64,000 bases of DNA from Streptomyces sp. NBC_01351. GTDB lineage: Bacteria > Actinomycetota > Actinomycetes > Streptomycetales > Streptomycetaceae. The stretch lies in assembly GCF_036237315.1 (NCBI RefSeq), contig NZ_CP108356.1:8391152-8455151 (forward strand). The letters run 5' to 3'. Positions 1 through 64,000 of this stretch are shown piece after piece. The notes beneath the pieces were generated by a model. The model did no database searches, had not been told where the DNA came from, and saw only the letters and a list, made by a program, of their open reading frames with translations. The position numbers and the translations under genes were made by a program. How positions within the stretch are numbered: position 1 is the stretch's first letter; each line of letters starts with the position of its first letter.

Positions 1-461
1 GAGCGGCACAGTGCTGCCATGTCCCCGGCCCGCACACCGGGGGCGGGCCGGGCGGCGCGCGGGGCGGGTGTACGGGCGGCGGGCTTCGCCTTCGCTGTGC
101 CCGTGGTCCTGGCCTTCGCGGCGCGCTTGGGTGGGGCGGCCCGGTGCGGGGCGGTGGCCTGGTGCGGCCGGGTGGGCCTGGGATGGGTTCGGCGGGGGAT
201 GGCTGCAGTCCGGCGGCTCGGGGTGGTTGCGGGGGTGTGCCGGGCAGGCTCGGTGCGGGGCTCGGCGGAGGGTTGGGCGCCAGGCAGGGGAGAGAGGGGC
301 AGCGCCGGCTCTGTGACGCGCTGTCCGGGCCGGGCGTGGTGTTTGTGGTCGGTCGCCGCGGTGGCCGGGGAGGCCTTCGCGGCCGGGCCGGGGTGGACGG
401 TGACGCATCCGGAGGCCGCGAGCAACGCGGCGAGGAGCAGGGGCAGAGACCAGCGGCGCAT
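1..461 (-). CDS. Lipoprotein, partial (runs off left edge)
   Basis: An uninterrupted frame reads from ATG at 461 leftward past base 1, so the 3' end is outside the window. The first 20 residues form a lipoprotein signal: MRRW, a hydrophobic stretch, then LLAASGC with the lipobox cysteine at about residue 19. The rest is a long Pro/Ala/Arg/Thr-rich linker of low complexity, and the sequence becomes more ordered only near the edge (VRAGDMAALCR). It is probably an exported, membrane-anchored protein whose functional C-terminal domain lies beyond base 1. Forward frames over this stretch look like antisense shadows of it. Function unknown. Confidence 0.6.
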   Translation of the reverse strand, partial: MRRWSLPLLLAALLAASGCVTVHPGPAAKASPATAATDHKHHARPGQRVTEPALPLSPLPGAQPSAEPRTEPARHTPATTPSRRTAAIPRRTHPRPTRPHQATAPHRAAPPKRAAKARTTGTAKAKPAARTPAPRAARPAPGVRAGDMAALCR

Positions 462-607
462 GCCGCCACCGTGCCGCACCCAGGCCCCAGCCCGGCCCAG
501 ACGATCCGTTGCACCCCTCGGATGGATGACGCGACGGCCTCCCGCCGGGACCGTCTCTCGGGGGAGGGTGACCCTGGAAGGGGGCGACTGCGAGGGAGGC
601 TCCGGGG

Positions 608-912
608 ATGGTGCTCAGGCCGCCGGTGGAGCCGATGCTGGCACAGGCCGCAGAGTCGGTGTCCGGCCCGGCCGCGCTGCGTGCCGGGGTGGCCTACGAA
701 CAAAAGCTGGACGGGCATCGGGCGCTCGTCTTCACCGCGGCTGGCCCCGGTGAGTGAGCGGGTGCTGGTGCAGACCCGCCGCGGGTCCCTGGTTCAGGAC
801 CGCTGGCCGGACCTGGTCGCAGCTGCCGCGCAGCTCCCTCACGGCCTGGTCCTCGACGGCGAACTCCTTGTATGGGACCCGGAAGCCGGCCGGTTGTCGT
901 TCGAGGCGTTCC
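608..912 (+). pseudogene. ATP-dependent DNA ligase N-terminal fragment, frameshifted
   Basis: The frame from ATG 608 begins RPPVEPMLAQ and contains YEQKLDGHRA, the nucleotidyl-transfer motif I (KxDGxR) whose lysine is adenylated in LigC/LigD-type ligases. It stops at a TGA about 45 codons in. The next frame then continues the same protein: VLVQTRRGSLVQDRWPDL and LVLDGELLVWDP, the conserved motif with the DGE. The break coincides with a tandem TGAG-TGAG at about 747-755, so a 4-base duplication explains the frameshift. Homology ends near SFEA, where a piece of another gene on the opposite strand begins. The remaining adenylation domain and the OB domain are absent. Confidence 0.7.
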
Positions 913-1046
913 GCCTCCTGAGGGTCGGCCTGGTAGAGGGCGGCCAGGGCTGCGGCGCGCTCACGGAAGCGGGCGCGCAGGCAAGCCGGGGCCAGCACCT
1001 CGGCGTCCGCGCCGAGCCGGGCCAGCTGGTCGAAGGCGACGTCCTA
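913..1046 (-). pseudogene. C-terminal tail of a WYL-domain HTH regulator
   Basis: On the minus strand the residues DVAFDQLARLGADAEVLAP, then LRARFRERAAALAALYQ, match the usual C-terminus of actinobacterial YafY/WYL regulators (a GA-AEVL-P stretch, then a helix ending in AALY). Only about 45 residues remain. One end meets the ligase fragment and the other meets the IS5 copy at 1044-1047. The HTH and most of the WYL domain are missing, so this is debris. Confidence 0.5.
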
Positions 1047-1047
1047 G

Positions 1048-2119
1048 GGCCCGTGTGATGTCGTGATCAGTCGGCGGTCCTCAGCAGGTCGTCGATCCAG
1101 ATCATTGCGGCGCGGAGGTGGACGCCGGCGAGGTAGCTCTCGGGCGACTTGTCGTATCGGGTGGCGATCCCACGCCAGGCTTTCAGCTTGTTGATCAGGC
1201 GTTCGACAGTGTTCCGGTCCTTGTAGAGGTCAGCGTCGTGGCTGACAGGCCGGCCGCCTCGGACGCCCTTCTTCTTCCGGTTGGTGGCCTGGTCCCTTTT
1301 TTCCGGGATGACTGCCTTGATACCGCGTCTGCGCAGGTAGGAGCGGTTGCTGCGAGACGAGTAGGCCTTGTCCGCGGCGACCGCGCCGGGCCGGGTTCGT
1401 GGACGGCCGACAGGCAGGCGGACTCGCACTCTCTTGAGCATGGGGATGAAGTGCGGGCTGTCCCCGGCCTGCCCGGCGGTCAGGACCAGCGCGAGCGGAC
1501 GGCACCTGCGGTCCGAGGCGAGATGAATCTTGCTGGTAAGCCCGCCCCGTGACCTGCCGAGCAGGGCCTCATTCAGGCGGAGCTTGTGTCTGCGCCGGAT
1601 GCGCCGACGCTCGACCTGTCCGTTCTGTTCCTCCGGTCCGCCCCCTTTTGACGCGCTGCCTCCTGCTCCTGCGCGGCTTCTTCCAGAGCGTCCATGAGGT
1701 GCTTGCTGACTCGCATCCCGGCAGCGTCGTGGTGAGCGCGGACCGTTGTGGAATCTACGCTGACCAGCGACAAATCTGTTTGCTCCGCGCGGGCGGCCTC
1801 AGCGATCAGGCTTTCCAGCAGGGCGGAGAAAACGCCAGCGTTCCGCCATACCCGGAAACGTCCGTAGACGGTGGCCCAGGGGCCGAACTCGGTAGGCATC
1901 TCCCGCCACTGCCCACTGGACCGGAACCGCCAGATCACCCCTTCGAACTGCTCCCGCAACCGCTCGGGGTACGGGCCGTACCTACCAATCGGCAGGTACG
2001 GCTCGATGAACTTCCACTGGGCATGGGTGAGTTGCCTACGTGTCACGACCAATGTCCTACCGGGTTCCGCCCCACGAAGAAGGCGATACCCCACAACTGA
2101 CCACGACATCACACAATCC
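1048..2119. mobile_element. IS5-family insertion sequence (IS427-like)
   Basis: The ends are imperfect inverted repeats: inward from both sides they share GTGTGATGTCGTG followed by (A/G)TCAG. Each end abuts CTAG (1044-1047 and 2120-2123), consistent with a 4-bp target duplication. Length is about 1.07 kb. It encodes one DDE transposase in two overlapping frames. The right-hand CTAG supplies the TAG stop codon of the OmpA-like gene next door. Confidence 0.8.
1067..2112 (-). CDS. IS5-family transposase (orfA + orfB by -1 frameshift)
   Basis: orfA (2112 to 1573) carries the N-terminal domain (RRQLTHAQWKFIEPYLP, GQWREMP, FGPWATVYGRF) and the first catalytic Asp in VSVDSTTVRAH. orfB ends at 1067 and carries DKAYSSRSNRSYLRRRGI with the second Asp and NTVERLINKLKAWRGIATRY with the catalytic Glu. 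orfB lies in the -1 frame relative to orfA. The slippery run AAAAGGGGG near 1647-1655 is the probable programmed frameshift site, as is usual in this IS group. Both halves look undamaged, so the element may be active. Exact start is uncertain; a methionine nearer the QLTHAQW motif is possible. Confidence 0.8.
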
Positions 2120-2761
2120 CTAGTCCTCCGTCCCCCGCCCGAACGAGATCTCCACCCGTCGGTTCTTCTTCCGGCCCTCCTCGGTGGAGTTGTCCGCTAT
2201 GGGGTCGTCCTCGCTCTTGCCGACCACCTCGTAGGCGATCCCGGATGCACCCAACTTCGCGGCGAGCGCCTTGTGTACGGCCTCGGCACGCTCCGTGGAG
2301 AGGGTCTTGCCGTGGGCGTACGTCCCCAGGTTGTCGGTGAAGCCGTGGACCGTGACCTTCTGCGGGCCGTTCTCCCTGATCTCCTCGGCGACCTCGGCGA
2401 TCCGGGCGTCGGCATGGCCGCTCAGCTCCGCGCTGTCCTTGGCGAAGAGGACCTCGGACTGGAGGGTCAGCTTGATGTCTTCGTTCGATTCCTCGCGCCC
2501 CGAGTCGCCGGACAGGTCTCCGGAGACCGAGAGGATGTCGACCACCACCGGAGGGGCCAGCTCCGCACCCTTCTTCAGTTCCAGGACCTTGGCGTGCGGA
2601 TCGACCGGGACGGGCGGCGGCTTGGGTGAGGCGCTGGGCGAGGGGTCGGCGCGGGCCACAGGGGCGTCGTGCAGACTGAGGAAAGTCGTCAGGCATACGG
2701 CGGTGAGTGCGCAGGCCGCGAGTCGGGCGGCAGCGGTGCGTGCCGTCGTCGCCGGCCTCAC
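2120..2761 (-). CDS. OmpA/MotB-domain exported protein
   Basis: A 213-residue protein starting at GTG 2761, overlapping the TGA of the upstream lipoprotein gene by four bases (GTGA). Residues 1-40 are a signal peptide (AACALTAVCLTTFLSL then ARA), followed by a Pro-rich segment. The C-terminal 120 residues are an OmpA-like peptidoglycan-binding domain: LQSEVLFAKDSAEL, VTVHGFTDNLG, LSTERAEAVHKAL and GRKKNRRVEI, which holds the conserved N-x-x-R-R-V-E/D-I. Such domains bind peptidoglycan non-covalently at the cell surface. The TAG stop is the CTAG at the border of the adjacent IS5, so the insertion fell on the stop codon without altering the protein. Confidence 0.85.
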   Translation of the reverse strand: MRPATTARTAAARLAACALTAVCLTTFLSLHDAPVARADPSPSASPKPPPVPVDPHAKVLELKKGAELAPPVVVDILSVSGDLSGDSGREESNEDIKLTLQSEVLFAKDSAELSGHADARIAEVAEEIRENGPQKVTVHGFTDNLGTYAHGKTLSTERAEAVHKALAAKLGASGIAYEVVGKSEDDPIADNSTEEGRKKNRRVEISFGRGTED

Positions 2762-3357
2762 TGGGCGACCGTGATCTTGACGGGGGCGGTGCCGAAGGTC
2801 GGCATGGCGAAGTCGACCTCCGTGGTGCCCTCCGGCGGCGCCGGGAACTGGACGAAGACCGGGGCCGTGTCGCCGGGCTGGAAGACCGTGTGGAACTGGT
2901 TGCACAGGCAGTTGCCCTGGGTGTCCCGCAGCGGATAGTAACGCTTCTTGCCCTTGAGGTCCGCCAGGGTGGCACCCGACGAGGAGTAGCCGTTTTTCAG
3001 CGACAGATCGTTGCCGCCGGTCCACTGGCCGGTGTTCAGTGCCACCTTGCCGTCGTTGCGCATCTCGCCGCGGACGGTCACCACACCGCCCTCGTACCGC
3101 TGCACGGAGTCGATGGTGAGCACCGCGCCGTTCGCGCCCTTCATCTCCAGACCCTTGCCCTTGGGGTCCGCGGCGGCCGGCTTTTCGGCGGCCGGCTTCT
3201 TGCCGTCCGGCGCACCGCCCGAGTCGCCAACCCCGCACCCGCTCAGCGAAAGCGTTACGACCGCAACGAGGCCGACGGCGGCCACCTTCGCCCCGACTTG
3301 CGCCATTCCATGCCAACTTCGGTGCCCAAGACCGGTCCGACCCTGTACCTCATGCAT
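2758..3357 (-). CDS. Secreted lipoprotein, coupled to OmpA-like gene
   Basis: A 199-residue protein. The start at ATG 3357 follows a purine-rich RBS (GGGGGAA about 8 bases upstream). A hydrophobic stretch (KVAAVGLVAVVTLSLSGC) ends in a lipobox, giving a lipid-anchored cysteine at about residue 36, then a charged Lys/Pro/Ala linker. The mature domain (AVLTIDSVQRYEGGVVTVRG, CLCNQFHTVFQPGDTAPVFV) has the look of an immunoglobulin-like beta domain with two nearby cysteines. Its stop overlaps the OmpA-like start, so the pair is translationally coupled and probably acts together at the cell wall. No enzymatic motif is visible. Confidence 0.8.
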   Translation of the reverse strand: MHEVQGRTGLGHRSWHGMAQVGAKVAAVGLVAVVTLSLSGCGVGDSGGAPDGKKPAAEKPAAADPKGKGLEMKGANGAVLTIDSVQRYEGGVVTVRGEMRNDGKVALNTGQWTGGNDLSLKNGYSSSGATLADLKGKKRYYPLRDTQGNCLCNQFHTVFQPGDTAPVFVQFPAPPEGTTEVDFAMPTFGTAPVKITVAQ

Positions 3358-3674
3358 CACGCTTCCCCCTCGCTCCCCGTCCACTGCAACGCGTTGCACA
3401 GTAGCGCATGCGAACCCTGTGCCCCGGTGACATGCATCGCACACATGCACCTCCGCAGAAGCCCAGGAGAAGCCTTCTCACCCTGGGTCTACGGCAGTTG
3501 ACTCGGTGTCCAACAGCCGTGAGCGTTGCCCATGAGTCGAGCTCGGCAACTGGGCAGAGGGGAAAGCCGGTCATGCTCGTACAGTGTGCGCGCCTGCACT
3601 GCGTCCCTTCCGCGCTCGTAGGGACCTCGTCAGGGTCCGTGCGAGGCGGCGTCAGTGCGGGGCAACAGCGGCCC

Positions 3675-3834
3675 CGAATTCGGTACTCGTCTTGAGCTTG
3701 TGGCAGCCCCGGCACAGCACTTGAACATTGCCGTCTGTGTCCGTCCCGCCGACGGCGAGGGGCTTCACGCGGTCCACACCACAGCGGACGCGGGGAAGTC
3801 GTCCTTGCACCAGTCACACCACGCGTGACCGCGC
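3675..3834 (-). pseudogene. HNH endonuclease fragment
   Basis: Minus-strand residues WCDWCKDDFP, then in a shifted frame VDRVKPLAVGGTDTDGNVQV and LCRGCHKLKT, are the zinc-knuckle and core of an HNH nuclease (C-x2-C, D-R/H-V-P-L, G-G-T-D-x3-N, L-C-x2-C-H). The two parts are in different frames around 3783-3790, and no start codon or further domain is attached. This is a frameshifted remnant. The rest of 3358-4135 holds no gene I can support; its long open frames are low-complexity shadows. Confidence 0.55.
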
Positions 3835-4135
3835 TCCTGTATCCGCCCACGGAATCGAGAAGGGAGACCAGGGCGCGAACCGAAAGGGGAAAGGCGCACG
3901 AGCGGCGGAGCACGCCGAGACCCTGGGCCAGGTCTGGCCGGTGGCGACGGTGCCGTGGTGCGGAGTCGCCGACGCGACCTTCACGCCGTCGTCCCGCTGA
4001 GCCCGGGCTGGGGATCAGCGGGACGAGTGGCCGGATCCGGCGCCTGCGCAGGAGCGCCCCCTCCTCCCGGCAGCACCGCGCGCTAGAGAATGCGATGTAC
4101 GCGCGGTAGGGACTCAAGAGGGCGGGAATGTATTG

Positions 4136-5305
4136 ATGTTGAACGAAATGATGTTCCGAAGTGTCGATGTGGATGCTGAGAGCCGGTTCGACTACTGGCA
4201 GGAGCGCATGGGCCGGACCCGCGCGCCCATGCGCCTCAGCAGCGACCATGCCGATGACTACCGGGCCACGCAGCGTGTGCTGGACCTCGGCGCCGTGTCC
4301 GTGTGGCCGGCTACGTTCCAGCCGCTTGTCTTTCGGCGGACGCCCAAGCTGATCCGCCAGTCTGATCCGGAGGTGTACCACCTCTCGCTGCTGCTGCGCG
4401 GGAGCGGTTCTGTCACCTGGGGCAAGAACCGAGAAGTCCACTACAGTCCGCACGATCTGTACTGGAACGACTCTTCCCGGCCGTGGGAGATCCACGCCAG
4501 CGGCGAGGTGATCACAACAGTGGGTCTTGAGATCCCCAAGGCGCTCCTACCGCTGCCCCGCGGCGGTGCAAGCAGGCTGATCGGATGCCGGGTGGAAGGA
4601 CGAGAAGGGATCGGCGGCCTGCTCGCGCACTTCCTCACCGAGTTATCCAAAGACACCAGTGCCTACCAGCCCTGCGATGGACCCCGCCTGGGAACAGTCC
4701 TGACCGATCTGGTGGCCGCACTCTTCGCCCACATCCTCAGCGCGGACGGATCCCTGCCGCCCGAGACTCACCGGCGGGCCCTTGCCCTGCGCATCCAGGC
4801 ATTCATCCGCCAACACCTGCACGACCCGCAACTGACTCCAGCCGGCATCGCCGTCGCACACCACATCTCCACCAGTTACCTTCACCAAATCTTCCAGGCC
4901 GAAGGCGCCACCGTCGCCGCCCAGATACGCCACCAACGTTTAGAGGCCGCCCGCCGAGACCTCGCAGACCCTGCCCTGCGCACCACGCCCATCCACGCCA
5001 TCGCCGCACGATGGGGGTTTCCCCGCGCCGCCGACTTCAGCCGTGCCCATCGCAACGCCTACGGCACCACACCCAAGGACCACCGCCACCAAGCCTCCAA
5101 GCCCACGCATCCAAGTGGACTCAGTGCTAAGGAAGTTGTGGACCCAGTGCTCACGACCTTCCCGCCGCACCAGGGCAGACTGCTGAGGTCTTCTCCTCCC
5201 GGCCGAAGAACCAGGCCGAGGGAAACGGGGATTCCACATTCGAACAAACATAAGTTTCCATGCCAGGTGGGGCGCACCCCACCTCAACGAAGGGGCTCAG
5301 CATGA
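4136..5305 (+). CDS. AraC-family transcriptional regulator
   Basis: About 389 residues. The N-terminal 200 residues resemble the AraC_binding_2 sensor domain (VSVWPATFQPLVFRRTPKLI, YHLSLLLRGSGSV, HDLYWNDSSRPWEI). Two HTH motifs follow at about 215-325: LTPAGIAVAHHISTSYLHQI and TPIHAIAARWGFPRAADFSR, ending TTPKDH. ATG 4136 is preferred because GAGGGCGGG lies about 9 bases upstream; a TTG at 4133 is possible. The last 70 residues after the HTH are unlike the family and poor in GC third positions, so an earlier true end or a late frameshift is possible. Its stop overlaps the start of a relic peptide (ATGA at 5302), and the I36-like secreted gene follows, its likely target. Confidence 0.8.
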   Translation: MLNEMMFRSVDVDAESRFDYWQERMGRTRAPMRLSSDHADDYRATQRVLDLGAVSVWPATFQPLVFRRTPKLIRQSDPEVYHLSLLLRGSGSVTWGKNREVHYSPHDLYWNDSSRPWEIHASGEVITTVGLEIPKALLPLPRGGASRLIGCRVEGREGIGGLLAHFLTELSKDTSAYQPCDGPRLGTVLTDLVAALFAHILSADGSLPPETHRRALALRIQAFIRQHLHDPQLTPAGIAVAHHISTSYLHQIFQAEGATVAAQIRHQRLEAARRDLADPALRTTPIHAIAARWGFPRAADFSRAHRNAYGTTPKDHRHQASKPTHPSGLSAKEVVDPVLTTFPPHQGRLLRSSPPGRRTRPRETGIPHSNKHKFPCQVGRTPPQRRGSA

Positions 5306-5428
5306 CGTGGATCCGTAAGGCCGCTCTCGCGGTGAGCTTCCGCAGACGCCAGCGCTAGCCGCAACATCGTGCGCGGTTACTTCGGCGCTCCGCATGCCCG
5401 TTACATCCTCAACAAGAAGAACTTCTGA
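5302..5428 (+). pseudogene. Relic of a small secreted peptide gene
   Basis: ATG 5302 has an AAGGGG ribosome site and begins MTWIRKAALAVS, a typical signal-peptide start, but meets TAG after 18 codons. A shifted frame just before that stop gives DASASRNIVRGYFGAPHARY, continues ILNKKNF and ends at 5428. The simplest reading is a tiny secreted protein that has lost its middle through an internal deletion or frameshift. It sits between an AraC regulator and an I36-like gene. The product is not recognised. Confidence 0.35.
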
Positions 5429-5523
5429 TCAACACGTGAGTACATCAACACCCAAATACTCGTCAAGTCGCGGATATGGAAAGCGACGTGACGGATACCT
5501 CCCGAGTGGAAGAAGTGATCATC

Positions 5524-5868
5524 ATGTGGCGAAAGACAGCAACCGCTATCGCTACGCTGGCGTTGACAGCGGTCGGCGTCGCGCTCGCTCCCGCAGCATC
5601 TGCCGCCGAGCCGTGCGATGCCGGTAAACTGTGCCTGTACAGCAGCACCGGCTTCAGGGGCATGCAGTTCGAAACTGGCAGCCGTGGCACGTGCTGGTAT
5701 CTCGCAGATTACGGACTCAGGAACCGCGTCTACTCCTACGACAACAACATGTCTGTCTACGCCCGCTTTTACGATGAGAACTGGAACAACGTCTGGAACA
5801 TCCGTAACGGTGGCAGCAGTTCCGACAGTTCATCCCTCTCCGGCGAGGTATGGGTGTGTACCGACTGA
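5524..5868 (+). CDS. Small secreted protein, peptidase inhibitor I36-like
   Basis: 114 residues. Residues 1-27 (MWRKTATAIATLAL...APAASA) are a Sec signal peptide. The mature part begins EPCDAGKLCLYSSTGFRG and contains GTCWYLADYGLRNRVYSYDN, the beta/gamma-crystallin-like pattern of the Streptomyces metalloproteinase inhibitor (SMPI, family I36), with four cysteines likely in disulfides. Extracellular protease inhibition is inferred from family resemblance only. An in-frame upstream ATG (5476) would put extra residues before the signal peptide and is rejected. It lies downstream of an AraC-type regulator and is followed by a strong hairpin terminator. Confidence 0.75.
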   Translation: MWRKTATAIATLALTAVGVALAPAASAAEPCDAGKLCLYSSTGFRGMQFETGSRGTCWYLADYGLRNRVYSYDNNMSVYARFYDENWNNVWNIRNGGSSSDSSSLSGEVWVCTD

Positions 5869-5888
5869 GGTTTCGACCAGATCCGTAA

Positions 5889-5924
5889 ACGGAGGGGCGA
5901 CTCCGCTCGGAGTCGCCCCTCCGT
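5889..5924 (+). terminator. Intrinsic terminator after I36-like gene
   Basis: A perfect 16-bp stem (ACGGAGGGGCGACTCC paired with its complement) with a GCTC loop begins 20 bases after the stop of the secreted protein gene. No long T-run follows, as is common in Streptomyces. Confidence 0.75.
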
Positions 5925-5986
5925 AACTCCCACGAGGGGAGTCACGGACAGCGATCCCGGCTTAGGGGCCGTTTTCGTCCGATGTT

Positions 5987-6642
5987 TCATCCCGGAATGG
6001 TGTGTTTGGCGGCCTTCTTCGGTTCGCGCCAGGAGATGGTGCTCTCGCCGGTGAGGCGGCGGGCCATAAGGTCGGTCATGGCGATGTGGATCACGGCTTC
6101 GGAGCGGGCGGGAAGGGCTTCGTAGTCGCGGGCCAGGCGCCGGTGGAGCATGAGCCAGCCGTAGGTCCGCTCAACCGCCCACCGCTTGGGAATCGGGGTG
6201 AAGCCCCTGGTCCCGGGGATGCGGGCGGTGATCTCCATATCGATGCCAAGGGCAGCCGCGTGCTCGACGAGGTGCTGGCGGTAGCCGCCGTCGACCCACA
6301 CTTTGTGGATCCCGGGGTGGTCGGCGGCGACCTGGTCCAGGAGCCGGGTGCCGGCGATAGAGTCCTGCACGCTCGCCGCGGTAACCAGCACCGCGAGCAA
6401 GAGGCCGAGCGTGTCGGTGACAATGCTCCGCTTTCTGCCGACGATCTTCTTCCCCGCGTCGATGCCCTGGCTGGAGGCGTGGACGCTGGTGGAGGTCTTG
6501 ACGCTCTGGGCGTCGATCACACAGGCCGATGGCTCGGCGTCCCGGCCTTCCTTCTCCCGCAGGAGTTGCCTGAGCAGGCCGTTGAGCTGAGCGAACACGC
6601 CCTCGTCTGCCCATTTGGCGAAGTAGCCGTAAACCGTGTTCC
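5987..6642 (-). pseudogene. IS5-family transposase, N-terminus missing (left flank of Tn554-like element)
   Basis: Minus-strand frame from NTVYGYFAKWADEGVFAQLN to SWREPKKAAKH. It retains SACVIDAQSVKTS (first Asp), VWVDGGYRQHL (second Asp) and AVERTYGWLMLHRRLARDYE (Glu), but the first third of the protein is missing: homology stops exactly where the TATTAG core of the neighbouring element begins. The IS outer end lies near 5962-5995, where sequence ending TGTTTCATCC resembles the end of the IS half at 11340-11375. It is roughly 70 percent identical by eye to the right-hand half, so the two come from different IS copies. Confidence 0.75.
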
Positions 6643-6663
6643 TATTAGTTACGTGGAATCACG

Positions 6664-6694
6664 CGCCGCAGGATGCAGCTCGTATCCTGCGGCG
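6664..6694. repeat. 11-bp perfect inverted repeat at the element's left end
   Basis: CGCCGCAGGAT and its complement are separated by 9 bases, between the left terminus of the Tn554-like element and its first recombinase gene. It could be a recombinase arm site, an operator or a leader hairpin limiting read-through transcription. No matching hairpin was seen at the right end. Confidence 0.5.
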
Positions 6695-6717
6695 TCCCCA
6701 CGTTCTGAGGAGACCCG

Positions 6718-7788
6718 TTGGGCAGCGCAGTGGTCCTGGAGGAGAAGTGGCCGGTTCTGAGCCGGCATGAGCGGGCGGCCGAGTGGCTGCGAGTGTGGAC
6801 AGATCTCGGACGGGCTCCCCGGACGATCGACGCGTACGCGCGGGGACTCGCCGAGTACCTGCTGGTCTGCGAGCGGGACGGAATCGACCCGGTCGCCGCG
6901 AAGCGTCTGCACGTGGCGGCCTTCGTGAAGGAGCTGAGCTCGCGGCCGAGCCGACGAGGAGGCAACGTCGTCGCTCTGGACTCCGGGGCCGGTCTGGCGA
7001 ATGCGACGCTGCAGCAGCGGCTGGTGCCGGTTCGGCTGTTCTACGACTACCTCATCGAGGAAGGCCTGCGGGAATCGAACCCGGTCGGCCGCGGTCGCTA
7101 CACGCCCAGCAGGAACTTCGGCGGCCACCAGCGCGGGCTGGTGCCCCGGCTTACGAAGCTGCCTTGGATTCCGGGCGAACAGCAGTGGCTCGACCTGCTG
7201 GCCGTCGCGCGTGAAGAGCCCGTACGCAACCGGGTCATGCTCGCTCTCGCCTATGACGCGGCCCTGCGGCGCGAGGAACTGTGCTCGCTGCGGACCGACG
7301 ACCTTGACCCAGCTCACCGGACCCTCCGGATTCGGGCCGAGACGACGAAGACCCGGCGCGAACGGGTCGTCCCCTACTCGGCGGCGACCGGCGTCCTGCT
7401 ATCCGACTACCTCACGCATCGGGCCACAATCAGCCGGGCCCGCGGGCCGCTGTTCTTGTCCGAGTCACGCCGCAACTACGGCCAGCCGCTGACCCTGTGG
7501 ACGTGGTCGAAGGTGATCCGGCGCGTCGCGCTCGCCGCCGACCTGCCGCGGTTCTCGACCCACACCACACGGCATCTGTGCTTGACCGACCTGGCCAGAA
7601 TGGGCTGGGAACTGCACGCCATCGCCTCCTTCGCCGGTCATCGCAGCACCGAATCAACGCTGACCTACATCCATCTCTCGGGCCGCGACCTGGCGGAGAA
7701 ACTGAACCGGGGCATGCAGCAGATCCATTCCTGGCGCGTGGACATGCTGACCCGAGGCGCCCATCCCTCGAAGGTGGTCGCCGAGTGA
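6718..7788 (+). CDS. Tyrosine recombinase, TnpA-like
   Basis: A 356-residue site-specific recombinase. The N-terminal core-binding (SAM-like) domain (about 10-110) is followed by the catalytic domain. The catalytic set is visible: Arg in DAALRREELCSLR (about 183), H-x-x-R in THTTRHLCLTDLARMG (about 281), GHRST (about 306) and the nucleophile Tyr in LTYIHLSGRDL (about 315). TTG 6718 is chosen because GAGGAG lies 5 bases upstream; GTG 6730 is an alternative. The stop overlaps the start of the larger recombinase (GTGA), so the two are made together, as in Tn554-type pairs that act in a joint complex. Confidence 0.85.
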   Translation: MGSAVVLEEKWPVLSRHERAAEWLRVWTDLGRAPRTIDAYARGLAEYLLVCERDGIDPVAAKRLHVAAFVKELSSRPSRRGGNVVALDSGAGLANATLQQRLVPVRLFYDYLIEEGLRESNPVGRGRYTPSRNFGGHQRGLVPRLTKLPWIPGEQQWLDLLAVAREEPVRNRVMLALAYDAALRREELCSLRTDDLDPAHRTLRIRAETTKTRRERVVPYSAATGVLLSDYLTHRATISRARGPLFLSESRRNYGQPLTLWTWSKVIRRVALAADLPRFSTHTTRHLCLTDLARMGWELHAIASFAGHRSTESTLTYIHLSGRDLAEKLNRGMQQIHSWRVDMLTRGAHPSKVVAE

Positions 7789-10124
7789 CCGCCCAACCGA
7801 GAACGGCTGGGCCGACAAGCCGTCCGACCTGGGCATGGTCCGTCGACCTTGCACACTATGACCGTCGCGGCCTGCTCACCGAGGCCGAGTCGGACGTGCT
7901 CCTGACACTCAGCATCGATCAGCTCCGGCGTGACGGCCTCGTCCTCGACGCGATGCCTCTGCGGCCGATCGCGCGGTTGGTGCGGCCGTTGGCGGACGCT
8001 CTCGCCGGCCTGCACTGGCCGCCGGACGACCATCACCAGCGGCGGTTCGCGCGGGACGCGGCCGGGCTCGTGCTGATCCGCTGCGGCGAGCTTCGCCGGG
8101 CCTTCTGGGGCTGGTCGGCAGACGACTGGGTGGAACTGGTGGACACCAGCGGCACCGACTTCCGACGCTCCTGGGGCGGACAGATCGGCCCCAACTCCCG
8201 GCCGTTCGTGATCGCTCTTGCCTACTTGCTCGGCGAGTTCACCGCCTTCGATCGGCTCGGCCGCTTCCAGCGGCCGACCCTGGCCACCCGGGTGTTCGGG
8301 GACGATCCCGTCGACGATGCCGTCCGGCGGATCTGCACGGTTCTGGCCGACTGGGGCTATCGCCGTGACGCCGACAAGCTGGCCGCGGTGATCTGCCAGA
8401 CGCTGCTGCTGAACCGCAGTCCGCTACTGGAGGACCTGTCTACCGAGGCCCTGGCCGCACTGCGCGTCCATCCGGCGATGAGCGGACAGTGGGGCAAGGA
8501 TTTCTACGGCATCCAGCGGGCGGTCGCGGCACTCGGCCACGCGGACCCGCCGCCGTCACGGCAGGAGGCCGGACCGGCCGCGATGGAGGGCGTCCCGGCT
8601 GCCTGGGCGGCTTCGGTCGAGCATTGGTACGCGACATCTACGCTGACTCCGAAGATCCGCAGCGGCTACCGCAGCGTGCTCGCCAAGATCGGTCGCTGGC
8701 TGGCCGCCGAGCACCCCGAGATCACCGAGCCCCGCCAGTGGACCCGACAGACGTGCGCGTCCTGGGTCGCAGCCGTGGACCGCATGAGCGTCGGAGACTT
8801 CTCCCAGTGGACCCGCGGCATGCAGTCGCAGAACCGCCTGGGCAAACCGCTCACGCCGCAGACGAAGTCCGGCTATCTCAAAGTGCCCCGCGCATTTTTC
8901 CGTGACCTGCACGAATGGGAACTGATCCCGCGCAGGTTCGACCCCGCCCATGCCCTGAGAACGCCACGAAGCGTCCGAGCCCTGATGGGCCCGGACCCGC
9001 GGGTGATCGCCGATGACATCTGGGCCAAGCTGCTCTGGGCGGGCCTGAACCTCGAGCCCGGCGACCTGCCGACCGCGGACGGCCGCACCTATCCTGCCGA
9101 GCTGATCCGGGCAATCACGCTGACCTGGCTGTTCGCCGGCCAACGCAGCGACGAGATCGCCCGCCTCCTGGTCGGCTGCATCCGATGGCAGCACGACGGC
9201 CTGCCCATCCCCGGCGACTCCGGAGAGGTCCTCGCTCGCGACGCCGTCTGCCTGCTGAACGTGCCGACCCACAAAACCGGTACCGCGTTCACCAAACCCG
9301 TCGATCCACTCCTGGGCCAGGCCATCGAAGCATGGCAGTCTGTCAGACCCGCTCAGCCGCCGATGCTCGACCGCAAGACCAACGAGTACGCCGACTTCCT
9401 GTTCGCCCACCGCGCCCGCCGGGTCGCAAAGCACTACATCAACACGGCGATCATCCCGATGCTCTGCCGCAAGGCCGGCGTCCCCAACGCCGATGTCCGC
9501 GGCAACATCACCAGCCACCGTGCCCGGTCCACGATCGCCAGCCAGCTCTACAACGCCAAGGAGCCCATGACCCTCTTTGAGCTGCAGGAATGGCTGGGCC
9601 ACCGCACTCCCGAGGCAACCACGCACTACGCGAAGCTCACCCCGAACACCCTAGCCAGGGCTTACAACGACGCCGGCTACTTCGCCAGAAACGTACGCAC
9701 CATCGAAGTCCTCGTCGACCGCGACGCGGTCACCTCCGGCGCCGCCGCCAGCGGTGAACCCTGGCAGTACTACGACCTCGGCCACGGCTGGTGCACCTAC
9801 ACCTTCTTCGAGCAGTGCCAGCACCGCATGGCCTGCGCACGCTGCGACTTCTACACCCCGAAGGTATCCAGCAAGGGCCAACTGCTTGAGGCGAAAGACA
9901 ACCTGCAGAAGATGCTGGCCAATATCCCGCTCACCGACGATGAACGCGCCGCCGTCGACGACGGGCAGACCGCCCTCGACAAGCTCCTCGAACGACTCGC
10001 CGACGTTCCTACCCCCGCAGGGCCGACACCGAGCCAGATCGGCGCCCCCGCGACTGCGACTCTGCTGCCGGTCATCGACCTCACCACCCGCACGCGATCG
10101 TGCCGGCCCGGTGAGCCGTGCTGA
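7785..10124 (+). CDS. Large tyrosine recombinase, TnpB-like, with Cys-rich tail
   Basis: 779 residues from GTG 7785, overlapping the preceding gene by four bases. The first 290 residues are of unknown role. A SAM-like core-binding region follows, then the catalytic domain: Arg in LFAGQRSDEIARLL (about 451), H-x-x-R in TSHRARSTIASQL (about 578), WLGHRTPEATTHYAKL with His/Arg and the nucleophile Tyr (about 613). The tail has HGWCTYTFFEQCQHRMACARC, a four-cysteine cluster (about 669-687) likely binding zinc, a trait of Tn554 TnpB-type proteins. At nearly 780 residues it is longer than Tn554 TnpB (about 630), mostly through the N-terminal extension. Confidence 0.85.
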   Translation: MTAQPRTAGPTSRPTWAWSVDLAHYDRRGLLTEAESDVLLTLSIDQLRRDGLVLDAMPLRPIARLVRPLADALAGLHWPPDDHHQRRFARDAAGLVLIRCGELRRAFWGWSADDWVELVDTSGTDFRRSWGGQIGPNSRPFVIALAYLLGEFTAFDRLGRFQRPTLATRVFGDDPVDDAVRRICTVLADWGYRRDADKLAAVICQTLLLNRSPLLEDLSTEALAALRVHPAMSGQWGKDFYGIQRAVAALGHADPPPSRQEAGPAAMEGVPAAWAASVEHWYATSTLTPKIRSGYRSVLAKIGRWLAAEHPEITEPRQWTRQTCASWVAAVDRMSVGDFSQWTRGMQSQNRLGKPLTPQTKSGYLKVPRAFFRDLHEWELIPRRFDPAHALRTPRSVRALMGPDPRVIADDIWAKLLWAGLNLEPGDLPTADGRTYPAELIRAITLTWLFAGQRSDEIARLLVGCIRWQHDGLPIPGDSGEVLARDAVCLLNVPTHKTGTAFTKPVDPLLGQAIEAWQSVRPAQPPMLDRKTNEYADFLFAHRARRVAKHYINTAIIPMLCRKAGVPNADVRGNITSHRARSTIASQLYNAKEPMTLFELQEWLGHRTPEATTHYAKLTPNTLARAYNDAGYFARNVRTIEVLVDRDAVTSGAAASGEPWQYYDLGHGWCTYTFFEQCQHRMACARCDFYTPKVSSKGQLLEAKDNLQKMLANIPLTDDERAAVDDGQTALDKLLERLADVPTPAGPTPSQIGAPATATLLPVIDLTTRTRSCRPGEPC

Positions 10125-10192
10125 GGACCCTTCGAACTTTATCCAGGTGTGGGCCAGCACGAGAAGATGCCAGAGTCACCGTCGTGACCTTG

Positions 10193-10672
10193 ATGAACGT
10201 GCTCGTCGACTTCGCCCGGACCGGCCGTATCGGACCGCTTCACTGCGGCATGTCCCTGACCCAGGCCGAGGATCTCCTGGGTCCAGGACGCCCACACCCC
10301 GCCATCCGGATGAGACCGGACATTGACGGCTACCCCCACGCCTGGAACGGCCTGGAGCTGTCCATCACCCAACGCCTTGTAAGCGGAATCTCGATCAGTC
10401 TCCGGCCAGGCTCGACAACCATGTTGCCGCCCCTAGTCTTGCCAGACTCAGAGTCCTACCCGTCCACAGTGCTCCGAGAAGACCTGATCGCTGGCCTTGA
10501 CGCAGTCGACTGCCGCCACGACATCAACGACCGCCTCACGTTCGGAGAGCAATCCAGCATCCTGACCCAACCCGCCAACGTCTGCGCGGTGTTCTTCACG
10601 CCTGGCCGTGACGACCACGTGCCCCATCCTGAACACCTCTACCTCGGCGTGATCCACAAGCACACCGCTTGA
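10193..10672 (+). CDS. Cargo protein of the Tn554-like element, unknown function
   Basis: 159 residues from ATG 10193 (no clear RBS; a nearby GTG at 10183 is possible). The opening DFARTGRIGPLHCGMSLTQA, followed by EDLLGPG, resembles a widespread soluble family beginning 'G-x-h-GPh-x-GMS-x-x-x-h-x-x-hLGxP'. I know no function for it. No signal peptide, membrane segment or enzymatic motif is visible. It lies between tnpB and the right end, where Tn554 family elements carry passenger genes, so it is cargo by position; it is not tnpC-like. Confidence 0.65.
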   Translation: MNVLVDFARTGRIGPLHCGMSLTQAEDLLGPGRPHPAIRMRPDIDGYPHAWNGLELSITQRLVSGISISLRPGSTTMLPPLVLPDSESYPSTVLREDLIAGLDAVDCRHDINDRLTFGEQSSILTQPANVCAVFFTPGRDDHVPHPEHLYLGVIHKHTA

Positions 10673-10697
10673 CATCTTTGATTCCACAGAATATTAG

Positions 10698-11323
10698 GGA
10701 ACACCGTCTACGCGTACTTCGCGCGCTGGCAGGAGGAAGGTGTCTTCGACCAGCTCAACAGTCTCCTGCGCCGGCAAGTCCGCAGGCAGGAGGGCCGAGG
10801 CGACGAACCGACCGCATGCGTCATCGACTCCCAGAGCATCAAAACCTCCACCGACGTCCCCGCCTCCGGGCAGGGCATCGACGCCGGCAAGAAGATCGTG
10901 GGGCGGAAGCGGAGCATCGTCATCGACACTGTCGGACTCCTCCTCGGAGTCCTGGTCACCGCGGCAAGCGTGCAGGACTCGATCGCCGGCCAAACCCTCA
11001 TCGAGCGGATCGCTGCCGAGCATCCCACTGTCCGCAAGACCTGGGTCGACGGCGGCTACCGCCAGCACCTCGTCGGGCACGCCGCCACCCTCGGCATCGA
11101 CATGCACATCGTCCGCCGCGACCCCGCCACCAGGGGATTTACGGTCCTGCCCCGCCGTTGGACCGTCGAACGCACGCTGGGATGGCTGATGAACCACCGC
11201 CGTCTGGCCCGCGACTACGAAGCCCACCCGCACCGCTCCGAAGCCATGATCCACCTCGCGATGATCAACCTCATGACCCGCAGACTCACCGCCGAATCCA
11301 CCCCCACATGGCGCGGCGCATGA
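10698..11323 (+). pseudogene. IS5-family transposase, N-terminus missing (right flank of Tn554-like element)
   Basis: Plus-strand frame beginning NTVYAYFARWQEEGVFDQLN and running through TACVIDSQSIKTS, KTWVDGGYRQHL and TVERTLGWLMNHRRLARDYE to TPTWRGA. The Asp, Asp and Glu catalytic positions are kept. It starts at the same codon as the opposite-strand half on the left flank and likewise lacks the N-terminal third. The IS outer end is at about 11345-11375 (GATGAAACAACGGGATGAAA), before CTTAG-like sequence. Confidence 0.75.
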
Positions 11324-11492
11324 ACCACCCTCAACCCGGCAATTCAGGATGAAACAACGGGATGAAACGCCCTCTTAGGGCGGCACAACCGAGGGGGCTC
11401 AACTTCACATCTTGGTTCAGGCCTGGCAGGGACGCGGATGCTCGGTGTAATCGGGAGGCGATAGGGGCGGGAGGTGCGGAACACTTCCCCAG

Positions 11493-12152
11493 GTGATCGT
11501 GATGCAGCCCGTCCTGGAGATATACAACGCCGATGGCTTCGACCTCTGGCCTGTCGCCGAGGTCAAGCCGTTCAGCTTCCTGCCACTCAGCGGTGAGCTC
11601 TCACCCGCCCAAGTCGGGACGGCGGTGATGAGTATCGCCGGCTGGAACGTCGAACCCGATCAGGATGCCGACTCGCCTCGGCCAGCCGACCCGCTTGGCG
11701 GTTTTCTGCATGGGCTGCTGACCTGCGGCACTCTATGGGCATCCGGTGGCATGCGCGTCACGGACAGTTCCTCAGGCGTCAGCTTCGTGCCCGGCTGCTG
11801 CGACGGGCTGGAGGACTGGCGCGACTGGCACCAGTTCTTCGACGGGGACAGCGCGCTCTGGTTCGGCCATGACCCCAAGTCGTCGGTTGCCGAACGCGCC
11901 GGCGACGCCATCCGGCTCACTGTCGACGCCGAGCAGAGCGATAGCCAGGCGATCGAACTGTCCGTGACCGAGCTCCGCCACCTGCTCGCCGAAGCCGAGC
12001 GCGACCTGGCCGGCTTCCTCGCGCTGGCAGCAGCCTGGGCTTCTAAGCACCTGCCTAACCACTCCGCCCCCGTCTCCACCGCCCTCGCCCGTCTTCTCGA
12101 CCTGCCCGAGTCCGCCGTGTCGCCGAAGTCGCAGGACCGCCCGTCTCGCTGA
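11493..12152 (+). CDS. Hypothetical cytoplasmic protein
   Basis: 219 residues from GTG 11493 (ATG 11502 also possible). The protein is acidic, with Trp- and Asp-rich stretches (GLEDWRDWHQFFDGDSALWF, HDPKSS) and a helical C-terminal half (VTELRHLLAEAERDLAGFLA). Codon use is strongly GC3, supporting a real gene. No signal peptide, transmembrane segment or known motif is recognised. It sits alone between the right IS5 half and an ISL3 transposase. Confidence 0.65.
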   Translation: MIVMQPVLEIYNADGFDLWPVAEVKPFSFLPLSGELSPAQVGTAVMSIAGWNVEPDQDADSPRPADPLGGFLHGLLTCGTLWASGGMRVTDSSSGVSFVPGCCDGLEDWRDWHQFFDGDSALWFGHDPKSSVAERAGDAIRLTVDAEQSDSQAIELSVTELRHLLAEAERDLAGFLALAAAWASKHLPNHSAPVSTALARLLDLPESAVSPKSQDRPSR

Positions 12153-12250
12153 CCAACGGACGGGTGGGTGACCCCGATCTCCTCATCGCGTGCGACGTCG
12201 TGAGCATGTTCGCGTGCACCGGCAGGACGTCTTCGACGAGTACGCCGGCA

Positions 12251-13898
12251 TCAGGGGCTCACGAGGATGCGTTGGCGGAGGAGGTCGAGGTTCGCCCGGC
12301 CGTAGCCCATCCGTTTGAGGAGCTTGACGCGGGTGACGTGGCCTTCGACCTGGCCCGAGCTCCATGGTGTGGACAGTCCCGCAGTGACGGCGTCGAAGTC
12401 GCGTCGCATACCGCTGACCAGGGAATGCAGGGCTGGGAGGTCGTCGGCCAGGACTCGGTCCATCCATTCGGGGAGTTGATCTCCCCGGAGGTGGTGCAGC
12501 ATTTCAGCGAAGTCGTGGACGTGACGTGCCGCGGCGTCCAGATGAGGACAGACCGTGCGGATCTCCTTCAGTTCCGCAGCATCCGCGGGGGCGAGATGCT
12601 GCGGGTTCGTCATGATCCAACGGACGACGCGTCGGGGTTTCGGGGCCGGCCTCGGTTGAGGCTGGGGCACCCGCTGCTGCTTCCGCCCTGGTTGGCGGGG
12701 TGGTTTGTAGGTCCGGAAGTAGCGGCGGACGCATTGGATGCTCCCGGTGAAACCGCGCTCGCCCAGTTCCCGGTGAAGCTGGCGAATGTCGTGACAGCCG
12801 TCCAGCCAGCGGGCGTGGAGATACTCCTTGTGCTCGTCCAGTCCGGATAGGCGGCCGGTGGCTTTGGCCAGAAGTTCGTCGAGGCTGCCAGCACGGGCGA
12901 AGCGGCGGACGGTGGAGTGGTCCAGCCGCAGTGCCCGGCCGATCGCCGCCAGGGATTTCCCCTCGGCCAGCAGCACCTGGACCGACGCGTAACGCTCGGC
13001 CGTGCGGGCCACCAGGCGCCGGGGCCGACCCAGCACGTCAAGCGTGCCGTCGGGTGGAACGAACGGCAGGGCCACCCCCTTGGGCAGCTCCGTCGTGACC
13101 GGGGTTTCGACGGTCTCCTCCGCCATGACCAGGGACTCCGCGAACGCGTCCCGGATACATCCGTGGTGAGAGCCGACCGTTCTCTCTAGGGCCTCGGCGA
13201 TGTTCCGCCACAGGTGCCAGGCATCGGCGACCTGCATCGCCTGCGGGCGCCGGTTCGGGCCGCGTAGGCCGGCCCGGTCCCGGCAGATGACCTCCACTTC
13301 CGGGTGGTGGCGAAGCCATGCGGCCAGCGGTCCAGCGTCCCGGCCGGGCAGGACGTCGACGGGGCGGCGGGCTTCCAGGTCGACCAGGAGGGTCGCGTAG
13401 GAGCCGCCCTTGCGTAGAGCGAAGTCGTCCACTCCCAGAAACCTGACCGCGCCGACCGGCTGCTGAGGAACCGAGCGGAGCAGATCCAGCAGGGCGTCCT
13501 TGGCGATGCGAATCCCGAGCAGTGCGGCCAGGCGGGCGCCGGGCCGGCCCGCCAGGGTCAGGGCGATCGACGAGAGCATCGATCGCAGGAGCGTGGTCTG
13601 TCGGGTATGCGGTCTGGTCAGCCCTGCGACCTGCTCGGCGAACGTGACGGCCGGACACCGATCGTTCGGGCACCTGAAGCGCCGCACGACCAGTTCGATC
13701 ACCACCGGCCTGCCGGCGACCGGCACGTCGCCGAGCCTGCGGACATACCGTCCGTGCACCCGCCACGACGGCATCCCGCACCCCGGGCATCTCACCGGCA
13801 AGGTCTGGCACCCCCGCGCGCAAGGTGACGACGCCATCCGTTCGCTTGATCGACTTGACGACAACACCGGACGGATGCGGCAACAACCGCCCCAACAC
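12251..13898 (-). pseudogene. ISL3-family transposase with N-terminal frameshift
   Basis: The long minus frame carries the ISL3 layout: zinc-binding RCPGCGMPSWRVHGRYVRRL, DDE catalytic core (LGVDDFALRKGGSYATLLVD, VICRDRAGL, WSSGQVEGHVTRVKLLKRMG) and an internal HTH (LAAIGRALRLDHSTVRRFAR). The expected N-terminus, LGRLLPHPSGVVVKSIKRTD from GTG about 13898, is in another frame. The two join at a G-run near 13818 where one base seems lost or gained. A shorter product from an internal start would lack the first 30 residues. Either a recently inactivated copy or a sequence error; terminal repeats could not be fixed. Confidence 0.75.
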
Positions 13899-13990
13899 CC
13901 CTGAACCGGACACCCGAAGACTGCCCAGCTCAACCCTGCGACATCACAAGATCCCCGACAGAGCCCGTAATTCACCAGGGTCTCGCGGCG

Positions 13991-14311
13991 TCAGACATCA
14001 TCGAACGGTTCGTCACTCCACCTGAACCAAGCACGAGTGTCACTGATATGCAGAAGGAACTCCGCGACCGGACCTGACGGGGCCACCAGCGACAAGGTGT
14101 CCGCGATCCGGCCGTAGGCGTCGTCGAACCGGTCGTACTCCTCCGCCTCCATCAGAGCCAGCGACTCGTCGAACCACGGCTTCACCTCTTCGAACGTCGG
14201 CGTTGAAACGAAGCGACCGTTCAGCCATGGAAAGTCGGCCTCGTCGATCACGATCTCGCCGAGCAGTTCCTCCTGCCGCATCAGTCGCCAGACTTCGCCC
14301 TCGAAACCCAT
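13991..14311 (-). CDS. Small conserved hypothetical protein
   Basis: 106 residues. Start at ATG 14311 (MGFEGEVWRLMRQEELLGEI), chosen because upstream residues in the same frame look like the broken IstB gene read in the wrong frame. The acidic, Trp-containing body (FPWLNGRFVSTPTFEEVKPW, AEFLLHISDTRAWFRWSDEP) resembles a small family common in Streptomyces genomes. No function is known to me; size and acidity would fit an immunity or antitoxin-like protein but nothing proves it. Confidence 0.6.
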   Translation of the reverse strand: MGFEGEVWRLMRQEELLGEIVIDEADFPWLNGRFVSTPTFEEVKPWFDESLALMEAEEYDRFDDAYGRIADTLSLVAPSGPVAEFLLHISDTRAWFRWSDEPFDDV

Positions 14312-14433
14312 CCCGCCAGCTCTCCATCCATGTCCTGGTGTCGCCGGGCAGCTTCTCACGCGGCAAGGACAACGAGGCAGGAGCACCGGTGTTGGCAGCC
14401 GTATCAGCGCTCGCGCGCGATGGATCACGGCGG

Positions 14434-14920
14434 TCAGGGCCTGTCGCTGGGGTTCTTGGGGCGCTTGTTGGGCCGGTAGCTGGGGCCGTTCGTGATCACC
14501 TGGTGACTGGCATTGATCAGCCGGTCCAGGAGGGACTCGGCGACGACGGGGTGGGGGGAAGAGCGGATACCAGTCGCTGGGCGCCCGGTTGCTGGTGGTG
14601 ATCACGGACCGGCCCTGCCGCTCGGAGATGAGTTCATAGAGGTCGCCGGCCTGCGGGGTAGTTCATCTGACGCATGTCGAAGTCGTCGAGGATCAGCAGG
14701 TCGGGACGGACGATCTCACGCATGCGGCGGTCCCAGGTGCGGTCTGCGTGGCCGCCGGCGAGCTCGTCCAGGATCCGGCTGGTCTTGGCGAAGCGGACGT
14801 TGGCGCCCTGGCGGATGTGGGTTCGGTGGAGATGGCCGAGCTCATGGAACGCATTGTCCGCCAGGTCACCGACCCCGACTCTCAGCCCTGGGCGTTCCGA
14901 AATTGCCCTGCGTGACCAGC
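14434..14920 (-). pseudogene. IstB-type ATPase remnant (IS21 family)
   Basis: Minus-strand pieces in two frames: DNAFHELGHLHRTHIRQGAN, then LLILDDFDMRQMNYP (Walker B, sensor), then DLYELISERQGRSVITTSNR (conserved box) and, after a frameshift near 14560, VVAESLLDRLINASHQVITN ending SDRP. The N-terminal half with the Walker A loop is missing. An IS21 helper ATPase with at least two lesions, not functional. Confidence 0.7.
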
Positions 14921-15078
14921 GGACCTCTGCGGCCCGGATGCGCAGTACGGGCCGCATGTCCGCCAAGCCTCAAGCCGCCCCCGATCACGACGCTGCTGCC
15001 CGGCACACTCAGAGCGCCGACAAGAAGCGTGGCGGCCCTGCCCGCTGACGACCTAATGAGAGAGCGGAGGATGATCCG

Positions 15079-16239
15079 ATGCTCGACAGCCACCTTTACA
15101 CGTCCCTGTCCGCCACCGAGATCGCCGACCTGGTCAGCCACGGCAAGACCACAGCTTGTGATGTCGTCAACATCGCGCTGGCGCAGTGCGCTGGCCGCGA
15201 CGGCACTCTGCGCGCCTTCACGGCCATCTGGGCGGACTCAGCGCGTGCCAAGGCGGCCGAGGTCGATGCCGCGGTGGCACGGGGAGCCCGCCTACCTCTG
15301 GCCGGGGTACCGATCGGGGTCAAGGCGAGCGAAGGTGCGGCCTCGTTCCAGAACCAGCGCCTGGTCGCCGCCGGATGTGTGCCGATCGGCGCGACCTCCG
15401 TACCCCGCTCCGGCACAGACTGGCAAACCTACGGCTCCACCGACCGCGGTCCCACCCTCAACCCCCTCAATCCCGCATGGTCGCCGGGCGGTTCATCGGC
15501 CGGATCCGCCGCCGCGGTCGCCGCCGGTCTGGTGCCGCTCGCCACCGGATCCGACGGCGCCGGCTCGGTCCGCATCCCCGCTGCCTGGTGCGGCATCATC
15601 GGCTTCAAGCCCACCAACGGGCTTCTGCCCTCCCGGGACCGCGCTGGACTCAACACCCCCGGCGTGCTGACCCGTACCCCTCACGACGCCGCCGCCTACC
15701 TCAGCGTCGTCGCCCCCACCAACACACCCCTGCCGCCGGCGAGGAGCCTGACGGTGGCCTGGACACCTACGCTGGGCTACGCCGACACCAACCCCGACAT
15801 CGCCGACACCGCCCGCAAGGCCCTGCACCGGATCGCGCAAGCCGGGCTGTGCACCATCGTCGAGGGTGCGGTCGAGCTACGCGATCCGGCTCCGGCCTGG
15901 ACCGCCCTGCGCACCGGTTCCCGGACCCCGGACACCGAGTTCCTGATCGTGGCCAACGAGCAGAGCCTGCGAGCCGTCTTCGACAAGGTCGACATCATCG
16001 CCACTCCCACCACACCCCACCCCCCACACGGCCCCGGACCGCGCATGAACGTGGCACTCACCTGGGCCTTCAATCTCTCCGGCCATCCAGCGCTCACGCT
16101 GCCCGCCGGAAGTACACCGGGCGGCGCGCCGGTCGGCCTCCAGCTGGTCGCCCGCCACCACGCCGACACCGTGCTCCTCGATGCGGCAGCCCGGTTCAGC
16201 AGCCACGATGCCACGGAGGGTGGACAGCGATGGCACTGA
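15079..16239 (+). CDS. Amidase-signature family hydrolase
   Basis: 386 residues from ATG 15079, with GGAGG 8 bases upstream. The Ser-cisSer-Lys triad is visible: Lys in LAGVPIGVKASEGA (about 80), Ser in WSPGGSSAGSAAAVAAGL (about 140), and nucleophile Ser in TGSDGAGSVRIPAAWCGIIG (about 162), followed by GFKPTNG. The C-terminus (FNLSGHPALTLPAGSTPGG, PVGLQLVARHHAD) is also typical. It is somewhat shorter than most family members (450-500), with a reduced middle region. Substrate cannot be told: the family hydrolyses amides including aryl and alkyl amides and Gln-tRNA precursors. The gene stands alone. Confidence 0.85.
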   Translation: MLDSHLYTSLSATEIADLVSHGKTTACDVVNIALAQCAGRDGTLRAFTAIWADSARAKAAEVDAAVARGARLPLAGVPIGVKASEGAASFQNQRLVAAGCVPIGATSVPRSGTDWQTYGSTDRGPTLNPLNPAWSPGGSSAGSAAAVAAGLVPLATGSDGAGSVRIPAAWCGIIGFKPTNGLLPSRDRAGLNTPGVLTRTPHDAAAYLSVVAPTNTPLPPARSLTVAWTPTLGYADTNPDIADTARKALHRIAQAGLCTIVEGAVELRDPAPAWTALRTGSRTPDTEFLIVANEQSLRAVFDKVDIIATPTTPHPPHGPGPRMNVALTWAFNLSGHPALTLPAGSTPGGAPVGLQLVARHHADTVLLDAAARFSSHDATEGGQRWH

Positions 16240-16288
16240 GCCAGCCAACGGGGGCCTGGTCAGCGGTGCCGTACGGCTCGACCCGGCC

Positions 16289-16600
16289 CTAAAGGCTGTT
16301 GCAGAAGGTCCGTCTCGGGCAGGCCGGGGTAGTGTTTGAGCTGCTGTTTCGGCCTGTCATGGCGAGGTTGTGCATGGTGGCGACGGCCTGGACGGCGTGG
16401 TGGAGGCCGTCTCCTTTCTGGCGGCAGTCGCGGAGGATCTTCCAGTTCTTCATGCGGGCGAAGGTGTGCTCGACGCGGGCTCGAACCCTGCGGTGTTCGG
16501 CGTTGTCCTCTGCCTGACCGCGCAGGAGAGGCCGTCCGGCCCTTCTGCGGTGCGGCACGATCAGCCCGGTGCCCAGGTAGGCACCCGAGGGCGGCGCGCC
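16289..16600 (-). pseudogene. C-terminal fragment of a DDE transposase (IS5-like)
   Basis: Minus-strand residues AEHRRVRARVEHTFARMKNW and KILRDCRQKGDGLHHAVQAV followed by ATMHNLAM form the last DDE block (catalytic Glu in RVEHTFARMK) of the DDE_Tnp_4-type IS5 relatives. The upstream part (AYLGTGLIVP) is in a shifted frame and the N-terminal two thirds are absent. The central part of a related transposase remains at 51312-51850, which ends with the equivalent GANLGTTLIVP; the two may be halves of one dispersed element type. Confidence 0.6.
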
Positions 16601-16627
16601 GGCCGGGGCGACACGTACGCGCTCTCG

Positions 16628-17515
16628 TCAACGGCTCCCGCGCAGCGACTCGACCGCCCGGGACAGGCTGGCTGAGGCGTGGCCGGAAGCCACTTGGTCG
16701 TCGAAGAGCCGCAGCAGGGGCGCGAGCAGATCGGTGGAGAGCCCCTGCTCCTGGGTGGTGGCAAGGATGTTGCGCAGCCCCACCCGGTTGATCTCCAGTG
16801 TGGACGTGGTGGTGGCGTACTCCCCGCGGTCGATCTCCTCGGCGAACGACGGCAGCGCCTCGGCCGCCGCTGTCAGCCAGCGCACCAGCGGGGCGGTGAC
16901 GGCTGCCGCCGGGATCCCTTCGGTGGCGCCGAGCGCCACGGCCTGGAAGAAGCCGGCGAACATCCCGTACATGCCGCTCAGCACGGCGGTGTCGTAGACG
17001 GACGACAGGTCTGGGGCGGAGCCGACGAAGGTGCCCTCCCCGATCAGGTCAAGGGCCGGCCGGTGCGTCCGGTAGGCGGCTTCGTCGCCGCTGTAGAGAA
17101 CGAAGGAGGCGGAGGTGCCGATGGTCTGGGGCACCGCGTACACGGCGCCGTCCAGGTAGGCGGCGCCCTGGTCGGTGACCCAGGCGGCCAGGTCTCGGGC
17201 GGCGCCCGGAGTGCCGGTCGTGAGGTTGACCACGGTACGGCCGGCCAGCGAGCCGGCCGCGGGGAGGAGCAGGTCGCGGACGGTGTCGTAGTCCAGGACA
17301 GCGACGACTACGAGCTCACTCTTCTCGATGGCGGCGGCGGGGGTGGCCCCGGTCGAGGCTCCTCGGGCGGCGAGCCCGTCGGCCTTGTGGGCCGAGCGGT
17401 TCCAGACGGTGGTGGGGTGCCCCTGTGCCAGGAAGGCTCCGGCCAGAGCCTGGCCGAGGTTGCCCAGGCCGAGGACGGTGACGAGGGTCGTGGCGGGCGA
17501 TGCGGTCGAAGTCAT
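16628..17515 (-). CDS. NAD(P)-dependent oxidoreductase, imine reductase-like
   Basis: 295 residues. ATG 17515 is chosen because GGAGA lies about 10 bases upstream; the longer open frame to 17743 overlaps the divergent promoter region. The N-terminal Rossmann fold has VTVLGLGNLGQALAGAFLAQ (GxGxxG) and VWNRSAHKADGLAARGA, where Arg after Asn suggests NADPH use. The C-terminal helical domain (SVYDTAVLSGMYGMFAGFFQ, ATTTSTLEINRVGLRNIL) matches the imine reductase / 3-hydroxyisobutyrate dehydrogenase-like dimerisation fold. It likely reduces an imine or related carbonyl compound. Divergent from the AfsR-type regulator at 17679, its probable controller. Confidence 0.85.
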   Translation of the reverse strand: MTSTASPATTLVTVLGLGNLGQALAGAFLAQGHPTTVWNRSAHKADGLAARGASTGATPAAAIEKSELVVVAVLDYDTVRDLLLPAAGSLAGRTVVNLTTGTPGAARDLAAWVTDQGAAYLDGAVYAVPQTIGTSASFVLYSGDEAAYRTHRPALDLIGEGTFVGSAPDLSSVYDTAVLSGMYGMFAGFFQAVALGATEGIPAAAVTAPLVRWLTAAAEALPSFAEEIDRGEYATTTSTLEINRVGLRNILATTQEQGLSTDLLAPLLRLFDDQVASGHASASLSRAVESLRGSR

Positions 17516-17678
17516 GGTGATCGTCTCCATTCGGGTGGCTGTCTGCCGGAACGGAACCCAGCGTGCGGCGCTGCGCTGCCGGTTCGCTGTCGCTCCGCTG
17601 CCCCTCCGCTGTCCGCATGCAGGCCGGCTGCCGACCCGCTGCCGGGCCCTTCGCAGGACGCCCGATAGGGTGATCATC

Positions 17679-20600
17679 ATGCGAGTGGGGGTGCTGGGGC
17701 CGCTGATGGTGTGGGCGGACGACGGGGAGCCGGTGACCGTCACGGGCGCGAAAGCGCGCCTCCTGCTGGTCCGGCTGCTGGCGGAGCCGGGGCGGCTGGT
17801 TTCCGCGGACGGGCTGGTGGACAGCCTGTGGGGCGACCCGGACGCCGAGCCGCCCGTGCACCCCTACGGCAGCCTCCAGGGGCAGGTGTCCCGGCTGCGG
17901 GCGATCCTCGGACGGGCTGCCCCGGGTGGCGGCCGCGAGCGGCTGGTGCACGAATCTGGTGGCTACCGCCTGGAGTTGGCGGGCGCCGAGGTGGACTCCC
18001 TGCGGTTCACCGAGCTGCTCTCACGGGCGCGCGCCGCGCGGCTGGATGCCCAGACCCGGGCGGAAATCCTGGACGAGGCACTGCGGTTGTGGCGTGGCGA
18101 GGCGTACGCCGGCCACGCCGCCGATCCAGCGGTGCACGCCGCGGCACGGCGGCTGGAGGAGGAACGCCTCGGCGCCCTTGAGGAGCTGCTGGACCTGCGG
18201 GTGTGGCGCGGCGAGCAGCATGCGGTCCTCGGTGAACTGGAGCAGTTGGTTGCAGCGCATCCGCTGCGGGAACGACTGCGGGCTGTTCAGCTGCGGGCGC
18301 TCTCCCGGGCCGGGCGGCCGGCCGACGCCCTGGACAGCTACGAGGATCTGCGCCGCCGGCTGGCAGGGGACCTCGGGCTCGACCCCGGCCGGGAGCTGAC
18401 GGACCTGCGGCAGGCGATCCTGCTGCAGGAACCGGACGTCGACGGCTCCGGACCGGACCCGGCCCGCCAGGCATCCCCGCCTGTGGCCGGGCCCGCCCCG
18501 GCGCCTGCCCCGGCCCCCGCGCCTGCCCCTGCTCCCGCCCTGGCGCCCGCCGCTGGGCAGGCAGGAGGCGACGACACCGGCATGCCCGTCGACCTGGGCC
18601 GGTCCCCTTACCCGCAGTGGTCCGCCGCCGTAGCAGCAGCCCAGCCGCTGGCAGGTCCCCGACCAGTGGCCGGCGGCCGGCTCCCCGCACCGCTGACCCG
18701 GATGGTGGGCCGGGCCGTCGACCTCCGGACCGTGGGCGATCTGCTGGCAGAGTCCCGGGTGGTGACGGTGACCGGTCCCGGCGGTGTGGGCAAGACCCGC
18801 CTGGCCGTCGAGTGCGCCGGGAAGACGGCCGCCCGCCTCGGACACGAGGTGTGGCTGACCGAGCTCGCCTCACTCCCCGCGACCTCCTCCAGCGAAGAGA
18901 TCGCCAGGGCCGTGCTCAGGACTGTGGGTGTGCGCCAGCCCGACGCGGAGCCGGACCGCGACCCCGACCACCAGGCACCCTTCCCCATGGCGGAACTCGT
19001 CGTCGGAGCCCTCCACGAACGACGGGTCCTGCTGCTGCTCGACAACTGCGAGCACGTCGCCGACGCCGTTGCCGAACTGCTGTCCGCGGTCCTGCCCCGG
19101 ATACCCGAACTGGCGGTTCTGGCCACGGCTCAGGAACCGCTCGGGCTGGTGGGCGAAGCGGTGCACCCCCTGCAACCCCTGGGGTTGACCGAGGCGGTGG
19201 AGCTGTTCACGGGCCGTGCCGGACTGCCACCCGGGGCACTCGCCCTGCCCCAAGACAGGGAGGCAGTCGAGGCCTTGTGCGCCCGCCTGGACGGTCTGCC
19301 CCTGGCGCTGGAGCTGGCGGCGGCCCGGGCCCGCCCCCTCGGAGTGCACGGCCTGCTGGCAGGACTGGACGACCGGTTCGCCCTGCTCTCCCACGGAATG
19401 CGCGGGCTGCCCGAACGCCAGCGAACCCTGCGCGCGGTGATCGACTGGAGCTGGGCGCTGCTGGGCCCCGCGGAAGAGGCGGTACTGCGTCGGCTGGCCG
19501 TGCACGCGGGAGACGCCTCGGCCGAAGCCGCCGCCGCCGTGTGCGCCGGCCCGGACGTGTCGGACCCGCCCGTCGCGGAGGTACTGGCCAAACTGGTGGA
19601 CCGTTCCCTCGTGGTCCTAATCGACCGCCCGGATGCCAGGCGGTACCGGCTGCTGGAGTCGGTCAAGGCATATGCCCTGCAGCGGCTGCGGGAAGCGGGG
19701 GAGGAGGCGGACACCCGGGCCCGGCACGGGACCTACCACCGAAACCTGGCCCAGCGGGCGGAACCGCTGCTGCGCGGCCCCCGGCAGCGGGAGTGGCTGG
19801 CGGTTCTGGACGGGGCCGAGGCCGACCTGCGTCCGGCCGTCGAAGAGGCGCTGTCGCGCAACGATGTGGTACCCGCGCTGCGCACGGCCCGCGCCCTGAC
19901 CTGGTACTGGCTGCTGCGCGGACGGCCGGGCGATGCGGGCCGTCTCCTCGACACCTGCCTGGCCGCAGAGCGGACCACTGCGGCCGGGGCGGGGCAGCGA
20001 CCGGAACGGGCGGCCGCCCTCGCGGCAGCGGTCGCCTGGCGGACCGGCCTGGCCCTCGGCGAAGGCGCTTCCCCGACGACCGGCAAGGCGGAACTGCAGG
20101 CCGCCCTCGCCGCCCTCGACGACCCCCGGGTGGTGGCCGAGGACCCACAGGCGCGCGCTACCGCGCTGTGCTTCCTGGCCGTCGCACAGATGGGCGCGGG
20201 TGACGTGGCCACCGGAGAGGAGCTCACCCGAAGGGCCCTGGCCGCCTCCGAGGAGATCGGCGACTCCTGGGCAACTGCGGCGGCACTCAGCGTGCGCGCC
20301 CGTCACGCCCTGGGCCACGGCGACCTCGCCCGCGTACGCGACGATGCCGAGCGCAGTACCCGGCTCTTCAGCACGCTGGGCGATCGGTGGGGGCTTCTGC
20401 AGACGGTGTTCCCGCGGGCGGCGACGCACGAGATCGCAGGGGACTACCCGCAGGCAGCCCGGTTGCACGAGGAGGGGCTGGCCCTCGCCGAGGAACTCGG
20501 CCTGTGGACGGAGGCCACCAAACGGCTCTGCGCGCTGGGCCGGTTGGCGTTCCTCACCGGCGAGTACGCGGAAGCTCGCGAGCGGCACGTGCACGCCTTG

Positions 20601-21119
20601 CGGCTGGCGCGGGAACAAAACCACCGTCCGGGGGAGGCGGACGCCCGGATCGGCCTGGGCATGATCGCCCGGCGCACAGGTGAACTGGCGGATGCCGAAA
20701 CCCACATGGCCGCCGCCCTGGCCTGGTTCCGCGCCATCGGATACGGGCCCGGGAAGGCCCTGGCCCTCGCCGAGCTCGGATTCACCGCCGAACTGAGGGG
20801 GGCCCCGGACCAGGCACGCGATTTCCACACCCGGGCACTGATCGTGGCCCGGGACCTGGGCGACGTACGGGCGATGGCCCTGGCACTGGAAGGACTGGCC
20901 GGCGCGGCCGCTGCCGAGGCTGCCCACGACGGGGCCGCAGAACTCCTCGGCGCCGCCCACGCTGCCCGCACGGCGGTCGGCGCCCCGCTGCCGGCCGCCG
21001 AACGACGCGATGTGGACAGGGTGTGGTCGGCCTGTCTGGCCGCCCTCGGCCCGACTGAGGTCGACAACGCGTTCGCCCGCGGGAGAGCCCTCGGCTGGGA
21101 GCACGTGTCGTCGGCGTAG
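17679..21119 (+). CDS. AfsR/SARP-type BTAD regulator with NB-ARC-like ATPase and TPRs
   Basis: 1146 residues from ATG 17679. Order: OmpR/PhoB-type winged helix (1-90; MRVGVLGPLMVWADDGEP, LVSADGLVDSLWGD), BTAD domain (about 95-245; EALRLWRGEAYAG, RLRAVQLRALSRAGRPADAL), an Ala/Pro repeat linker (about 270-290), then a STAND ATPase with P-loop VTVTGPGGVGKTRLAVECAG (about 365) and Walker B VLLLLDNCEHVADAVAEL, winged-helix and TPR-like repeats to the end. Such proteins activate transcription after ATP-dependent signalling, often of secondary metabolism. The next gene (imine reductase-like) is divergent across 163 bp, so control of that promoter and autoregulation are plausible. Confidence 0.88.
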   Translation: MRVGVLGPLMVWADDGEPVTVTGAKARLLLVRLLAEPGRLVSADGLVDSLWGDPDAEPPVHPYGSLQGQVSRLRAILGRAAPGGGRERLVHESGGYRLELAGAEVDSLRFTELLSRARAARLDAQTRAEILDEALRLWRGEAYAGHAADPAVHAAARRLEEERLGALEELLDLRVWRGEQHAVLGELEQLVAAHPLRERLRAVQLRALSRAGRPADALDSYEDLRRRLAGDLGLDPGRELTDLRQAILLQEPDVDGSGPDPARQASPPVAGPAPAPAPAPAPAPAPALAPAAGQAGGDDTGMPVDLGRSPYPQWSAAVAAAQPLAGPRPVAGGRLPAPLTRMVGRAVDLRTVGDLLAESRVVTVTGPGGVGKTRLAVECAGKTAARLGHEVWLTELASLPATSSSEEIARAVLRTVGVRQPDAEPDRDPDHQAPFPMAELVVGALHERRVLLLLDNCEHVADAVAELLSAVLPRIPELAVLATAQEPLGLVGEAVHPLQPLGLTEAVELFTGRAGLPPGALALPQDREAVEALCARLDGLPLALELAAARARPLGVHGLLAGLDDRFALLSHGMRGLPERQRTLRAVIDWSWALLGPAEEAVLRRLAVHAGDASAEAAAAVCAGPDVSDPPVAEVLAKLVDRSLVVLIDRPDARRYRLLESVKAYALQRLREAGEEADTRARHGTYHRNLAQRAEPLLRGPRQREWLAVLDGAEADLRPAVEEALSRNDVVPALRTARALTWYWLLRGRPGDAGRLLDTCLAAERTTAAGAGQRPERAAALAAAVAWRTGLALGEGASPTTGKAELQAALAALDDPRVVAEDPQARATALCFLAVAQMGAGDVATGEELTRRALAASEEIGDSWATAAALSVRARHALGHGDLARVRDDAERSTRLFSTLGDRWGLLQTVFPRAATHEIAGDYPQAARLHEEGLALAEELGLWTEATKRLCALGRLAFLTGEYAEARERHVHALRLAREQNHRPGEADARIGLGMIARRTGELADAETHMAAALAWFRAIGYGPGKALALAELGFTAELRGAPDQARDFHTRALIVARDLGDVRAMALALEGLAGAAAAEAAHDGAAELLGAAHAARTAVGAPLPAAERRDVDRVWSACLAALGPTEVDNAFARGRALGWEHVSSA

Positions 21120-21159
21120 CGCGGCCCCTCACCGGCCGCACGTTCGCTTCGGACGCCCC

Positions 21160-21460
21160 CGGCCTCTGGCGGTCCATGCGTTCCCGGACCGCCTGCACAC
21201 GCTCGGCCCTCACCTTCCGCGACCTCTTGCGTTCGTCCAGGAGCTTGCCGACCAGCTCGACACAGCGTTCATGCTGAGTGTGCCCGCACGTGATGCCAAG
21301 CTCGATGAACAGGGCCCGCCTGGCCGCCATGCTCGTCCGCCGGGGCACGAGATCAGCCCTCGGCTTGAAGATCAGGGCGCTGATGAGTGCATCGGCTTTC
21401 TCTCTACCGTCGTGCCCGTGTCCGCGCACGGTTTTCACTCCTGGACATGCTTCCTCCTTC
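21160..21460 (-). pseudogene. Possible remnant of a small unknown gene
   Basis: On the minus strand AAGGAGGAAGC precedes an ATG (about 21447) whose frame closes after 14 codons. The neighbouring frame then gives a protein-like run (REKADALISALIFKPRADLV, RRALFIELGITCGHTQHERC, VELVGKLLDERKRSRKVRAE). That frame stays open through antisense of the AfsR-type gene, so its natural end is lost. Possibly a frameshifted, 3'-truncated gene; the product is not recognised. The remainder of 21460-21710 is low-complexity and shows nothing I can name. Confidence 0.25.
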
Positions 21461-21767
21461 ACATCAGGTGCTGGACCATGGGTCAACCGAGCGCACCCCC
21501 CCTTGCCCTTGGTCCTGGAGGCGGGGGCGGTCCCGCTCGTCCGGGGCCCCTCGACCCCGGGGACTCGCTCGTCCGTCCCGGGTGTCGAGGACGAGCCGGA
21601 GGAGGACGAGCCGGCCGGGGCCGGTACGGCGTGGCGGCCGGGAGAAACTCCTCGGCCTGCTCGCCCCCGCGCGCTCCGTTGAAGCGCGCGCCAGTCCAGC
21701 CCTCCTCTTACAACCCCTAGCAGAATGCCAACCGGGCCAGTCGGTGACTCGTGCATGATGATCGGGA

Positions 21768-22259
21768 ATGCTGCGGGTTCTGGGAGGGCGTGTGGGTGAG
21801 GACGGCGGGGTGGACCTGATCCACCTGATCGACCCGGACAGCAGTGTCCGACTGCGTGTACTGGGGCGGAGCAGGCCCGGGGGCACGCCGTACAACGACT
21901 ACCTCGATGCCGAGCTCGTCATTACGAGCGCCTTCGCCAACGGGCGCCTGGGGCTGTGCCTGTCGCCCGAAGCCATGGATGACTGGTCAACGGCCGTGGT
22001 CGAACTCTGCGACGGGCAGGGTGTCCGCTGGACGGCCGCAGGCGACACCGAGATCCGGATTGAGATCGACAGGCACTTCTCGATGCCCCGTCCCATCGTC
22101 ACCGTGGACGACAGCGGCGAGTCCGGGGTCTCGGTTCGGGTTGTCCTGGATCCGGGGAATGGCTGGGACGCCAAGCTGCGCGAACAGCTCGGCCGGGTCC
22201 GGCAGGCATGGCCGAATGAGGTAGTGACGACGCCTCGATCAAGGAACTCCTGGCAGTGA
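21768..22259 (+). CDS. DUF5959-like protein, IS passenger
   Basis: Up to 163 residues; ATG 21768 or an internal GTG before DLIHLIDPDS. The core DLIHLIDPDSSVRLRVLGRS, DAELVITSAFANGRLGLCLS, DDWSTAVVELCDGQGVRW and GVSVRVVLDPGNGWD matches my memory of a small Streptomyces-restricted family (DUF5959) without known activity; it looks like a compact all-beta protein. The 3' end overlaps the convergent transposase gene by about 20 bases, so the last few residues (RSRNSWQ) may be replaced relative to relatives. It lies within the inverted repeats of an IS5-family element. Confidence 0.65.
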   Translation: MLRVLGGRVGEDGGVDLIHLIDPDSSVRLRVLGRSRPGGTPYNDYLDAELVITSAFANGRLGLCLSPEAMDDWSTAVVELCDGQGVRWTAAGDTEIRIEIDRHFSMPRPIVTVDDSGESGVSVRVVLDPGNGWDAKLREQLGRVRQAWPNEVVTTPRSRNSWQ

Positions 22260-23062
22260 CTTCAGGCGTCGCCAGCACATGAGAGCGCAGCCGAGGGCCA
22301 GGAAGGCTTCGTGGATGTCGTCGCGGATCTCCCAGCGGATCCTCAATCGGCGGAACCAGTGCAGGTGGGCGAACGCACGCTCGACTACCCAGCGTTGAGC
22401 GCCCAGCCCCGAACCATGCTCGGTGCCCCGGCGGGCGATCGACGGCTTAACTCCCAGCCTCCAGACAAGGCGACGGTATTTGTCGTGGTCATAGCCGCGG
22501 TCGGCCAGGACAACATCCGGGCGACGACGCGGTCGGCCGCGCTTGCCTCGCACGGGCGGCACTGCTTCGAGCAGCGGGATGAGCTGGGTGACGTCGTTTC
22601 GGTTGTCGCCGGTCAGCGTGACCGCAAGCGGGATGCCGGTGGCATCGGTGATCAAGTGGTGCTTGCTGCCTGCTCTGCCCCGGTCAACAGGGCTTCGTCC
22701 CGTCTTGGCGCCCCTTTTAACGCCCGGATGTGGGAGCCATCAACCGCGGCATAGGAGAAGTCCAGAGCGTTTGCGCTCCGGAGTTTGGCGAGGAGAGCCT
22801 CGTGGAGCCGGGGCCACACGCCGGCCTCGGTCCACTCGGCCAGGCGGCGCCAGCACGTCATGCCCGATCCGAAGCCGAGCTCCTGCGGCAGGTGCTCCCA
22901 AGAGATCCCGGTGTGCAGCACGAACAGGATGCCCTGGAATACCAGCCGGTCCGGATGCCGCTTCCGTCCGGGATGGCGAGTCCGGCGTTCCACCTTTGGC
23001 AGCAACGGTCCGACCACCGCCCACAACTCGTCATCGACATGCCATGGCTTCGGCCGAGCCAC
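22239..23062 (-). CDS. IS5-family transposase in two overlapping frames
   Basis: orfA (23062-22652) begins MARPKPWHVDDELWAVVGPL and has HTGISWEHLPQELGFGSGMT and AAVDGSHIRALKG, the first catalytic Asp. orfB (22655-22239) begins MITDATGIPLAVTLTGDNRN and has DVVLADRGYDHDKYRRL (second Asp) and QRWVVERAFAHLHWFRRLRI (Glu). The frames overlap by four bases near a CTTGATCACC stretch, so ribosomal frameshifting would give the full protein. All catalytic positions are present, so the element may be functional. Confidence 0.8.
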
Positions 23063-23154
23063 CCCACACCCCCGGATCGTCGCTTCCGGAGCGATCCAAC
23101 CACTTCAAAGATCATTCTGTTAGGGGTTGTTAGTGGTCCCACCAGTCCCCCCGC

Positions 23155-23748
23155 TTGCGCTCCGCCAGCGGGGGAAGGTTCGCGACCTGCCGCGCCCTCC
23201 GCCTCATGGCGGCCTGCTCCTCCGCCTTCTTCGCAGCCAGTGCTTTCAACCGGGAGGTCACCGGTGTGGACACCAGGCGGGCGGCTTCGCCAACTCCGAC
23301 GCCTGCGCCGACTCCGTCCAGTTCGGCCACGACTCCGCCGGCGCCTGCGCTGCCGAGCCCCGGCTCGACGGTCTCCTTGACCAGCCTCACTCCCATCAAG
23401 GAGCAGCAGGAAACCTTGGACATCGGACCTCAGACAGTCAGCCTGAAGAGCTACCCCTTGACGATGTACTCAGTCTGCTCTCACACGACTTGGCAGTTGG
23501 ACCGGAAGTACGCTTCCTTCACCGCCCAATATGGCGTGACCGACGACTGGGACAAAGTGCCCGAGCAGTTCACGATCTGGGTAGACGACGCAGAACGGCT
23601 GCATGCGACCAAAGATGCGGGCAACACTCCGGGGAAGGTCACCCTGGACGTCAGCAACGCTTTCCGGATCACGCTGCAAACTTGGCCTTGCTACCCGTAC
23701 GACCCTGGCTTCGCCGTGTGGATCGACCCCGTCCTGACGGCTAAATAG
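23155..23748 (+). CDS. NPCBM-like domain protein, 5' end uncertain
   Basis: The C-terminal 120 residues (LTPIKEQQETLDIGPQTVSL, MYSVCSHTTWQLDRKYASFT, FTIWVDDAERLHATKDAGNT, VTLDVSNAFRITLQTWPC) follow the pattern of the NPCBM carbohydrate-binding-like fold seen in many Streptomyces surface proteins. They are preceded by a Pro/Thr/Ser-rich linker. The first 50 residues of the open frame are not convincing, and the TTA of the inserted IS lies 22 bases upstream of this frame, so the true N-terminus (expected signal or membrane segment) is probably missing. A competing minus frame at 23130-23423 ends at the same TTA. Confidence 0.55.
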   Translation: MRSASGGRFATCRALRLMAACSSAFFAASAFNREVTGVDTRRAASPTPTPAPTPSSSATTPPAPALPSPGSTVSLTSLTPIKEQQETLDIGPQTVSLKSYPLTMYSVCSHTTWQLDRKYASFTAQYGVTDDWDKVPEQFTIWVDDAERLHATKDAGNTPGKVTLDVSNAFRITLQTWPCYPYDPGFAVWIDPVLTAK

Positions 23749-23867
23749 GTGCCCTCCAGGTGGGTTTCCGCTCTTCTCGACGGTGTCGTCCGCGGTGACA
23801 CCGACCAGGCCACGGACCAGAACGTGTCGCTCCGAGAACTCGGCCCCCTCCAGGTATCGGGCAGCCG

Positions 23868-24075
23868 ATTCCTTTGACCCTCAGCTCGCGGCGAAACCGC
23901 CGCTACCTGCGAAGACGTCAGATCAAGCACACGATCCCCGAGCCGAAGGACCAGCGGGCCAACCGCAAACGCCACGGCAGCAACGGCGGCCGGCCGGCTT
24001 CGACTCAGAGATCTACAAGCGCCGCAACGAAGTCGAACGGACAATCAACCGGCTCAAGAACCACCGGGCCGTCGG
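23868..24075 (+). pseudogene. IS5-family transposase C-terminal fragment
   Basis: SSRRNRRYLRRRQIKHTIPE, RKRHGSNGGRPAGFDSEIYK and RNEVERTINRLKNHRAV match the end of orfB in the IS427-like copies at 37521 and 39992, including the catalytic Glu. The pieces fall in two plus-strand frames and both ends are missing. Debris only. Confidence 0.65.
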
Positions 24076-24165
24076 TGGGGCCGACCTGGCCCCCACCGGC
24101 CACCTCCCCGAACCCACTGCCGAGACCTGGCACATCCCAGACACCACACCCCACTCGACCAGCAC

Positions 24166-24211
24166 AAACGGCTCCGGCCCCTCGCGAACACGTGAGGGGC
24201 CGGAGCCGTTT
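24166..24211. terminator. Strong hairpin, probable terminator (1 of 2)
   Basis: A perfect 18-bp stem (AAACGGCTCCGGCCCCTC and its complement) around a 10-base loop, ending in TTT on one strand and starting AAA on the other, so it could work in both directions. A second hairpin follows 13 bases later. Confidence 0.7.
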
Positions 24212-24224
24212 CGGTACGACAAAA

Positions 24225-24263
24225 GAGCCGGTCAGAGCGACATTGCGTCGCTTTGACCGGCTC
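24225..24263. terminator. Strong hairpin, probable terminator (2 of 2)
   Basis: A 17-bp stem (GAGCCGGTCAGAGCGAC against its complement with one G-T pair) with loop ATTGC. With the preceding hairpin it makes a tandem insulator-like terminator between the IS remnant and the minus-strand gene at 24423. Confidence 0.7.
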
Positions 24264-24422
24264 CATTTGGTCGGTTGACCGCCAACGCTGCCACAGGCGG
24301 CAGAGCCCGGACTGCCCGCAGACGGCACCGGAGCCCAGCCGCGCTCGCCATGTGATGGATGTTGGTCTGAGCCTGAGAGGCTGGTACGGGCAGGCAGTAC
24401 CTGCCCGGGTGAACGGGACGGC

Positions 24423-24743
24423 TCAGGCGTTGACGGGAGTCTGGGACGGGATGTCCGCGCTGGGGTCCGGCTCCAGAGGGGCCGCGGCCTTCGTGTTCGG
24501 CCGGGCACGCCTGCCGCGGGGCCGGTGCGTGGGCTCTTCGGCGCCGAGCGCGGCCAACTCCGACGCGGACCAACCGGCGGCCTCCGCTGCCACGTGGGCC
24601 TTGCCGTACGGGACCTCGGTGGCTGCCAGCTCGCTGATCAGCCTGATCCGGTCGGCGAGGATCGCCGCGAGTGGCTCCATCGCGTTTTGCCTGGCGGCCA
24701 GTTGGGCGGCCTGGATCTCTCCAGCCTTCTTGAGGATCACCGT
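24423..24743 (-). CDS. Small helical protein, possibly of plasmid/ICE origin
   Basis: 106 residues from GTG 24743, preferred over GTG 24764 because GGGAG sits 6 bases upstream. Sequence: VILKKAGEIQAAQLAARQNA, AILADRIRLISELAATEVPY, GKAHVAAEAAGWSASELAAL, then a basic Arg/Pro tail. The alternating helices with a GWS-x-x-EL segment suggest a small DNA-binding or HTH-like protein. I do not recognise a named family. It stands alone upstream of the twin terminators. Confidence 0.6.
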   Translation of the reverse strand, partial: TVILKKAGEIQAAQLAARQNAMEPLAAILADRIRLISELAATEVPYGKAHVAAEAAGWSASELAALGAEEPTHRPRGRRARPNTKAAAPLEPDPSADIPSQTPVNA

Positions 24744-25187
24744 TAGCTCCCGCGGTGGCGGCACCAGAGGCCCTGCCCAGCGGCCGGCACTGACCTCGGC
24801 CCGCGACCTTGCGTCACCAGGCCGGGGCCTCGGCCTCGAGATGCTCGACAGACGAGAACTCCCGGCCCCGCCAGAATGGGACCCGGTCGTAGGGCATGGG
24901 ACTCGCGGCTGGCCGCGGCGGTCACCGTATCCGTAGGGCCTGCTTCGTGGGAGCAGGTGCCGCTCGTCCTGGTTGAGGCAGGGCTGTGCCGGCGGGCCTG
25001 GGTCTCGGCTTGGACGGCGGGCTGGCCGACTGGCGGACCGCTGAAGCGTAGGTGCGTCAGGAGCGGGCTCGCAGAGCTTGAGTGAACGATGTGTGCTCCT
25101 TCTGGAACGACCCCCTCCGCAGGGGTTGACGGAGGCATTTGCCAGGCGGATCGTAGGCGCCTCAGTCGACCGAACGCTGGAGGTCCC

Positions 25188-25346
25188 GTGACCGACGAGT
25201 ACCGCACCATAGAGCGGACGTTGCCAGTCGGCACCGCCGCGATCTTGGGGGCAGCTGGCATGGACCTGACGGATGCCGAGCTACTTGAGCGGTACCCGCG
25301 CGTGGCCGAGATCCTGGCACGTTGGGAGCAAGAAGAGCGGGGGTGA
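25188..25346 (+). CDS. Small hypothetical protein
   Basis: 52 residues from GTG 25188 with an excellent RBS (GGAGGT, 4 bases before the start). Acidic and helical: VTDEYRTIERTLPVGTAAIL, GMDLTDAELLERYPRVAEIL, ARWEQEERG. A weak TTGAC at about 25119 may belong to its promoter. No known family. The 420 bases before it (24765-25187) show no gene I can support. Confidence 0.55.
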   Translation: MTDEYRTIERTLPVGTAAILGAAGMDLTDAELLERYPRVAEILARWEQEERG

Positions 25347-25559
25347 TGCCCCCATCAGGGACCATTCCGGGCCGACTGTCTTCCCGGCTCCCCACGGGAG
25401 GGCCGTCGCGTTCCTCACGCGATGCGCAATGGGTGCGACGTAGCTCCACGGCGAGCGTTTGCCACCAGCTCACCCTGCTGTCAGCAAGACAATCAAAGAG
25501 AGGCTCAGACCCCCGAAACAGCCAGGTCGCAGGGCACCCTCCCTACGAGGAACAAGTGC

Positions 25560-25717
25560 CAGCCCCAGTTGGCTGGACCAAAACCTTCACCGACCCACGC
25601 CTCTGCGCGGCCATCGTCGACCGCCTCACCTTCGGCGGCAACATCATCGAAACCGGCACAGACTCCTACCGCCTCGCCACCACCCGAGCCCGATCCGAAC
25701 CGCAGGCGGTCAGCTGA
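25560..25717 (+). pseudogene. IstB-type ATPase C-terminal fragment
   Basis: GWTKTFTDPRLCAAIVDRLT followed by FGGNIIETGTDSYRLATTRA is the characteristic last segment of one IstB/DnaC-like subgroup of IS21 helper ATPases (the DRLTF-G-x-hIETGT-SYRL motif). Everything upstream, including Walker A and B, is absent, and the preceding sequence is unrelated. Confidence 0.65.
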
Positions 25718-25783
25718 CGGCTGCAATCAATCCTTCAGGCGATGCAGAGGGAGGGCTCGCTCCACCGCGGCGGGACGATGGGC

Positions 25784-26242
25784 CTATCCCTGGTGGAGGA
25801 AACTCCGCACGTCAGAAGCCACCCGCGACATTTGCTCACCCGCTTCGAGGGTCGTGGTCACCGAGCACTCCCACGAATCCTCAGCAAAGATCCCCAGGCG
25901 CAGACCCCAGGTCAGCTGAACGTGGCCACCGGAGTGGAAGGTCGCCGCCAGGACCAGCTGATTGGTCACCCACGACCTATCCCCTTCCCAGCCCCGAAAG
26001 TCTCTCGCCAGGCCGTCCAGGAACTCGGTGAGATCCCCGGCGCGATCCCACACCGAGGCACTCACCGACTCGAGCCGTGCCTGCAATCCATCAGCCACGG
26101 CCTCCACCGCGAACGCGACCTCATGATCGTCCACGCGGGCCCAGTCGAAGAGCCGGACATACGTTGACGGCGTCGTCCGACTACGGACAACGAGCTCGGA
26201 CCACTCAGAAGAAACCTCGAACAGACTCACGTGCCAAACCAT
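25784..26242 (-). CDS. DUF6228-like protein
   Basis: 152 residues from about ATG 26242. The C-terminal half (LTEFLDGLARDFRGWEGDRS, HVQLTWGLRLGI, DSWECSVTTTLEAGEQMSRV) strongly resembles a small actinobacterial family I recall as DUF6228, of unknown function. The protein is soluble and acidic. Members often sit alone or near mobile DNA, as here. An immunity role has no direct support. Confidence 0.65.
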   Translation of the reverse strand: MVWHVSLFEVSSEWSELVVRSRTTPSTYVRLFDWARVDDHEVAFAVEAVADGLQARLESVSASVWDRAGDLTEFLDGLARDFRGWEGDRSWVTNQLVLAATFHSGGHVQLTWGLRLGIFAEDSWECSVTTTLEAGEQMSRVASDVRSFLHQG

Positions 26243-26516
26243 ACGAGGCGCGCAGCACAGTCGTCATCGCAGTTCTCGCACAGCGGTCACCGCTGCTACT
26301 TCTCATCAACATTCCATGCCCCTGGACCCGCTGGGCGCTCTCCGAAGTCACCAAGAACGTTCTCGGTTTCTGCCTATGCAGCCACTCATACAACTGGCAT
26401 ACCGCGACGATCACTGATCGTCAGCCCCTACGACAACCCGACTTCAAGGTCGGTAACTGGACCTGCGACGGCACCCCGCTCAAGGCCGTCTGATTCGCCC
26501 CACACCTGGAGTCGTA

Positions 26517-26768
26517 TCAGTAGGTGATCTCTTCACCGCTGGAGTCCCAGACCCGGGCATAGCATTGGCCCGGCATGAAGTTCGGCTCAAGGATGGTCAA
26601 CCGACCGGGGCCGTGAACGAAGGTCCCCACCCCCGTTCGTCCGGCGTAGGTCTCAGGCCACTCGATGGTGATGTGGTCCCCGGGGTTCACGACCCACTCG
26701 TTTCCCGCCGGCTCGAACTGGACGATCAACGGATCAGGGCCGTCAGCAGCCACCTCGAACTTGAACAT
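26517..26768 (-). CDS. Small beta-rich hypothetical protein
   Basis: 83 residues from ATG 26768. Sequence FKFEVAADGPDPLIVQFEPA, EWVVNPGDHITIEWPETYAG, TFVHGPGRLTILEP suggests a single small beta domain. It has no signal peptide and a lone cysteine near the C-terminus. Codon use is GC3-biased, so probably real. Function unknown. The 270 bases between this gene and the DUF6228-like gene contain open frames but none recognisable. Confidence 0.5.
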   Translation of the reverse strand: MFKFEVAADGPDPLIVQFEPAGNEWVVNPGDHITIEWPETYAGRTGVGTFVHGPGRLTILEPNFMPGQCYARVWDSSGEEITY

Positions 26769-27080
26769 CACCCGAGCCTACCGATCACCCCCTCCACGAA
26801 CTTCCGCGGGGCAGCATTAGCTCCAGATCCGGGCAGGGCAGAGGCGCTGGAGTGGAGTTGGCGGTCGCGGGTGTGACCGCGGTCACCGCAGCCCCCGCAG
26901 ACCCGCTCTCCGGGCCGCCCTGGTGGCGGCCCGCGTTTTCGTGAGTGACGGGGCGCAGCGAAGTCTTTTGAGTGCCGGTTCAGGTTTTTTCTGGGGCGTG
27001 GCCCAGGGTGCCACACGGTGCCGCGCGCCGCCCTCCGGGCCCTGCGGGCGAAATTGCCGGGCGCCCTTCGGGTCCTGTCC

Positions 27081-27293
27081 TTCACTGACTACGACCGCTT
27101 CGCCGCCGCCTGCCCCAAGGCAGCCCAGGCCATCCTGGACATCATCGTCACCCAGGCCCGCCACGCCGCAGTCGTTCAGCCCCGCCTGATCTGCCTGGTC
27201 CACAGCAGCGATCCGAACATAGAGTTCAAACCCGTCGGCGCCATGCCGGTCGTGTGGCACCACAGCGAATGGGCTGACTCCAATCGGCGGTGA
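27081..27293 (+). pseudogene. 3' fragment of an unknown gene
   Basis: The plus frame DYDRFAAACPKAAQAILDII, VTQARHAAVVQPRLICLVHS, SDPNIEFKPVGAMPVVWHHS has very strong GC3 codon use and ends at 27293. Upstream (26883-27075) the sequence becomes low-complexity and hairpin-rich (GGGCGAAATTGCC, GCCCTTCGGG), with no credible start, so this looks like the surviving 3' end of a gene. Product not recognised. Confidence 0.35.
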
Positions 27294-27377
27294 CGTTGAG
27301 TCCAGCCTTTGCTGCATCACCGGGGATGACGTCCGAAATTCGACCAACAGCTCTCCCGAAAGGAGTGGTGAGCCGCC

Positions 27378-28271
27378 ATGCGCCAGATCCGATGTGAGAT
27401 CGACACCGAGTACCGAGGTGCCGAGGCGATGGCCGATCTGGCCTGGCGCTGGCTCACCGAGGGCGCGGATCGCCTGGAGGGCGAATCCTTCCAGGCGGTC
27501 CTCGACTCCACCGGACAGGTGGAGGAGTCGCTCAAGAAGTCGGTGCCGTGCGGCCCGCCCGGGTCGCTCTGGGGCTTCCTCAGCGTGCACATTGTCAGTC
27601 GAGGGCGGGTCACCAACCGTTCCCGGGTGCTGACCCGCAAGAACCTGCCGATGCTGCGCAAGTGGCTCGTCCTGGACGTGCAGCTGGCCGAGATTGCGGT
27701 CTACCGGCTGGACGACCGAGGAATGCCCGGTCAGGAGGTCCTGCGGATGGGCGTCGCGCGCGACGAGGGCTCCAGGGACTGGGTCAGGCTCAGCGCGGAG
27801 ACCCCCGAAGGGCGCTTCGGGCCTGCCGCCCAGGCGCGCCTGATGGAACTGCTGCGGGACTTCTCGCAGGAGGTGGACCCGTCCTACGCCCAGGTCGGCT
27901 ACAGCCTGACGCTGGGCCGTACCGAGCACGAGGAGCGGGTCGGCCCGCCGCTGCCCGAGTGGACGCTGCCGGAGTCGCGGCGGCTGCTGCGCGGGTACGA
28001 GTGGCTGATGGTGATTCCGCGCGAGATTGCCCAGCAGCTCGGCGGCGGCGACGGGATCGCCGCGGCCGGTGACTTCCACCGGGTCGAGACCCTGCGTGAC
28101 GGCGCGGTGCTGCTCCAGGTCACGCCGGAGTTCGACGGCTTCACCAGCGAGGCGATCGAGCGGACATGGCGGCTGGTGCGCCCCGCACTGAGGCCGGGGA
28201 TGCCCAAGCGCTTCCGGGACTCCGACGCGTGGGGCCCGCCGAGCCGGATCTGGTACGCCGACATCGCCTGA
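27378..28271 (+). CDS. Hypothetical protein, possibly DUF3396/type VI immunity-like
   Basis: 297 residues from ATG 27378 with AAAGGAG about 12 bases upstream. N-terminal part: CEIDTEYRGAEAMADLAWRW, ESFQAVLDSTGQVEESLKKS. C-terminal part: RRLLRGYEWLMVIPREIAQQ, FHRVETLRDGAVLLQVTPEF, RTWRLVRPALRPGMPKRFRD. The 'hhVIPxEhAxxLGG ... FHxVExLxxGxhLLQhTP' pattern recalls the C-terminal half of DUF3396/TsiV3-like immunity proteins, but no partner toxin is nearby. Soluble, with no signal peptide. Family assignment is tentative. Confidence 0.65.
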   Translation: MRQIRCEIDTEYRGAEAMADLAWRWLTEGADRLEGESFQAVLDSTGQVEESLKKSVPCGPPGSLWGFLSVHIVSRGRVTNRSRVLTRKNLPMLRKWLVLDVQLAEIAVYRLDDRGMPGQEVLRMGVARDEGSRDWVRLSAETPEGRFGPAAQARLMELLRDFSQEVDPSYAQVGYSLTLGRTEHEERVGPPLPEWTLPESRRLLRGYEWLMVIPREIAQQLGGGDGIAAAGDFHRVETLRDGAVLLQVTPEFDGFTSEAIERTWRLVRPALRPGMPKRFRDSDAWGPPSRIWYADIA

Positions 28272-28697
28272 CCCCGCAGGGCCGACGAGGCCGGGGGCGG
28301 GCCGGGTGGGCCGATCAGACGCGGTGGGCGCGATCTTCTGGGGGCCGGGCCACAGGGCTCACCCGGAGGTAGGCCGCCTGCATCCCCGCGCACGTGGGGC
28401 TCCGGGCAGACTCTGCTCGACCGGCTGCAGGAAGGAGGCTCGGAGCCGGGAGCAGGCGTCGCCACGTTTGTGATGCGCCCGCCGGCTGAGTACCGGCAGG
28501 GCCTCCTGTTTCGTATCCCTGTCGGTTGGGTTGGGGCTGGGTGAGTCTCTTCACCGCCGCCGTCCTCGCCACGCAGCCCTCGATGTTCGCCGTTCTCTGT
28601 GTCGCTTCCCTACCCGCCTGGCTGGTCGTCACAGGCCGTCCCTAGCTCGAACTGGACGGGTCCGGGGCTTCCCTGCGCTGAAGGCTCGCGCCTCGTG

Positions 28698-28742
28698 AGG
28701 CGGTCGGCCCGGACCTCCGGTCCGGGTCCGGGCCGACCGCCT
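28698..28742 (-). terminator. Intrinsic terminator after secreted M15-like gene
   Basis: A perfect 18-bp stem (AGGCGGTCGGCCCGGACC with its complement) and 9-base loop lies 24 bases beyond the stop of the minus-strand gene at 28767. The 400 bases further left (28272-28697) hold no gene I can support. Confidence 0.75.
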
Positions 28743-28766
28743 ACTTGATGCGCCGCGGGCTCCGGC

Positions 28767-29342
28767 TCAGCAGCCGCCGCAGTTGTAGTACGTGACGTCC
28801 CAGTGATTGCCCTCGTCGGCGTAGATGTTGCCGGAGCCGGACTTCCACTGCGGAGCGCCGTCACCGCGCACGCCGATGTAAGTGAAGGTGTTCTTGATGT
28901 AGTTCCCGATGCACGTGTACTTGCTGTAGTCGAGCTTGTAGCCGTTCCAGTGCGAGTACGTGCCCCCGGCATGGCCGGTCTCGGTGCCGCCGGTGATGTT
29001 GAGGGCGCAGCCGCTGGCGCTCTTGAGGGTCTGGGCGCCCTTCGCCGAGGCGAGGTTGAGCTGCTCGAAGGAGGTGCAGGTGGGGTTGTTGCGGTCGGAG
29101 CAGCCGCCGGACGAGGACCAGGTGATCCCGGAGCTGCGGAACATGGAGGTCGCGGTGGCGTGGCTGATCTTGGTGACGGCGTGGGCGTCGGTGGCGCCGG
29201 TGAGAACGCCGACGCCCGGTGCGAAGAGCGCGCCGAGGACGAGGGCGAGGGCGGTGACGGCCGAGCGCAGTGCCGTTCCCGGCCTGCGGGGCGTGGCCGT
29301 TTCGCGGGCCTGCCGACCGCTGGGGGCTAGCGGAGACTTCAT
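28767..29342 (-). CDS. Secreted protein, possible M15-type D,D-peptidase fold
   Basis: 191 residues from ATG 29342 with AGGAGG 9 bases upstream. A long twin-basic N-region precedes a hydrophobic signal (SAVTALALVLGALFAPGVGV) and a likely cleavage after DAHA. The mature domain has six cysteines. Three spaced motifs, ETGHAGGTYSHWNGYKLDY and EGNHWDVTYYNC, recall the zinc site of M15 peptidases (S-x-H-x-x-G-x-x-x-D and E-x-x-H-x-D/H). If so it would act on peptidoglycan stem peptides outside the cell. Single gene with its own terminator. Confidence 0.7.
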   Translation of the reverse strand: MKSPLAPSGRQARETATPRRPGTALRSAVTALALVLGALFAPGVGVLTGATDAHAVTKISHATATSMFRSSGITWSSSGGCSDRNNPTCTSFEQLNLASAKGAQTLKSASGCALNITGGTETGHAGGTYSHWNGYKLDYSKYTCIGNYIKNTFTYIGVRGDGAPQWKSGSGNIYADEGNHWDVTYYNCGGC

Positions 29343-29372
29343 GAGGGTTCCTCCTGGTGCCTACTACGGCGA

Positions 29373-29603
29373 GTGGTATGGGCATGGGTGGTGCTGCTGC
29401 GCGGGTGGATCGTGAGGTCTACCCGCGTCGACTCATGGGTGCTGTCATGGGTCTACCGGCTGTCGGACACCACTGTGAAGACCTCGGTAGCGGCAAGTTG
29501 GCGGCGTCTTCCGGCACCGGTCCGCTTCAAACGGCTGCGCCTGGACGTGACTGTGGAGGAGGTGCCGCTGTTCTTTGCCGGGCGGAGCGCGGCCACCGGT
29601 TGA
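29373..29603 (+). CDS. Possible small hypothetical protein
   Basis: Up to 76 residues, start uncertain (in-frame GTG codons follow 29373). The segment LSDTTVKTSVAASWRRLPAP, VRFKRLRLDVTVEEVPLFFA looks protein-like, and a perfect 12-bp hairpin begins 10 bases after the stop. No family is recognised, and a competing frame covers the same bases. Confidence 0.3.
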   Translation: MVWAWVVLLRGWIVRSTRVDSWVLSWVYRLSDTTVKTSVAASWRRLPAPVRFKRLRLDVTVEEVPLFFAGRSAATG

Positions 29604-29612
29604 AGGGTCTGG

Positions 29613-29653
29613 GTGAGCACTTGCGCGGAGGGGGAGGTGGGGCAAGTGCTCAC
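29613..29653 (+). terminator. Probable terminator hairpin
   Basis: GTGAGCACTTGC pairs perfectly with GCAAGTGCTCAC across a 17-base G-rich loop. It separates the preceding small frame from the gene at 29733. Confidence 0.55.
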
Positions 29654-29732
29654 GGGTGACGGCCGGGGGGCCGCTCAGTGCGCCGGCCCCCGCCTTGCCT
29701 CGTCTGTCAGAGGCGCTCGATATCGTCCAGGC

Positions 29733-30314
29733 ATGACCTCAAGTGATCATCTGCTCGACCTGATCCGGAACACCCCGGAGATCGATCTGCTGCTGCGGAC
29801 GTCGTTCGGCTTCGACGTCGGGCGGAAGTATCACGGCGAGGGGTTGAGGCTTGCCTCGGGTGCACCGCTGGAGCCGATCGCCGGGGAGTTCGCCGGTGGG
29901 GCGTACTTCCTGTGTGCTGAGGAGGACGGCCTTCGGCCGGTGGTGTTCGCGAGTTCCGAAGGAGAGGGCGGGCTGATCGCCGACGACCTGGCGGACGCGC
30001 TGGAGATCATCATCGGGCTTGAATGGCGGGACTGTCTCGGGTTCTCCGGCGGGGGCGACGTGGAGGTCATGCAGGTCTCTGCCCAACATCTCGAGCGGTA
30101 CCTGGCCCGGGGCAACCCGGAGATCGCCGAGGAGCGCGGCCACGTGGCCGCGGCCCTGTCGCTGCGTGTCGTGCCCGTCGCCGACCTCGTCATCCGCCTG
30201 TGGGAAGCCGCTTCGAGGACCGAGCCGGAGTACGTGGTGACCACCGAGGACGGGGAGGCATATGACCCACCGTTCGGCGAGTGCTCGGAGCCTCGCCACG
30301 GTGGCTGGCGCTGA
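29733..30314 (+). CDS. Hypothetical soluble protein
   Basis: 193 residues from ATG 29733 (longer frames to 29613 are unlikely because they cross a hairpin). Sequence: SSDHLLDLIRNTPEIDLLLR, TSFGFDVGRKYHGEGLRLAS, IAGEFAGGAYFLCAEEDGLR, PVVFASSEGEGGLIADDLAD, DALEIIIGLEWRDCLGF. The 'GEFAGG-x-YFhC ... PVhhxSSEGEGGLIA' pattern is typical of SMI1/KNR4-like (SUKH) immunity-type proteins, where such loops surround the ligand pocket. This match is by eye only. No toxin gene adjoins it. Confidence 0.65.
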   Translation: MTSSDHLLDLIRNTPEIDLLLRTSFGFDVGRKYHGEGLRLASGAPLEPIAGEFAGGAYFLCAEEDGLRPVVFASSEGEGGLIADDLADALEIIIGLEWRDCLGFSGGGDVEVMQVSAQHLERYLARGNPEIAEERGHVAAALSLRVVPVADLVIRLWEAASRTEPEYVVTTEDGEAYDPPFGECSEPRHGGWR

Positions 30315-30390
30315 ACCATCCGATAGCCGTTCACCAGTCAGAGCGACGCACGACGGACATCGCCATTCGTTGGCCTGGTAGACAACCAGC

Positions 30391-30765
30391 ATGGCGACGT
30401 ACCTGGCTCTTTTCGGCGACTCCAGCACCACCTGGCGTATCGAACCCTCAGCCCTCACTCCCGCCCTGCAAGACATCTGGGCCGACGCGATCATCGATCC
30501 GACCAACCGGAACGAAGCTCGGGGCTTCACGTGGAGCTTCCAGACGTCGAGTGGTCCAGCTGAGACGTACCTGCACGCGGACGGCACATGCCTCTACATC
30601 GATGCCGCACTCGCCGACGCGGCCGAGATCGCCTGCCTTTTCCGTCAGTACGTGCCAGGGTCCATCGAAGTGATCTTCTGCGATCAGGGCTACAACTTCG
30701 ACCTGGTGATCACACCCGACACCACCGCAGCAGAACTCATCGGCAAGGTAGACGCTTTGCCGTAG
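30391..30765 (+). CDS. Small hypothetical protein
   Basis: 124 residues from ATG 30391. Sequence: MATYLALFGDSSTTWRIEPS, DPTNRNEARGFTWSFQTSSG, ETYLHADGTCLYIDAALADA, VIFCDQGYNFDLVITPDTTA. It looks like a compact alpha/beta domain, with no signal peptide and good coding bias. No named family is recognised. With its neighbours it belongs to a run of single, immunity-sized soluble genes. Confidence 0.6.
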   Translation: MATYLALFGDSSTTWRIEPSALTPALQDIWADAIIDPTNRNEARGFTWSFQTSSGPAETYLHADGTCLYIDAALADAAEIACLFRQYVPGSIEVIFCDQGYNFDLVITPDTTAAELIGKVDALP

Positions 30766-30847
30766 TCATCTCCGGACGCACACCAGTCGGGTGTGGGAGC
30801 TGAGCGGAATACGGCACTCTTCGAATGACACTCCCCGCCATCTGGGG

Positions 30848-31010
30848 CGTCGGCGTGGACGGCGAAGCGTCGCGAGGCCTACGCCAACGACGTGGCGACG
30901 CCCACCTCGCTGATCGCGGTCACCGCGAAGTCGAACCGGAGCAAGGCCGACCAGGACCCGGCGCAGTGGCTGCCGCCGTCCGCGGACGCGCTGTGCTGGT
31001 GCGGCGTCGA
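30848..31010 (+). pseudogene. HNH (DUF1524-type) nuclease C-terminal fragment
   Basis: The frame containing AWTAKRREAYANDVATPTSL, IAVTAKSNRSKADQDPAQWL and PPSADALCWCG matches the end of secreted HNH nucleases of Streptomyces (the 'R-x-x-YANDL ... SNRSKxDxDPAxWxP' block). The N-terminal part with the signal peptide and the catalytic HNH block is gone, and the natural tail is replaced by unrelated sequence. Confidence 0.65.
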
Positions 31011-31140
31011 GCGGCGTCGAGTGGACTGCGACCAGGGTCCGCTGCGGCCTCGCCTATCGCAGCGAGCGGAGGGACCGACCCGTGGGCCGGCACAACCGAT
31101 CGGGCCGGATTCGCGTCCTCCTTCGCGGAGCGACGACGGC

Positions 31141-31569
31141 CTGGAGGGCATCATCGACACGTTCACCGACGAGCGCAGGGGTCGGAACCGCCGGCCGGCC
31201 GGGGTCGTCCTGGTCCTGTTGGGCGTGGTGGCGGGTGTTCTGCTCACCGCCGTGTTCCTGACCGTGGTGTGGTGGCCCCGGACCGAGGTGACGTACCGCA
31301 GCGCCGCGCCCTCCTCGGTGGTCTACGCCGACGAGGCACAGCACTACCTGGAACTGGTCCACCGGCACACCCCGTCCGGGCGGGACACCTACCGGATCGT
31401 GGCCGGCCGGTACACCGGTGCCGCCTATGGACACTGGCTGGACGTCGACACCGCCGTGGCGGAGAAGGGCATCGAGTCCACGACATGGACGCAGGACGGA
31501 GTCCGCGTCCGCTTCACCACGGGCCACGAGATGTTCGTCCCCGCCCGCTTCTTCATGTTCGGCAGGTGA
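31141..31569 (+). CDS. Single-pass membrane protein, N-terminus uncertain
   Basis: About 142 residues in a frame that is fused upstream, without a stop, to the HNH remnant. The credible part starts near LEGIIDTFTDERRGRNRRPA, followed by one membrane helix (GVVLVLLGVVAGVLLTAVFL) and an extracytoplasmic domain (RSAAPSSVVYADEAQHYLEL, SGRDTYRIVAGRYTGAAYGH, TTGHEMFVPARFFMFGR). No ATG or RBS marks the start, so the first residues have probably been replaced by the fusion. Family unknown. Confidence 0.5.
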   Translation: MEGIIDTFTDERRGRNRRPAGVVLVLLGVVAGVLLTAVFLTVVWWPRTEVTYRSAAPSSVVYADEAQHYLELVHRHTPSGRDTYRIVAGRYTGAAYGHWLDVDTAVAEKGIESTTWTQDGVRVRFTTGHEMFVPARFFMFGR

Positions 31570-31764
31570 GCCGGCGCGATCGCACACCGTCCGTGCGGTG
31601 CGCCCGACCAGGGGGCGTCTTCGCGGGGGTTCGGGCCCCGGACAGGGGTGGAAGGGTCCGGTTCGGCGTACGGTCGATGGACCGGCCGGACCACCTCGAC
31701 GACGCCGTCACCAACGGCGCCTGTGCGTTCTCGTTCATGTTGCGGTGTGGCCGTTGGCAGGCTG

Positions 31765-31960
31765 TCTCTTTGACCTGTGATGCTGCGGGTCTATGAGGCG
31801 GTCGGTGATGGGTTGTTTCCGGTGTCGGAGGGGTCTTGACCTGCGGTGCCGCAAGTTGGATGAGAGTCCCGCAAATGTATTGAGAATTGCGGTGGGCGTT
31901 TGGGGCTGTCTGCGGGCAAGCGGGAAGCGGTGTGACTGGTAGTCCGTGCCGGGCCGGTTG
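31765..31960. repeat. Repeats resembling a transposon end
   Basis: Two direct copies of TTGACCTG(T/C)G(A/G)TGC(T/C)GC lie about 65 bases apart (near 31769 and 31836), followed by an imperfect inverted repeat CCGCAA...TTGCGG. They sit beside the 3' end of a TniB-type ATPase remnant. Short repeated transposase-binding sites near an end are typical of Tn7/Tn5053-like elements; assignment here is inference. Otherwise 31590-31968 shows no gene. Confidence 0.4.
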
Positions 31961-31968
31961 CTCTGACG

Positions 31969-32603
31969 TCAGGTTTGTTGTGCCTGGGGGAGGTCGAGGT
32001 AGCGGGCGGCGTCGTGGAGGATTTCGGGGGTGAGGGCTTCTGTGCCGTCGAGGATGGCGAGTTGGGCGGCCATGCCGATCAGGGGGGTGAGGTGTTCCAT
32101 GAGCCCGTCGGTGATCTGGTAGAGCTTCTTCTGGTGTCCAGGAGGCTGTCGGGTTTGTGGTGCCGCAGCCGGAGCCTGCCGTCGAGGGTGGCCAGGGTGC
32201 TGACCCATTCGTCGGGGTGTTCCTTGCAGCGGGGTGGGAGCCGGTTGACCCAGAGGGTGGGGACCGAGCACGGCCGGATCGGCGTGGTGGACTCTGTGGG
32301 CCGGCGCAGTGCGGGGAAGCGTGCGGCGCGGGCTTCGCGGAGGATGTCGCTGGAGCCGATACCGCTCCAGAAGACGGTAAGGCCCAACTCGTCGGCGAGG
32401 TAGTCGAAGAAGTCGAACGTCGGCTGCAGGTCCTCGGGCCGCAGCCGGTCGATCCCGTCAACGAGACACACCTCCGTGCGGGCGTGGCGCATCACGTGGA
32501 CGGCGGGGCCGGTGAAGTCCTTCATCCGCTGTACGGGGCGTTGCTCGGTGTCGGAGCGAGAGGCCGAAATAGGGCACGATCGCGCACTATCGCCGATGAC
32601 CAC
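31969..32603 (-). pseudogene. TniB/TnsC-type transposition ATPase remnant
   Basis: Minus-strand frame 1 gives VQRMKDFTGPAVHVMRHART, EVCLVDGIDRLRPEDLQPTF (Walker B-like CLVDGID), ELGLTVFWSGIGSSDILREA (sensor-1-like) and ATLDGRLRLRHHKPDSLLDT. Frame 2 resumes with KKLYQITDGLMEHLTPLIGM, ALTPEILHDAARYLDL. One base is missing near 32139. No Walker A loop is found upstream. The layout recalls AAA+ regulators of Mu-like DDE transposases. The partner transposase is absent here. 32604-33104 contains no gene I can support. Confidence 0.5.
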
Positions 32604-33104
32604 CTGGTACTCGAAGAACCGGGAGCTGGGTAGTGACCAGCCCGTTCACCATGGGCGACCGGGTTGTAGGACACGCGCCGCCACCGGGTCGTCGTGGTCA
32701 CCGAACCCTGCGCGCCTGCCGGCAGGGTCCTGCTGTGCAGCGAGTAAAGCGGCGCCACTTGGTCCGCCCGCGCCCAGTACCTGCGCACGCTCCCGCTGCT
32801 GCGTGGCCCCGTCACCCCGCCGCCCAGACCTCAGCCGTACGACCAAACGCCGAGTGCCTGGTGATACACAGCAATCCGACGATCGTACGAAAGATGTCCC
32901 AGCCCATGCCGGTTTGTTCGGGTATATGAGGGCGCAAAGAGGCGTGGACGCGCGTCTTTCAGAAACTTTCGGGGACCGGCTTGCACGATCGGGCGTGTTT
33001 TCCGATGGAGTGGTGTTCAGGAGCGCCTGGCGCTCTACGGCTGCCGGATCTGGGGGGCAGGTACGCCGGTTACGCACACGCCACTTGGAAGGTTTCACGC
33101 CGAC

Positions 33105-33329
33105 GTGAATGCTGTCGAGATCGTTGCCCTCGTACTGATAGCCGCCACCGCGGTCCGTGTCTTTGCGCTTGATGTGGTCAGGGTGTGGCGGCGCCTGCCG
33201 GGCGCGGGAGTCCGGGCAGGAGCCGCTGAGCTGTCGGCCGGCCACCGCCGCCCCGCCCGCACGCCCCACCATCGTGAGGTACTCGCCGTCCCCGCGGGCG
33301 GCGACGAGCAGCCGTGGGGTGGCACATGA
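33105..33329 (+). CDS. Small membrane protein upstream of sigma factor
   Basis: 74 residues from GTG 33105. An N-terminal hydrophobic helix (VEIVALVLIAATAVRVFALDV) is followed by a basic segment and a flexible tail. Its TGA overlaps the ATG of the sigma factor gene (ATGA at 33326), which suggests translational coupling and argues that this short frame is real. Sequence alone gives no function; by position it could be a membrane partner or anti-sigma-like peptide. Confidence 0.45.
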   Translation: MNAVEIVALVLIAATAVRVFALDVVRVWRRLPGAGVRAGAAELSAGHRRPARTPHHREVLAVPAGGDEQPWGGT

Positions 33330-33904
33330 ACGAGGGAGAGTTTGATCCATCGGGGGACCAGGCAGTCTCCAGCGAGCTGGCAGGTGTCCTGCCGGTGGAC
33401 TTCACCGCCTTCCACTCCCAGCAGCACCGCGCGTACCTGCGCTACGCCCACCTCCAGCTGGGCAACGCGAAGGACGCCGAAGAGATCGCGGACGACGTGT
33501 TCACATTCCTGCTGAAGGTGTGGCCGCAGGCGCTGCGGGAGGCGAGCCTGCACGCCTTCGCCTGGGCGGCGTTGCGCGAGCACGTCGAGCGCCGCCTGGC
33601 CGTCCTGGAGCGACCGGTGGCGATGGTGGAGACGGCGTGGTTCGCGGCGCTGCGCCGCTCCTCTCGGGAGCGCCTGGAGTTGCTGGAGTCCAAGCTCGGC
33701 CTGTACGCGGCGATCGCGGAGCTGTCCGAGCGGCAGTACGACGTGGTGCTGCTGATGTTCCTGCTGGGCAACAACTGCGACACGGTCGCTCGGATGATGG
33801 GGATCGCCCCTGCCACCGTCCGCTCGCACATCCGCGGCGCGCGCCGTGCCCTGTCCCGCAAGCTCGGGGTGGACTGGATCCCCGGAGAGGAGAAGGACCA
33901 GTGA
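33326..33904 (+). CDS. ECF-like RNA polymerase sigma factor
   Basis: 192 residues from ATG 33326. Region 2 is visible in DFTAFHSQQHRAYLRYAHLQ and LGNAKDAEEIADDVFTFLLK (the A-E-D/E-I-x-x-D-V-F signature), and region 4 in LSERQYDVVLLMFLLGNNCD and TVARMMGIAPATVRSHIRGA (HTH recognising the -35 element). No extra N-terminal regions, so it belongs to the ECF (group 4) class. Its TGA overlaps the GTG of the IclR-like regulator (33901), placing both in one coupled operon that starts with the small membrane protein. Confidence 0.8.
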   Translation: MNEGEFDPSGDQAVSSELAGVLPVDFTAFHSQQHRAYLRYAHLQLGNAKDAEEIADDVFTFLLKVWPQALREASLHAFAWAALREHVERRLAVLERPVAMVETAWFAALRRSSRERLELLESKLGLYAAIAELSERQYDVVLLMFLLGNNCDTVARMMGIAPATVRSHIRGARRALSRKLGVDWIPGEEKDQ

Positions 33905-35652
33905 GCGACATGACCCCTGATGGCGACGTGGCGCTGTGTGAACTGGACGAGGCCCTGAAGAACGCGGTGGTGCTGGCGGAGGAGTACGCCGGTTACGACG
34001 AGTACGCGGCCCGGCGGCGGATCGCCCGCAGGATCGTGGCCGACCGCTCCCGCTCGGTGGCCGCCGGGCACGGCAGCGTAGGCCTGCCGCTGCCAGGGCA
34101 GCAGGTTCCGGCAGCGGGCGACCATCTGGTGCTGGATGCCGCCTGCCATGTGCGGGCGGCGAGGGGCCTGGATGAGATGGCCTGGACGCTGGTGGAGAGC
34201 AGGGCGTTCGCCGAGCTCGCGCTCGGCGCGGGGACGTGGCCTCACGGGATGGAGTCAGCGCTGCTGTTCGCCGGTCTCCTGCACTTGTCCGGGAAGCCGG
34301 ACGGCGCGCAATTCTGGTTCCAGTACGCGGCCGGTGCCGGATCGCGGGCGGCCGCCCAGGCTCTCTACCTCCATCACCTCGCCCGCGCCGAGGTCAAAAC
34401 CGCCCGCCACTGGCAGGACCAGGCCCAGACCCTGCCTCCGGACGAGGACCTGCCGCATCTGCCCCAGACTCCGGAGGCCCTGGAGGAGGCCCTCGGCGCC
34501 TCCGTCATCTGGACCTCACCTCCGATCACCACCCAGGACCTCGCCGCCCTTATGGCTCCGGGACGGTCCGCGCAGCGACCGCACTACCGGCTGCCCGCGC
34601 GCCTTGGCCGCGCCGCCACCTCCGAGCGTGAGGAGGATGACGACCTGGGCGAGGTCTTCCTCCCCGGCCCGCAGACCGCGGTCGCCGTCGCTCGGTACGC
34701 GCGCCTGAACCCCAAGGAGCTGACCGAGGAGGCCAATCCCTGGGCCTTGGAGGCCCTGAAGCCGCCACAGCTGACCCGCGCCGCCCGCAGCTCCCCGGAG
34801 GAGCGGCCGGCTCAGGTCGCGATGGAATCGGTCCACCGGACCCTGCGCGTCCTGGAGGTCATCTCCCGTTACTCCGGGGGCGTGAGCATGACGCAGATCG
34901 CCCGCGAAACCCACCTCCCTCAACTGGCCCTGGTCCGTGCGATGGAGGCGCTGATCCGCTCCAATCTGGCCACCCCGGCCGGGCCCGGCGCCTACATCGC
35001 CGGACACGCCCTCCTGCTCACCGGAGGCGGTGACGGTGGCGGCCGTCGGCAGGTCGGGGAGACCCTCGCTTGGGTGCGGGACGCGGTGGGCGCCGCCGTC
35101 TACGTCGCCCGCTACACCGAGGGCGAGGTCTCCATCACCCAGTACGCCGACAGCCCCGCCGCACCCGTCGTGGAGGAGTGGGTCGACTTCCGCGCAGCCG
35201 CCCACGCCTCCGCGGTTGGCAAAGCCCTGCTGATCCAGCTCGACTACAACGCTCGCAAGGACCACCTCTCGCGCCACCAGCCCGTCCGCTTCACCCCCCA
35301 CACGCTCACCAGTCAGGAGACCCTCTTCGACCAGCTCGACACCTGCCACCCGAACGCCCCGCTCCTCGACCTCCAGGAATACGCCCTGGGCACCGTCTGC
35401 GCGGCCGTCCCGATCGCCTCCGGGCCCAACCCGGAATGCGTCGCCCTGTCCATGCCCGTCCCCGATCCTCGACGGCTGCGGCAAGCCGCCCGCATCCTGC
35501 AGAGCGAAGCCACCGCCGTCCTCCTCGCCCTCATCGTCGCCGGCAGCTCCGACCCCACCCCGCGCCGGGACATCCCCGGATGCCACGACGGACGGGAAGG
35601 GGAGGCCGGTACGGCCGGGTGCGGGAGCGGGGCCCTCTCCACCACCTGGTAG
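33901..35652 (+). CDS. IclR-like regulator with large N-terminal domain, sigma-coupled
   Basis: 583 residues from GTG 33901. The N-terminal 280 residues are helical (TPR-like; DHLVLDAACHVRAARGLDEM, FQYAAGAGSRAAAQALYLHH, LARAEVKTARHWQDQAQTLP) and recall the companion proteins of Streptomyces sigma factors. From about 310 an IclR winged helix follows (VHRTLRVLEVISRYSGGVSM, TQIARETHLPQLALVRAMEA) and then an IclR effector-binding-like domain (AAVYVARYTEGEVSITQY, HASAVGKALLIQLDY, VCAAVPIASGP). It probably adjusts sigma activity or operon expression in response to a small molecule. The Gly/Ser-rich tail after 560 may be unstructured. Confidence 0.75.
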   Translation: MSDMTPDGDVALCELDEALKNAVVLAEEYAGYDEYAARRRIARRIVADRSRSVAAGHGSVGLPLPGQQVPAAGDHLVLDAACHVRAARGLDEMAWTLVESRAFAELALGAGTWPHGMESALLFAGLLHLSGKPDGAQFWFQYAAGAGSRAAAQALYLHHLARAEVKTARHWQDQAQTLPPDEDLPHLPQTPEALEEALGASVIWTSPPITTQDLAALMAPGRSAQRPHYRLPARLGRAATSEREEDDDLGEVFLPGPQTAVAVARYARLNPKELTEEANPWALEALKPPQLTRAARSSPEERPAQVAMESVHRTLRVLEVISRYSGGVSMTQIARETHLPQLALVRAMEALIRSNLATPAGPGAYIAGHALLLTGGGDGGGRRQVGETLAWVRDAVGAAVYVARYTEGEVSITQYADSPAAPVVEEWVDFRAAAHASAVGKALLIQLDYNARKDHLSRHQPVRFTPHTLTSQETLFDQLDTCHPNAPLLDLQEYALGTVCAAVPIASGPNPECVALSMPVPDPRRLRQAARILQSEATAVLLALIVAGSSDPTPRRDIPGCHDGREGEAGTAGCGSGALSTTW

Positions 35653-35729
35653 CCCGGGCGCACCATGCTCCGGGGCGGGACCGGGATGTTCGCTCGCACC
35701 GCCTCCTGCCGCGTCCTATGGGGGGAGGC

Positions 35730-35808
35730 CGCCGGGTGGAGCAGGTCGGCAGCTCGCTGGGCTCATAGTCCAGAGGCTGCGTGGTTCAAATCCCGCCCCG
35801 GGCCACCA
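35730..35808 (+). tRNA. Decayed initiator-tRNA-like gene, anticodon CAT
   Basis: A cloverleaf-like sequence: D arm GAGC...GCTC, anticodon arm CTGGG-CTCATAG-TCCAG with CAT, T loop GTTCAAATC, and encoded CCA at 35806-35808. As in initiator tRNAs, position 1 (C) would be unpaired and the D-arm/anticodon sequence (AGCTCGCTGGGCTCATA) is almost that of tRNA-fMet. Length is 79 instead of 77: one extra T in the T stem and one extra G in the 3' acceptor strand disrupt pairing, so it is probably a pseudo-tRNA. A hairpin terminator follows at once. Confidence 0.55.
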
Positions 35809-35812
35809 GAAG

Positions 35813-35846
35813 GACGGGCCCGCCGCGTAATGCGGCGGGCCCCGTC
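35813..35846 (+). terminator. Terminator after tRNA-like gene
   Basis: GACGGGCCCGCCGC faces its complement across a GTAAT loop with one bulged base. It starts 5 bases after the CCA of the tRNA-like sequence, the usual arrangement for a transcribed tRNA gene. The next 430 bases (35847-36285) have only weak frames. Confidence 0.7.
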
Positions 35847-36285
35847 CGCTGTCCGCGCATGATGCTGTCGAGTTGGGCGAGTCGATCCGTGCCGCGCGCC
35901 GGACGCTGGATGCCGGGCAGTTGCGGAAGCTGTGGCGTCAGCTTCCGGCTGGACCATCTCCGGAGGCGTCTGGCATTCGTATTACGACGATGTCCTCGTT
36001 TCCGGCCCGGTTGGGATCGATATTGACCATCACCATTCGCTCCGCTTGGGGGAGTGCGCGACTCTGGCGGCTACGGCTGGACGACGGAGCGGCGCTGCCG
36101 GTACGCCAACGACCTTGGGCCGGGACGTGACTCTCGTGGGTGTCACTGGCCCGCTCGAACAGTGCACCCGGACCCGTCCGGGCGGACGCTGAAGGCCTGC
36201 TGGAGGTGCGCAGTGACGGACTCAATGAGCTGGTGACCGTGCCGGGTGTGTGGGAGTCAGGACTCGAAGGAGGGAGCCGGTCGCC

Positions 36286-36432
36286 ATGTCCAGCTTCTTC
36301 CACGAGATCCCCCCGCCTCGCTTCCCGCGCGGTGTGTCGGAGGACGATCCTGCCCGTGTGGCCTGGGTGGAACTGCAGATGTCGCTGTACGGGGCTTCCA
36401 TCAAGTTGTGGGAGGCCAGCTTGGTCGCGGTC
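36286..36432 (+). pseudogene. 5' fragment of a small hypothetical gene
   Basis: ATG 36286 begins SSFFHEIPPPRFPRGVSEDD, PARVAWVELQMSLYGASIKL and WEASL, which resembles short proteins I recall from other Streptomyces accessory regions. After about residue 49 the frame turns into low-complexity sequence before stopping at 36612, so the 3' part has been replaced. GGAGGG lies upstream at a long distance. Confidence 0.35.
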
Positions 36433-36632
36433 GTTCACCCAGCGAACGTGAGCGCCCCGATCTGGTGTCCGTCACCGAATCCGGGCGCTCTGTGTTGGCC
36501 TGACCAGCTGGCTGACCCGCTGAGCGGCTCAGTGGGGTTCGTCTTGGGTCTGTGCGGTCGTTGGACGACACAGCCGATCTGTTTATCGCCAAGCCGGGCC
36601 TGCGACCGCTGACCGCTGAAAGGGAGACGTAA

Positions 36633-37040
36633 ATGGGCGACTGGATCCCCCGCGAGGATTGGGTGAAGACGCAGCCCCAGGCGCTCGTGGCGTCGTGAGT
36701 CATGTTGCTGGACGACCAGGACCGGATGCTTTTGCTGCGGTACGGCCCTGGTCAGGAGGACGCCAGCGAGACGTGGTGGCTGCCAGGCGGGATGGTCGAT
36801 GAGGGCGAGAGTCCGTGGCCGGCGGCCCGCCGGGAGATGGGTGAGGAGACCGGCATCATGTTGGGCTCGGAACCTTGCTTCATCGGCATCGACCACAGGG
36901 CCAACGTCCTCGGCACAGGCCCCGTCGTGGACTACTTCTTCGCCGCGAGTCTCGCGGCGCACCGTCACACGCTCATCGCGCTTCATGCCGCAGCCCTGTC
37001 CGGCCGCGCGGCTTACCTGCAAGAGGGGATGCCCACATGA
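36633..37040 (+). pseudogene. NUDIX hydrolase with in-frame TGA
   Basis: ATG 36633 has GGGAG 7 bases upstream and starts MGDWIPREDWVKTQPQALVAS, then TGA at codon 22 (36696-36698), then continues VMLLDDQDRMLLLRYGPGQE. In relatives I recall a cysteine at the stop position (TGC/TGT to TGA). The NUDIX box is intact: GGMVDEGESPWPAARREMGE followed by ETGI. An ATG two codons after the stop could restart translation. The C-terminus is also short, ending HAAALSGRAAYLQEGMPT. The stop overlaps the next NUDIX start (ATGA). Confidence 0.65.
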
Positions 37041-37205
37041 GCCGCATCCGCACAGCCGCGACCGGCCTGGTCGTCCGCGACGGCCCCGTCCTGCTCGTCA
37101 AAGGGAACTGGCCTCAGCCGGATACCTGGCTTCCGCCCGGCGGCGGACAGAAGCTGGGCGAGCCTCTGTACCGCGCTGTCGAGCGGGAGGTGCTGGAGGA
37201 GACCG
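37037..37205 (+). pseudogene. NUDIX hydrolase 5' fragment
   Basis: MSRIRTAATGLVVRDGPVLL, VKGNWPQPDTWLPPGGGQKL and GEPLYRAVEREVLEETG make a complete NUDIX box (G-x5-E-x7-R-E-x2-E-E-x-G). After that the frame runs without a stop into an IS630-type transposase piece, giving one chimeric open frame to 37540. The NUDIX fold needs about 60 more residues, so the product should be inactive. It overlaps the previous NUDIX gene by four bases, evidence of a former two-gene operon. Confidence 0.65.
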
Positions 37206-37500
37206 GGGACGGAGGCTGTCGAGGCGGGTCGCCAACGACGAGAAGCCTCGCCGTGCTGTTCGGCACCAGCCGCACCGCGATACACCGCACCCTCCTGAAG
37301 AACCGGCGACTGTCCTGGATCTTCATCCGCGACCCCGACTTCCGTGCCAAGGCCCAGCGTGTCCTGGACCTGCACGCCCGCACGTTCGAGGGTGCCCCGC
37401 TGGGCCCGGACGAGTACGTCCTCTCCAGCGACGAGAAGATCTCCATCCAGGCCGCTGCCGCTGCCACCCTGTTAGGGCGTGTCTCCTTGGTCGCAGAGGA
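37206..37500 (+). pseudogene. IS630-family transposase internal fragment
   Basis: In frame with the NUDIX fragment: RTAIHRTLLKNRRLSWIFIR, DPDFRAKAQRVLDLHARTFE, GAPLGPDEYVLSSDEKISIQ. The 'D-x-D-F-x-x-K-x-x-x-hhDLYA ... GPDE-hhSxDEKxSIQ' block contains the first catalytic Asp of this IS630 group. The HTH part before it and the two later catalytic residues are missing. The IS427-like copy at 37506 truncates it on the right. Confidence 0.65.
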
Positions 37501-37505
37501 CCTAG

Positions 37506-38506
37506 GCACTGTTTCTTGGATCATGTGCGGAGCCAGATGATGAGGGCTGCGAGGGTGACGGTGCCGAGGTAGATGTAGGCGCGTTTCTCGTATCGGGTGG
37601 CGACGGCGCGGAAACCCTTGAGCCGGTTGATGGCTCGTTCGACGGTGTTGCGTTTTTTGTATCGCTCGCTGTCGAAGCCGGTGGGCCGGCCGCCTCGAGA
37701 CCCGCGGTTCTTGCGGTGTCTTTGCTGGTCGAGACGTTCGGGGATGGTGTGCCGGATTCCGCGTCGTCGCAGGTAGCGGCGGTTCTTCCGCGATGTGTAG
37801 GCCTTGTCCGCCAGGACGTAGTCCGGTCGAGTGCGGGGCCGGCCGACTCCGGTACGGGGTACGGAGACCTGCTCCATCACCCGCTCGAACTGGGGCCCGT
37901 CACCGTAGTGCCCCGGTGTCAGGACGAGGGCGAGAGGCCGGCATCGCCCGTCCGCGGCGAGGTGGATCTTGGTGGTGAATCCGCCGCGGGAGCGTCCCAG
38001 ACACTCGCCGATCTGACCACTTCCCCGAGTCGGATCACCAGTTTCCGCAACACCGGATCGACCTGGTTCGTCCCCCGAACGTTCCCCTTTGAGGATCGGC
38101 GGCCGCCGGTGTCTTCCTCGCGCCGGCGGCGTGCTGGTGGGCCCGCACTGCTGTCGAGTCCACCGACACGTCCCAGTCGATCCGGCCCGCGGCGTCCTCG
38201 GCCGCCTGGATCCGAGACAACAACATCGTCCACGTTCCATCAGCTGACCAGCGGCGATGACGTTTATAGACCGTCTCCCACGGCCCGAACCGCTCCGGCA
38301 GATCCCTCCACTGCACGCCCGTCCGGACCCGGTAGAGCACCCCGTTGATCACCCGGCGGTGATCACTCCACCGGCCCCCACGGGCACCGCCAGGAGGCAA
38401 GAACGACTCCAGCCGGTCCCACTCTGCGTTCGTCAGATCCCCACGCCCCATACGGACAGCCTGACCCCAACACCCCACTCCCGTCAGGAGATCCGAGAAA
38501 CAGTGC
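37506..38506. mobile_element. IS5-family (IS427-like) copy A
   Basis: 1001 bp between CTAG duplications (37502-37505 and 38507-38510). Terminal inverted repeats read GGCACTGTTTCTTGGATC and GGCACTGTTTCTCGGATC inward. It is nearly identical to copy B at 39937-40938, in the opposite orientation. The visible differences include one missing A in the slippery run at about 38088-38091. Confidence 0.88.
37521..38451 (-). pseudogene. IS427-like transposase, copy A, slippery run shortened
   Basis: orfA from ATG 38451 (MGRGDLTNAEWDRLESFLPP, WDVSVDSTAVRAHQHAAGAR) and orfB to 37521 (DYVLADKAYTSRKNRRYLRR, NTVERAINRLKGFRAVATRY). In copy A the run at the join is AAAGGGG, whereas copy B has AAAAGGGG. As a result orfB lies in the +1 frame, so the usual -1 slip cannot join the halves. 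All catalytic residues are present, so the loss of one A is the only visible lesion. Confidence 0.7.
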
Positions 38507-38583
38507 CTAGCTCGGGTTCAAGGTTCCTGGTCCTTCTTGCGATAGTTGTGCGGCAGCATGACCCGCGTGAAGGGGGGCGTTCC

Positions 38584-38802
38584 ATGACTGTGTGCGCTCA
38601 ATGCAACTTGGGCAATGTGACGGCATTCCGACTGATCAAAGACGGCCGTGACCTGTGGGTCTGCCACGAATGTGACGCCGTATGGTTCGGTGAGGACCCG
38701 CCCAAAGGTCCTGCGGAAGGCACGCTCTACCAGTACGTTGAGGTTTACGGAGGCCCGGGTACGCCCACGGACTGGGAGCAGATCGAGGCTGTCGGCAAGT
38801 GA
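38584..38802 (+). CDS. Small zinc-ribbon-like protein
   Basis: 72 residues from ATG 38584. Two C-x2-C pairs (CAQCNLGN and WVCHECDAVWF), 22 residues apart, look like a zinc ribbon, followed by a small acidic C-terminus (LYQYVEVYGGPGTPTDWEQI). It sits between IS copy A and another IS5 element and is the only intact non-mobile gene in 37.5-40.9 kb. No partner or function is evident. Confidence 0.6.
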   Translation: MTVCAQCNLGNVTAFRLIKDGRDLWVCHECDAVWFGEDPPKGPAEGTLYQYVEVYGGPGTPTDWEQIEAVGK

Positions 38803-38805
38803 CCA

Positions 38806-39741
38806 CGAGCAGCCTCTACTTTGAGCGATGATTCTCGACTTTGCCTGGCCGCGTCCAGATCAGGATTGCGGCGAGGTGGAGTGCGGCTTGGAGGCGATGG
38901 CGAGTTTGTCGGTTCGGGTGGCCAGGCCGCGCCACTGCTTGAGGCGGTTGATGCAGCGTTCGACGGTGTTCCGTTGCTTATAGGTCTCGCGGTCGAAGCC
39001 GGGTGGGCGCCCACCGTGACGGCCTCGCCGTTGGCGGTGGCCGATCTGGTCGGACGGCTGCGGGATGACCGCGCGGATTCCCCGGCGCCGCAGATGGGCC
39101 CGGATGGCGCGTGAGGAGTAGGCGCGGTCAGCCAGAACAGTGTTGGGCCTGGTTCGGGGCCTGCCCGGACCGGTGCGGGGCACGCGGATACGGTCCATCA
39201 CCGTCTCGAAGGCAGGCGCGTCACCGGCCTGGCCTGCGGTGACGGTGAAGGCCAGGGGCCGGGCCCGGCCGTCGGATGCCAAGTGGACCTTGGTGCTCAG
39301 GCCTCCGCGGGAGCGTCCCAGTGCGTGATCGACTGGCTCCCGGCGTCCCGCCGCCCCTTTTTGAGTGCTCCGGCCGCGTGCTGATGGGCCCGGACGACGG
39401 TTGAGTCGACCGACACGGTCCAGTCGATGTCGTCGGCAGCGTCCGCCGCGGCCAGGACCGAGGCCAGGATCCGTTCCCAGGTGCCGTCGACGGCCCACCT
39501 GACCAGCCGTTTGTGAGCGGTCTGGAACGGACCGAGCTCGCCTGGCAGGTCACGCCAGGGCGAGTTGGTGCGGTACTTCCAGGCGATGGCTTCCAGGGTG
39601 CGACGGTGGTCGGCCCACCGTCGTCCACGGACCGGATCGGCCGGCATCAGCGGCTCGATCCGGTCCCACATCGCATCAGTGATCACTAATCGGACAGACA
39701 CATCCGATCAACTGACCAACCGACCAAAGAGACACGCGCTA
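38806..39741. mobile_element. IS5-family element, distinct from copies A and B
   Basis: A two-frame IS427-like transposase spans 38860-39701. The right border is placed at a CTAG (39738-39741) and the left at about 38806 by size, but I could not find a matching CTAG or clean inverted repeat on the left, so that end may be eroded. Borders are approximate. Confidence 0.5.
38860..39701 (-). pseudogene. IS5-family transposase with C-terminal frameshift
   Basis: orfA from 39701 (VRLVITDAMWDRIEPLMPAD, TVSVDSTVVRAHQHAAGALK) and orfB (NTVLADRAYSSRAIRAHLRR, NTVERCINRLKQWRGLATRT) are in the -1 relation around AAAAAGGGG, the expected slip site. After LATRTDKLAIA the frame turns to SKPHSTSPQS, whereas the +1 frame holds the expected QAALHLAAILIW. 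One base has been lost near 38895. The catalytic residues lie before the lesion, so activity might survive. Confidence 0.7.
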
Positions 39742-39867
39742 GACGACTCTCAGCATGAGCAGTGGCGGGGCTTGCAGCCCGAGGTGCGGGGAGCCCGTGC
39801 CGGGGCTTCCCGGACCGGGCGAACCGCTGGGGCTTCGAGTCGAAGCCGTGGGCACGGAGGACCGGGG

Positions 39868-39932
39868 CGGCGCCGTCGCGGCAATGGCGAGGTATCGCCG
39901 CCCGATACAAAAAGACCGCCCAGTCACAACTC
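39868..39932 (+). pseudogene. Tail of another IS5-family transposase
   Basis: The residues RQWRGIAARYKKTAQSQLL match the final helix of IS427-like orfB proteins (Q-W-R-G-h-A-T-R-Y-D-K). Copy B was inserted at the CTAG at 39933-39936, right after this stretch, so it is an older IS remnant hit by a newer IS. Confidence 0.5.
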
Positions 39933-39936
39933 CTAG

Positions 39937-40938
39937 GCACTGTTTCTCGGATCTCCTGACGGGAGTGGGGTGTTGGGGTCAGGCTGTCCGTATGGGGCGT
40001 GGGGATCTGACGAACGCAGAGTGGGACCGGCTGGAGTCGTTCTTGCCTCCTGGCGGTGCCCGTGGGGGCCGGTGGAGTGATCACCGCCGGGTGATCAACG
40101 GGGTGCTCTACCGGGTCCGGACGGGCGTGCAGTGGAGGGATCTGCCGGAGCGGTTCGGGCCGTGGGAGACGGTCTATAAACGTCATCGCCGCTGGTCAGC
40201 TGATGGAACGTGGACGATGTTGTTGTCTCGGATCCAGGCGGCCGAGGACGCCGCGGGCCGGATCGACTGGGACGTGTCGGTGGACTCGACAGCAGTGCGG
40301 GCCCACCAGCACGCCGCCGGCGCGAGGAAGACACCGGCGGCCGCCGATCCTCAAAAGGGGAACGTTCGGGGGACGAATCAGGTCGATCCGGTGTTGCGGA
40401 AACTGGTGATCCGACTCGGGGAAGTGGTCAGATCGGCGAGTGTCTGGGACGCTCCCGCGGCGGATTCACCACCAAGATCCACCTCGCCGCGGACGGGCGA
40501 TGCCGGCCTCTCGCCCTCGTCCTGACACCGGGGCACTACGGTGACGGGCCCCAGTTCGAGCGGGTGATGGAGCAGGTCTCCGTACCCCGTACCGGAGTCG
40601 GCCGGCCCCGCACTCGACCGGACTACGTCCTGGCGGACAAGGCCTACACATCGCGGAAGAACCGCCGCTACCTGCGACGACGCGGAATCCGGCACACCAT
40701 CCCCGAACGTCTCGACCAGCAAAGACACCGCAAGAACCGCGGGTCTCGAGGCGGCCGGCCCACCGGCTTCGACAGCGAGCGATACAAAAAACGCAACACC
40801 GTCGAACGAGCCATCAACCGGCTCAAGGGTTTCCGCGCCGTCGCCACCCGATACGAGAAACGCGCCTACATCTACCTCGGCACCGTCACCCTCGCAGCCC
40901 TCATCATCTGGCTCCGCACATGATCCAAGAAACAGTGC
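39937..40938. mobile_element. IS5-family (IS427-like) copy B
   Basis: 1002 bp between CTAG duplications (39933-39936 and 40939-40942), with the same terminal repeats as copy A in inverse orientation. Together the copies form a 3.4-kb inverted-repeat pair around the zinc-ribbon gene and another IS. They could recombine to invert that segment. Confidence 0.9.
39992..40923 (+). CDS. IS427-like transposase, copy B, -1 frameshift
   Basis: orfA starts at ATG 39992 (MGRGDLTNAEWDRLESFLPP) and contains GVQWRDLPERFGPWETVYKR and WDVSVDSTAVRAHQ (Asp). orfB, in the -1 frame, ends at 40923 with DYVLADKAYTSRKNRRYLRR (Asp), GGRPTGFDSERYKKRNTVER and AINRLKGFRAVATRYEKRAY (Glu). AAAAGGGG at 40353-40360 is the likely slip site. 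Nothing appears damaged, so this copy is probably the active one of the pair. Confidence 0.85.
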
Positions 40939-41031
40939 CTAGTGGCGAACGTGCCGGGCAGCAGTACCGTCAGGGACCCAGCGGCACCGCCGCCCGGGTG
41001 ATAACGCAGTGTCACTGCACCGGATATGTGC

Positions 41032-41334
41032 TTACGGCGAGCCGCTCGCCGCCTCCCAGGCGACCCCGATGACCGGGTGGTCCGTCGGCGCCTGTGGGGC
41101 CGGGCGGCCGGTGGCCGCCGCGAAGAGGGCCCACTGGCCGACCGTGACCGGGGTGCGGGCGATCCGGAACGCCGGGACGTGGATCTCCGCGCGCGGGGCT
41201 TCCTTCATGTACCACTCCACCGGCACCCCGGTGCCCGCATAGCGGCGGGCCACTCCCGCCACCTCGTCGACCGGCGTACCCCGACGCAGCAACCCGGCCG
41301 GTACCTCGACCCAGTTCACCTGCTCCATCCGCAT
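41032..41334 (-). pseudogene. Formylglycine-generating enzyme-like protein, truncated
   Basis: ATG 41334 follows GAGGAGGAG. The 100 residues MEQVNWVEVPAGLLRRGTPV, EWYMKEAPRAEIHVPAFRIA, RTPVTVGQWALFAAATGRPA and PTDHPVIGVAWEAASG match the first third of SUMF1/FGE-sulfatase domains (VPAG-x-h-x-RG ... E-x-P-x-x-x-V-x-V-xxFxIxxxPVTxxxxxxF ... P-V-x-x-V-x-W-x-A). The frame closes at TAA just where the sequence leaves the family, close to the border with IS copy B at 40942. The catalytic cysteines of true FGEs lie in the lost part. Confidence 0.7.
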
Positions 41335-41602
41335 GGCTCCTCCTCGGCTCGAACGGAACAACCCTCATGATCGCCTCCATGGTCGGAGCCGGCATCGGCC
41401 GATGGCCCCATCTCTACAGCGACCTTGGAACCAGGACATCGGGCCACGGACCGGCCGTGCTCCGGCATGGGGAGCGGTGCACGTTCGCGTGTACCAGGCT
41501 GAGCACTTACTTTCATGTGTACGCCGACACCTGCCAGCACTCGAAGGAAGGAGCGTTGACCGCGCGGTAGGGGGATCAGCGCGGGTCGGTACGGTCCCCG
41601 GC

Positions 41603-41830
41603 ATGCGCGATCGTTTTCACATCACCGTCCGATTCCGGGCCGGAGGCCCGGCAGTCGAGGGTCAGTGGGAGGACGAGGCCGCAGCGTTGCGCAAGTTCCG
41701 CTCGTGGGTGGGCAGGCGCGGCAGCACCGACGGCGTGGTCATCACCCTGTGGCGGGAGACGGAGGGCGCGCGTACGGACATGCGGACATGGATGCCGCGT
41801 ACCGGGGAAACCGTGCATCGCCAGCAGTAA
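41603..41830 (+). CDS. Small hypothetical protein
   Basis: 75 residues from ATG 41603. Sequence: RDRFHITVRFRAGGPAVEGQ, WEDEAAALRKFRSWVGRRGS, VVITLWRETEGARTDMRTWM. A compact alpha/beta protein with basic character. GC3 usage supports coding. Function is not recognised. The stretch 41831-42538 holds a hairpin and faint minus-strand remnants (VLVDTPDETA then, shifted, DIVRSMQEETA near 42215-42290) but no intact gene. Confidence 0.5.
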   Translation: MRDRFHITVRFRAGGPAVEGQWEDEAAALRKFRSWVGRRGSTDGVVITLWRETEGARTDMRTWMPRTGETVHRQQ

Positions 41831-42082
41831 CGCGCCTCTTGCCCACCGGTACCTGCGCCGCTATTCCGGAATTGACTCCGGACGCTCGCGGAATCTGGTC
41901 GGTAAATGTGGCGCACCACTGACCGCGCCACTATGCGGGGGGATACCGGCAAAATATGTCGATGACACAGTGGATTCAATTCTGTGGGATGCTGGGTGCG
42001 CGGTCTTTGCGCCGCCCAGATGTGAGACGGGGCCCGCAGCGCTGCGAACGCCGAAGGCCCCGGCCGCGCTCTACGCGGGGTT

Positions 42083-42115
42083 CCGGACCTGCTCAGTACC
42101 AAGGAGCAGGTCCGG
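42083..42115. terminator. Hairpin, probable terminator
   Basis: CCGGACCTGCTC and its perfect complement flank a 9-base loop. It lies in otherwise gene-poor sequence between the small gene at 41603 and the lytic-enzyme remnant at 42539. Confidence 0.6.
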
Positions 42116-42538
42116 CTCACAGGTTGAGGATGAACTCCCTGAACGTGCGAGTCACGTAGTAGCCAGCTGTCGACACCGGGGCCAGCCACTGGCGGATGCG
42201 GCGGAACCTACGCCGTTTCCTCCTGCATGCTGCGCACGATGTCGCCGTCTCGTCGGGCGTGTCCACCAGCACCTCCGTCCGTTCCTTCCGGAACCTCCCG
42301 GGGGGAGATTTCCGGCTGAGTGCGCGGACGGGGAGTTTTGCGAACCACCCAGGGAAAACAACAGCCCCTTCTCGTGGGTCATTTCGGCGCTGCCGAAGAG
42401 GACGCTGCCCTTCCGGCGCTAATTGGGCACATGCCTAACAAGAAACCCTAGAGGATGATCATGCTTTGAATCGGGGTGAAGTGGCCCTTTATGGGAATTA
42501 TCGGGGCACCTCGGATTTTGCAAAAGATCTCCTTGTGG

Positions 42539-43330
42539 TCACGCCCGGGTCGCGCCGCGGTAGTCGCCTGCGGGCATGGCGGAGTCGAGCGGGACGACCT
42601 CGACCTGGCGGCCTGTGCGGGGTGCGTGGAGGACTTGGCCGGAGCCCGCGTAGAGGCCGACGTGGTAGATGAACCCATCCCGGCGGACCCAGAAGAGCAG
42701 GTCGCCCGGACGGAGTTCACCGCGGGAGACGGGCCGGTGTGCCGTGGCCTGGTACTGCGCGGCGGCGGTGCGGGGGAGTTGGGTGTGGGGCCAGTAGGCG
42801 TACTGGACCAAGCTGCTGCAGTCGAACCCGACGGTGGAGGAGACCGCGCACCGGCCGCGGAGGAAGCCGTTGCCGTCGTCGCAGAAGCCCCGGCCGGGCC
42901 CGGCCGGTCCGCCGCCTCCGTAGGCGTACGGGGTGCCGATCCGAGCGGCCGCCCGCCGCAGTGCCTGTGAGCCGGCGCCGCCGACGTTCAGCAGGGGCGC
43001 GCCCTTGTAGTCCTTCATCAGGTTCATGATGTTGATGACGTACCAGTAGGTCTGGCCCTTGGTGAAGGACTTGGGCGGGACGCCGCCGTAGTCGAGGACG
43101 GCGCCCCAGCCGGCGTTGTAGCCCGCGAGCGCGAGGCGGCGGACGTCGTCACCGAGGCCGGCCGGACTCCTTGGCGTCTTGGAGCAGGGACCACATGTAG
43201 CGGCCCTGGGCGATCACGGCGTCGCCGACGTCGAACGGATCGGCGCGCCCGTTGCCGTCGGCGTCGTTTCGGTACTTCGCCCACGTCCCGTCCACGAACT
43301 GCTGGCGTCGGCCGGCATCGATGGCACGGT
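42539..43330 (-). pseudogene. Lytic transglycosylase-NlpC/P60 peptidase, truncated and frameshifted
   Basis: The N-terminal piece (QQFVDGTWAKYRNDADGNGR, ADPFDVGDAVIAQGRYMWSL) and, after a frameshift at about 43160, LALAGYNAGWGAVLDYGGVP are the end of an SLT transglycosylase domain. They are followed by an NlpC/P60 domain: AAARIGTPYAYGGG, VGFDCSSLVQYAYW (catalytic Cys), GELRPGDLLFWVRRDGFIYH with VGLYAG (catalytic His). The first half of the SLT domain with its catalytic Glu is missing. Such two-domain wall hydrolases are common in conjugative elements, where they open the wall for DNA transfer. Confidence 0.75.
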
Positions 43331-43461
43331 GCGCAGATGCGTTGCGTACTGAGCGCAGACAGGCCGCGGATGGACGGGAGTTGGCCGACACCTCGCTATC
43401 CCGGCGGCCCGCCGACCGCCAACTATGGGCGTGTACACATCACCGTGGAGCGGGGGGCTTC

Positions 43462-44190
43462 GTGGCGGGTATACAGCCGCGTACACAGACGGTCAGCGTC
43501 CGCGCGCGAGACGGTTTCGAGTCGTGGGCAGGCATGGTCGGCGACCTCGTGATGCCGGTCTCCATCACCAGCCCGCACGTCGAGCAGTTCCGCGGCAGGG
43601 CGACGACGCTCGACCTCACCCACACCGACCTGTCCGGGTTCGCCTCCTCACCGACGTCCGCCTGGCGCGGTGCGGGGCACATCCGGCGCGCGGACCCGGA
43701 GAACTACTTCCTCTTCCTCGTCCACGGCAGCCCGGTCGGCCTGGAGCAGAACCGCAGCAACGCCCTGCTCCGCGCAGGTGACATGACGCTCTTCGACTCC
43801 TCACACCCATTGAACTGCGAGTTCCTCGACGAGGGCCGGCTCTCCCGGGTCTCCCTGTTTCGGGTGCCCCGGAGCACCCTGCCTCTGCCCCAGGACCACG
43901 CCGACCGGCTCCTCGGCACCCGGCTCGCCACCGGCACCGCCTCGGGCACGCTGCTCGCCTCGTACCTGACCGGGCTGCGCACCCATGCCGAGCGCTCCGA
44001 CTCCACCGAGCTGTCCCGCCTCGGCTCCGTTGGCCTCGATCTGTGCGCCGCCTATCTCGCTGTGCAGTCCGGCGGCCCCGGCGCTCTGCCAGCCGAGACC
44101 CGCCGCCAGGCCCTGCTGGCCCGGATCCGGGCCTTCGTCGACCACAACCTGCCCGACCCGCGGCTCGGCCCGGACACCATCGCCTGTTCA
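43462..44190 (+). pseudogene. AraC-family regulator, HTH region lost
   Basis: From about GTG 43462: VAGIQPRTQTVSVRARDGFE, VEQFRGRATTLDLTHTDLSG, ENYFLFLVHGSPVGLEQNRS, NALLRAGDMTLFDSSHPLNC and LPAETRRQALLARIRAFVDH. This is the same sensor-domain architecture as the regulators at 4136 and 46327 (the NYFLFLVHG... and DMTLFDSS... blocks align with YHLSLLLRG and HDLYWNDSS). The match ends at GPDTIA, where both DNA-binding HTHs should begin; unrelated DNA with minus-strand plasmid-type genes follows. Confidence 0.75.
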
Positions 44191-44478
44191 CTCCGACGCG
44201 GCAGCCCTCCACCTATCTGCCCGAATGGCATGTTTATCGGTCTGGCGTTCCTGGCCGGCATGGCACTGATCAAGTACCCAGCTCTGGTTCCCCCCGGCCC
44301 TGCGTGCGCTCGCCAACACTGCGGCCTGTTCGTCGCGGTCGCGCAGCATGCGCATGACGGTCGCAGGGGCCGGGTGCTGGCCGCGCTTCTTGCCGGTGCG
44401 GATGACCAGGTGAGAAGCGATCTCGCGGCATCGTGCCAGGTGCGGCCGGGCGGTGCTGGTGTCGACGCGGACGGGCAT
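44188..44478 (-). CDS. Small hypothetical protein, last of a minus-strand run
   Basis: 96 residues from ATG 44478. Sequence: VDTSTARPHLARCREIASHL, VIRTGKKRGQHPAPATVMRM, LRDRDEQAAVLASARRAGGN, QSWVLDQCHAGQERQTDKHA. Basic and helical, without known family. It follows two other short minus-strand genes at close spacing, so probably one operon. Its 3' end coincides with the truncation of the AraC gene on the other strand. Confidence 0.45.
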   Translation of the reverse strand: MPVRVDTSTARPHLARCREIASHLVIRTGKKRGQHPAPATVMRMLRDRDEQAAVLASARRAGGNQSWVLDQCHAGQERQTDKHAIRADRWRAAASE

Positions 44479-44501
44479 GGTCCGGCTTCTGGTCGTGCTG
44501 G

Positions 44502-44690
44502 TCAGCGGTACAGGTCCTCGTTGAGCCGGCGGTGCAGCAGCAGGAGGGCTTCGGTGTCGCCGACATCGGCCAACTGGTGCAGCAGGGTACGGATTGCTGG
44601 GTCGTCGCCAGCGCGCACGGCCTCCACGATGCGCTCGATCAGCCGGGAAGCCTCGCAGGGTGCGGGTGCCGGACCGGGCGGGGCAACCAT
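44502..44690 (-). CDS. Small hypothetical protein
   Basis: 62 residues from ATG 44690 (an in-frame start at 44729 is also possible). MVAPPGPAPAPCEASRLIER, IVEAVRAGDDPAIRTLLHQL, ADVGDTEALLLLHRRLNEDL. Helical and leucine-rich. It lies 23 bases before the next gene and in the same run as three other short minus-strand frames. No family recognised. Confidence 0.45.
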   Translation of the reverse strand: MVAPPGPAPAPCEASRLIERIVEAVRAGDDPAIRTLLHQLADVGDTEALLLLHRRLNEDLYR

Positions 44691-44752
44691 GGCCGTCCGG
44701 TCCGGCAGCAGCAGGGGGTGTAGCCCCAAGGGGGCTGGTGGGCGTCACCGGT

Positions 44753-44986
44753 TCAACGCTCCTGCTCGGGCTCGGTCACCCTGTGGGCGGCCAGGGCAGC
44801 CGCGGCGATCTGCGGTTCGATCGGGACGCCGAACTCGTACAGGCCGATCTCCAGTACGTCGTCCGTGGTCGCCTCCGAGGTCCGCTTGAGGGCGAGCGAG
44901 GCGGCGCCGCGGGCCAGGGCCTGCTCGCGGCCCGGGGCATCAGGATCTCGGAGTGCGGACAGCACGGTCCGCCACAGGTTGGTCAT
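44753..44986 (-). CDS. Small hypothetical protein
   Basis: 77 residues from ATG 44986. NLWRTVLSALRDPDAPGREQ, ALARGAASLALKRTSEATTD, DVLEIGLYEFGVPIEPQIAA. Its ATG overlaps the TGA of the upstream 47-residue frame (ATGA), which suggests coupled translation. The family is unknown; the size and grouping are like plasmid accessory genes. Confidence 0.5.
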   Translation of the reverse strand: MTNLWRTVLSALRDPDAPGREQALARGAASLALKRTSEATTDDVLEIGLYEFGVPIEPQIAAAALAAHRVTEPEQER

Positions 44987-45126
44987 CGCTCCGTACCTTC
45001 TTCTCCGGGTTCGGCGTGCTCCTGGTCCAGCTCGTCGGCGCCGTCCTCGATGTCGCCGCCGTACGGCCCGAAGGGTCCACTCTCGCCAGCGGTGCCGGCG
45101 CCCTGGACGAGGGCGGCCCCCTTCAT
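44983..45126 (-). CDS. Very small acidic protein, coupled to the next gene
   Basis: 47 residues from ATG 45126: KGAALVQGAGTAGESGPFGP, YGGDIEDGADELDQEHAEPG. Strongly acidic and probably disordered. Support comes from the four-base overlap of its stop with the start of the gene at 44986 and from GC3 codon use; no RBS is obvious. Could be a spurious frame. Confidence 0.35.
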   Translation of the reverse strand: MKGAALVQGAGTAGESGPFGPYGGDIEDGADELDQEHAEPGEEGTER

Positions 45127-45143
45127 GCGGTGCGGGTGCGGGA

Positions 45144-45432
45144 TCACCGGACGCTGCCTTCGAGCTGGCCGGGGATGCGGGACGTCCGCAGTTCCTTGAG
45201 GCCGGGGATGTGGTTGTAGAGCGTGCCCACCGAGACGCCGAGCAGGGCCACGATGGTCTCGATGCTGTTCTCCGGGTTGGGCAGCATGTCGCGGGCGGCG
45301 CGCAGCAGCTTGTCGTTGACTACGGTGGGCCGGCCGCCAACCCGGCCGCGGGCCCGCGCGGCGGCCAGGCCCTCGTTGGTGCCCTGCACGATCAGCTCCC
45401 GGATGAACTCCGCGAGCGCGGCGAACACGTGG
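45144..45432 (-). pseudogene. Serine recombinase (resolvase) C-terminal fragment
   Basis: VFAALAEFIRELIVQGTNEG, LAAARARGRVGGRPTVVNDK, IETIVALLGVSVGTLYNHIP. This is the long helix E and the C-terminal HTH of a Tn3-type resolvase/invertase (F-A-x-x-E-R/F-x-R-E-h-I-x-x-x-T-x-x-G-h-x-x-A-x-x-x-G-R-x-G-G-R-P). The catalytic N-terminal domain is missing, cut by an IS4-type fragment at about 45435. Confidence 0.7.
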
Positions 45433-45441
45433 AAGATCAGA

Positions 45442-45853
45442 CGGCGGCCTGCAGCGTCGTCCCGTCGACAGCCATCAGCCGCAAGCCCCGCCAGAGCGCC
45501 CTGGGCGTCCGCTCGTCCGCCACCGCTGCCCCGGCATGAAGCAGCAGCTCACGCAGCACCTCCACCCCGAGGTTCTGGCGAGCACGGAAGACTGCCGCTT
45601 TGTCCGGCACCCGCCAGGCACCCCACCCGTCCTCACGCCGCACCGCCTCGGCCAGCGTCCGAAGAACCTCTCGGTACGGCTCGCCGGAGAACAACGCTCG
45701 CGCGAGCACGAAGTACACCATCAACCTCGGCGGCAGCAGCCGAATCCGCACTTCACGGGTCCGGAACTTCGCCAACGCCGCGTCCACCAGCTCCGGCGGA
45801 TATACCTCCGTCAGGTCCCCCAACCCGATCCGGTCCACCAACCGAGCGGTCAT
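45442..45853 (-). pseudogene. IS4-family transposase N-terminal fragment
   Basis: From about 45853: TARLVDRIGLGDLTEVYPPE, LVDAALAKFRTREVRIRLLP, LMVYFVLARALFSGEPYREV, WGAWRVPDKAAVFRARQNLG, LRLMAVDGTTLQ (first catalytic Asp). The frame then ends against the resolvase fragment. Second and third catalytic residues are lost. The upstream IS end should lie near 45870-45900. Confidence 0.65.
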
Positions 45854-46032
45854 CAGACACCACCCCCTGGTATCTGTTGAACCGCCAAATCACCCCAAAG
45901 TCAACGGCATTGACGATAAACGACAAGCTGAGTGCTGCCGTCCCAGTCCGGTTTGAGGGTCACGCCAGGCCGTCAGGCCTCGGGGGATGATGTTGTGGGC
46001 GCCGATCCGGCGCCACACGATAGGCTGGGCCC

Positions 46033-46245
46033 CGCAGCGCAGCTCCCGGGGCCGTACGACCACGTCGCGCGCCCGTCCGGCGCCCAGGCGCGTTCGTACA
46101 CGCCGGGAGCGACCCGCGCGCCCTTCACACGCAAGCCCGGCCGGAAGGGCCGGCCGGTGCGGAGGTCAGGCGCGAAGGACTCCAGGACGACGCGGCGGAA
46201 GCGCCGGCGCTGGGCGGGGGTGAGGCGCTGAAGCCCAGCGCCACG
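46033..46245 (-). pseudogene. RelE/ParE-like fragment (repeat copy 1)
   Basis: Minus-strand residues LTPAQRRRFRRVVLESFAPD, LRTGRPFRPGLRVKGARVAP and GVYERAWAPDGRATWSYG look like a small RelE/ParE-like fold protein (the 'hxGxPGVYEhxWAPDGRATWSYG' end). No start is attached: the N-terminal part seen in copy 2 is missing. About 210 bases are directly repeated at 47840-48045, so the pair brackets the AraC/secreted-protein module. The toxin-like fold is a guess from pattern only. Confidence 0.45.
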
Positions 46246-46326
46246 CGGGAGATCGAACCATGTACCGGCAGAGATCCCGTCGCTGCATCCTTGGTTCCCG
46301 CTGAGACTTCAAACTGGGGGGCGTGG

Positions 46327-47316
46327 ATGTGGTCAGTAGTGTCGTCGGGCGGGGTGCCCGCGAGGGAACGCTTCGAGTGGTTCTCCGATCTGATTTCGCG
46401 TGAGGTGATGCCCTCTGTGCTCAGCAGCGAGCGGCCCGCCGACTTCCAGGCCGAGGCTGCCGCACTGGACCTGGGAGAACTCCGTCTGGCGCGGTTCGCC
46501 TTTTCGCCCCTGCGTTCACGGCGCACAGCCGCGATGATCCGGCGCGGCGACCCCGAGCAGTATCAGCTGGCGCTGATGAGGCAGGGCGTCACGTCGTTGT
46601 CCCAGCACAGGAACGAGTGCACTGCCGGAACCAATGACTTCCTGGTGTGGGACACCTCGCGGCCCCAAGAGGCTGAGCTGACCGGTGGTGGCCCAGTACA
46701 GGTGGTCGTCCTCCAAATCCCCAGGGACGTTCTGCCGTTGCGCAGCCAACGCCTCGACCAACTGCTCGCCCGCCGCATACAGGGCGGTCGCGGCATGGCA
46801 GCAATCCTGGCCTCCTTCCTGACGGCCCTGGAAGACCACGGCCCCCAGTGCACACCAGAGGAGCTGCGTCATCTCGGCACGGTCGCCCTCGACCTTGCAG
46901 CCGCTTGCCTGGCCCAGCACCTGGACTCTGAGGAGCATCTTCCCGCCGAAGTCCGCGCACAGGCCCTGTTGCAGCGGATCTACGGCTTCATCGAGCACAA
47001 CCTCGGCGACCCGGAGCTGACCCCTTCCACCATCGCCGCCCGCCACAACATCTCGGTGCGTAGTCTCCACCAGCTCTTCAAAGGCCACGAGGAGAGCGTC
47101 CACGTCCGGATCCGTCGGCGCCGCCTGGAGCAGTGCCGCTCCGACCTCGGCCGCCCCGATCTCGGTGCCCACCCGGTGCACACCATCGCCGCCCGCTGGG
47201 GCTTCAGCGGCCCGGTGGTCTTCAGCCGCTCGTTCCGCGAGGCGTACGGAATCAGCCCCACCGAGTTCCGCGCGCTGAGCGTTAAGGGATCCCGCGCTGA
47301 CGGTTCAGCGCTGTGA
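46327..47316 (+). CDS. AraC-family transcriptional regulator
   Basis: 329 residues from ATG 46327, after a G-rich RBS. Sensor domain (about 1-200): ARERFEWFSDLISREVMPSV, YQLALMRQGVTSLSQHRNEC, TNDFLVWDTSRPQEAELTGG. DNA-binding part (about 215-320): RIYGFIEHNLGDPELTPSTI, AARHNISVRSLHQLFKGHEE and PVHTIAARWGFSGPVVFSRS, ending YGISPTEFRAL: a complete pair of HTHs. Same family as 4136 and the broken 43462. A small secreted-protein gene starts 61 bases after its stop, the same order as at 4136-5868. Confidence 0.85.
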   Translation: MWSVVSSGGVPARERFEWFSDLISREVMPSVLSSERPADFQAEAAALDLGELRLARFAFSPLRSRRTAAMIRRGDPEQYQLALMRQGVTSLSQHRNECTAGTNDFLVWDTSRPQEAELTGGGPVQVVVLQIPRDVLPLRSQRLDQLLARRIQGGRGMAAILASFLTALEDHGPQCTPEELRHLGTVALDLAAACLAQHLDSEEHLPAEVRAQALLQRIYGFIEHNLGDPELTPSTIAARHNISVRSLHQLFKGHEESVHVRIRRRRLEQCRSDLGRPDLGAHPVHTIAARWGFSGPVVFSRSFREAYGISPTEFRALSVKGSRADGSAL

Positions 47317-47376
47317 TCAACTCCTGCCTAGATTCGGTGACGTCCTAACAACCTTGCCGAAACACATGGAGTTGCC

Positions 47377-47733
47377 GTGAAGAAGAAAATCGTTCAGGCG
47401 GTCATGACGGCTACCGCGGTAGCCGCCCTCGGGCTGATCGGTGCCGCCCCGGCGAGCGCCGCGTCCGCTTCCTGCTCGACCTCGGGCGGGACGCTTTGCA
47501 CCAGCTCCCCCATCCCGGCCAATGGCAACCACCAGGTCTGTTTCGGCGGGAAGCACAACGCTCTGGCCTCTTGGGGGCGCGCCGAACTCTGGGACGGCGA
47601 CACCGGGGTGATGGTCGGCTCCATCGCGACCAACGGCTTCCGCTGGCAGCAAGCGTGCACGGGTGGACTGTACGGGCAGCACTACTACTTGAAGGGCACG
47701 GGTGGGTTCTTTTACGGCGAAGTCTGGAACTGA
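47377..47733 (+). CDS. Small secreted protein paired with AraC regulator
   Basis: 118 residues from GTG 47377 with GGAG 6 bases upstream. Residues 1-29 (MKKKIVQAVMTATAVAALGL...APASA) are a Sec signal. The mature 88 residues (SCSTSGGTLCTSSPIPANGN, HQVCFGGKHNALASWGRAEL, WDGDTGVMVGSIATNGFRWQ) contain four cysteines and many Gly and aromatic residues, suggesting a compact beta fold stabilised by disulfides. It is not clearly I36, but the size, export signal and partner gene are like the I36-like gene at 5524. Confidence 0.7.
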   Translation: MKKKIVQAVMTATAVAALGLIGAAPASAASASCSTSGGTLCTSSPIPANGNHQVCFGGKHNALASWGRAELWDGDTGVMVGSIATNGFRWQQACTGGLYGQHYYLKGTGGFFYGEVWN

Positions 47734-47839
47734 CCTGACCCTCGGCCGGTCCGGTCAGGCCGCCGTACCGAATGCGTAGGCGCCTTCCGCCGCAGCAGCT
47801 GTGCCACCGGCCCACGACCGGTGGCACGGCTGCCCGGCC

Positions 47840-48073
47840 CGCGGCGCAGCTCCCGGCCGTACGACCACGTCGCGCGCCCGTCCGGCGCCCAGGTGAGTTC
47901 GTAGACGCCCGGAGCACAGCGGACGCCCTTGATTGCAAGCCCGGCCGGAAGGGCTGGCCGGTGCGGAGGTCAGGCGCGAAGGACTCCAGGACGACGCGGC
48001 GGAAGCGCCGGCGCTGGGCGGGGTGAGGTGCCGAAGGCCGGCGGTGAAGCGGGGGAGCGTCTCGACGGTCGGC
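47840..48073 (-). pseudogene. RelE/ParE-like gene, frameshifted (repeat copy 2)
   Basis: GTG about 48073 with GGAGGAG 5 bases upstream starts VPTVETLPRFTAGLRHLTP. One C is missing at about 48017 compared with copy 1, and the next frame continues AQRRRFRRVVLESFAPDLRT, GQPFRPGLAIKGVRCAPGVY and ELTWAPDGRATWSYG. The start shows what the full gene looked like: a protein of about 80-90 residues of toxin-like size. No antitoxin partner is visible. Confidence 0.5.
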
Positions 48074-48140
48074 ACGAAGTCTCCTCCGGGAAGCACGAAG
48101 CCCCCGGTGCTGGAGGGCGGGGTTCGGAAGGGCGTGTGCG

Positions 48141-48260
48141 GTGAACTCGGGTCACCGGTGTGCTTGGTCGTGCTCGATTGCGTTCGGTGTGGTGAGTCAC
48201 CGGTGAGTGCGGCCCGGCGGGCGCTGAGTGGTGCGTGGATTGGTGAGTTACCGGGGTGCG
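48141..48260. repeat. Three GTGAGT-ACCGG repeats, candidate oriT
   Basis: Copies read GTGAACTCGGGTCACCGGTG (48141), GGTGAGTCACCGGTGAG (48191) and GGTGAGTTACCGGGGTG (48242), spaced about 45-51 bases. They end 120 bases before the MobF-type relaxase fragment. oriT sites commonly lie just upstream of the relaxase gene and contain such repeats; no nick site can be assigned from sequence alone. Confidence 0.4.
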
Positions 48261-48378
48261 GGAGTTGGGACCGGAGAGCGATGACATTCGCTGCCGGGGC
48301 TGGCGCCGCTTCCCGCCTGGCGGGCTAGATCTCCGCCAGCCCTTTCCTTGCAGGTCGGGGCGGTGTGGCGTGGTCTGC

Positions 48379-48912
48379 ATGGTGGACGCGAAGATCATTA
48401 CGGCTGGGCAGATGTACCGGTACTACACGCGCGAGACTGTCGTCGGTGACGGGCGCCGCCGTAGGCGGACGCCGCTGAGGCAGGCTCAGGAAGAGGCTGG
48501 TGTCCCGGTCGGGCGCTGGATGGGCCTCGGGCTCGGCGCTCTCGGGCTGGTGGCGGGTGAGGAGGTCACCGAGGAGCAGCTGCGCAACCTCTTCGGTGAG
48601 GGAGGCCGACACCCGGACGCGGAGCGGCTCGTGGACGAACGGCTTGCCATGGGTGACTCCCCGAAGATGGCGCGGCGGGCCGGGGCGCTGGGGCGGCGGG
48701 TGAAGGTCGTCGGCTTCGACTTCGTCTTCCGGCCGCAGCCGACGATCTACCTCTTGTGGGCCCTGGGGGATGAGGGGACCCGGCTGGCGATCGAGGCCGC
48801 GCACGAGCGCGCGATCGAGCGGGTGCTGGAGTGGATCGAGGACCACGTCGCAGTGATCCGGTCCGGCAAGGACGGCGTCTACCGGGTGCGGCCGCCCGGC
48901 GGTCGGGTCGCA
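48379..48912 (+). pseudogene. MobF-family relaxase N-terminal fragment
   Basis: ATG 48379 begins VDAKIITAGQMYRYYTRETV, with the adjacent tyrosines (YRYY) that act in MobF/TrwC relaxases. It is followed by the actinobacterial-type region AQEEAGVPVGRWMGLGLGAL, EEVTEEQLRNLFGEGGRHPD, RVKVVGFDFVFRPQPTIYLL and HERAIERVLEWIEDHVAVIR. Homology stops at about PPGG, before the H-x-H-x(3)-H metal site and all helicase motifs. The open frame runs on to 49020 into unrelated sequence where an istA gene starts. A non-functional end of a conjugation gene. Confidence 0.7.
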
Positions 48913-48938
48913 GCCCCCTGTTCGGAGGCCCGTGTCGG

Positions 48939-49278
48939 ATGCTCACGCGGGAGGAAGACGTGGACGCGCATGCTCTGCGTCGCCAGGGCTGGACGATCTC
49001 GGCGATCGCCCGGCATCTGAGGCGTGATCGCAAGACGATCCGCGCGTATCTAAAGGGCGAGGTGGAAGCCGGCCAGCGCCGTCAGGCGCCGGATGGGTTC
49101 GTGTCGTTCTTGGACTATTGCCGTCAGCGGCTGGCCGACGATCCGCATCTTTGGGCGAGCGCACTGTTCGACGAGGTCGTCGAACTGGGATATCGGGGCG
49201 GGTACTCGACCTTCACGCGGGCTCTTCGCCGCTACGACGCGCGGCCGCACTGCGATCCGTGCCAGCCCTGCGGTGCCG
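48939..49278 (+). pseudogene. IS21 istA N-terminal fragment
   Basis: ATG 48939: LTREEDVDAHALRRQGWTIS, AIARHLRRDRKTIRAYLKGE (HTH), FVSFLDYCRQRLADDPHLWA, LFDEVVELGYRGGYSTFTRA and RPHCDPC. This is the DNA-binding start of an IstA transposase of a different IS21 subgroup from the intact copy at 52148. It stops before the catalytic core. Its insertion truncated the relaxase. 49279-49749 has no gene I can support. Confidence 0.65.
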
Positions 49279-49749
49279 GGCGATCACAGCCCGTCCCGCG
49301 GTGGAGATGTTCAGGAAGTCCTCGCCGAGGCGGTTGCCTGGAACGGGCCGCGGCGGAGGACAGGGCGTCCTTCCAGGCGGTGTTCTCGCCGAGGCGAGCC
49401 AAGTGCGCGGCGAGGAGGACTCCGAATAGTCCATCGGCACCTTCCGCCTCCCGGGCAGGTGGCTGCCTGCAGCGGCGCCGCACGGGGTACGGACATAAAC
49501 GCAAACGCAGCCCTCGCGGAGCCCACCTGCCGGAGCCGCACTTGCACGCATGATCAAGGAAGTCCGCACGCTGGGTAAATCTACGAGGTCCAGTGGGCCC
49601 CTAGGCTGCCAGAGTCTTACCCCGAGCACCTGACGCGCCAGGACTCCAACAACCGTGGGACCGCCCCGGGCAACGGAGCATCGGGCATCACTGCACTCTT
49701 TTGAGGTCTGCATGCGCGAGCAGCAACATCGAGATTCCTAGGAAGAACT

Positions 49750-50280
49750 TTGATAGGGAACACCGTTGCCAAGTCCGGCTTCATCGTCGGATCGGCCATC
49801 CGCAACCTCGCCATCGCCGCTGCGTCGGTCGTTGTAGCTGCCTCGGGCCTCATTGCCGGGGCAGGTCAGGCCAGCGCCTCTGAGTCGACCGTCAGCGGCT
49901 GGAACACCGCCTCGGCACCCGTCCGCTGTAGCGTGAACATCCAACGCAAGGACGTCTGCCTCTACTACTCCCCGGGTGCAGAGGGTGCGATGTGGTGGAC
50001 CTCTTTCAGCTACGACGCGGCGATCGATGGGACCTTCTCGGATGACGGGTACGGGTCGGCCGGTGCGGGGCAGCAGGTGCGCAACAACGCGGCGTCCGCG
50101 GAGAACTCGACGGCGTGCCGACTGGGAATCTGGGTCTATCCCAACTACGTCGGCGACGTCAACTGGGTCCCTGCGTACCGAGGCGGCAACCTCACCTCCA
50201 ACCTCCGCAACAACGAGGCCTCGATCGGTTATTACGACCCGGTGAACTGCCCCGGCGTCGGCGTTGACGCTCTCCGATAG
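49750..50280 (+). CDS. Small secreted protein, I36-like
   Basis: 176 residues if TTG 49750 is the start (AGGAAGAA just upstream). Signal: FIVGSAIRNLAIAAASVVVA, then GLIAGAGQASA. Mature part: RCSVNIQRKDVCLYYSPGAE, GAMWWTSFSYDAAIDGTFSD, GQQVRNNAASAENSTACRLG, IWVYPNYVGDVNWVPAYRGG, NLTSNLRNNEASIGYYDPVN. The 'R-N-N-A-A-S ... Y-P-N-Y-x-G ... N-L-R-N-N-E-A-S' pattern is that of I36-type crystallin-fold inhibitors of Streptomyces. Four cysteines. Followed by a terminator; no AraC gene is adjacent. Confidence 0.7.
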   Translation: MIGNTVAKSGFIVGSAIRNLAIAAASVVVAASGLIAGAGQASASESTVSGWNTASAPVRCSVNIQRKDVCLYYSPGAEGAMWWTSFSYDAAIDGTFSDDGYGSAGAGQQVRNNAASAENSTACRLGIWVYPNYVGDVNWVPAYRGGNLTSNLRNNEASIGYYDPVNCPGVGVDALR

Positions 50281-50290
50281 TCCGTGACAT

Positions 50291-50328
50291 CGGGGCCGTC
50301 CGCCGACACGAGGCGGTGGACGGCCCCG
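50291..50328 (+). terminator. Intrinsic terminator after I36-like gene
   Basis: CGGGGCCGTCC pairs perfectly with GGACGGCCCCG, with further GCC-pairing near the loop. It begins 11 bases after the stop codon. Confidence 0.75.
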
Positions 50329-50358
50329 ATGACCACCTTGGCCGCTTTGAGGATTTCC

Positions 50359-51294
50359 ATGTTCCCCACAAGGTTTCACCGCATGGCTGCAGTCGGCGTA
50401 TGCGCACTGTCCATGGCAAGCGGCTGCACGTCACCCTCCACATCAGCGCAGAAGCCGCCCATAGTCATGTCCGCATCGCCTGCGGCACCGCTGGAGAGCC
50501 TGCATCTGCCCATCGAGACCTACATGCCTACGCCCATGCAGTCAGCACAGCTGGACTGGGTGAACAGGGCCGCCATCCGGTCCTGCATGGTGCGCTTCGG
50601 ACTCGACTACCCGGTCCCGGCCAAGCCGGCCACGGACAGCAGCGTGATCACGTCCGCCTACTCCGTGCTCTACCGCCGCTATGGCGTCACCGACCTGGAC
50701 ACCGTTTCGCAATGGGGATACCACCTTCGGCGCCAGACCGGGACCACAGCGCCCACTGGCGAGCCTCAGCGACTCGGCGACATGTCCCCGGAGACCCTGA
50801 TCGTTTTGACCGGTACCGACCCCACCACCCAGGCTCCGGCGACCATGTACAAGGGTCAACCGGTACCCAAGAACGGCTGCCTCACCGAACTTGAGCGGGT
50901 CATGACGGCGCGACGATGGCAGGCAGCCGGCCTGGTCAACGAAATCAAGGCCAAGAGCTTCACCGACTCAGTGGCGGATGGCCGCGTGACCGCCATCTTC
51001 CAGAAGTGGTCGAACTGTATGAAGCTCAGAGGCTACGAGCTGACCGACCCTCTGCACGCAGCCTCCGCGCCGTCCGTGAGCGCTGCCGAGCCGAGCGGCG
51101 CGGAGATCGCTCAGGCCAAGGCAGATGTCGCGTGCAAGCAGGAGACGAACCTGGTCGGTGTGTGGTTCGCGGCGGAGTCGTCATACCAGCAGGCCGCCAT
51201 CGCCGAGCACTCAAAGGAGCTCACGGAGATAAAGGCTGCCCTCGATGCACAAGTCGCCGAAGTCAAGATCCTTGTGGGAAAGTTTCAAGGGTGA
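50359..51294 (+). CDS. Secreted lipoprotein of unknown function
   Basis: 311 residues from ATG 50359 with GAGGA 6 bases upstream. The signal (FHRMAAVGVCALSMASGC) ends in a lipobox with Cys at about 22, followed by a Ser/Pro linker. The body has paired cysteines and Trp motifs (IRSCMVRFGLDYPVPAKPAT, QPVPKNGCLTELERVMTARR, IFQKWSNCMKLRGYELTDPL, CKQETNLVGVWFAAESSYQQ) and ends in a helical coil (HSKELTEIKAALDAQVAEVK). The 'W-x-x-CM' pattern is common in actinobacterial surface lipoproteins of unknown role. Confidence 0.75.
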   Translation: MFPTRFHRMAAVGVCALSMASGCTSPSTSAQKPPIVMSASPAAPLESLHLPIETYMPTPMQSAQLDWVNRAAIRSCMVRFGLDYPVPAKPATDSSVITSAYSVLYRRYGVTDLDTVSQWGYHLRRQTGTTAPTGEPQRLGDMSPETLIVLTGTDPTTQAPATMYKGQPVPKNGCLTELERVMTARRWQAAGLVNEIKAKSFTDSVADGRVTAIFQKWSNCMKLRGYELTDPLHAASAPSVSAAEPSGAEIAQAKADVACKQETNLVGVWFAAESSYQQAAIAEHSKELTEIKAALDAQVAEVKILVGKFQG

Positions 51295-51311
51295 ACTGAG
51301 GGACCGTCCGG

Positions 51312-51850
51312 CCCTTCTACTGCGGGACGATCAAAGTGGTGCCCAGGTTGGCACCGTCCGCGACCAGCGTCGTCCTGGCCGCCGAGGCTGGCAGGTCAGA
51401 CTCCCGCCAGACGTGGGCGTCGGCATTGTTCTCGGGCGCCGGCCGGGCCGAGGCAACGACCAGCGGGGTGTCGGCGTCGATGGCGACCTGCACGTTTACC
51501 GAGGCGGTAGTTACGCCTCGAGGCACCGACGGTGCGGTCACAGACCTGGACCAGTGTTCCGTCCACGATCCACAACCGCTCGACATCCGCGACGGTCCGC
51601 GGCGCCGGCTTCATCGTCGGCAACGGCCGGAGCCGCTGGATGACCCGGCAGGCGGAGAAGCCAGCCCCACCGAACAAGCTGACCGCGGACCGAGTGTGGC
51701 GGGGGTTCAGGAACCTGCGCGCGAGGACGGGCCCCCAGCCGGTGCACCGAAACCGACTCGCCCCGGTCCCGGACGACCACCTGGCTCCAAGAACCGCCAC
51801 CCGGCTACCCGTCACGACGTAGGCCGAGTACTCGCCACTGGCGAGGCATA
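51312..51850 (-). pseudogene. DDE transposase central fragment (IS5-like)
   Basis: Minus-strand residues in two frames: RTVADVERLWIVDGTLVQVC with DRTVGAS (first Asp) and, shifted, VNVQVAIDADTPLVVASARP, APENNADAHVWRESDLPASA and TTLVADGANLGTTLIVPQ (second Asp). The catalytic Glu block is missing; such a block from a related element survives at 16289. Both the HTH and the C-terminus are gone. Confidence 0.6.
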
Positions 51851-52147
51851 CAGCCGCCCCGCCCGCCACAAGAAGGGGACGAAGCCGCGACGCACGGACT
51901 GAGCTGCAAGTCAGGTGCCACGGCGCGATCGTCTCTGGCACAAGCTGTTCCGGTCCACCACGCCCGATATCCCCGGACCCTTGAGAGCGGACAGCGCAAG
52001 ATCCTTGTAGGCGGACAGGACAGCTCCCTCTCTGCGGACAGCTGATCTCCCTCTCCGTGGACCCATTCGTGTCGGTTCCGAACAGACGATCCCCCCGGCG
52101 GTTGGCTCAGTGCTGCCTGGCATTGAGACCAATCCACCGGAGGGACG

Positions 52148-53740
52148 TTGAAGAAGTCTGACAGGGAGATCATGGAAATCTTCGAGGCCCTGGACGCCAC
52201 CGAGTGCGCGCATTCGGCGGCTGTGCTGGCGGGGGTCGATCCGAAGACCGTGCGGAGGTACGCACGGATGAGGGACACCGGTCGGCCGGTCACCGGCCCG
52301 GTCCAGCGGCCGAAGATGATCGACCCGTTCATGCCGAAGATCGAGGAATGGGTCGAACGCTCCGAGGGCAGGGTCCGCGCGGACAAGCTCCACGAGCGCC
52401 TGGTCCTGCTGGGGTTCACCGGCGACGAGCGCACGACCCGGCGGGCGGTGGCCCGGGCGAAGGCGGCCTGGCGGGCCGGCAAACAGCGGACTTACCGGCC
52501 CTGGATCACCGAGCCGGGGCTGTGGCTGCAGTTCGACTGGGGCTGGGGGCCGAAGGTTCCCGGCCCGGGCGGCGGCGAGCCGCGGGTGACGCTGCTGTTC
52601 TGCGCTTGGCTGGCCTGGTCGCGGTTCCGGGTGGTGATCCCGACCTGGGACCGGACCCTGCCGACCCTGGTGGCCTGCATCGATTCCACTTTGCGGGCGA
52701 TCGGCGGGGCTCCGACGTATGCGCTGACGGACAACGAGAAGACGGTGACGATCGACCGGGTCGCCGGCGTCGCGGTCCGTCACCCCGAAGTCGTCGCGAC
52801 CGGACGGCATTACGGGATGCAGGTCCATACATGTGTCCCGTTCGACCCCGAGTCGAAGGGCGGGTCGGAGGCGACGGTCCGGATCGCGAAGGCGGACCTG
52901 GTGCCGACGACGGCGAATCTGCGCAAGGAGTACGACAGCTTCGCCGAACTCCGCGGCGAGTGCGCGATCTTCTGCCAGATGGTGAACAACCGGATCCACC
53001 GCGAGACCGGCAGAACCCCCGCCTCGATGCTCGACATCGAGCGGACCCGCCTGCATCCGCTGCCCGTCGAACCCCACACTCTCGCGCTCGGCGAGTCCCG
53101 CCAGGTGCTGCGGGACCAGACGGTCCGCTTCGGGTCGGTCCGGTATTCGACCCCGGCCGGTCTGGTCGGGCAGGAAGCCTGGGTCCGCGTCGACGGCGAC
53201 GAGCTGGTGGTCGTGACCGATCTGGCCCGTCTCGTCCGCCGGCCCGAGTGGCTGCAAGGACCCGCCGGGCTCGCGGAGGTCGCCCGGCACCAGATCGCTC
53301 TGCCCGGACGGCCGGTCATCGACCCCGCCCACTATCCGAACCATCCGCAGGAGATGGACGGTTCGCCCAAGCCTCCTCGGCCGAAGCCCGTCGACGACGC
53401 TGAGACCGCCTTCCTGGCGCTCGGGCCAGGGGCGAAGTCGTGGCTGATCGAGGCCGCGGCGGCCGGAACGACCCGGATGCGGGTGAAGATGGCCGCCGCC
53501 GTCGAGCTCGCCGCCCTGGTCGGCGTCGCCGAGGTCGATATCTCCCTCGGTCTGGCGGCGACCGCGGGCCGGTTCGCCGAGGACGACCTGTTGTCGATCG
53601 TCACCCACCGCAAGTCCGGCGTCCGTCCCGCTGACCTCGTCGTCGCGGACGAGGCCCACTCCGTTCAGCCCGGCACTTCCGCATGGGCTGACTTCGGCCG
53701 CACCAACAGCGGCCCCGCCGAAAGGAATCTGCGTCCATGA
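52148..53740 (+). CDS. istA: IS21 transposase IstA
   Basis: 530 residues from TTG 52148, right after GGAGGG. N-terminal HTH (REIMEIFEALDATECAHSAA, VLAGVDPKTVRRYARMRDTG), then the DDE core: WLQFDWGWGPKVPGPGGGEP (first Asp), TYALTDNEKTVTIDRVAGVA (second Asp) and CVPFDPESKGGSEATVRIAK (Glu). The C-terminal domain follows with beta-barrel-like VRFGSVRYSTPAGLVGQEAW. Full length for the family. Its ATGA overlap with istB (53737) indicates coupled synthesis of the transposase and its ATPase. Confidence 0.9.
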   Translation: MKKSDREIMEIFEALDATECAHSAAVLAGVDPKTVRRYARMRDTGRPVTGPVQRPKMIDPFMPKIEEWVERSEGRVRADKLHERLVLLGFTGDERTTRRAVARAKAAWRAGKQRTYRPWITEPGLWLQFDWGWGPKVPGPGGGEPRVTLLFCAWLAWSRFRVVIPTWDRTLPTLVACIDSTLRAIGGAPTYALTDNEKTVTIDRVAGVAVRHPEVVATGRHYGMQVHTCVPFDPESKGGSEATVRIAKADLVPTTANLRKEYDSFAELRGECAIFCQMVNNRIHRETGRTPASMLDIERTRLHPLPVEPHTLALGESRQVLRDQTVRFGSVRYSTPAGLVGQEAWVRVDGDELVVVTDLARLVRRPEWLQGPAGLAEVARHQIALPGRPVIDPAHYPNHPQEMDGSPKPPRPKPVDDAETAFLALGPGAKSWLIEAAAAGTTRMRVKMAAAVELAALVGVAEVDISLGLAATAGRFAEDDLLSIVTHRKSGVRPADLVVADEAHSVQPGTSAWADFGRTNSGPAERNLRP

Positions 53741-54585
53741 CCGGCATCGCGTTGCTGGACCCGACGACCGAACCGGCCGCCGAGGCCCTGGCTCCCGCAC
53801 CCACCCCGCTGCCTTCCCCACCGGCCCCACCGCCGATCCCGGCCGAGCTGGAGAACGTGCTGAAGCGGATGCGGTTCCCCTATCTCCGCAAGGCCGCCCC
53901 GTCGGTGCTGGCCACGGCCCGTTCGCAACGCTGGGACCCGGCCGAGGTCGTGCGGATCCTACTGGAAGAAGAGATCAAGGGCCGTGAGGCGGCCACCCGT
54001 CGCAGCCACCGCAAGCAGGCCAACCTGCCCACCGGCAAGACGTTCGACTCCTGGCGCGAGGAGGACTCCTCCATCCCGGCCCCGACCCAGCAGGCGTTGA
54101 TGACGCTGGAGTGGATCGGCCGTTCTGAGAACCTCGCCATCGCCGGCCCGTCGGGCACCGGCAAGAGCCACTTCGCCGAGGCCCTGGCCCACAAGGCCAT
54201 CGACCGGGGCATGCAAGTCGCCTGGTTCAGTCTCGAATCGCTCACGGCCCACGTCGGGCGGGCCACCGTCGACAACACCGTCGCCAAGGCGATCGCGAAG
54301 ATCACCAGGGCTCACCTGATCATCCTCGACGACATCGGGATGCTGCCATCCGGCCAGGCGGCCGCCGAGGCGTTCTACCGGGTCATCGACGCAGCCTACG
54401 AACGGCGTTCGGTGATCGTGACCTCGAACCTCCACCCCTCGGGCTTCGACACGATCATGCCCAAGACGCTCGCCACGGCCGCGGTCGACCGGCTCCTGCA
54501 CCACGCGCACATCGTCCTGACCGAAGGCACCAGCCTCCGGCTCACCCAGGCAACCACGGGCAGAGGCGTCAAGCCACTGAGCTGA
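53737..54585 (+). CDS. istB: IS21 helper ATPase IstB
   Basis: 282 residues from ATG 53737, overlapping istA. After a Pro/Ala-rich N-terminus the helical domain (LENVLKRMRFPYLRKAAPSV) leads to an AAA+ module: Walker A LAIAGPSGTGKSHFAEALAH (about 135), Walker B AHLIILDDIGMLPSGQAAAE (about 195), sensor-1 RRSVIVTSNLHPSGFDTIMP. The C-terminus (RLLHHAHIVLTEGTSLRL) is complete. IstB forms ATP-dependent multimers that deliver target DNA to IstA. Confidence 0.9.
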   Translation: MTGIALLDPTTEPAAEALAPAPTPLPSPPAPPPIPAELENVLKRMRFPYLRKAAPSVLATARSQRWDPAEVVRILLEEEIKGREAATRRSHRKQANLPTGKTFDSWREEDSSIPAPTQQALMTLEWIGRSENLAIAGPSGTGKSHFAEALAHKAIDRGMQVAWFSLESLTAHVGRATVDNTVAKAIAKITRAHLIILDDIGMLPSGQAAAEAFYRVIDAAYERRSVIVTSNLHPSGFDTIMPKTLATAAVDRLLHHAHIVLTEGTSLRLTQATTGRGVKPLS

Positions 54586-54606
54586 CCCAGCCGAGGCGCG
54601 ATCGCG

Positions 54607-54753
54607 TCATTCGTCGACGTCTTCCGCGTCTCCACACGCGGGGCAGTCGCGTTCGTCAATGGACCCCTCGACGACCAGGCATCCGCAAAAGTCGCAAGGG
54701 CGCACGGGCTCAACGGCAGGAAGCCCAGAAGACGGCGGCTGGTCATCGCTCAT
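54607..54753 (-). CDS. Tiny zinc-ribbon protein inside IS21
   Basis: 48 residues from ATG 54753 on the strand opposite istAB. MSDDQPPSSGLPAVEPVRPC then DFCGCLVVEGSIDERDCPAC and GDAEDVDE. The pairs C-x2-C-x-C and C-x2-C suit a zinc ribbon, and the acidic tail is typical of tiny regulatory proteins. It lies between istB and the right terminal repeats, hence within the element. A stand-alone RBS is weak, so expression is uncertain. Confidence 0.5.
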   Translation of the reverse strand: MSDDQPPSSGLPAVEPVRPCDFCGCLVVEGSIDERDCPACGDAEDVDE

Positions 54754-55261
54754 GGAGTCAGAATGCCAGCTGGCGCTCAGCCACACGAGGGACGAAAAGT
54801 CACACCGCAGAGGGAGATCAGGTGTCCGCCCGCAGGGAAGTCAGATGTCCACCCAGAAGGACGCGGCCATGTCCGTGGACAACCCTCACCGATCACCAGG
54901 GGCGCTGCCGACCTGACGGTCGGCAGCCCCTCAAACACGCTCATGCTCCCCACCTTCCCCAGACGCTCCAAACCTGGAACAAGTGAGGAAGAGAAGCAGG
55001 TCTGGCCGTTTTTCAAGGAGTCTCATCACCTTGGCCCCGCCCGTGAGTAGTTCGCCACCGTGATCCGGGCGCGGGGCCATGGTTGACGGGGGGTCCCGTT
55101 TCGGGTCCTCTTTGGAGTCTCGTTCCGGGTTCCCTTTGAGGTCCCGTTTCGCGTCCCTGGCTGCGTAGGTTTCAAGCGGGTTCTGGCACAGATCTTGGGG
55201 AGCCGTCGCGGACGGTAACGGTGTCGTTCGATTCCAGCGAAGGGACACGAGGCCGGGTCCG

Positions 55262-55678
55262 TCAGCGTTCACGCATCCTGGTCCACCACCAGCCGTCCAT
55301 TGCCCACTCGATGTAGTTGGGCTCCGGCAAGGTGCGGCGCTCGAATTCCTCATCGATGCGCGTGATCAGTCGATCCAAGTCCCGTTTGGCTCCGGGAGGA
55401 AGGTGCAGCATCGCCCGCTCCAGATCGTCACGAGCGTCCTCCACCTCTATCCCAGGCGAACAAGCCTCGGAGGCGTTCAGGTAGCGGCCAGGTTGCTTGA
55501 AGGCCCACTCGAAGCGAGAGAGCGCATTCGCGACCGCGTTGGGCCACATCTCCTGGTCTTCGACCTGGCGGATCGCTGCACGAGTCCGCGCGGAGACACC
55601 GCGGACCCTCAGGACCGGATACTGCCATCGTGGCCGCCACCGCTCTGCACGGACGGCCTTGGGACGCCTACGCGGCAT
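55262..55678 (-). CDS. Passenger protein of ISL3 element 1, 'PRRRP' family
   Basis: 138 residues from ATG 55678. Basic start PRRRPKAVRAERWRPRWQYP, then ARTRAAIRQVEDQEMWPNAV, FEWAFKQPGRYLNASEACSP, DDLERAMLHLPPGAKRDLDR and RRTLPEPNYIEWAMDGWWWT. The spaced pattern PGRY ... A-x-DLE-x-x-x-x-x-LPP ... L-x-R-x-D-x-E-x-x-x-RTLP-x-P ... GWW is shared with the gene at 63187, so they are paralogues; the upstream TCCGAAAGG sequence is shared too. Function unknown. It lies within the element's inverted repeats, downstream of the transposase and on the same strand. Confidence 0.65.
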   Translation of the reverse strand: MPRRRPKAVRAERWRPRWQYPVLRVRGVSARTRAAIRQVEDQEMWPNAVANALSRFEWAFKQPGRYLNASEACSPGIEVEDARDDLERAMLHLPPGAKRDLDRLITRIDEEFERRTLPEPNYIEWAMDGWWWTRMRER

Positions 55679-55721
55679 CGCCCTTTCGGATCAACATGAG
55701 GCCATCCTGCCACGGCTGGTG

Positions 55722-57379
55722 TCACTGGAGCAGGATCATCTTGCGGAGCAGTCCGAATCCGGCTCGGCCGTAGAGCTGCCTTTTGATCTTCTTGATGCGG
55801 TTGACGGCGCCCTCGATGCTGCCGGAGCTCCAGTCGAGAGTGAGCCCGGCTGTCACGGCGTCGAGGTCTCGGAGCAGATGGAGCGCGAAGCCGGTGAGAC
55901 CGGGTAGCTGGCTGGTGTCGACTGCATCGATCCAGGTGGGAAGCGTGGATCCGAGGCGGTCGGTGAGTATCTCGCCGAAGTCGCGAACATGTCCGGTTGC
56001 CGTGTCCAGTTCGGGGCAGCGTGCGAGGACCTCCTTCAGGCCGGCCCGGTCCTCCTCGGCCAGGGTCGCGGGGTGACGGGTGATCCAGCCGGTCACCTGC
56101 CGCACCGTCGGCGGCCGGGGCGGCGCCTCGGATGGAGCCCCGCGCAAAGTGGCGATGTGCGCGCGGACCATGCCGTAGGTGACAGGAGCGAGCTCAGCAA
56201 CCAATTCGTCGTGCAGTCGGGTGACGCTGGTGCATCCTGCGGCGAATCGCCGCTCCAGGTAGGGCTTGTAGGGGTCCAGTCTGCTGGGCCGGGGCCGGTT
56301 GTCGCGGAGGGTGTCCTGCCAACGTGCGGCGTTCGCGTACCGGAGCACGGTGTTGAGGCCCCAGCCCAGGTGCCGGGCGATCGCCCGGCGTGAGTGACCT
56401 TGGGCGAGGAGCTCGTGGACGAGGGCATGTGCTGCTTTCTTCCGCTCGGCCCGCCGGCCGACGGGCGCCGAGTCGTCCCGCGGCCGACCGGGGTCTGGAC
56501 GGGTCGCGCCTGGCAGCGTGCCGGTGGGCGATGGGTTGCGCAGGCAGTCGCGGTGGGCGGCGACACAGGTCTCAACGGCTCGGCCGAGGCCCTGCCACAG
56601 ATGGAACCGGTCTGCGACCTGCAGAGCGTCGGGGGCACCGCGGCGGGCGCCCTCGGCGTAGGCGCCGGCTCGGTCCCGGCAAATGATCTCCACGCCTGGG
56701 TGCTGGATTAGCCAGGCGGCCAGTGGCCCGGCTTCGCGGGTCGGGAGTACATCGACCACGCGATGGTCTTCGACGCTGGTCAAGACGGTGGAGTAGGTCT
56801 GGCCTCGACGGATCGCAAAATCGTCCACACCCAGCACACGCGGCGTGCTGAACGTGGGATCGGGCAATGCCATGACCCTGCGTAACAAGGTCATCCTTCC
56901 CGCGCCGAAGCCAAGCTGGGCAGCCAGCCGACTCCGGCCCGCCCGGCCAGCGCGAGCCCCACTCGCTCCAGGACGTGGTTGAGCCGTGTCGTGAACCGTG
57001 CGTGCGGTGCGGCCAGCCGGGAGAACGGCTCGGCGAACGTCCGGCGCGGGCAGTCCGCCGCTCCGCAGATGAAGCGCCGGACCGTCAGCCGGATCACGAA
57101 GCCCTGCTCAGCGAGCGGAAGGTCCTTCAGCCTGCGCTGGTATCGGTCGTGGACTCGTTCCGAGAAGCGGCCGCAGTCCGGACATGCAGAGCCGGCCGCG
57201 CGGCCTCTCGCCACCACCTCGACCGTGCCGAACGCGGCCGTCACCGCCTCGATATCCACTTCGTCGATCCCGGCGAACACCAGCGAGTCCCAGAACGGTG
57301 CATCGGTCTGCATGACCAGCACCATCACCGTCCACAACCGACCGCAGCAGCCGTCGGCAGACACCTGAGGGAGCGTCAA
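55722..57379 (-). pseudogene. ISL3-family transposase, element 1 (1-base deletion)
   Basis: N-terminal frame (57379-56891): zinc finger ACPDCGRFSERVHDRYQRRL and RRFICGAADCPRRTFAEPF. C-terminal frame (56894-55722): LGVDDFAIRRGQTYSTVLTS, VEIICRDRAGAYAEGARRGA, HSRRAIARHLGWGLNTVLRY (HTH) and WSSGSIEGAVNRIKKIKRQL. Comparison with element 2 places a missing base at about 56935, in the GRAG stretch, where this copy reads GVGWLPSLASAREG then stop. The DDE residues are intact but the protein is split. Confidence 0.75.
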
Positions 57380-57648
57380 TTCTGATCGTCGGACGACAAG
57401 GCGTACGCGGTCTCACGCGAACCCGTCTCCTCACAATCGAACATCAAGGTAACGCTCTGCGACGACTCCCCAAGATCTGTGCCAGAACCGAGAAGGGTTC
57501 TGGCACAGATCTTGGGGAGTGGTCACAGATGGTGACAGTGTCGTTCGATGGAAAACGGGAGTCATGAGCCCGGATGCTTGACTGCAACGTGGTCACCAAG
57601 TCGCGGTCGTCGAGTGTCTGGGCGCCTACGGTGCCGTGTGCCCCTGCG

Positions 57649-58101
57649 CTATTCGGGGTGAAGAACGCAGTGGATCCCGGTCAGGCTTTCGTTCAGCTCG
57701 TGAGCTCCCAGGGCGACGCGTTCGTCAGGATCCCGCGTCAGCTCCTCGCAGAGCCGCATCGCGTCGTCGCGGTCGCTGGCGTAGATGGCAAATGCATCGT
57801 GGACCGCGGTGTGGATCCAATCGCCATGGTTCGGGCTGGCGACTGCCAGCGCGGACGCGACAATCAGCAGTCCGGCCCTGTCCTGCCGTCGAAGCAAGGC
57901 TTCTGCGGTCACCCGTGTGACAAAGGTGTCTTCGCGGTCGAGCACCAGCTCCAGCAGCGGATCGACAGCCTCCTCCATCTCGGCAAAGCTCGCCAGACCG
58001 CGACCGGCGTCCGCCCGGTCCCCAGAGTCGCTGCTTCGCCCGAGCTCGCCGAGGGCCACGACAGCAGCACGCCGCAGGGCACTGTTCACCAGCTTGCCCA
58101 C
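57649..58101 (-). CDS. Passenger protein of ISL3 element 2, HEAT-like
   Basis: 150 residues from ATG 58101. Helical repeats: VNSALRRAAVVALGELGRSS, MEEAVDPLLELVLDREDTFV, TRVTAEALLRRQDRAGLLIV, VHDAFAIYASDRDDAMRLCE, ELTRDPDERVALGAHELNES. The spacing (R-x-A-A-x-x-A-L-G-x-L-G; V-T-x-x-x-A-E-A-L-L-x-R) resembles HEAT repeats, usually protein-protein interaction scaffolds. Not related to the element 1 passenger. Same strand as the transposase and downstream of it. Confidence 0.6.
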   Translation of the reverse strand: MGKLVNSALRRAAVVALGELGRSSDSGDRADAGRGLASFAEMEEAVDPLLELVLDREDTFVTRVTAEALLRRQDRAGLLIVASALAVASPNHGDWIHTAVHDAFAIYASDRDDAMRLCEELTRDPDERVALGAHELNESLTGIHCVLHPE

Positions 58102-58339
58102 CCTTCCGCAGATTTCGGCAAAAGTAGCACCACGGTCCCCGCGGCCGATCGGGGGCCTCCACGGCGACTGCCCACCGCCAGTGGGGGAAACTCACCCGGC
58201 CCACGGGAAACGACCTCCAACCGGCTCCGTACTCACTGGTCAGCCCCACTCACGAACCCCCGAGTGGGCACCCTGTCGGGATCTGGGCGACCGGCTTCGA
58301 AGGCGTCGACCAGCGGCAGAGCCACACCTCTGCGAGGAG

Positions 58340-59997
58340 CTACTGAAGCAAGATCATTTTTCGGAGCAGTTCAAATCCGGCTCGACCGTAGAGCTGTCGC
58401 TTGATCTTCTTGATCCGGTTCACGGCGCCCTCGATGCTGCCCGAGCTCCAGTCCAGGGTGAGCCCGGCTGTTACAGCGTCAAGGTCCCGGAGCAGGTGGA
58501 GTGCGAAGCCCCTGAGCCCGGGCAGCTGGCTGGCCTCGACCGTGTCGATCCAGGTGAGAAGTGTGGCGCCGAGGCGGCCGGTGAGTATCTCGCCGAAGGC
58601 GCGGACATGCCCGGCGGCCGTGTCCAGTTCGGGGCAGCGTGCCAGGACATCCTTGAGGCCGGCGCGGTCGTCCTCGCTCAGCGCGGTGGGGTGTCGGGTG
58701 AGCCAGCCGGTCACCTGGCGCACCGTCGGGGGCCGGGGCGGTGCGTCGGCCGGAGCCCCGCGGAGGGTGGCGATGTGGGCGCGGACCATTTGGTAAGTGA
58801 CGGGTGCGTTGTCGGCGACGAGTTCATTGTGGAGGTGGGTGACGCTGGTGCATCCCGCGGCGAATCGGCGCTCCGGGTAGGGCTTGTAGGGGTCGAGCCT
58901 GCTGGGTCGGGGCCGGTTGTCGCGGATGGTGTCCTGCCAGCGTGCGGCGTTCGCGTACCGGAGCACGGTGTTGAGGCCCCAGCCCAGGTGCCGGGCAATC
59001 GCCCGACGTGAGTGACCTTGAGCAAGAAGCTTGTGGACCAGGGCATGTGCTGCCTTCTTCCGCTCGGCCCGCCGGCCGGCTGGTACCGAGTCGTCCTGCG
59101 GCCGACCGGAAGCCAGTCGGGTGGCCTCCGGCAGCATGCCGCTGGGCGAAGGATTGCTCAGACAGTCGCGATGGGCGGCGACGCAGGTCTCCACGGCCCG
59201 GCCGAGGCCCTGCCACAGATGGAACCGGTCGGCGACCTGCAGAGCGTCGGGGGCACCGCGCCGGGCGCCTTCGGCGTAGGCGCCCGCCCGGTCCCGGCAG
59301 ATGATCTCCACGCCTGGGTGACGGACCAGCCACACGGCCAGCGGCCCGGCCTCACGCGTCGGGAGCACATCGACCACGCGATGGTCTTCGACGCTGGTCA
59401 AGACGGTGGAGTAGGTCTGGCCGCGACGGATCGCGAAATCGTCCACGCCCAGCACACGCGGAGTCTGAACTGCGGATCAGGCAGTGCCATGACCCTGCGT
59501 AACAAGGTCATCCGTCCCGCGCCGAACCCCAGCTGGGGAGCCAGCCGAGCGCCTGCCCGCCCGGCCAGCGCGAGCCCCACTCGCTCCAGGGCGCGGTTGA
59601 GCCGAGTCGTGAACCTTGCGTGCGGGGCGGCCAGCCGGGAGAACGGCTCGGCGAACGTCCGGCGCGGGCAGTCCGCCGTTCCGCAGATGAAGCGCCGGAC
59701 CGTCAGCCGGATCTCAAAGCCCTGCTCAGCGAGCGGAAGGTCCTTCAGCTTGCGCTGGTAACGGTCGTGGACCCGGTACGAGAAGCGACCGCAGTCCGGA
59801 CATGCAGCCCCGGCGGCACGACCTCTCGCCACCACCTCGACCATGCCGAACGCGGCCGTAGCCGTCTCGACATCCACATCGTCGATCCCGTTGAACACCA
59901 GCGAGTCCCAGAACGGTGCATCGGTCTGCATGAACAGCACCATCGCCATCCACAACCGCCCGCAGCAGCGGCTGGCAGACACCTGAGGGAGCGTCAA
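58340..59997 (-). pseudogene. ISL3-family transposase, element 2 (frameshift near 59462)
   Basis: N-terminal frame (59997-59398): ACPDCGRFSYRVHDRYQRKL, GARLAPQLGFGAGRMTLLRR then VMALPDPQFRLRVCW, where it leaves the family. C-terminal frame (59455-58340): LGVDDFAIRRGQTYSTVLTS through WSSGSIEGAVNRIKKIKRQL. Relative to element 1 (DPTFSTPRVLGVDD) bases are missing at about 59462. This copy is intact where element 1 is broken and vice versa, so the lesions are independent and neither copy alone reads through. Confidence 0.75.
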
Positions 59998-60115
59998 TTC
60001 TGGCCGTTGGACGACAAGGCGTACGCCGTCTCACACGAACCCGCCTCCTAACAATCGAACATCGAGGTCACCCTCCGCGACCGCTCCCCAAGATCTGTGC
60101 CAGAACCCGCAACTC

Positions 60116-60256
60116 GGTTCTGGCCCACATTCCGTGAACGATCTTGAATCGGGCTCCACCACCTCCTGTGAACCTTCAATCTGCGCAGCTCGCGTGGTGC
60201 GCACCACCAGCTGACGGAGAGCCAGCAAGATCGCTCACGGAATGTGTGCCAGAACC
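60116..60256. mobile_element. ISL3-type MITE, 141 bp
   Basis: Two 31-base arms (60116-60146 and 60226-60256) are inverted repeats with 29 matches, beginning GGTTCTGGC(C/A)CACATTCC. They share the first 11-12 bases with the ends of ISL3 elements 1 and 2 but then differ, so a related element with another end sequence is the likely parent. Flanks CGCAACTC and CGTAACTC form an 8-bp duplication with one change, the ISL3 size. The 79-base core has no gene. Confidence 0.75.
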
Positions 60257-60645
60257 CGTAACTCGCTGACAAAGCCAGTGCCGTGGAGCGTTTCGTCTGT
60301 GTCCATGCGGATCACGGTGCCCCAGTGCTCGGCTGTGATGGGCTGATCGGTGAGGTACCAGGCTGCCGGGTCGCCGCCAGCCTGTTCCACGGCGGTGCGG
60401 TTGTCGCACAGCTCGCGCCACAGTGGCCAGTAGAGGATGGACGGGACCGGGGCGACGGATATCCGGACGATGGTTCGGTCCGGGTTGCGTAGGCCGCTGT
60501 CGTGTCCGTGGCTGTCGGTGAGCCACATATGCCGGGGCTGGCCGTCCAGGTGGCGTGCCGCCTGGGACGTGGTGTCGATGTAGCCGGACGTGCGGATCTC
60601 CTCCCAGGACTCGGTGCTGGTGTAGTGGAAGAGGGTGTTCGGCAT
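60235..60645 (-). CDS. Possible ADP-ribosyltransferase-like protein
   Basis: 136 residues from ATG 60645. MPNTLFHYTSTESWEEIRTS, GYIDTTSQAARHLDGQPRHM, WLTDSHGHDSGLRNPDRTIV, RISVAPVPSILYWPLWRELC, AGGDPAAWYLTDQPITAEHW. The opening LFHYTS-x-x-x-x-x-x-I-x-x-SG-I recalls HYD1/DarT-like ADP-ribosyltransferase folds (H then Y), but the remaining catalytic residues are not certain. The last residues RVLAHIP and the TGA come from the MITE arm, so the natural C-terminus was replaced. Upstream in-frame residues to 60789 are low-complexity and rejected. Confidence 0.5.
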   Translation of the reverse strand: MPNTLFHYTSTESWEEIRTSGYIDTTSQAARHLDGQPRHMWLTDSHGHDSGLRNPDRTIVRISVAPVPSILYWPLWRELCDNRTAVEQAGGDPAAWYLTDQPITAEHWGTVIRMDTDETLHGTGFVSELRVLAHIP

Positions 60646-60848
60646 GGTCACGACCCCAGTGTGAACCGGTGCTCCAGGCGCCGACGAGGCGACGGCCGAC
60701 GGGCGTGCGGCAGGTCCACAGTCTGCGGAGGGAACTTGGGCGCCTACCAGCGAAGCTGGAGCAGCTGATGGGCGTTCCTGGGTCTTCACGTCCGTGGGGG
60801 AGTGACTGGTCAGGGCCAGGTGCTGACTGCCGCTCTCACTGTCACGTG

Positions 60849-60924
60849 GTGAGAGATTGAGGCTCGATCCACTGTCTTCGGGTGAGAGATGTGCAGGTCA
60901 CGTACTGACATGAAAGTGAGAGAT
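60849..60924. repeat. Three GTGAGAGAT direct repeats
   Basis: Exact copies at 60849, 60882 and 60916, spaced 33 and 34 bases, upstream of the YbaK-like gene. Regular spacing near three helical turns fits an operator set or the binding sites of a transposon end. No protein can be assigned to it. Confidence 0.55.
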
Positions 60925-60985
60925 CGCATCCACCGTGTACGACACGGCCAACCGGGGTATTCGTACACGCTGTTAACGTGCTGGC

Positions 60986-61540
60986 ATGAACGCTCTTCTC
61001 GGACACTTCGACGACGCCCAGCCCGCCCCTGACTGCCTCGACCTGCTGACCCCGCCCGTGGCCGCTGCGGTCCGTACCTTGCAGGGGACCGTCCCCGCCG
61101 AGCAGATCAGTTACATCGACTCCGACCCGGCCATCGCCGACACTGGCGCTTTCGTCGAGCGCTACGGCCAGGACCTGCTCGCGCAGTCGGCGAACTGCGT
61201 CATTGTCGCGACAAAGCGCGGCGGCGAGTCGGCGCTTGCCGCCTGCCTGGTCCCCTCCGCGGCCCGGGTCGACGTGAACGGGGTGGTTCGTCGCCAACTC
61301 GAAGTGCGCAAGGCCTCGTTCGCGGCTATGGATACCGCGGTGGAGCTGACCGGCATGGAGTACGGAGGCATTACACCGATCGGCCTGCCTGCGGACTGGC
61401 CGCTGCTTGTGGACTCGGCCGTGGTCGCCTTGCCGTATGTCCTGATCGGCAGTGGCCGTCGCCGCGGCAAGCTCGTCGTACCCGGCCGGCTCTTTGCGGA
61501 ACTCCCGGGTGCGGTCGTGCTCGACGGTCTCGGCCTTTGA
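60986..61540 (+). CDS. YbaK/EbsC-like aminoacyl-tRNA deacylase
   Basis: 184 residues from ATG 60986. VAAAVRTLQGTVPAEQISYI, DTGAFVERYGQDLLAQSANC, VIVATKRGGESALAACLVPS, DVNGVVRRQLEVRKASFAAM, TGMEYGGITPIGLPADWPLL, VLIGSGRRRGKLVVPGRLFA. The central V-x-x-x-L-x-x-R/K-K-x-S/A and TGM-x-x-GGhTPIGLP blocks are the YbaK/prolyl-tRNA editing domain, which removes wrongly attached amino acids from tRNA. Stand-alone single-domain form; substrate not deducible. Preceded by three GTGAGAGAT repeats. Confidence 0.85.
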   Translation: MNALLGHFDDAQPAPDCLDLLTPPVAAAVRTLQGTVPAEQISYIDSDPAIADTGAFVERYGQDLLAQSANCVIVATKRGGESALAACLVPSAARVDVNGVVRRQLEVRKASFAAMDTAVELTGMEYGGITPIGLPADWPLLVDSAVVALPYVLIGSGRRRGKLVVPGRLFAELPGAVVLDGLGL

Positions 61541-61568
61541 GCGGCGAAACGGCCCGGCTGTCGCCCGT

Positions 61569-61755
61569 CAGTGAATCTGAGCAGTCGTCATGCTTCTGAC
61601 CTGGGGTTGTGCAGATTGGTTGAGCGGGTTGGTGGCTGTGTTGGCTCACTGAATCTGCGCAGTTCCCGGGTACGCCAGCTGTCTGACCTGCGGATTTTTG
61701 AGCGTGGGGCCTGGTTGCGCAGGTTGGTTGGGTACTGCGCAGTTTCACCTATCGG
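61569..61755. repeat. Repeats TGAATCTGNGCAGT, two direct and one inverted
   Basis: TGAATCTGAGCAGT (about 61571), TGAATCTGCGCAGT (about 61649) and, on the other strand, TGAAACTGCGCAGT (about 61745-61732), spaced roughly 80-95 bases. Further pyrimidine/GTTGG echoes occur between them (GGTTGAGCGGGTTGGT, GGTTGGTTGGG). Local GC is lower than average. No coding frame. It may be a small non-autonomous element or replication/partition-type repeat. The rest of 61541-61950 shows nothing else. Confidence 0.4.
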
Positions 61756-61951
61756 CGACAACATCGGAAGGGGAACCGGTGCAGGGTCAGGTGTGGGAGA
61801 TCCCAAAGTCTATCTTGCATCAAATTTTGAATCAGTAGCGCCTGGCCTCACGGCTGGCTTCCGCCAGGCTTGCCTGGCGGTTGTTGTTCATGAGCGGTCT
61901 GTGGGAGTTCTTGCTTGGCCTGGTCGGTACAGGGATTTCCGAGAAGCAACG

Positions 61952-61976
61952 AGCGCCCAGGATTCACCTGGGCGCT
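61952..61976 (-). terminator. Terminator of secreted protein gene
   Basis: AGCGCCCAGG and its complement around ATTCA, 22 bases beyond the stop of the minus-strand gene at 61999. Confidence 0.7.
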
Positions 61977-61998
61977 GGGCAGTAGCTACTGAGGCAGA

Positions 61999-62481
61999 TC
62001 AGTCATAGTAGGTGACGCTGTACCCGCCCTGCGGGTCGTTGGTGGAGAGCATGAACTCCGCCTTGTTGTTGGCTCCGTCGACATAGGCATCGAGGCCCTT
62101 GAAGGTGAGGCATCCGCCCTTGCTGGTGACAGTGGAGATCCGGCGGGAGCCGGTGTCGTCGCGCTCCCACAGGGAGTACTTGTGGTAGGAGGTCCGGCTC
62201 GAGACGCACGCCAGGAAGTTGCCGCCGGTCGAGTAGACGTAGCCGGTGAACCACTCGCCCAAGTTGGTATCGCGGTATCTGAACGTGCTGGCACCGACGT
62301 AGTCCCACCCGCTGGAGAGTGGTGCGTTAAGCAGGATGACTTCGGACGGGTCGTAGGCGTCGACGGTGATGGTGGAGCTGTCGGGGGTGAGCTCCTCCGC
62401 GTGTGCGGTGCCGGTCAGGCCGGCTGCTGCGAGTACTGCGGTGATGGCGGCGGTGGTGCCTATTCGGCGCGTGAAGCTCAT
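61999..62481 (-). CDS. Small secreted protein, unknown family
   Basis: 160 residues from ATG 62481 (AGGGAAAA upstream). Signal peptide MSFTRRIGTTAAITAVLAAA to TAHA (about 28). Mature part: STITVDAYDPSEVILLNAPL, SSGWDYVGASTFRYRDTNLG, EWFTGYVYSTGGNFLACVSS, RTSYHKYSLWERDDTGSRRI, GGCLTFKGLDAYVDGANNKA. The Trp/Tyr-rich beta repeats and the pair of cysteines suggest a beta-trefoil- or lectin-like fold. Fourth small exported protein in the window. It has its own terminator. Confidence 0.7.
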   Translation of the reverse strand: MSFTRRIGTTAAITAVLAAAGLTGTAHAEELTPDSSTITVDAYDPSEVILLNAPLSSGWDYVGASTFRYRDTNLGEWFTGYVYSTGGNFLACVSSRTSYHKYSLWERDDTGSRRISTVTSKGGCLTFKGLDAYVDGANNKAEFMLSTNDPQGGYSVTYYD

Positions 62482-62659
62482 GCGTGTTTTCCCTGGTGGT
62501 GTGGCCAATGGGGTGTCCGACCCTACCCCATCCACGGGGGTAGTGATCTTGCTAGGGGTTCGGCCCAACTTCTGTGGAGATCAACTGTTTTGGCTCGGGC
62601 GGTGGTGTCGTGCAGGAGGATGCCGGCGGAGCTGAGGAGCCCCAGGTGAGGTAGGCCGT

Positions 62660-62745
62660 GGGTACAACCCCAAGGAGTTGCAGATCCCCGTCGTGGCCCT
62701 GTCCCAGCTCAACCGCGGATCCGAGCACCGCACGGCCGCGAAGCG
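62660..62745 (+). pseudogene. DnaB replicative helicase fragment
   Basis: YNPKELQIPVVALSQLNRGS followed by EHRTAAKRA matches motif H3 of DnaB (E-L-x-h-P-V-h-h-L-S/A-Q-L-N-R-x-x-E-x-R). Only about 30 residues survive; the frame then enters the hairpin array R1. Upstream sequence back to the secreted gene promoter shows no further helicase motif. Confidence 0.6.
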
Positions 62746-62933
62746 GGCTGCTCCTGGAGGCGGAGCCGGAAGGATCGGGGCTGGGGAAGGGAGCGGACCC
62801 GCCCAACGGGCCGCGGGCCCGGACCCCGTGAAACGGGGTCAGTTCAGCCTGCGAAGCAGGCCGTTCGGGGTGAAGCGAAGCGGAACCCCGAACCGTCCGG
62901 AGCGCAGCGCAGGACTCCGGCCCGAAGGGCCGG
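62742..62933. repeat. Hairpin array R1 (GAA-loop stems)
   Basis: About 190 bases made largely of short perfect stems: GACCCCGT-GAA-ACGGGGTC (62822-62840), GCCTGC-GAA-GCAGGC (62847-62861), CCGGCCC-GAA-GGGCCGG (62917-62933), GCCC-AAC-GGGC and a longer GTTCGGGG...CCCCGAAC stem in between. It is directly repeated as R2 at 63747 with stems conserved. Not convincingly coding in any frame. May be a structured RNA, or a repeat family. Confidence 0.6.
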
Positions 62934-63186
62934 CCTTGAGGGCGCGAAGTGATGATCTGTGTTCGTTTGTCAGTGGTGGTTCGGCGTTGAGGTGTCAGTG
63001 GTGTCGTCTGGGGTTGTCCCTGGTCAGTGGTCTCTGAGTCCGGGTTTGCCACTGACAGTGGTTGCCGTCTTTGTACTGACGTTTTTGACGTTCTGCCTGG
63101 TCACTTTGGTGACGATCGGTATCACGCCTGGAAGTTTCGTCTCGCCCGTGTCATGATCAATTTCATGACTGTGTTCCGAAAGGCTT

Positions 63187-63675
63187 ATGCCGCGTAGACG
63201 GCCCAGCGCACTGCGCGCGCAACGAGTGGTCCCGCGGCAGCTGTACGCAGGCATCAGCGATTGGGGCGGGCGGTTTCCCAAGCGTTGGCGTCTTTCTTCG
63301 CAGACTGTTTCCGCGATCTATCGCGAGGAGTACCGGCGCCCGCACGACGGTTGGTGGCCCGGGGCAACCCGAGACGCTCTCGCTGCCTATCGCAGCTTCC
63401 TTGCTCTTCCGGGCAGGTACGTGTACCTGCGACTGTCCATCTGCGGTTGTGAGCAGCATGAGTTCCTGGACAACGTTGCGGTGGCCCGGGATCTCCTCGA
63501 GGTGGTCGTGCATAGGCTTCCTCCGCGTCCGCGCCGGGAACTGGAGGGGCTGCTGGCACGACTGGATGACGAACTGTGGTGTAGGACCCTCCCAGACCCG
63601 TTCGCTTACCGGCAGGCGCATCGCAGGGGTGGCTGGTGGCACTGGCGACTCTATGACGAGACCAGCCACCTGTGA
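63187..63675 (+). CDS. 'PRRRP' family protein, paralogue of the ISL3 passenger
   Basis: 162 residues from ATG 63187. PRRRPSALRAQRVVPRQLYA, ALAAYRSFLALPGRYVYLRL, FLDNVAVARDLLEVVVHRLP, PRPRRELEGLLARLDDELWC, RTLPDPFAYRQAHRRGGWWH. Shares the PGRY, DLE/DLLE...LPP, LxRxDxE, RTLPxP and GWW positions with the gene at 55262, and both start after TCCGAAAGG..ATGCCGCG. The middle carries about 20 extra residues. Positively charged N-terminus and aromatic tail; role unknown. Hairpin array R2 begins 70 bases after the stop. Confidence 0.65.
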   Translation: MPRRRPSALRAQRVVPRQLYAGISDWGGRFPKRWRLSSQTVSAIYREEYRRPHDGWWPGATRDALAAYRSFLALPGRYVYLRLSICGCEQHEFLDNVAVARDLLEVVVHRLPPRPRRELEGLLARLDDELWCRTLPDPFAYRQAHRRGGWWHWRLYDETSHL

Positions 63676-63746
63676 CACTCCCCGGGAGCCGCAAGCCAGG
63701 AGTCGGCCGAGGCACCCGCGATCTCCTCGCTGCCAGCCGCCCGCGG

Positions 63747-63964
63747 AGCGGGCTGGTCCTGGAGGCGGAGCCAAAGGACCCGGGTGGGGGAGCGAAGCGG
63801 ACCCGCCCAACGGGCCGCAAGCCCGGACCCCGTGAAACGGGGTCACCCAAGCCTGCGAAGCAGGCTGTTCGAGGTGGAGCGAAGCGGAACCCCGAACTGT
63901 CCGTAGCGAAGCGAAGGACCCCGGCCCGAAGGGCGGCCCTGGCTCGGCGAAGCCGAGCCCCGTC
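63747..63964. repeat. Hairpin array R2 (GAA-loop stems)
   Basis: Direct repeat of R1 with most stems kept: GACCCCGT-GAA-ACGGGGTC (63826-63844), GCCTGC-GAA-GCAGGC (63851-63865), then GGCTCGGC-GAA-GCCGAGCC (63941-63959), an extra one absent from R1. Between stems the sequence is rich in GCGAAGCG/GCGCAGCG units. It may continue to the window edge (AGCGCAGCGAGGCGG). No gene seen from 63676 to 64000. Confidence 0.6.
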
Positions 63965-64000
63965 AGCGCAGCGAGGCGGTTCTCTCCTGAGCGCGCAGCG

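Follow-up and report, generated by a model that had tools for sequence, protein, structure and literature searches.

The window analysed here comprises the final 64 kb of the chromosome contig C1 (8.46 Mb), in a genome of three contigs. It contains a mobile element, copy A, at positions 6643..10691 on the plus strand (4,049 bp including a terminal hexamer), and two identical copies, B and C, are found on contig C2 (232,721 bp). The element opens with the hexamer TATTAG (6643..6648, plus strand; family pattern TANNAG), which is followed by the left terminal repeat TTACGTGGAATC (6649..6660, plus), and closes with the right terminal repeat GATTCCACAGAA (10680..10691, plus). Between the repeats lie three plus-strand genes: tnpA (6718..7788; 356 aa) and tnpB (7785..10124; 779 aa), both tyrosine recombinase genes matching Pfam Phage_integrase, and orf3 (10118..10672; 184 aa), whose product matched no family among the Pfam and NCBIfam profiles. 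Among the loci examined, orf3 is present only in copies A, B and C and in the relatives L090 and L196.

The two recombinases carry candidate catalytic residues, picked by eye, that are invariant in the alignments: R184, K211, H282, R285, H308 and Y317 of TnpA in nine sequences, and R454, K497, H578, R581, H606 and Y615 of TnpB in 41. The recombinase core of TnpB starts at about residue 268 and is preceded by a helical extension (residues 1-265, encoded at 7785..8579 on the plus strand), which we propose below as a target-choice domain. Past the catalytic domain, TnpB residues 660-690 (window ~9762-9854) include a conserved Cys/His cluster (C670, C678, H680, C684 and C687), a possible zinc finger. 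Two further features of the window may be mentioned. A long minus-strand open reading frame at 12251-13975, by eye an ISL3-type transposase gene, lies 1.6 kb from the element and retains, uninterrupted, the target motif of the ISL3-class relatives; and the final 24,069 bases (39932-64000) are identical to the left end of the chromosome contig in inverted form and thus make up its terminal repeat.

Flanking transposase genes and their uninterrupted relatives

Copy A lies head-to-head between the 3' parts of two IS5-family (IS5_3) transposase genes. The left one, IS-L (5987..6642, minus strand), begins in the W codon preceding NTVY and reads NTVYGYFAKW from 6642 downwards; the right one, IS-R (10698..11323, plus strand), reads NTVYAYFARW. 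Both exceed the cut-off of 110 bits for the IS5_3 profile NF033580 (128.4 bits for IS-L, 136.6 for IS-R), with matches that start at profile positions 60 and 59, respectively. They are two different genes, because their identity is only 75.6% (644 alignment columns, including a few within the terminal repeats of the element). These results bear out the initial annotation, which had placed the element between 3' parts of two different IS5 transposase genes, both cut before NTVY. Its report of TATTAG at both junctions, with inverted outer arms, was likewise accurate: the right-hand TATTAG occupies 10692..10697 (plus strand), and the arms are GTGTTCC at 6636..6642 (the IS-L target arm, no strand assigned) and GGAACAC at 10698..10704.

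The same annotation held that both N-terminal halves are missing, and this is directly observed. Searches of the 8.9-Mb assembly with the N-terminal parts of close uninterrupted relatives found no orphan N-terminal part of IS-L or IS-R. The sole close match is an uninterrupted IS copy at C1:8020124 (76% identical to the IS-L query and 96% to the IS-R query), intact at the target codon and frameshifted further along.

Uninterrupted relatives make the empty target site visible. The closest to IS-L are L214-L217 (86-90% DNA identity), and the closest to IS-R are L202 and L203 (89-90%) and the copy at 8020139 in the same genome (95%). Their alignment to IS-L or IS-R begins with the base immediately past the hexamer; the translation is ..LPHDFPH/W/NTVYGYF in the IS-L relatives and ..LPHDYPH/W/NTVYAYF in the IS-R relatives, and all of these closest sites have the core CGCACT at the hexamer position. 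Among the matches listed, this core occurs in four of the seven loci matched to IS-L and five of the six matched to IS-R; more distant relatives have other cores, and TATTAG is the core in none of the uninterrupted relatives examined. The right-hand TATTAG of copy A is the same hexamer as that at the element's left end, where TATTAG or TANNAG is found across many different targets. Since the closest empty sites carry CGCACT, the right-hand TATTAG came with the element and not with the target, and the earlier view of TATTAG as a target core has to be abandoned. The IS5 target itself is roughly palindromic (GACTACC, core, GGAACAC).

Relatives, their targets and the mode of insertion

A tnpB search of 392 genus genomes gave a match in 108, many of them fragments, and a scan of species genomes contributed the best 80 of 95 confirmed loci. 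Together these searches produced 109 loci (L058-L166), or 96 after the removal of 13 repeats (eight with identical junctions, four judged the same by matched segments, and L158, from the same genome as L087). A readable flank, that is at least one flank of at least 20 bases, was available for 72 of the 96. Targets were assigned by aligning flank frames to each other at the junction and by profile scans of representatives; this gave an assignment for 61 of the 72 and none for the other 11, with seven loci assigned by eye (L076, L086, L117, L120, L124, L134 and L164) and L112 from its left side only. Loci were called actinobacterial-type if tnpA was at least 72% identical or, where tnpA was absent, if tnpB was at least 60% identical. 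Two observations accompany this sample: 611 plasmid records, many of them enterobacterial, have a tnpB match, and L091, L094, L095, L096 and L118 are contigs of 3.46-3.52 kb with little in them beyond one element, which is what an assembly broken by several copies should give.

Readable flanks were available for 55 actinobacterial-type loci, and in 45 of them the target is a transposase or recombinase gene: ISL3 (19), IS5 (nine), a second IS5 site at VLPR/RWVVER (three), IS3 (six), Tn3 (five), tyrosine recombinase (two) and IS256 (one). The rest are DUF6233 genes (six), which are not known to belong to mobile elements, and loci without an assignment (four). Each target class is hit at a fixed codon, IS5 at two. 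In profile scans the two sides of one insertion meet at Tn3 positions 846/849 (L097) and IS3 positions 234/236 (L128), and sides from different loci meet in IS5_3 at 55 (L087, left) and 58 (L089, right) and in UmuC at 38 (L132) and 41 (L154); the L185 relative, on an Escherichia coli plasmid, sits at the same umuC codon as L154. Among more distant relatives the targets are parB, comM, umuC and the gene of a YhcG nuclease, with a Mu-type transposase gene as a possible target in one further case (a weak match, below cut-off). It holds broadly that one clade uses one conserved codon of one widespread gene.

Plain insertions at the fixed IS5 codon are seen in copy C, L087, L089, L090 and L110, with one-sided evidence for the same codon in L137, L085, L088, L092 and L059. 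L087 and L089 are oriented one way and copy C, L090 and L110 the other, with the hexamer on the element's left in all; ISL3, IS3 and Tn3 targets are likewise entered in either direction. Thus, the survey of homologous insertion sites that the initial annotation had called for finds relatives recurring at the same IS5 codon in both orientations. Chance can be rejected for the shared cut codon, because independent relatives sit at it. The suggestion of a fixed site inside IS5 transposase genes was therefore sound, although IS5 is just one of several families hit. The further suggestion, an element specialised on other mobile elements, describes the 45 loci above but not the whole family: distant relatives in umuC, comM and parB restrict the specialisation to a part of it, and the preference for transposase targets marks the actinobacterial part.

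No target duplication is seen. In 28 of the 34 loci with two flanks, the joined flanks restore an in-frame reading with no base gained or lost, as judged from the three longest frames shown. Four loci do not restore the frame (L093, L108, L112 and L139), and for L060 and L111 the three frames shown do not include the joined one. At L093 (the same locus as L058) two diverged elements abut, one having the inversely oriented tnpB of the other as its right flank. We suggest that the element leaves its site as a circle closed by a 6-bp joint, and that insertion proceeds by strand exchange over a 6-bp core, here at a single conserved codon in IS5_3 transposase genes. Of the two ends, one (usually the left) would retain the element's hexamer (TANNAG) and the other would be left with the 6 bp of the target, without target duplication. 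Such a hexamer bias could be the outcome of strand exchange across a 6-bp heteroduplex if one product were strongly favoured, and the near-palindromic IS5 target may allow both orientations.

Origin of copy A

The copies on C2 provide the context for the chimeric flanks of copy A. The left flank of copy C is a third IS5 transposase gene, starting RTVWGF; copies B and C have a common right flank, a minus-strand IS5 transposase N-terminal part ending RALPADYPP. When joined, the flanks of copy C give a single open frame of 300 aa (...RALPADYPP/WRTVWGFMARW), so that copy C is a plain insertion. Copies A and B have IS-L as common left flank for about 13-14 kb with one difference, after which homology decays. 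Copy B, with IS-L on its left and the N-terminal part of copy C's target on its right, is a recombinant. Furthermore, C2 has terminal inverted repeats (1-104115 and 128609-232721; 104.1 kb, 99.995% identical) whose inner ends are at copies B and C, an arrangement consistent with recombination via the element. C2 matches the chromosome ends (99.9%) over its outer 2 kb, and together with the terminal repeats this suggests that C2 is a linear replicon.

An insertion in IS-L would have supplied the left end of copy A. Its right end would go back to a second insertion, in IS-R and of opposite orientation, which would have left the hexamer on the right side. A crossover within the identical 4-kb element would then have joined the two 3' parts, with loss of both N-terminal parts, in an order of events that we infer. 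Either such a crossover or an inversion between opposite copies would yield an element between two C-terminal parts and a reciprocal element between two N-terminal parts; this reciprocal product is missing in this genome. A parallel is found in L139 (Kutzneria buriramensis), where the element lies between head-to-head C-terminal parts of two Tn3 transposase genes, as in copy A; its left junction has GCTACCT as in L098 and its right junction TGCTGC-GATACCT as in L149. Recombination between two insertions, as the initial annotation had supposed, is the best explanation because A and B, and B and C, share flanks, the N-terminal parts are lost and L139 has the same double-3' layout. Taken as a whole, the evidence makes it very probable that we are dealing with a site-specific transposon that has two tyrosine recombinases and that copy A arose by recombination between two insertions. 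The hexamer on the right of copy A counts against the recombinant reading, as this is a rare arrangement. It recurs in L191 and L195 (Rhodococcus plasmids), where, in mirror image of the usual order, the target core is on the left and a hexamer on the right; this hexamer, CTATCA, departs from the TANNAG pattern, so that the comparison with copy A is imperfect.

The right-hand hexamer would be produced directly if the recombinase had joined a tandem-copy joint, or a circle joint, at IS-L with an uninterrupted IS-R on another replicon. This translocation needs no earlier insertion in IS-R and yields the exact order 3'L-TATTAG-element-TATTAG-3'R in one event; chromosome and plasmid do have a long near-identical tract adjoining the element, and closely spaced copies exist elsewhere (L063 and L093). 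However, it requires a tandem copy at IS-L, of which none is seen, and L139, with its normal right core, is explained by plain recombination of two insertions. We consider a one-step origin unlikely. A false join by the assembler is a much weaker candidate. Three identical 4-kb copies, two of them with left flanks of about 13-14 kb differing once, might mislead an assembler, but re-pairing their sides cannot restore the N-terminal parts, of which the assembly yielded no orphan copy, and the position of the right TATTAG, at the edge of the element, does not depend on any internal join; an artefact is thus very improbable. A single insertion into an older head-to-head fusion of two IS5 3' parts would account for both parts without recombination inside the element, yet it is the most far-fetched reading, since the fusion point would have to equal the target codon in both genes and carry a TATTAG absent from the relatives examined.

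Target choice by TnpB and comparison with known systems

The sequences of the relatives suggest which part of the element reads the target. The target class of a locus was predicted by its nearest neighbour in 39 of 40 cases with TnpB residues 1-265 (the exception being L146), in 36 of 40 with the C-terminal part of TnpB, and in 31 of 40 with TnpA. Among the plasmid loci, 18 of which were fetched, the target class agreed with TnpB in all 15 that could be classed. The target label changes seven times, the minimum, on the trees of both TnpB parts and 11 times on the TnpA tree (minimum six); the Tn3 class is not one clade, with two changes on the TnpB N-terminal tree and three on the C-terminal one.

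Because the C-terminal part also separates the targets, shared descent explains part of this link. It might explain all of it, with another part of TnpB or TnpA reading the target, a view to which the equally low number of changes on the C-terminal tree and its 36 correct neighbours lend weight. Against it, N-terminal parts are more alike inside a target class at equal C-terminal identity (0.75-0.80; median 0.59 in 64 pairs within classes vs 0.41 in 389 between classes). In addition, when close N-terminal neighbours are removed, the C-terminal part predicts 29 of 40 targets and the N-terminal part 38 of 40, although this filter was set on N-terminal identity, which limits the test. Ancestry alone is thus possible, if doubtful, and covariation indicates that the N-terminal extension of TnpB probably chooses the target.

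The element system is real and recurrent. On balance we lean, by a modest degree, towards a widespread family of two-recombinase transposons with an interchangeable target-reading N-terminal domain in TnpB, a domain that would have been readapted on several occasions in Actinobacteria, always to a conserved codon but in another transposase family on each occasion; other transposons would then provide the landing pads and be inactivated by the insertions. Few bacterial genes are as common or as widely shared as those for transposases, and the host can dispense with them; a transposon that reads their conserved codons would therefore find harmless landing pads on most replicons and silence competitors. 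If the N-terminal extension sets the target, nature has provided in this family a series of site-specific recombinases that differ in target and share a catalytic core. Identical copies of the element also act as recombination points, coinciding here with the inner boundaries of the 104-kb terminal repeats of C2.

Among known systems, the Tn554 family (Tn554, Tn558 and others) has adjacent tyrosine recombinase genes tnpA and tnpB and a third gene, tnpC, and inserts site-specifically into a gene, with att554 in radC. The present element shares the adjacent tnpA-tnpB pair and site-specific insertion into genes, and like Tn554 its family makes no target-site duplication, as the in-frame flanks of 28 of 34 loci show. 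Over 340 alignment columns, TnpA shares 25% identity (E 2e-26) with the first of the recombinases in L200, an Enterococcus plasmid element beside a JAB-domain (radC-like) gene, which we take to be Tn554-type from its gene order and this neighbour; the pairwise match of TnpB to the second recombinase of L200 is not significant (E 0.018). In contrast to Tn554, the family occurs in both orientations, its targets are mostly transposase genes, with no radC among the 61 assigned, and it lacks tnpC: relatives 3.48-3.51 kb in length have a right repeat that overlaps the stop codon predicted for tnpB, so that elements of ~3.48 kb fit only tnpA and tnpB. The label Tn554-like in the initial annotation is thus apt for TnpA homology and the lack of duplication, but not for tnpC or the radC site; the element appears to work like Tn554 while departing from it in these two traits.

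RIT elements (recombinase in trio) have three tyrosine recombinase genes in a row. The likeness is that tyrosine recombinases of different kinds are neighbours; the present element, however, has two such genes and a third open reading frame without a family match. Unlike conjugative transposons of the Tn916/Tn1549 type, it has fixed codon targets and a near-constant hexamer, and its 4 kb leave no room for conjugation genes. A last comparison is with the relatives inserted in umuC (L132; L154; L185, from Escherichia coli; and L199, from Comamonas), which belong to the same two-gene family and likewise use one fixed codon of one conserved gene, although that gene encodes a Y-family polymerase and is not a mobile-element gene.
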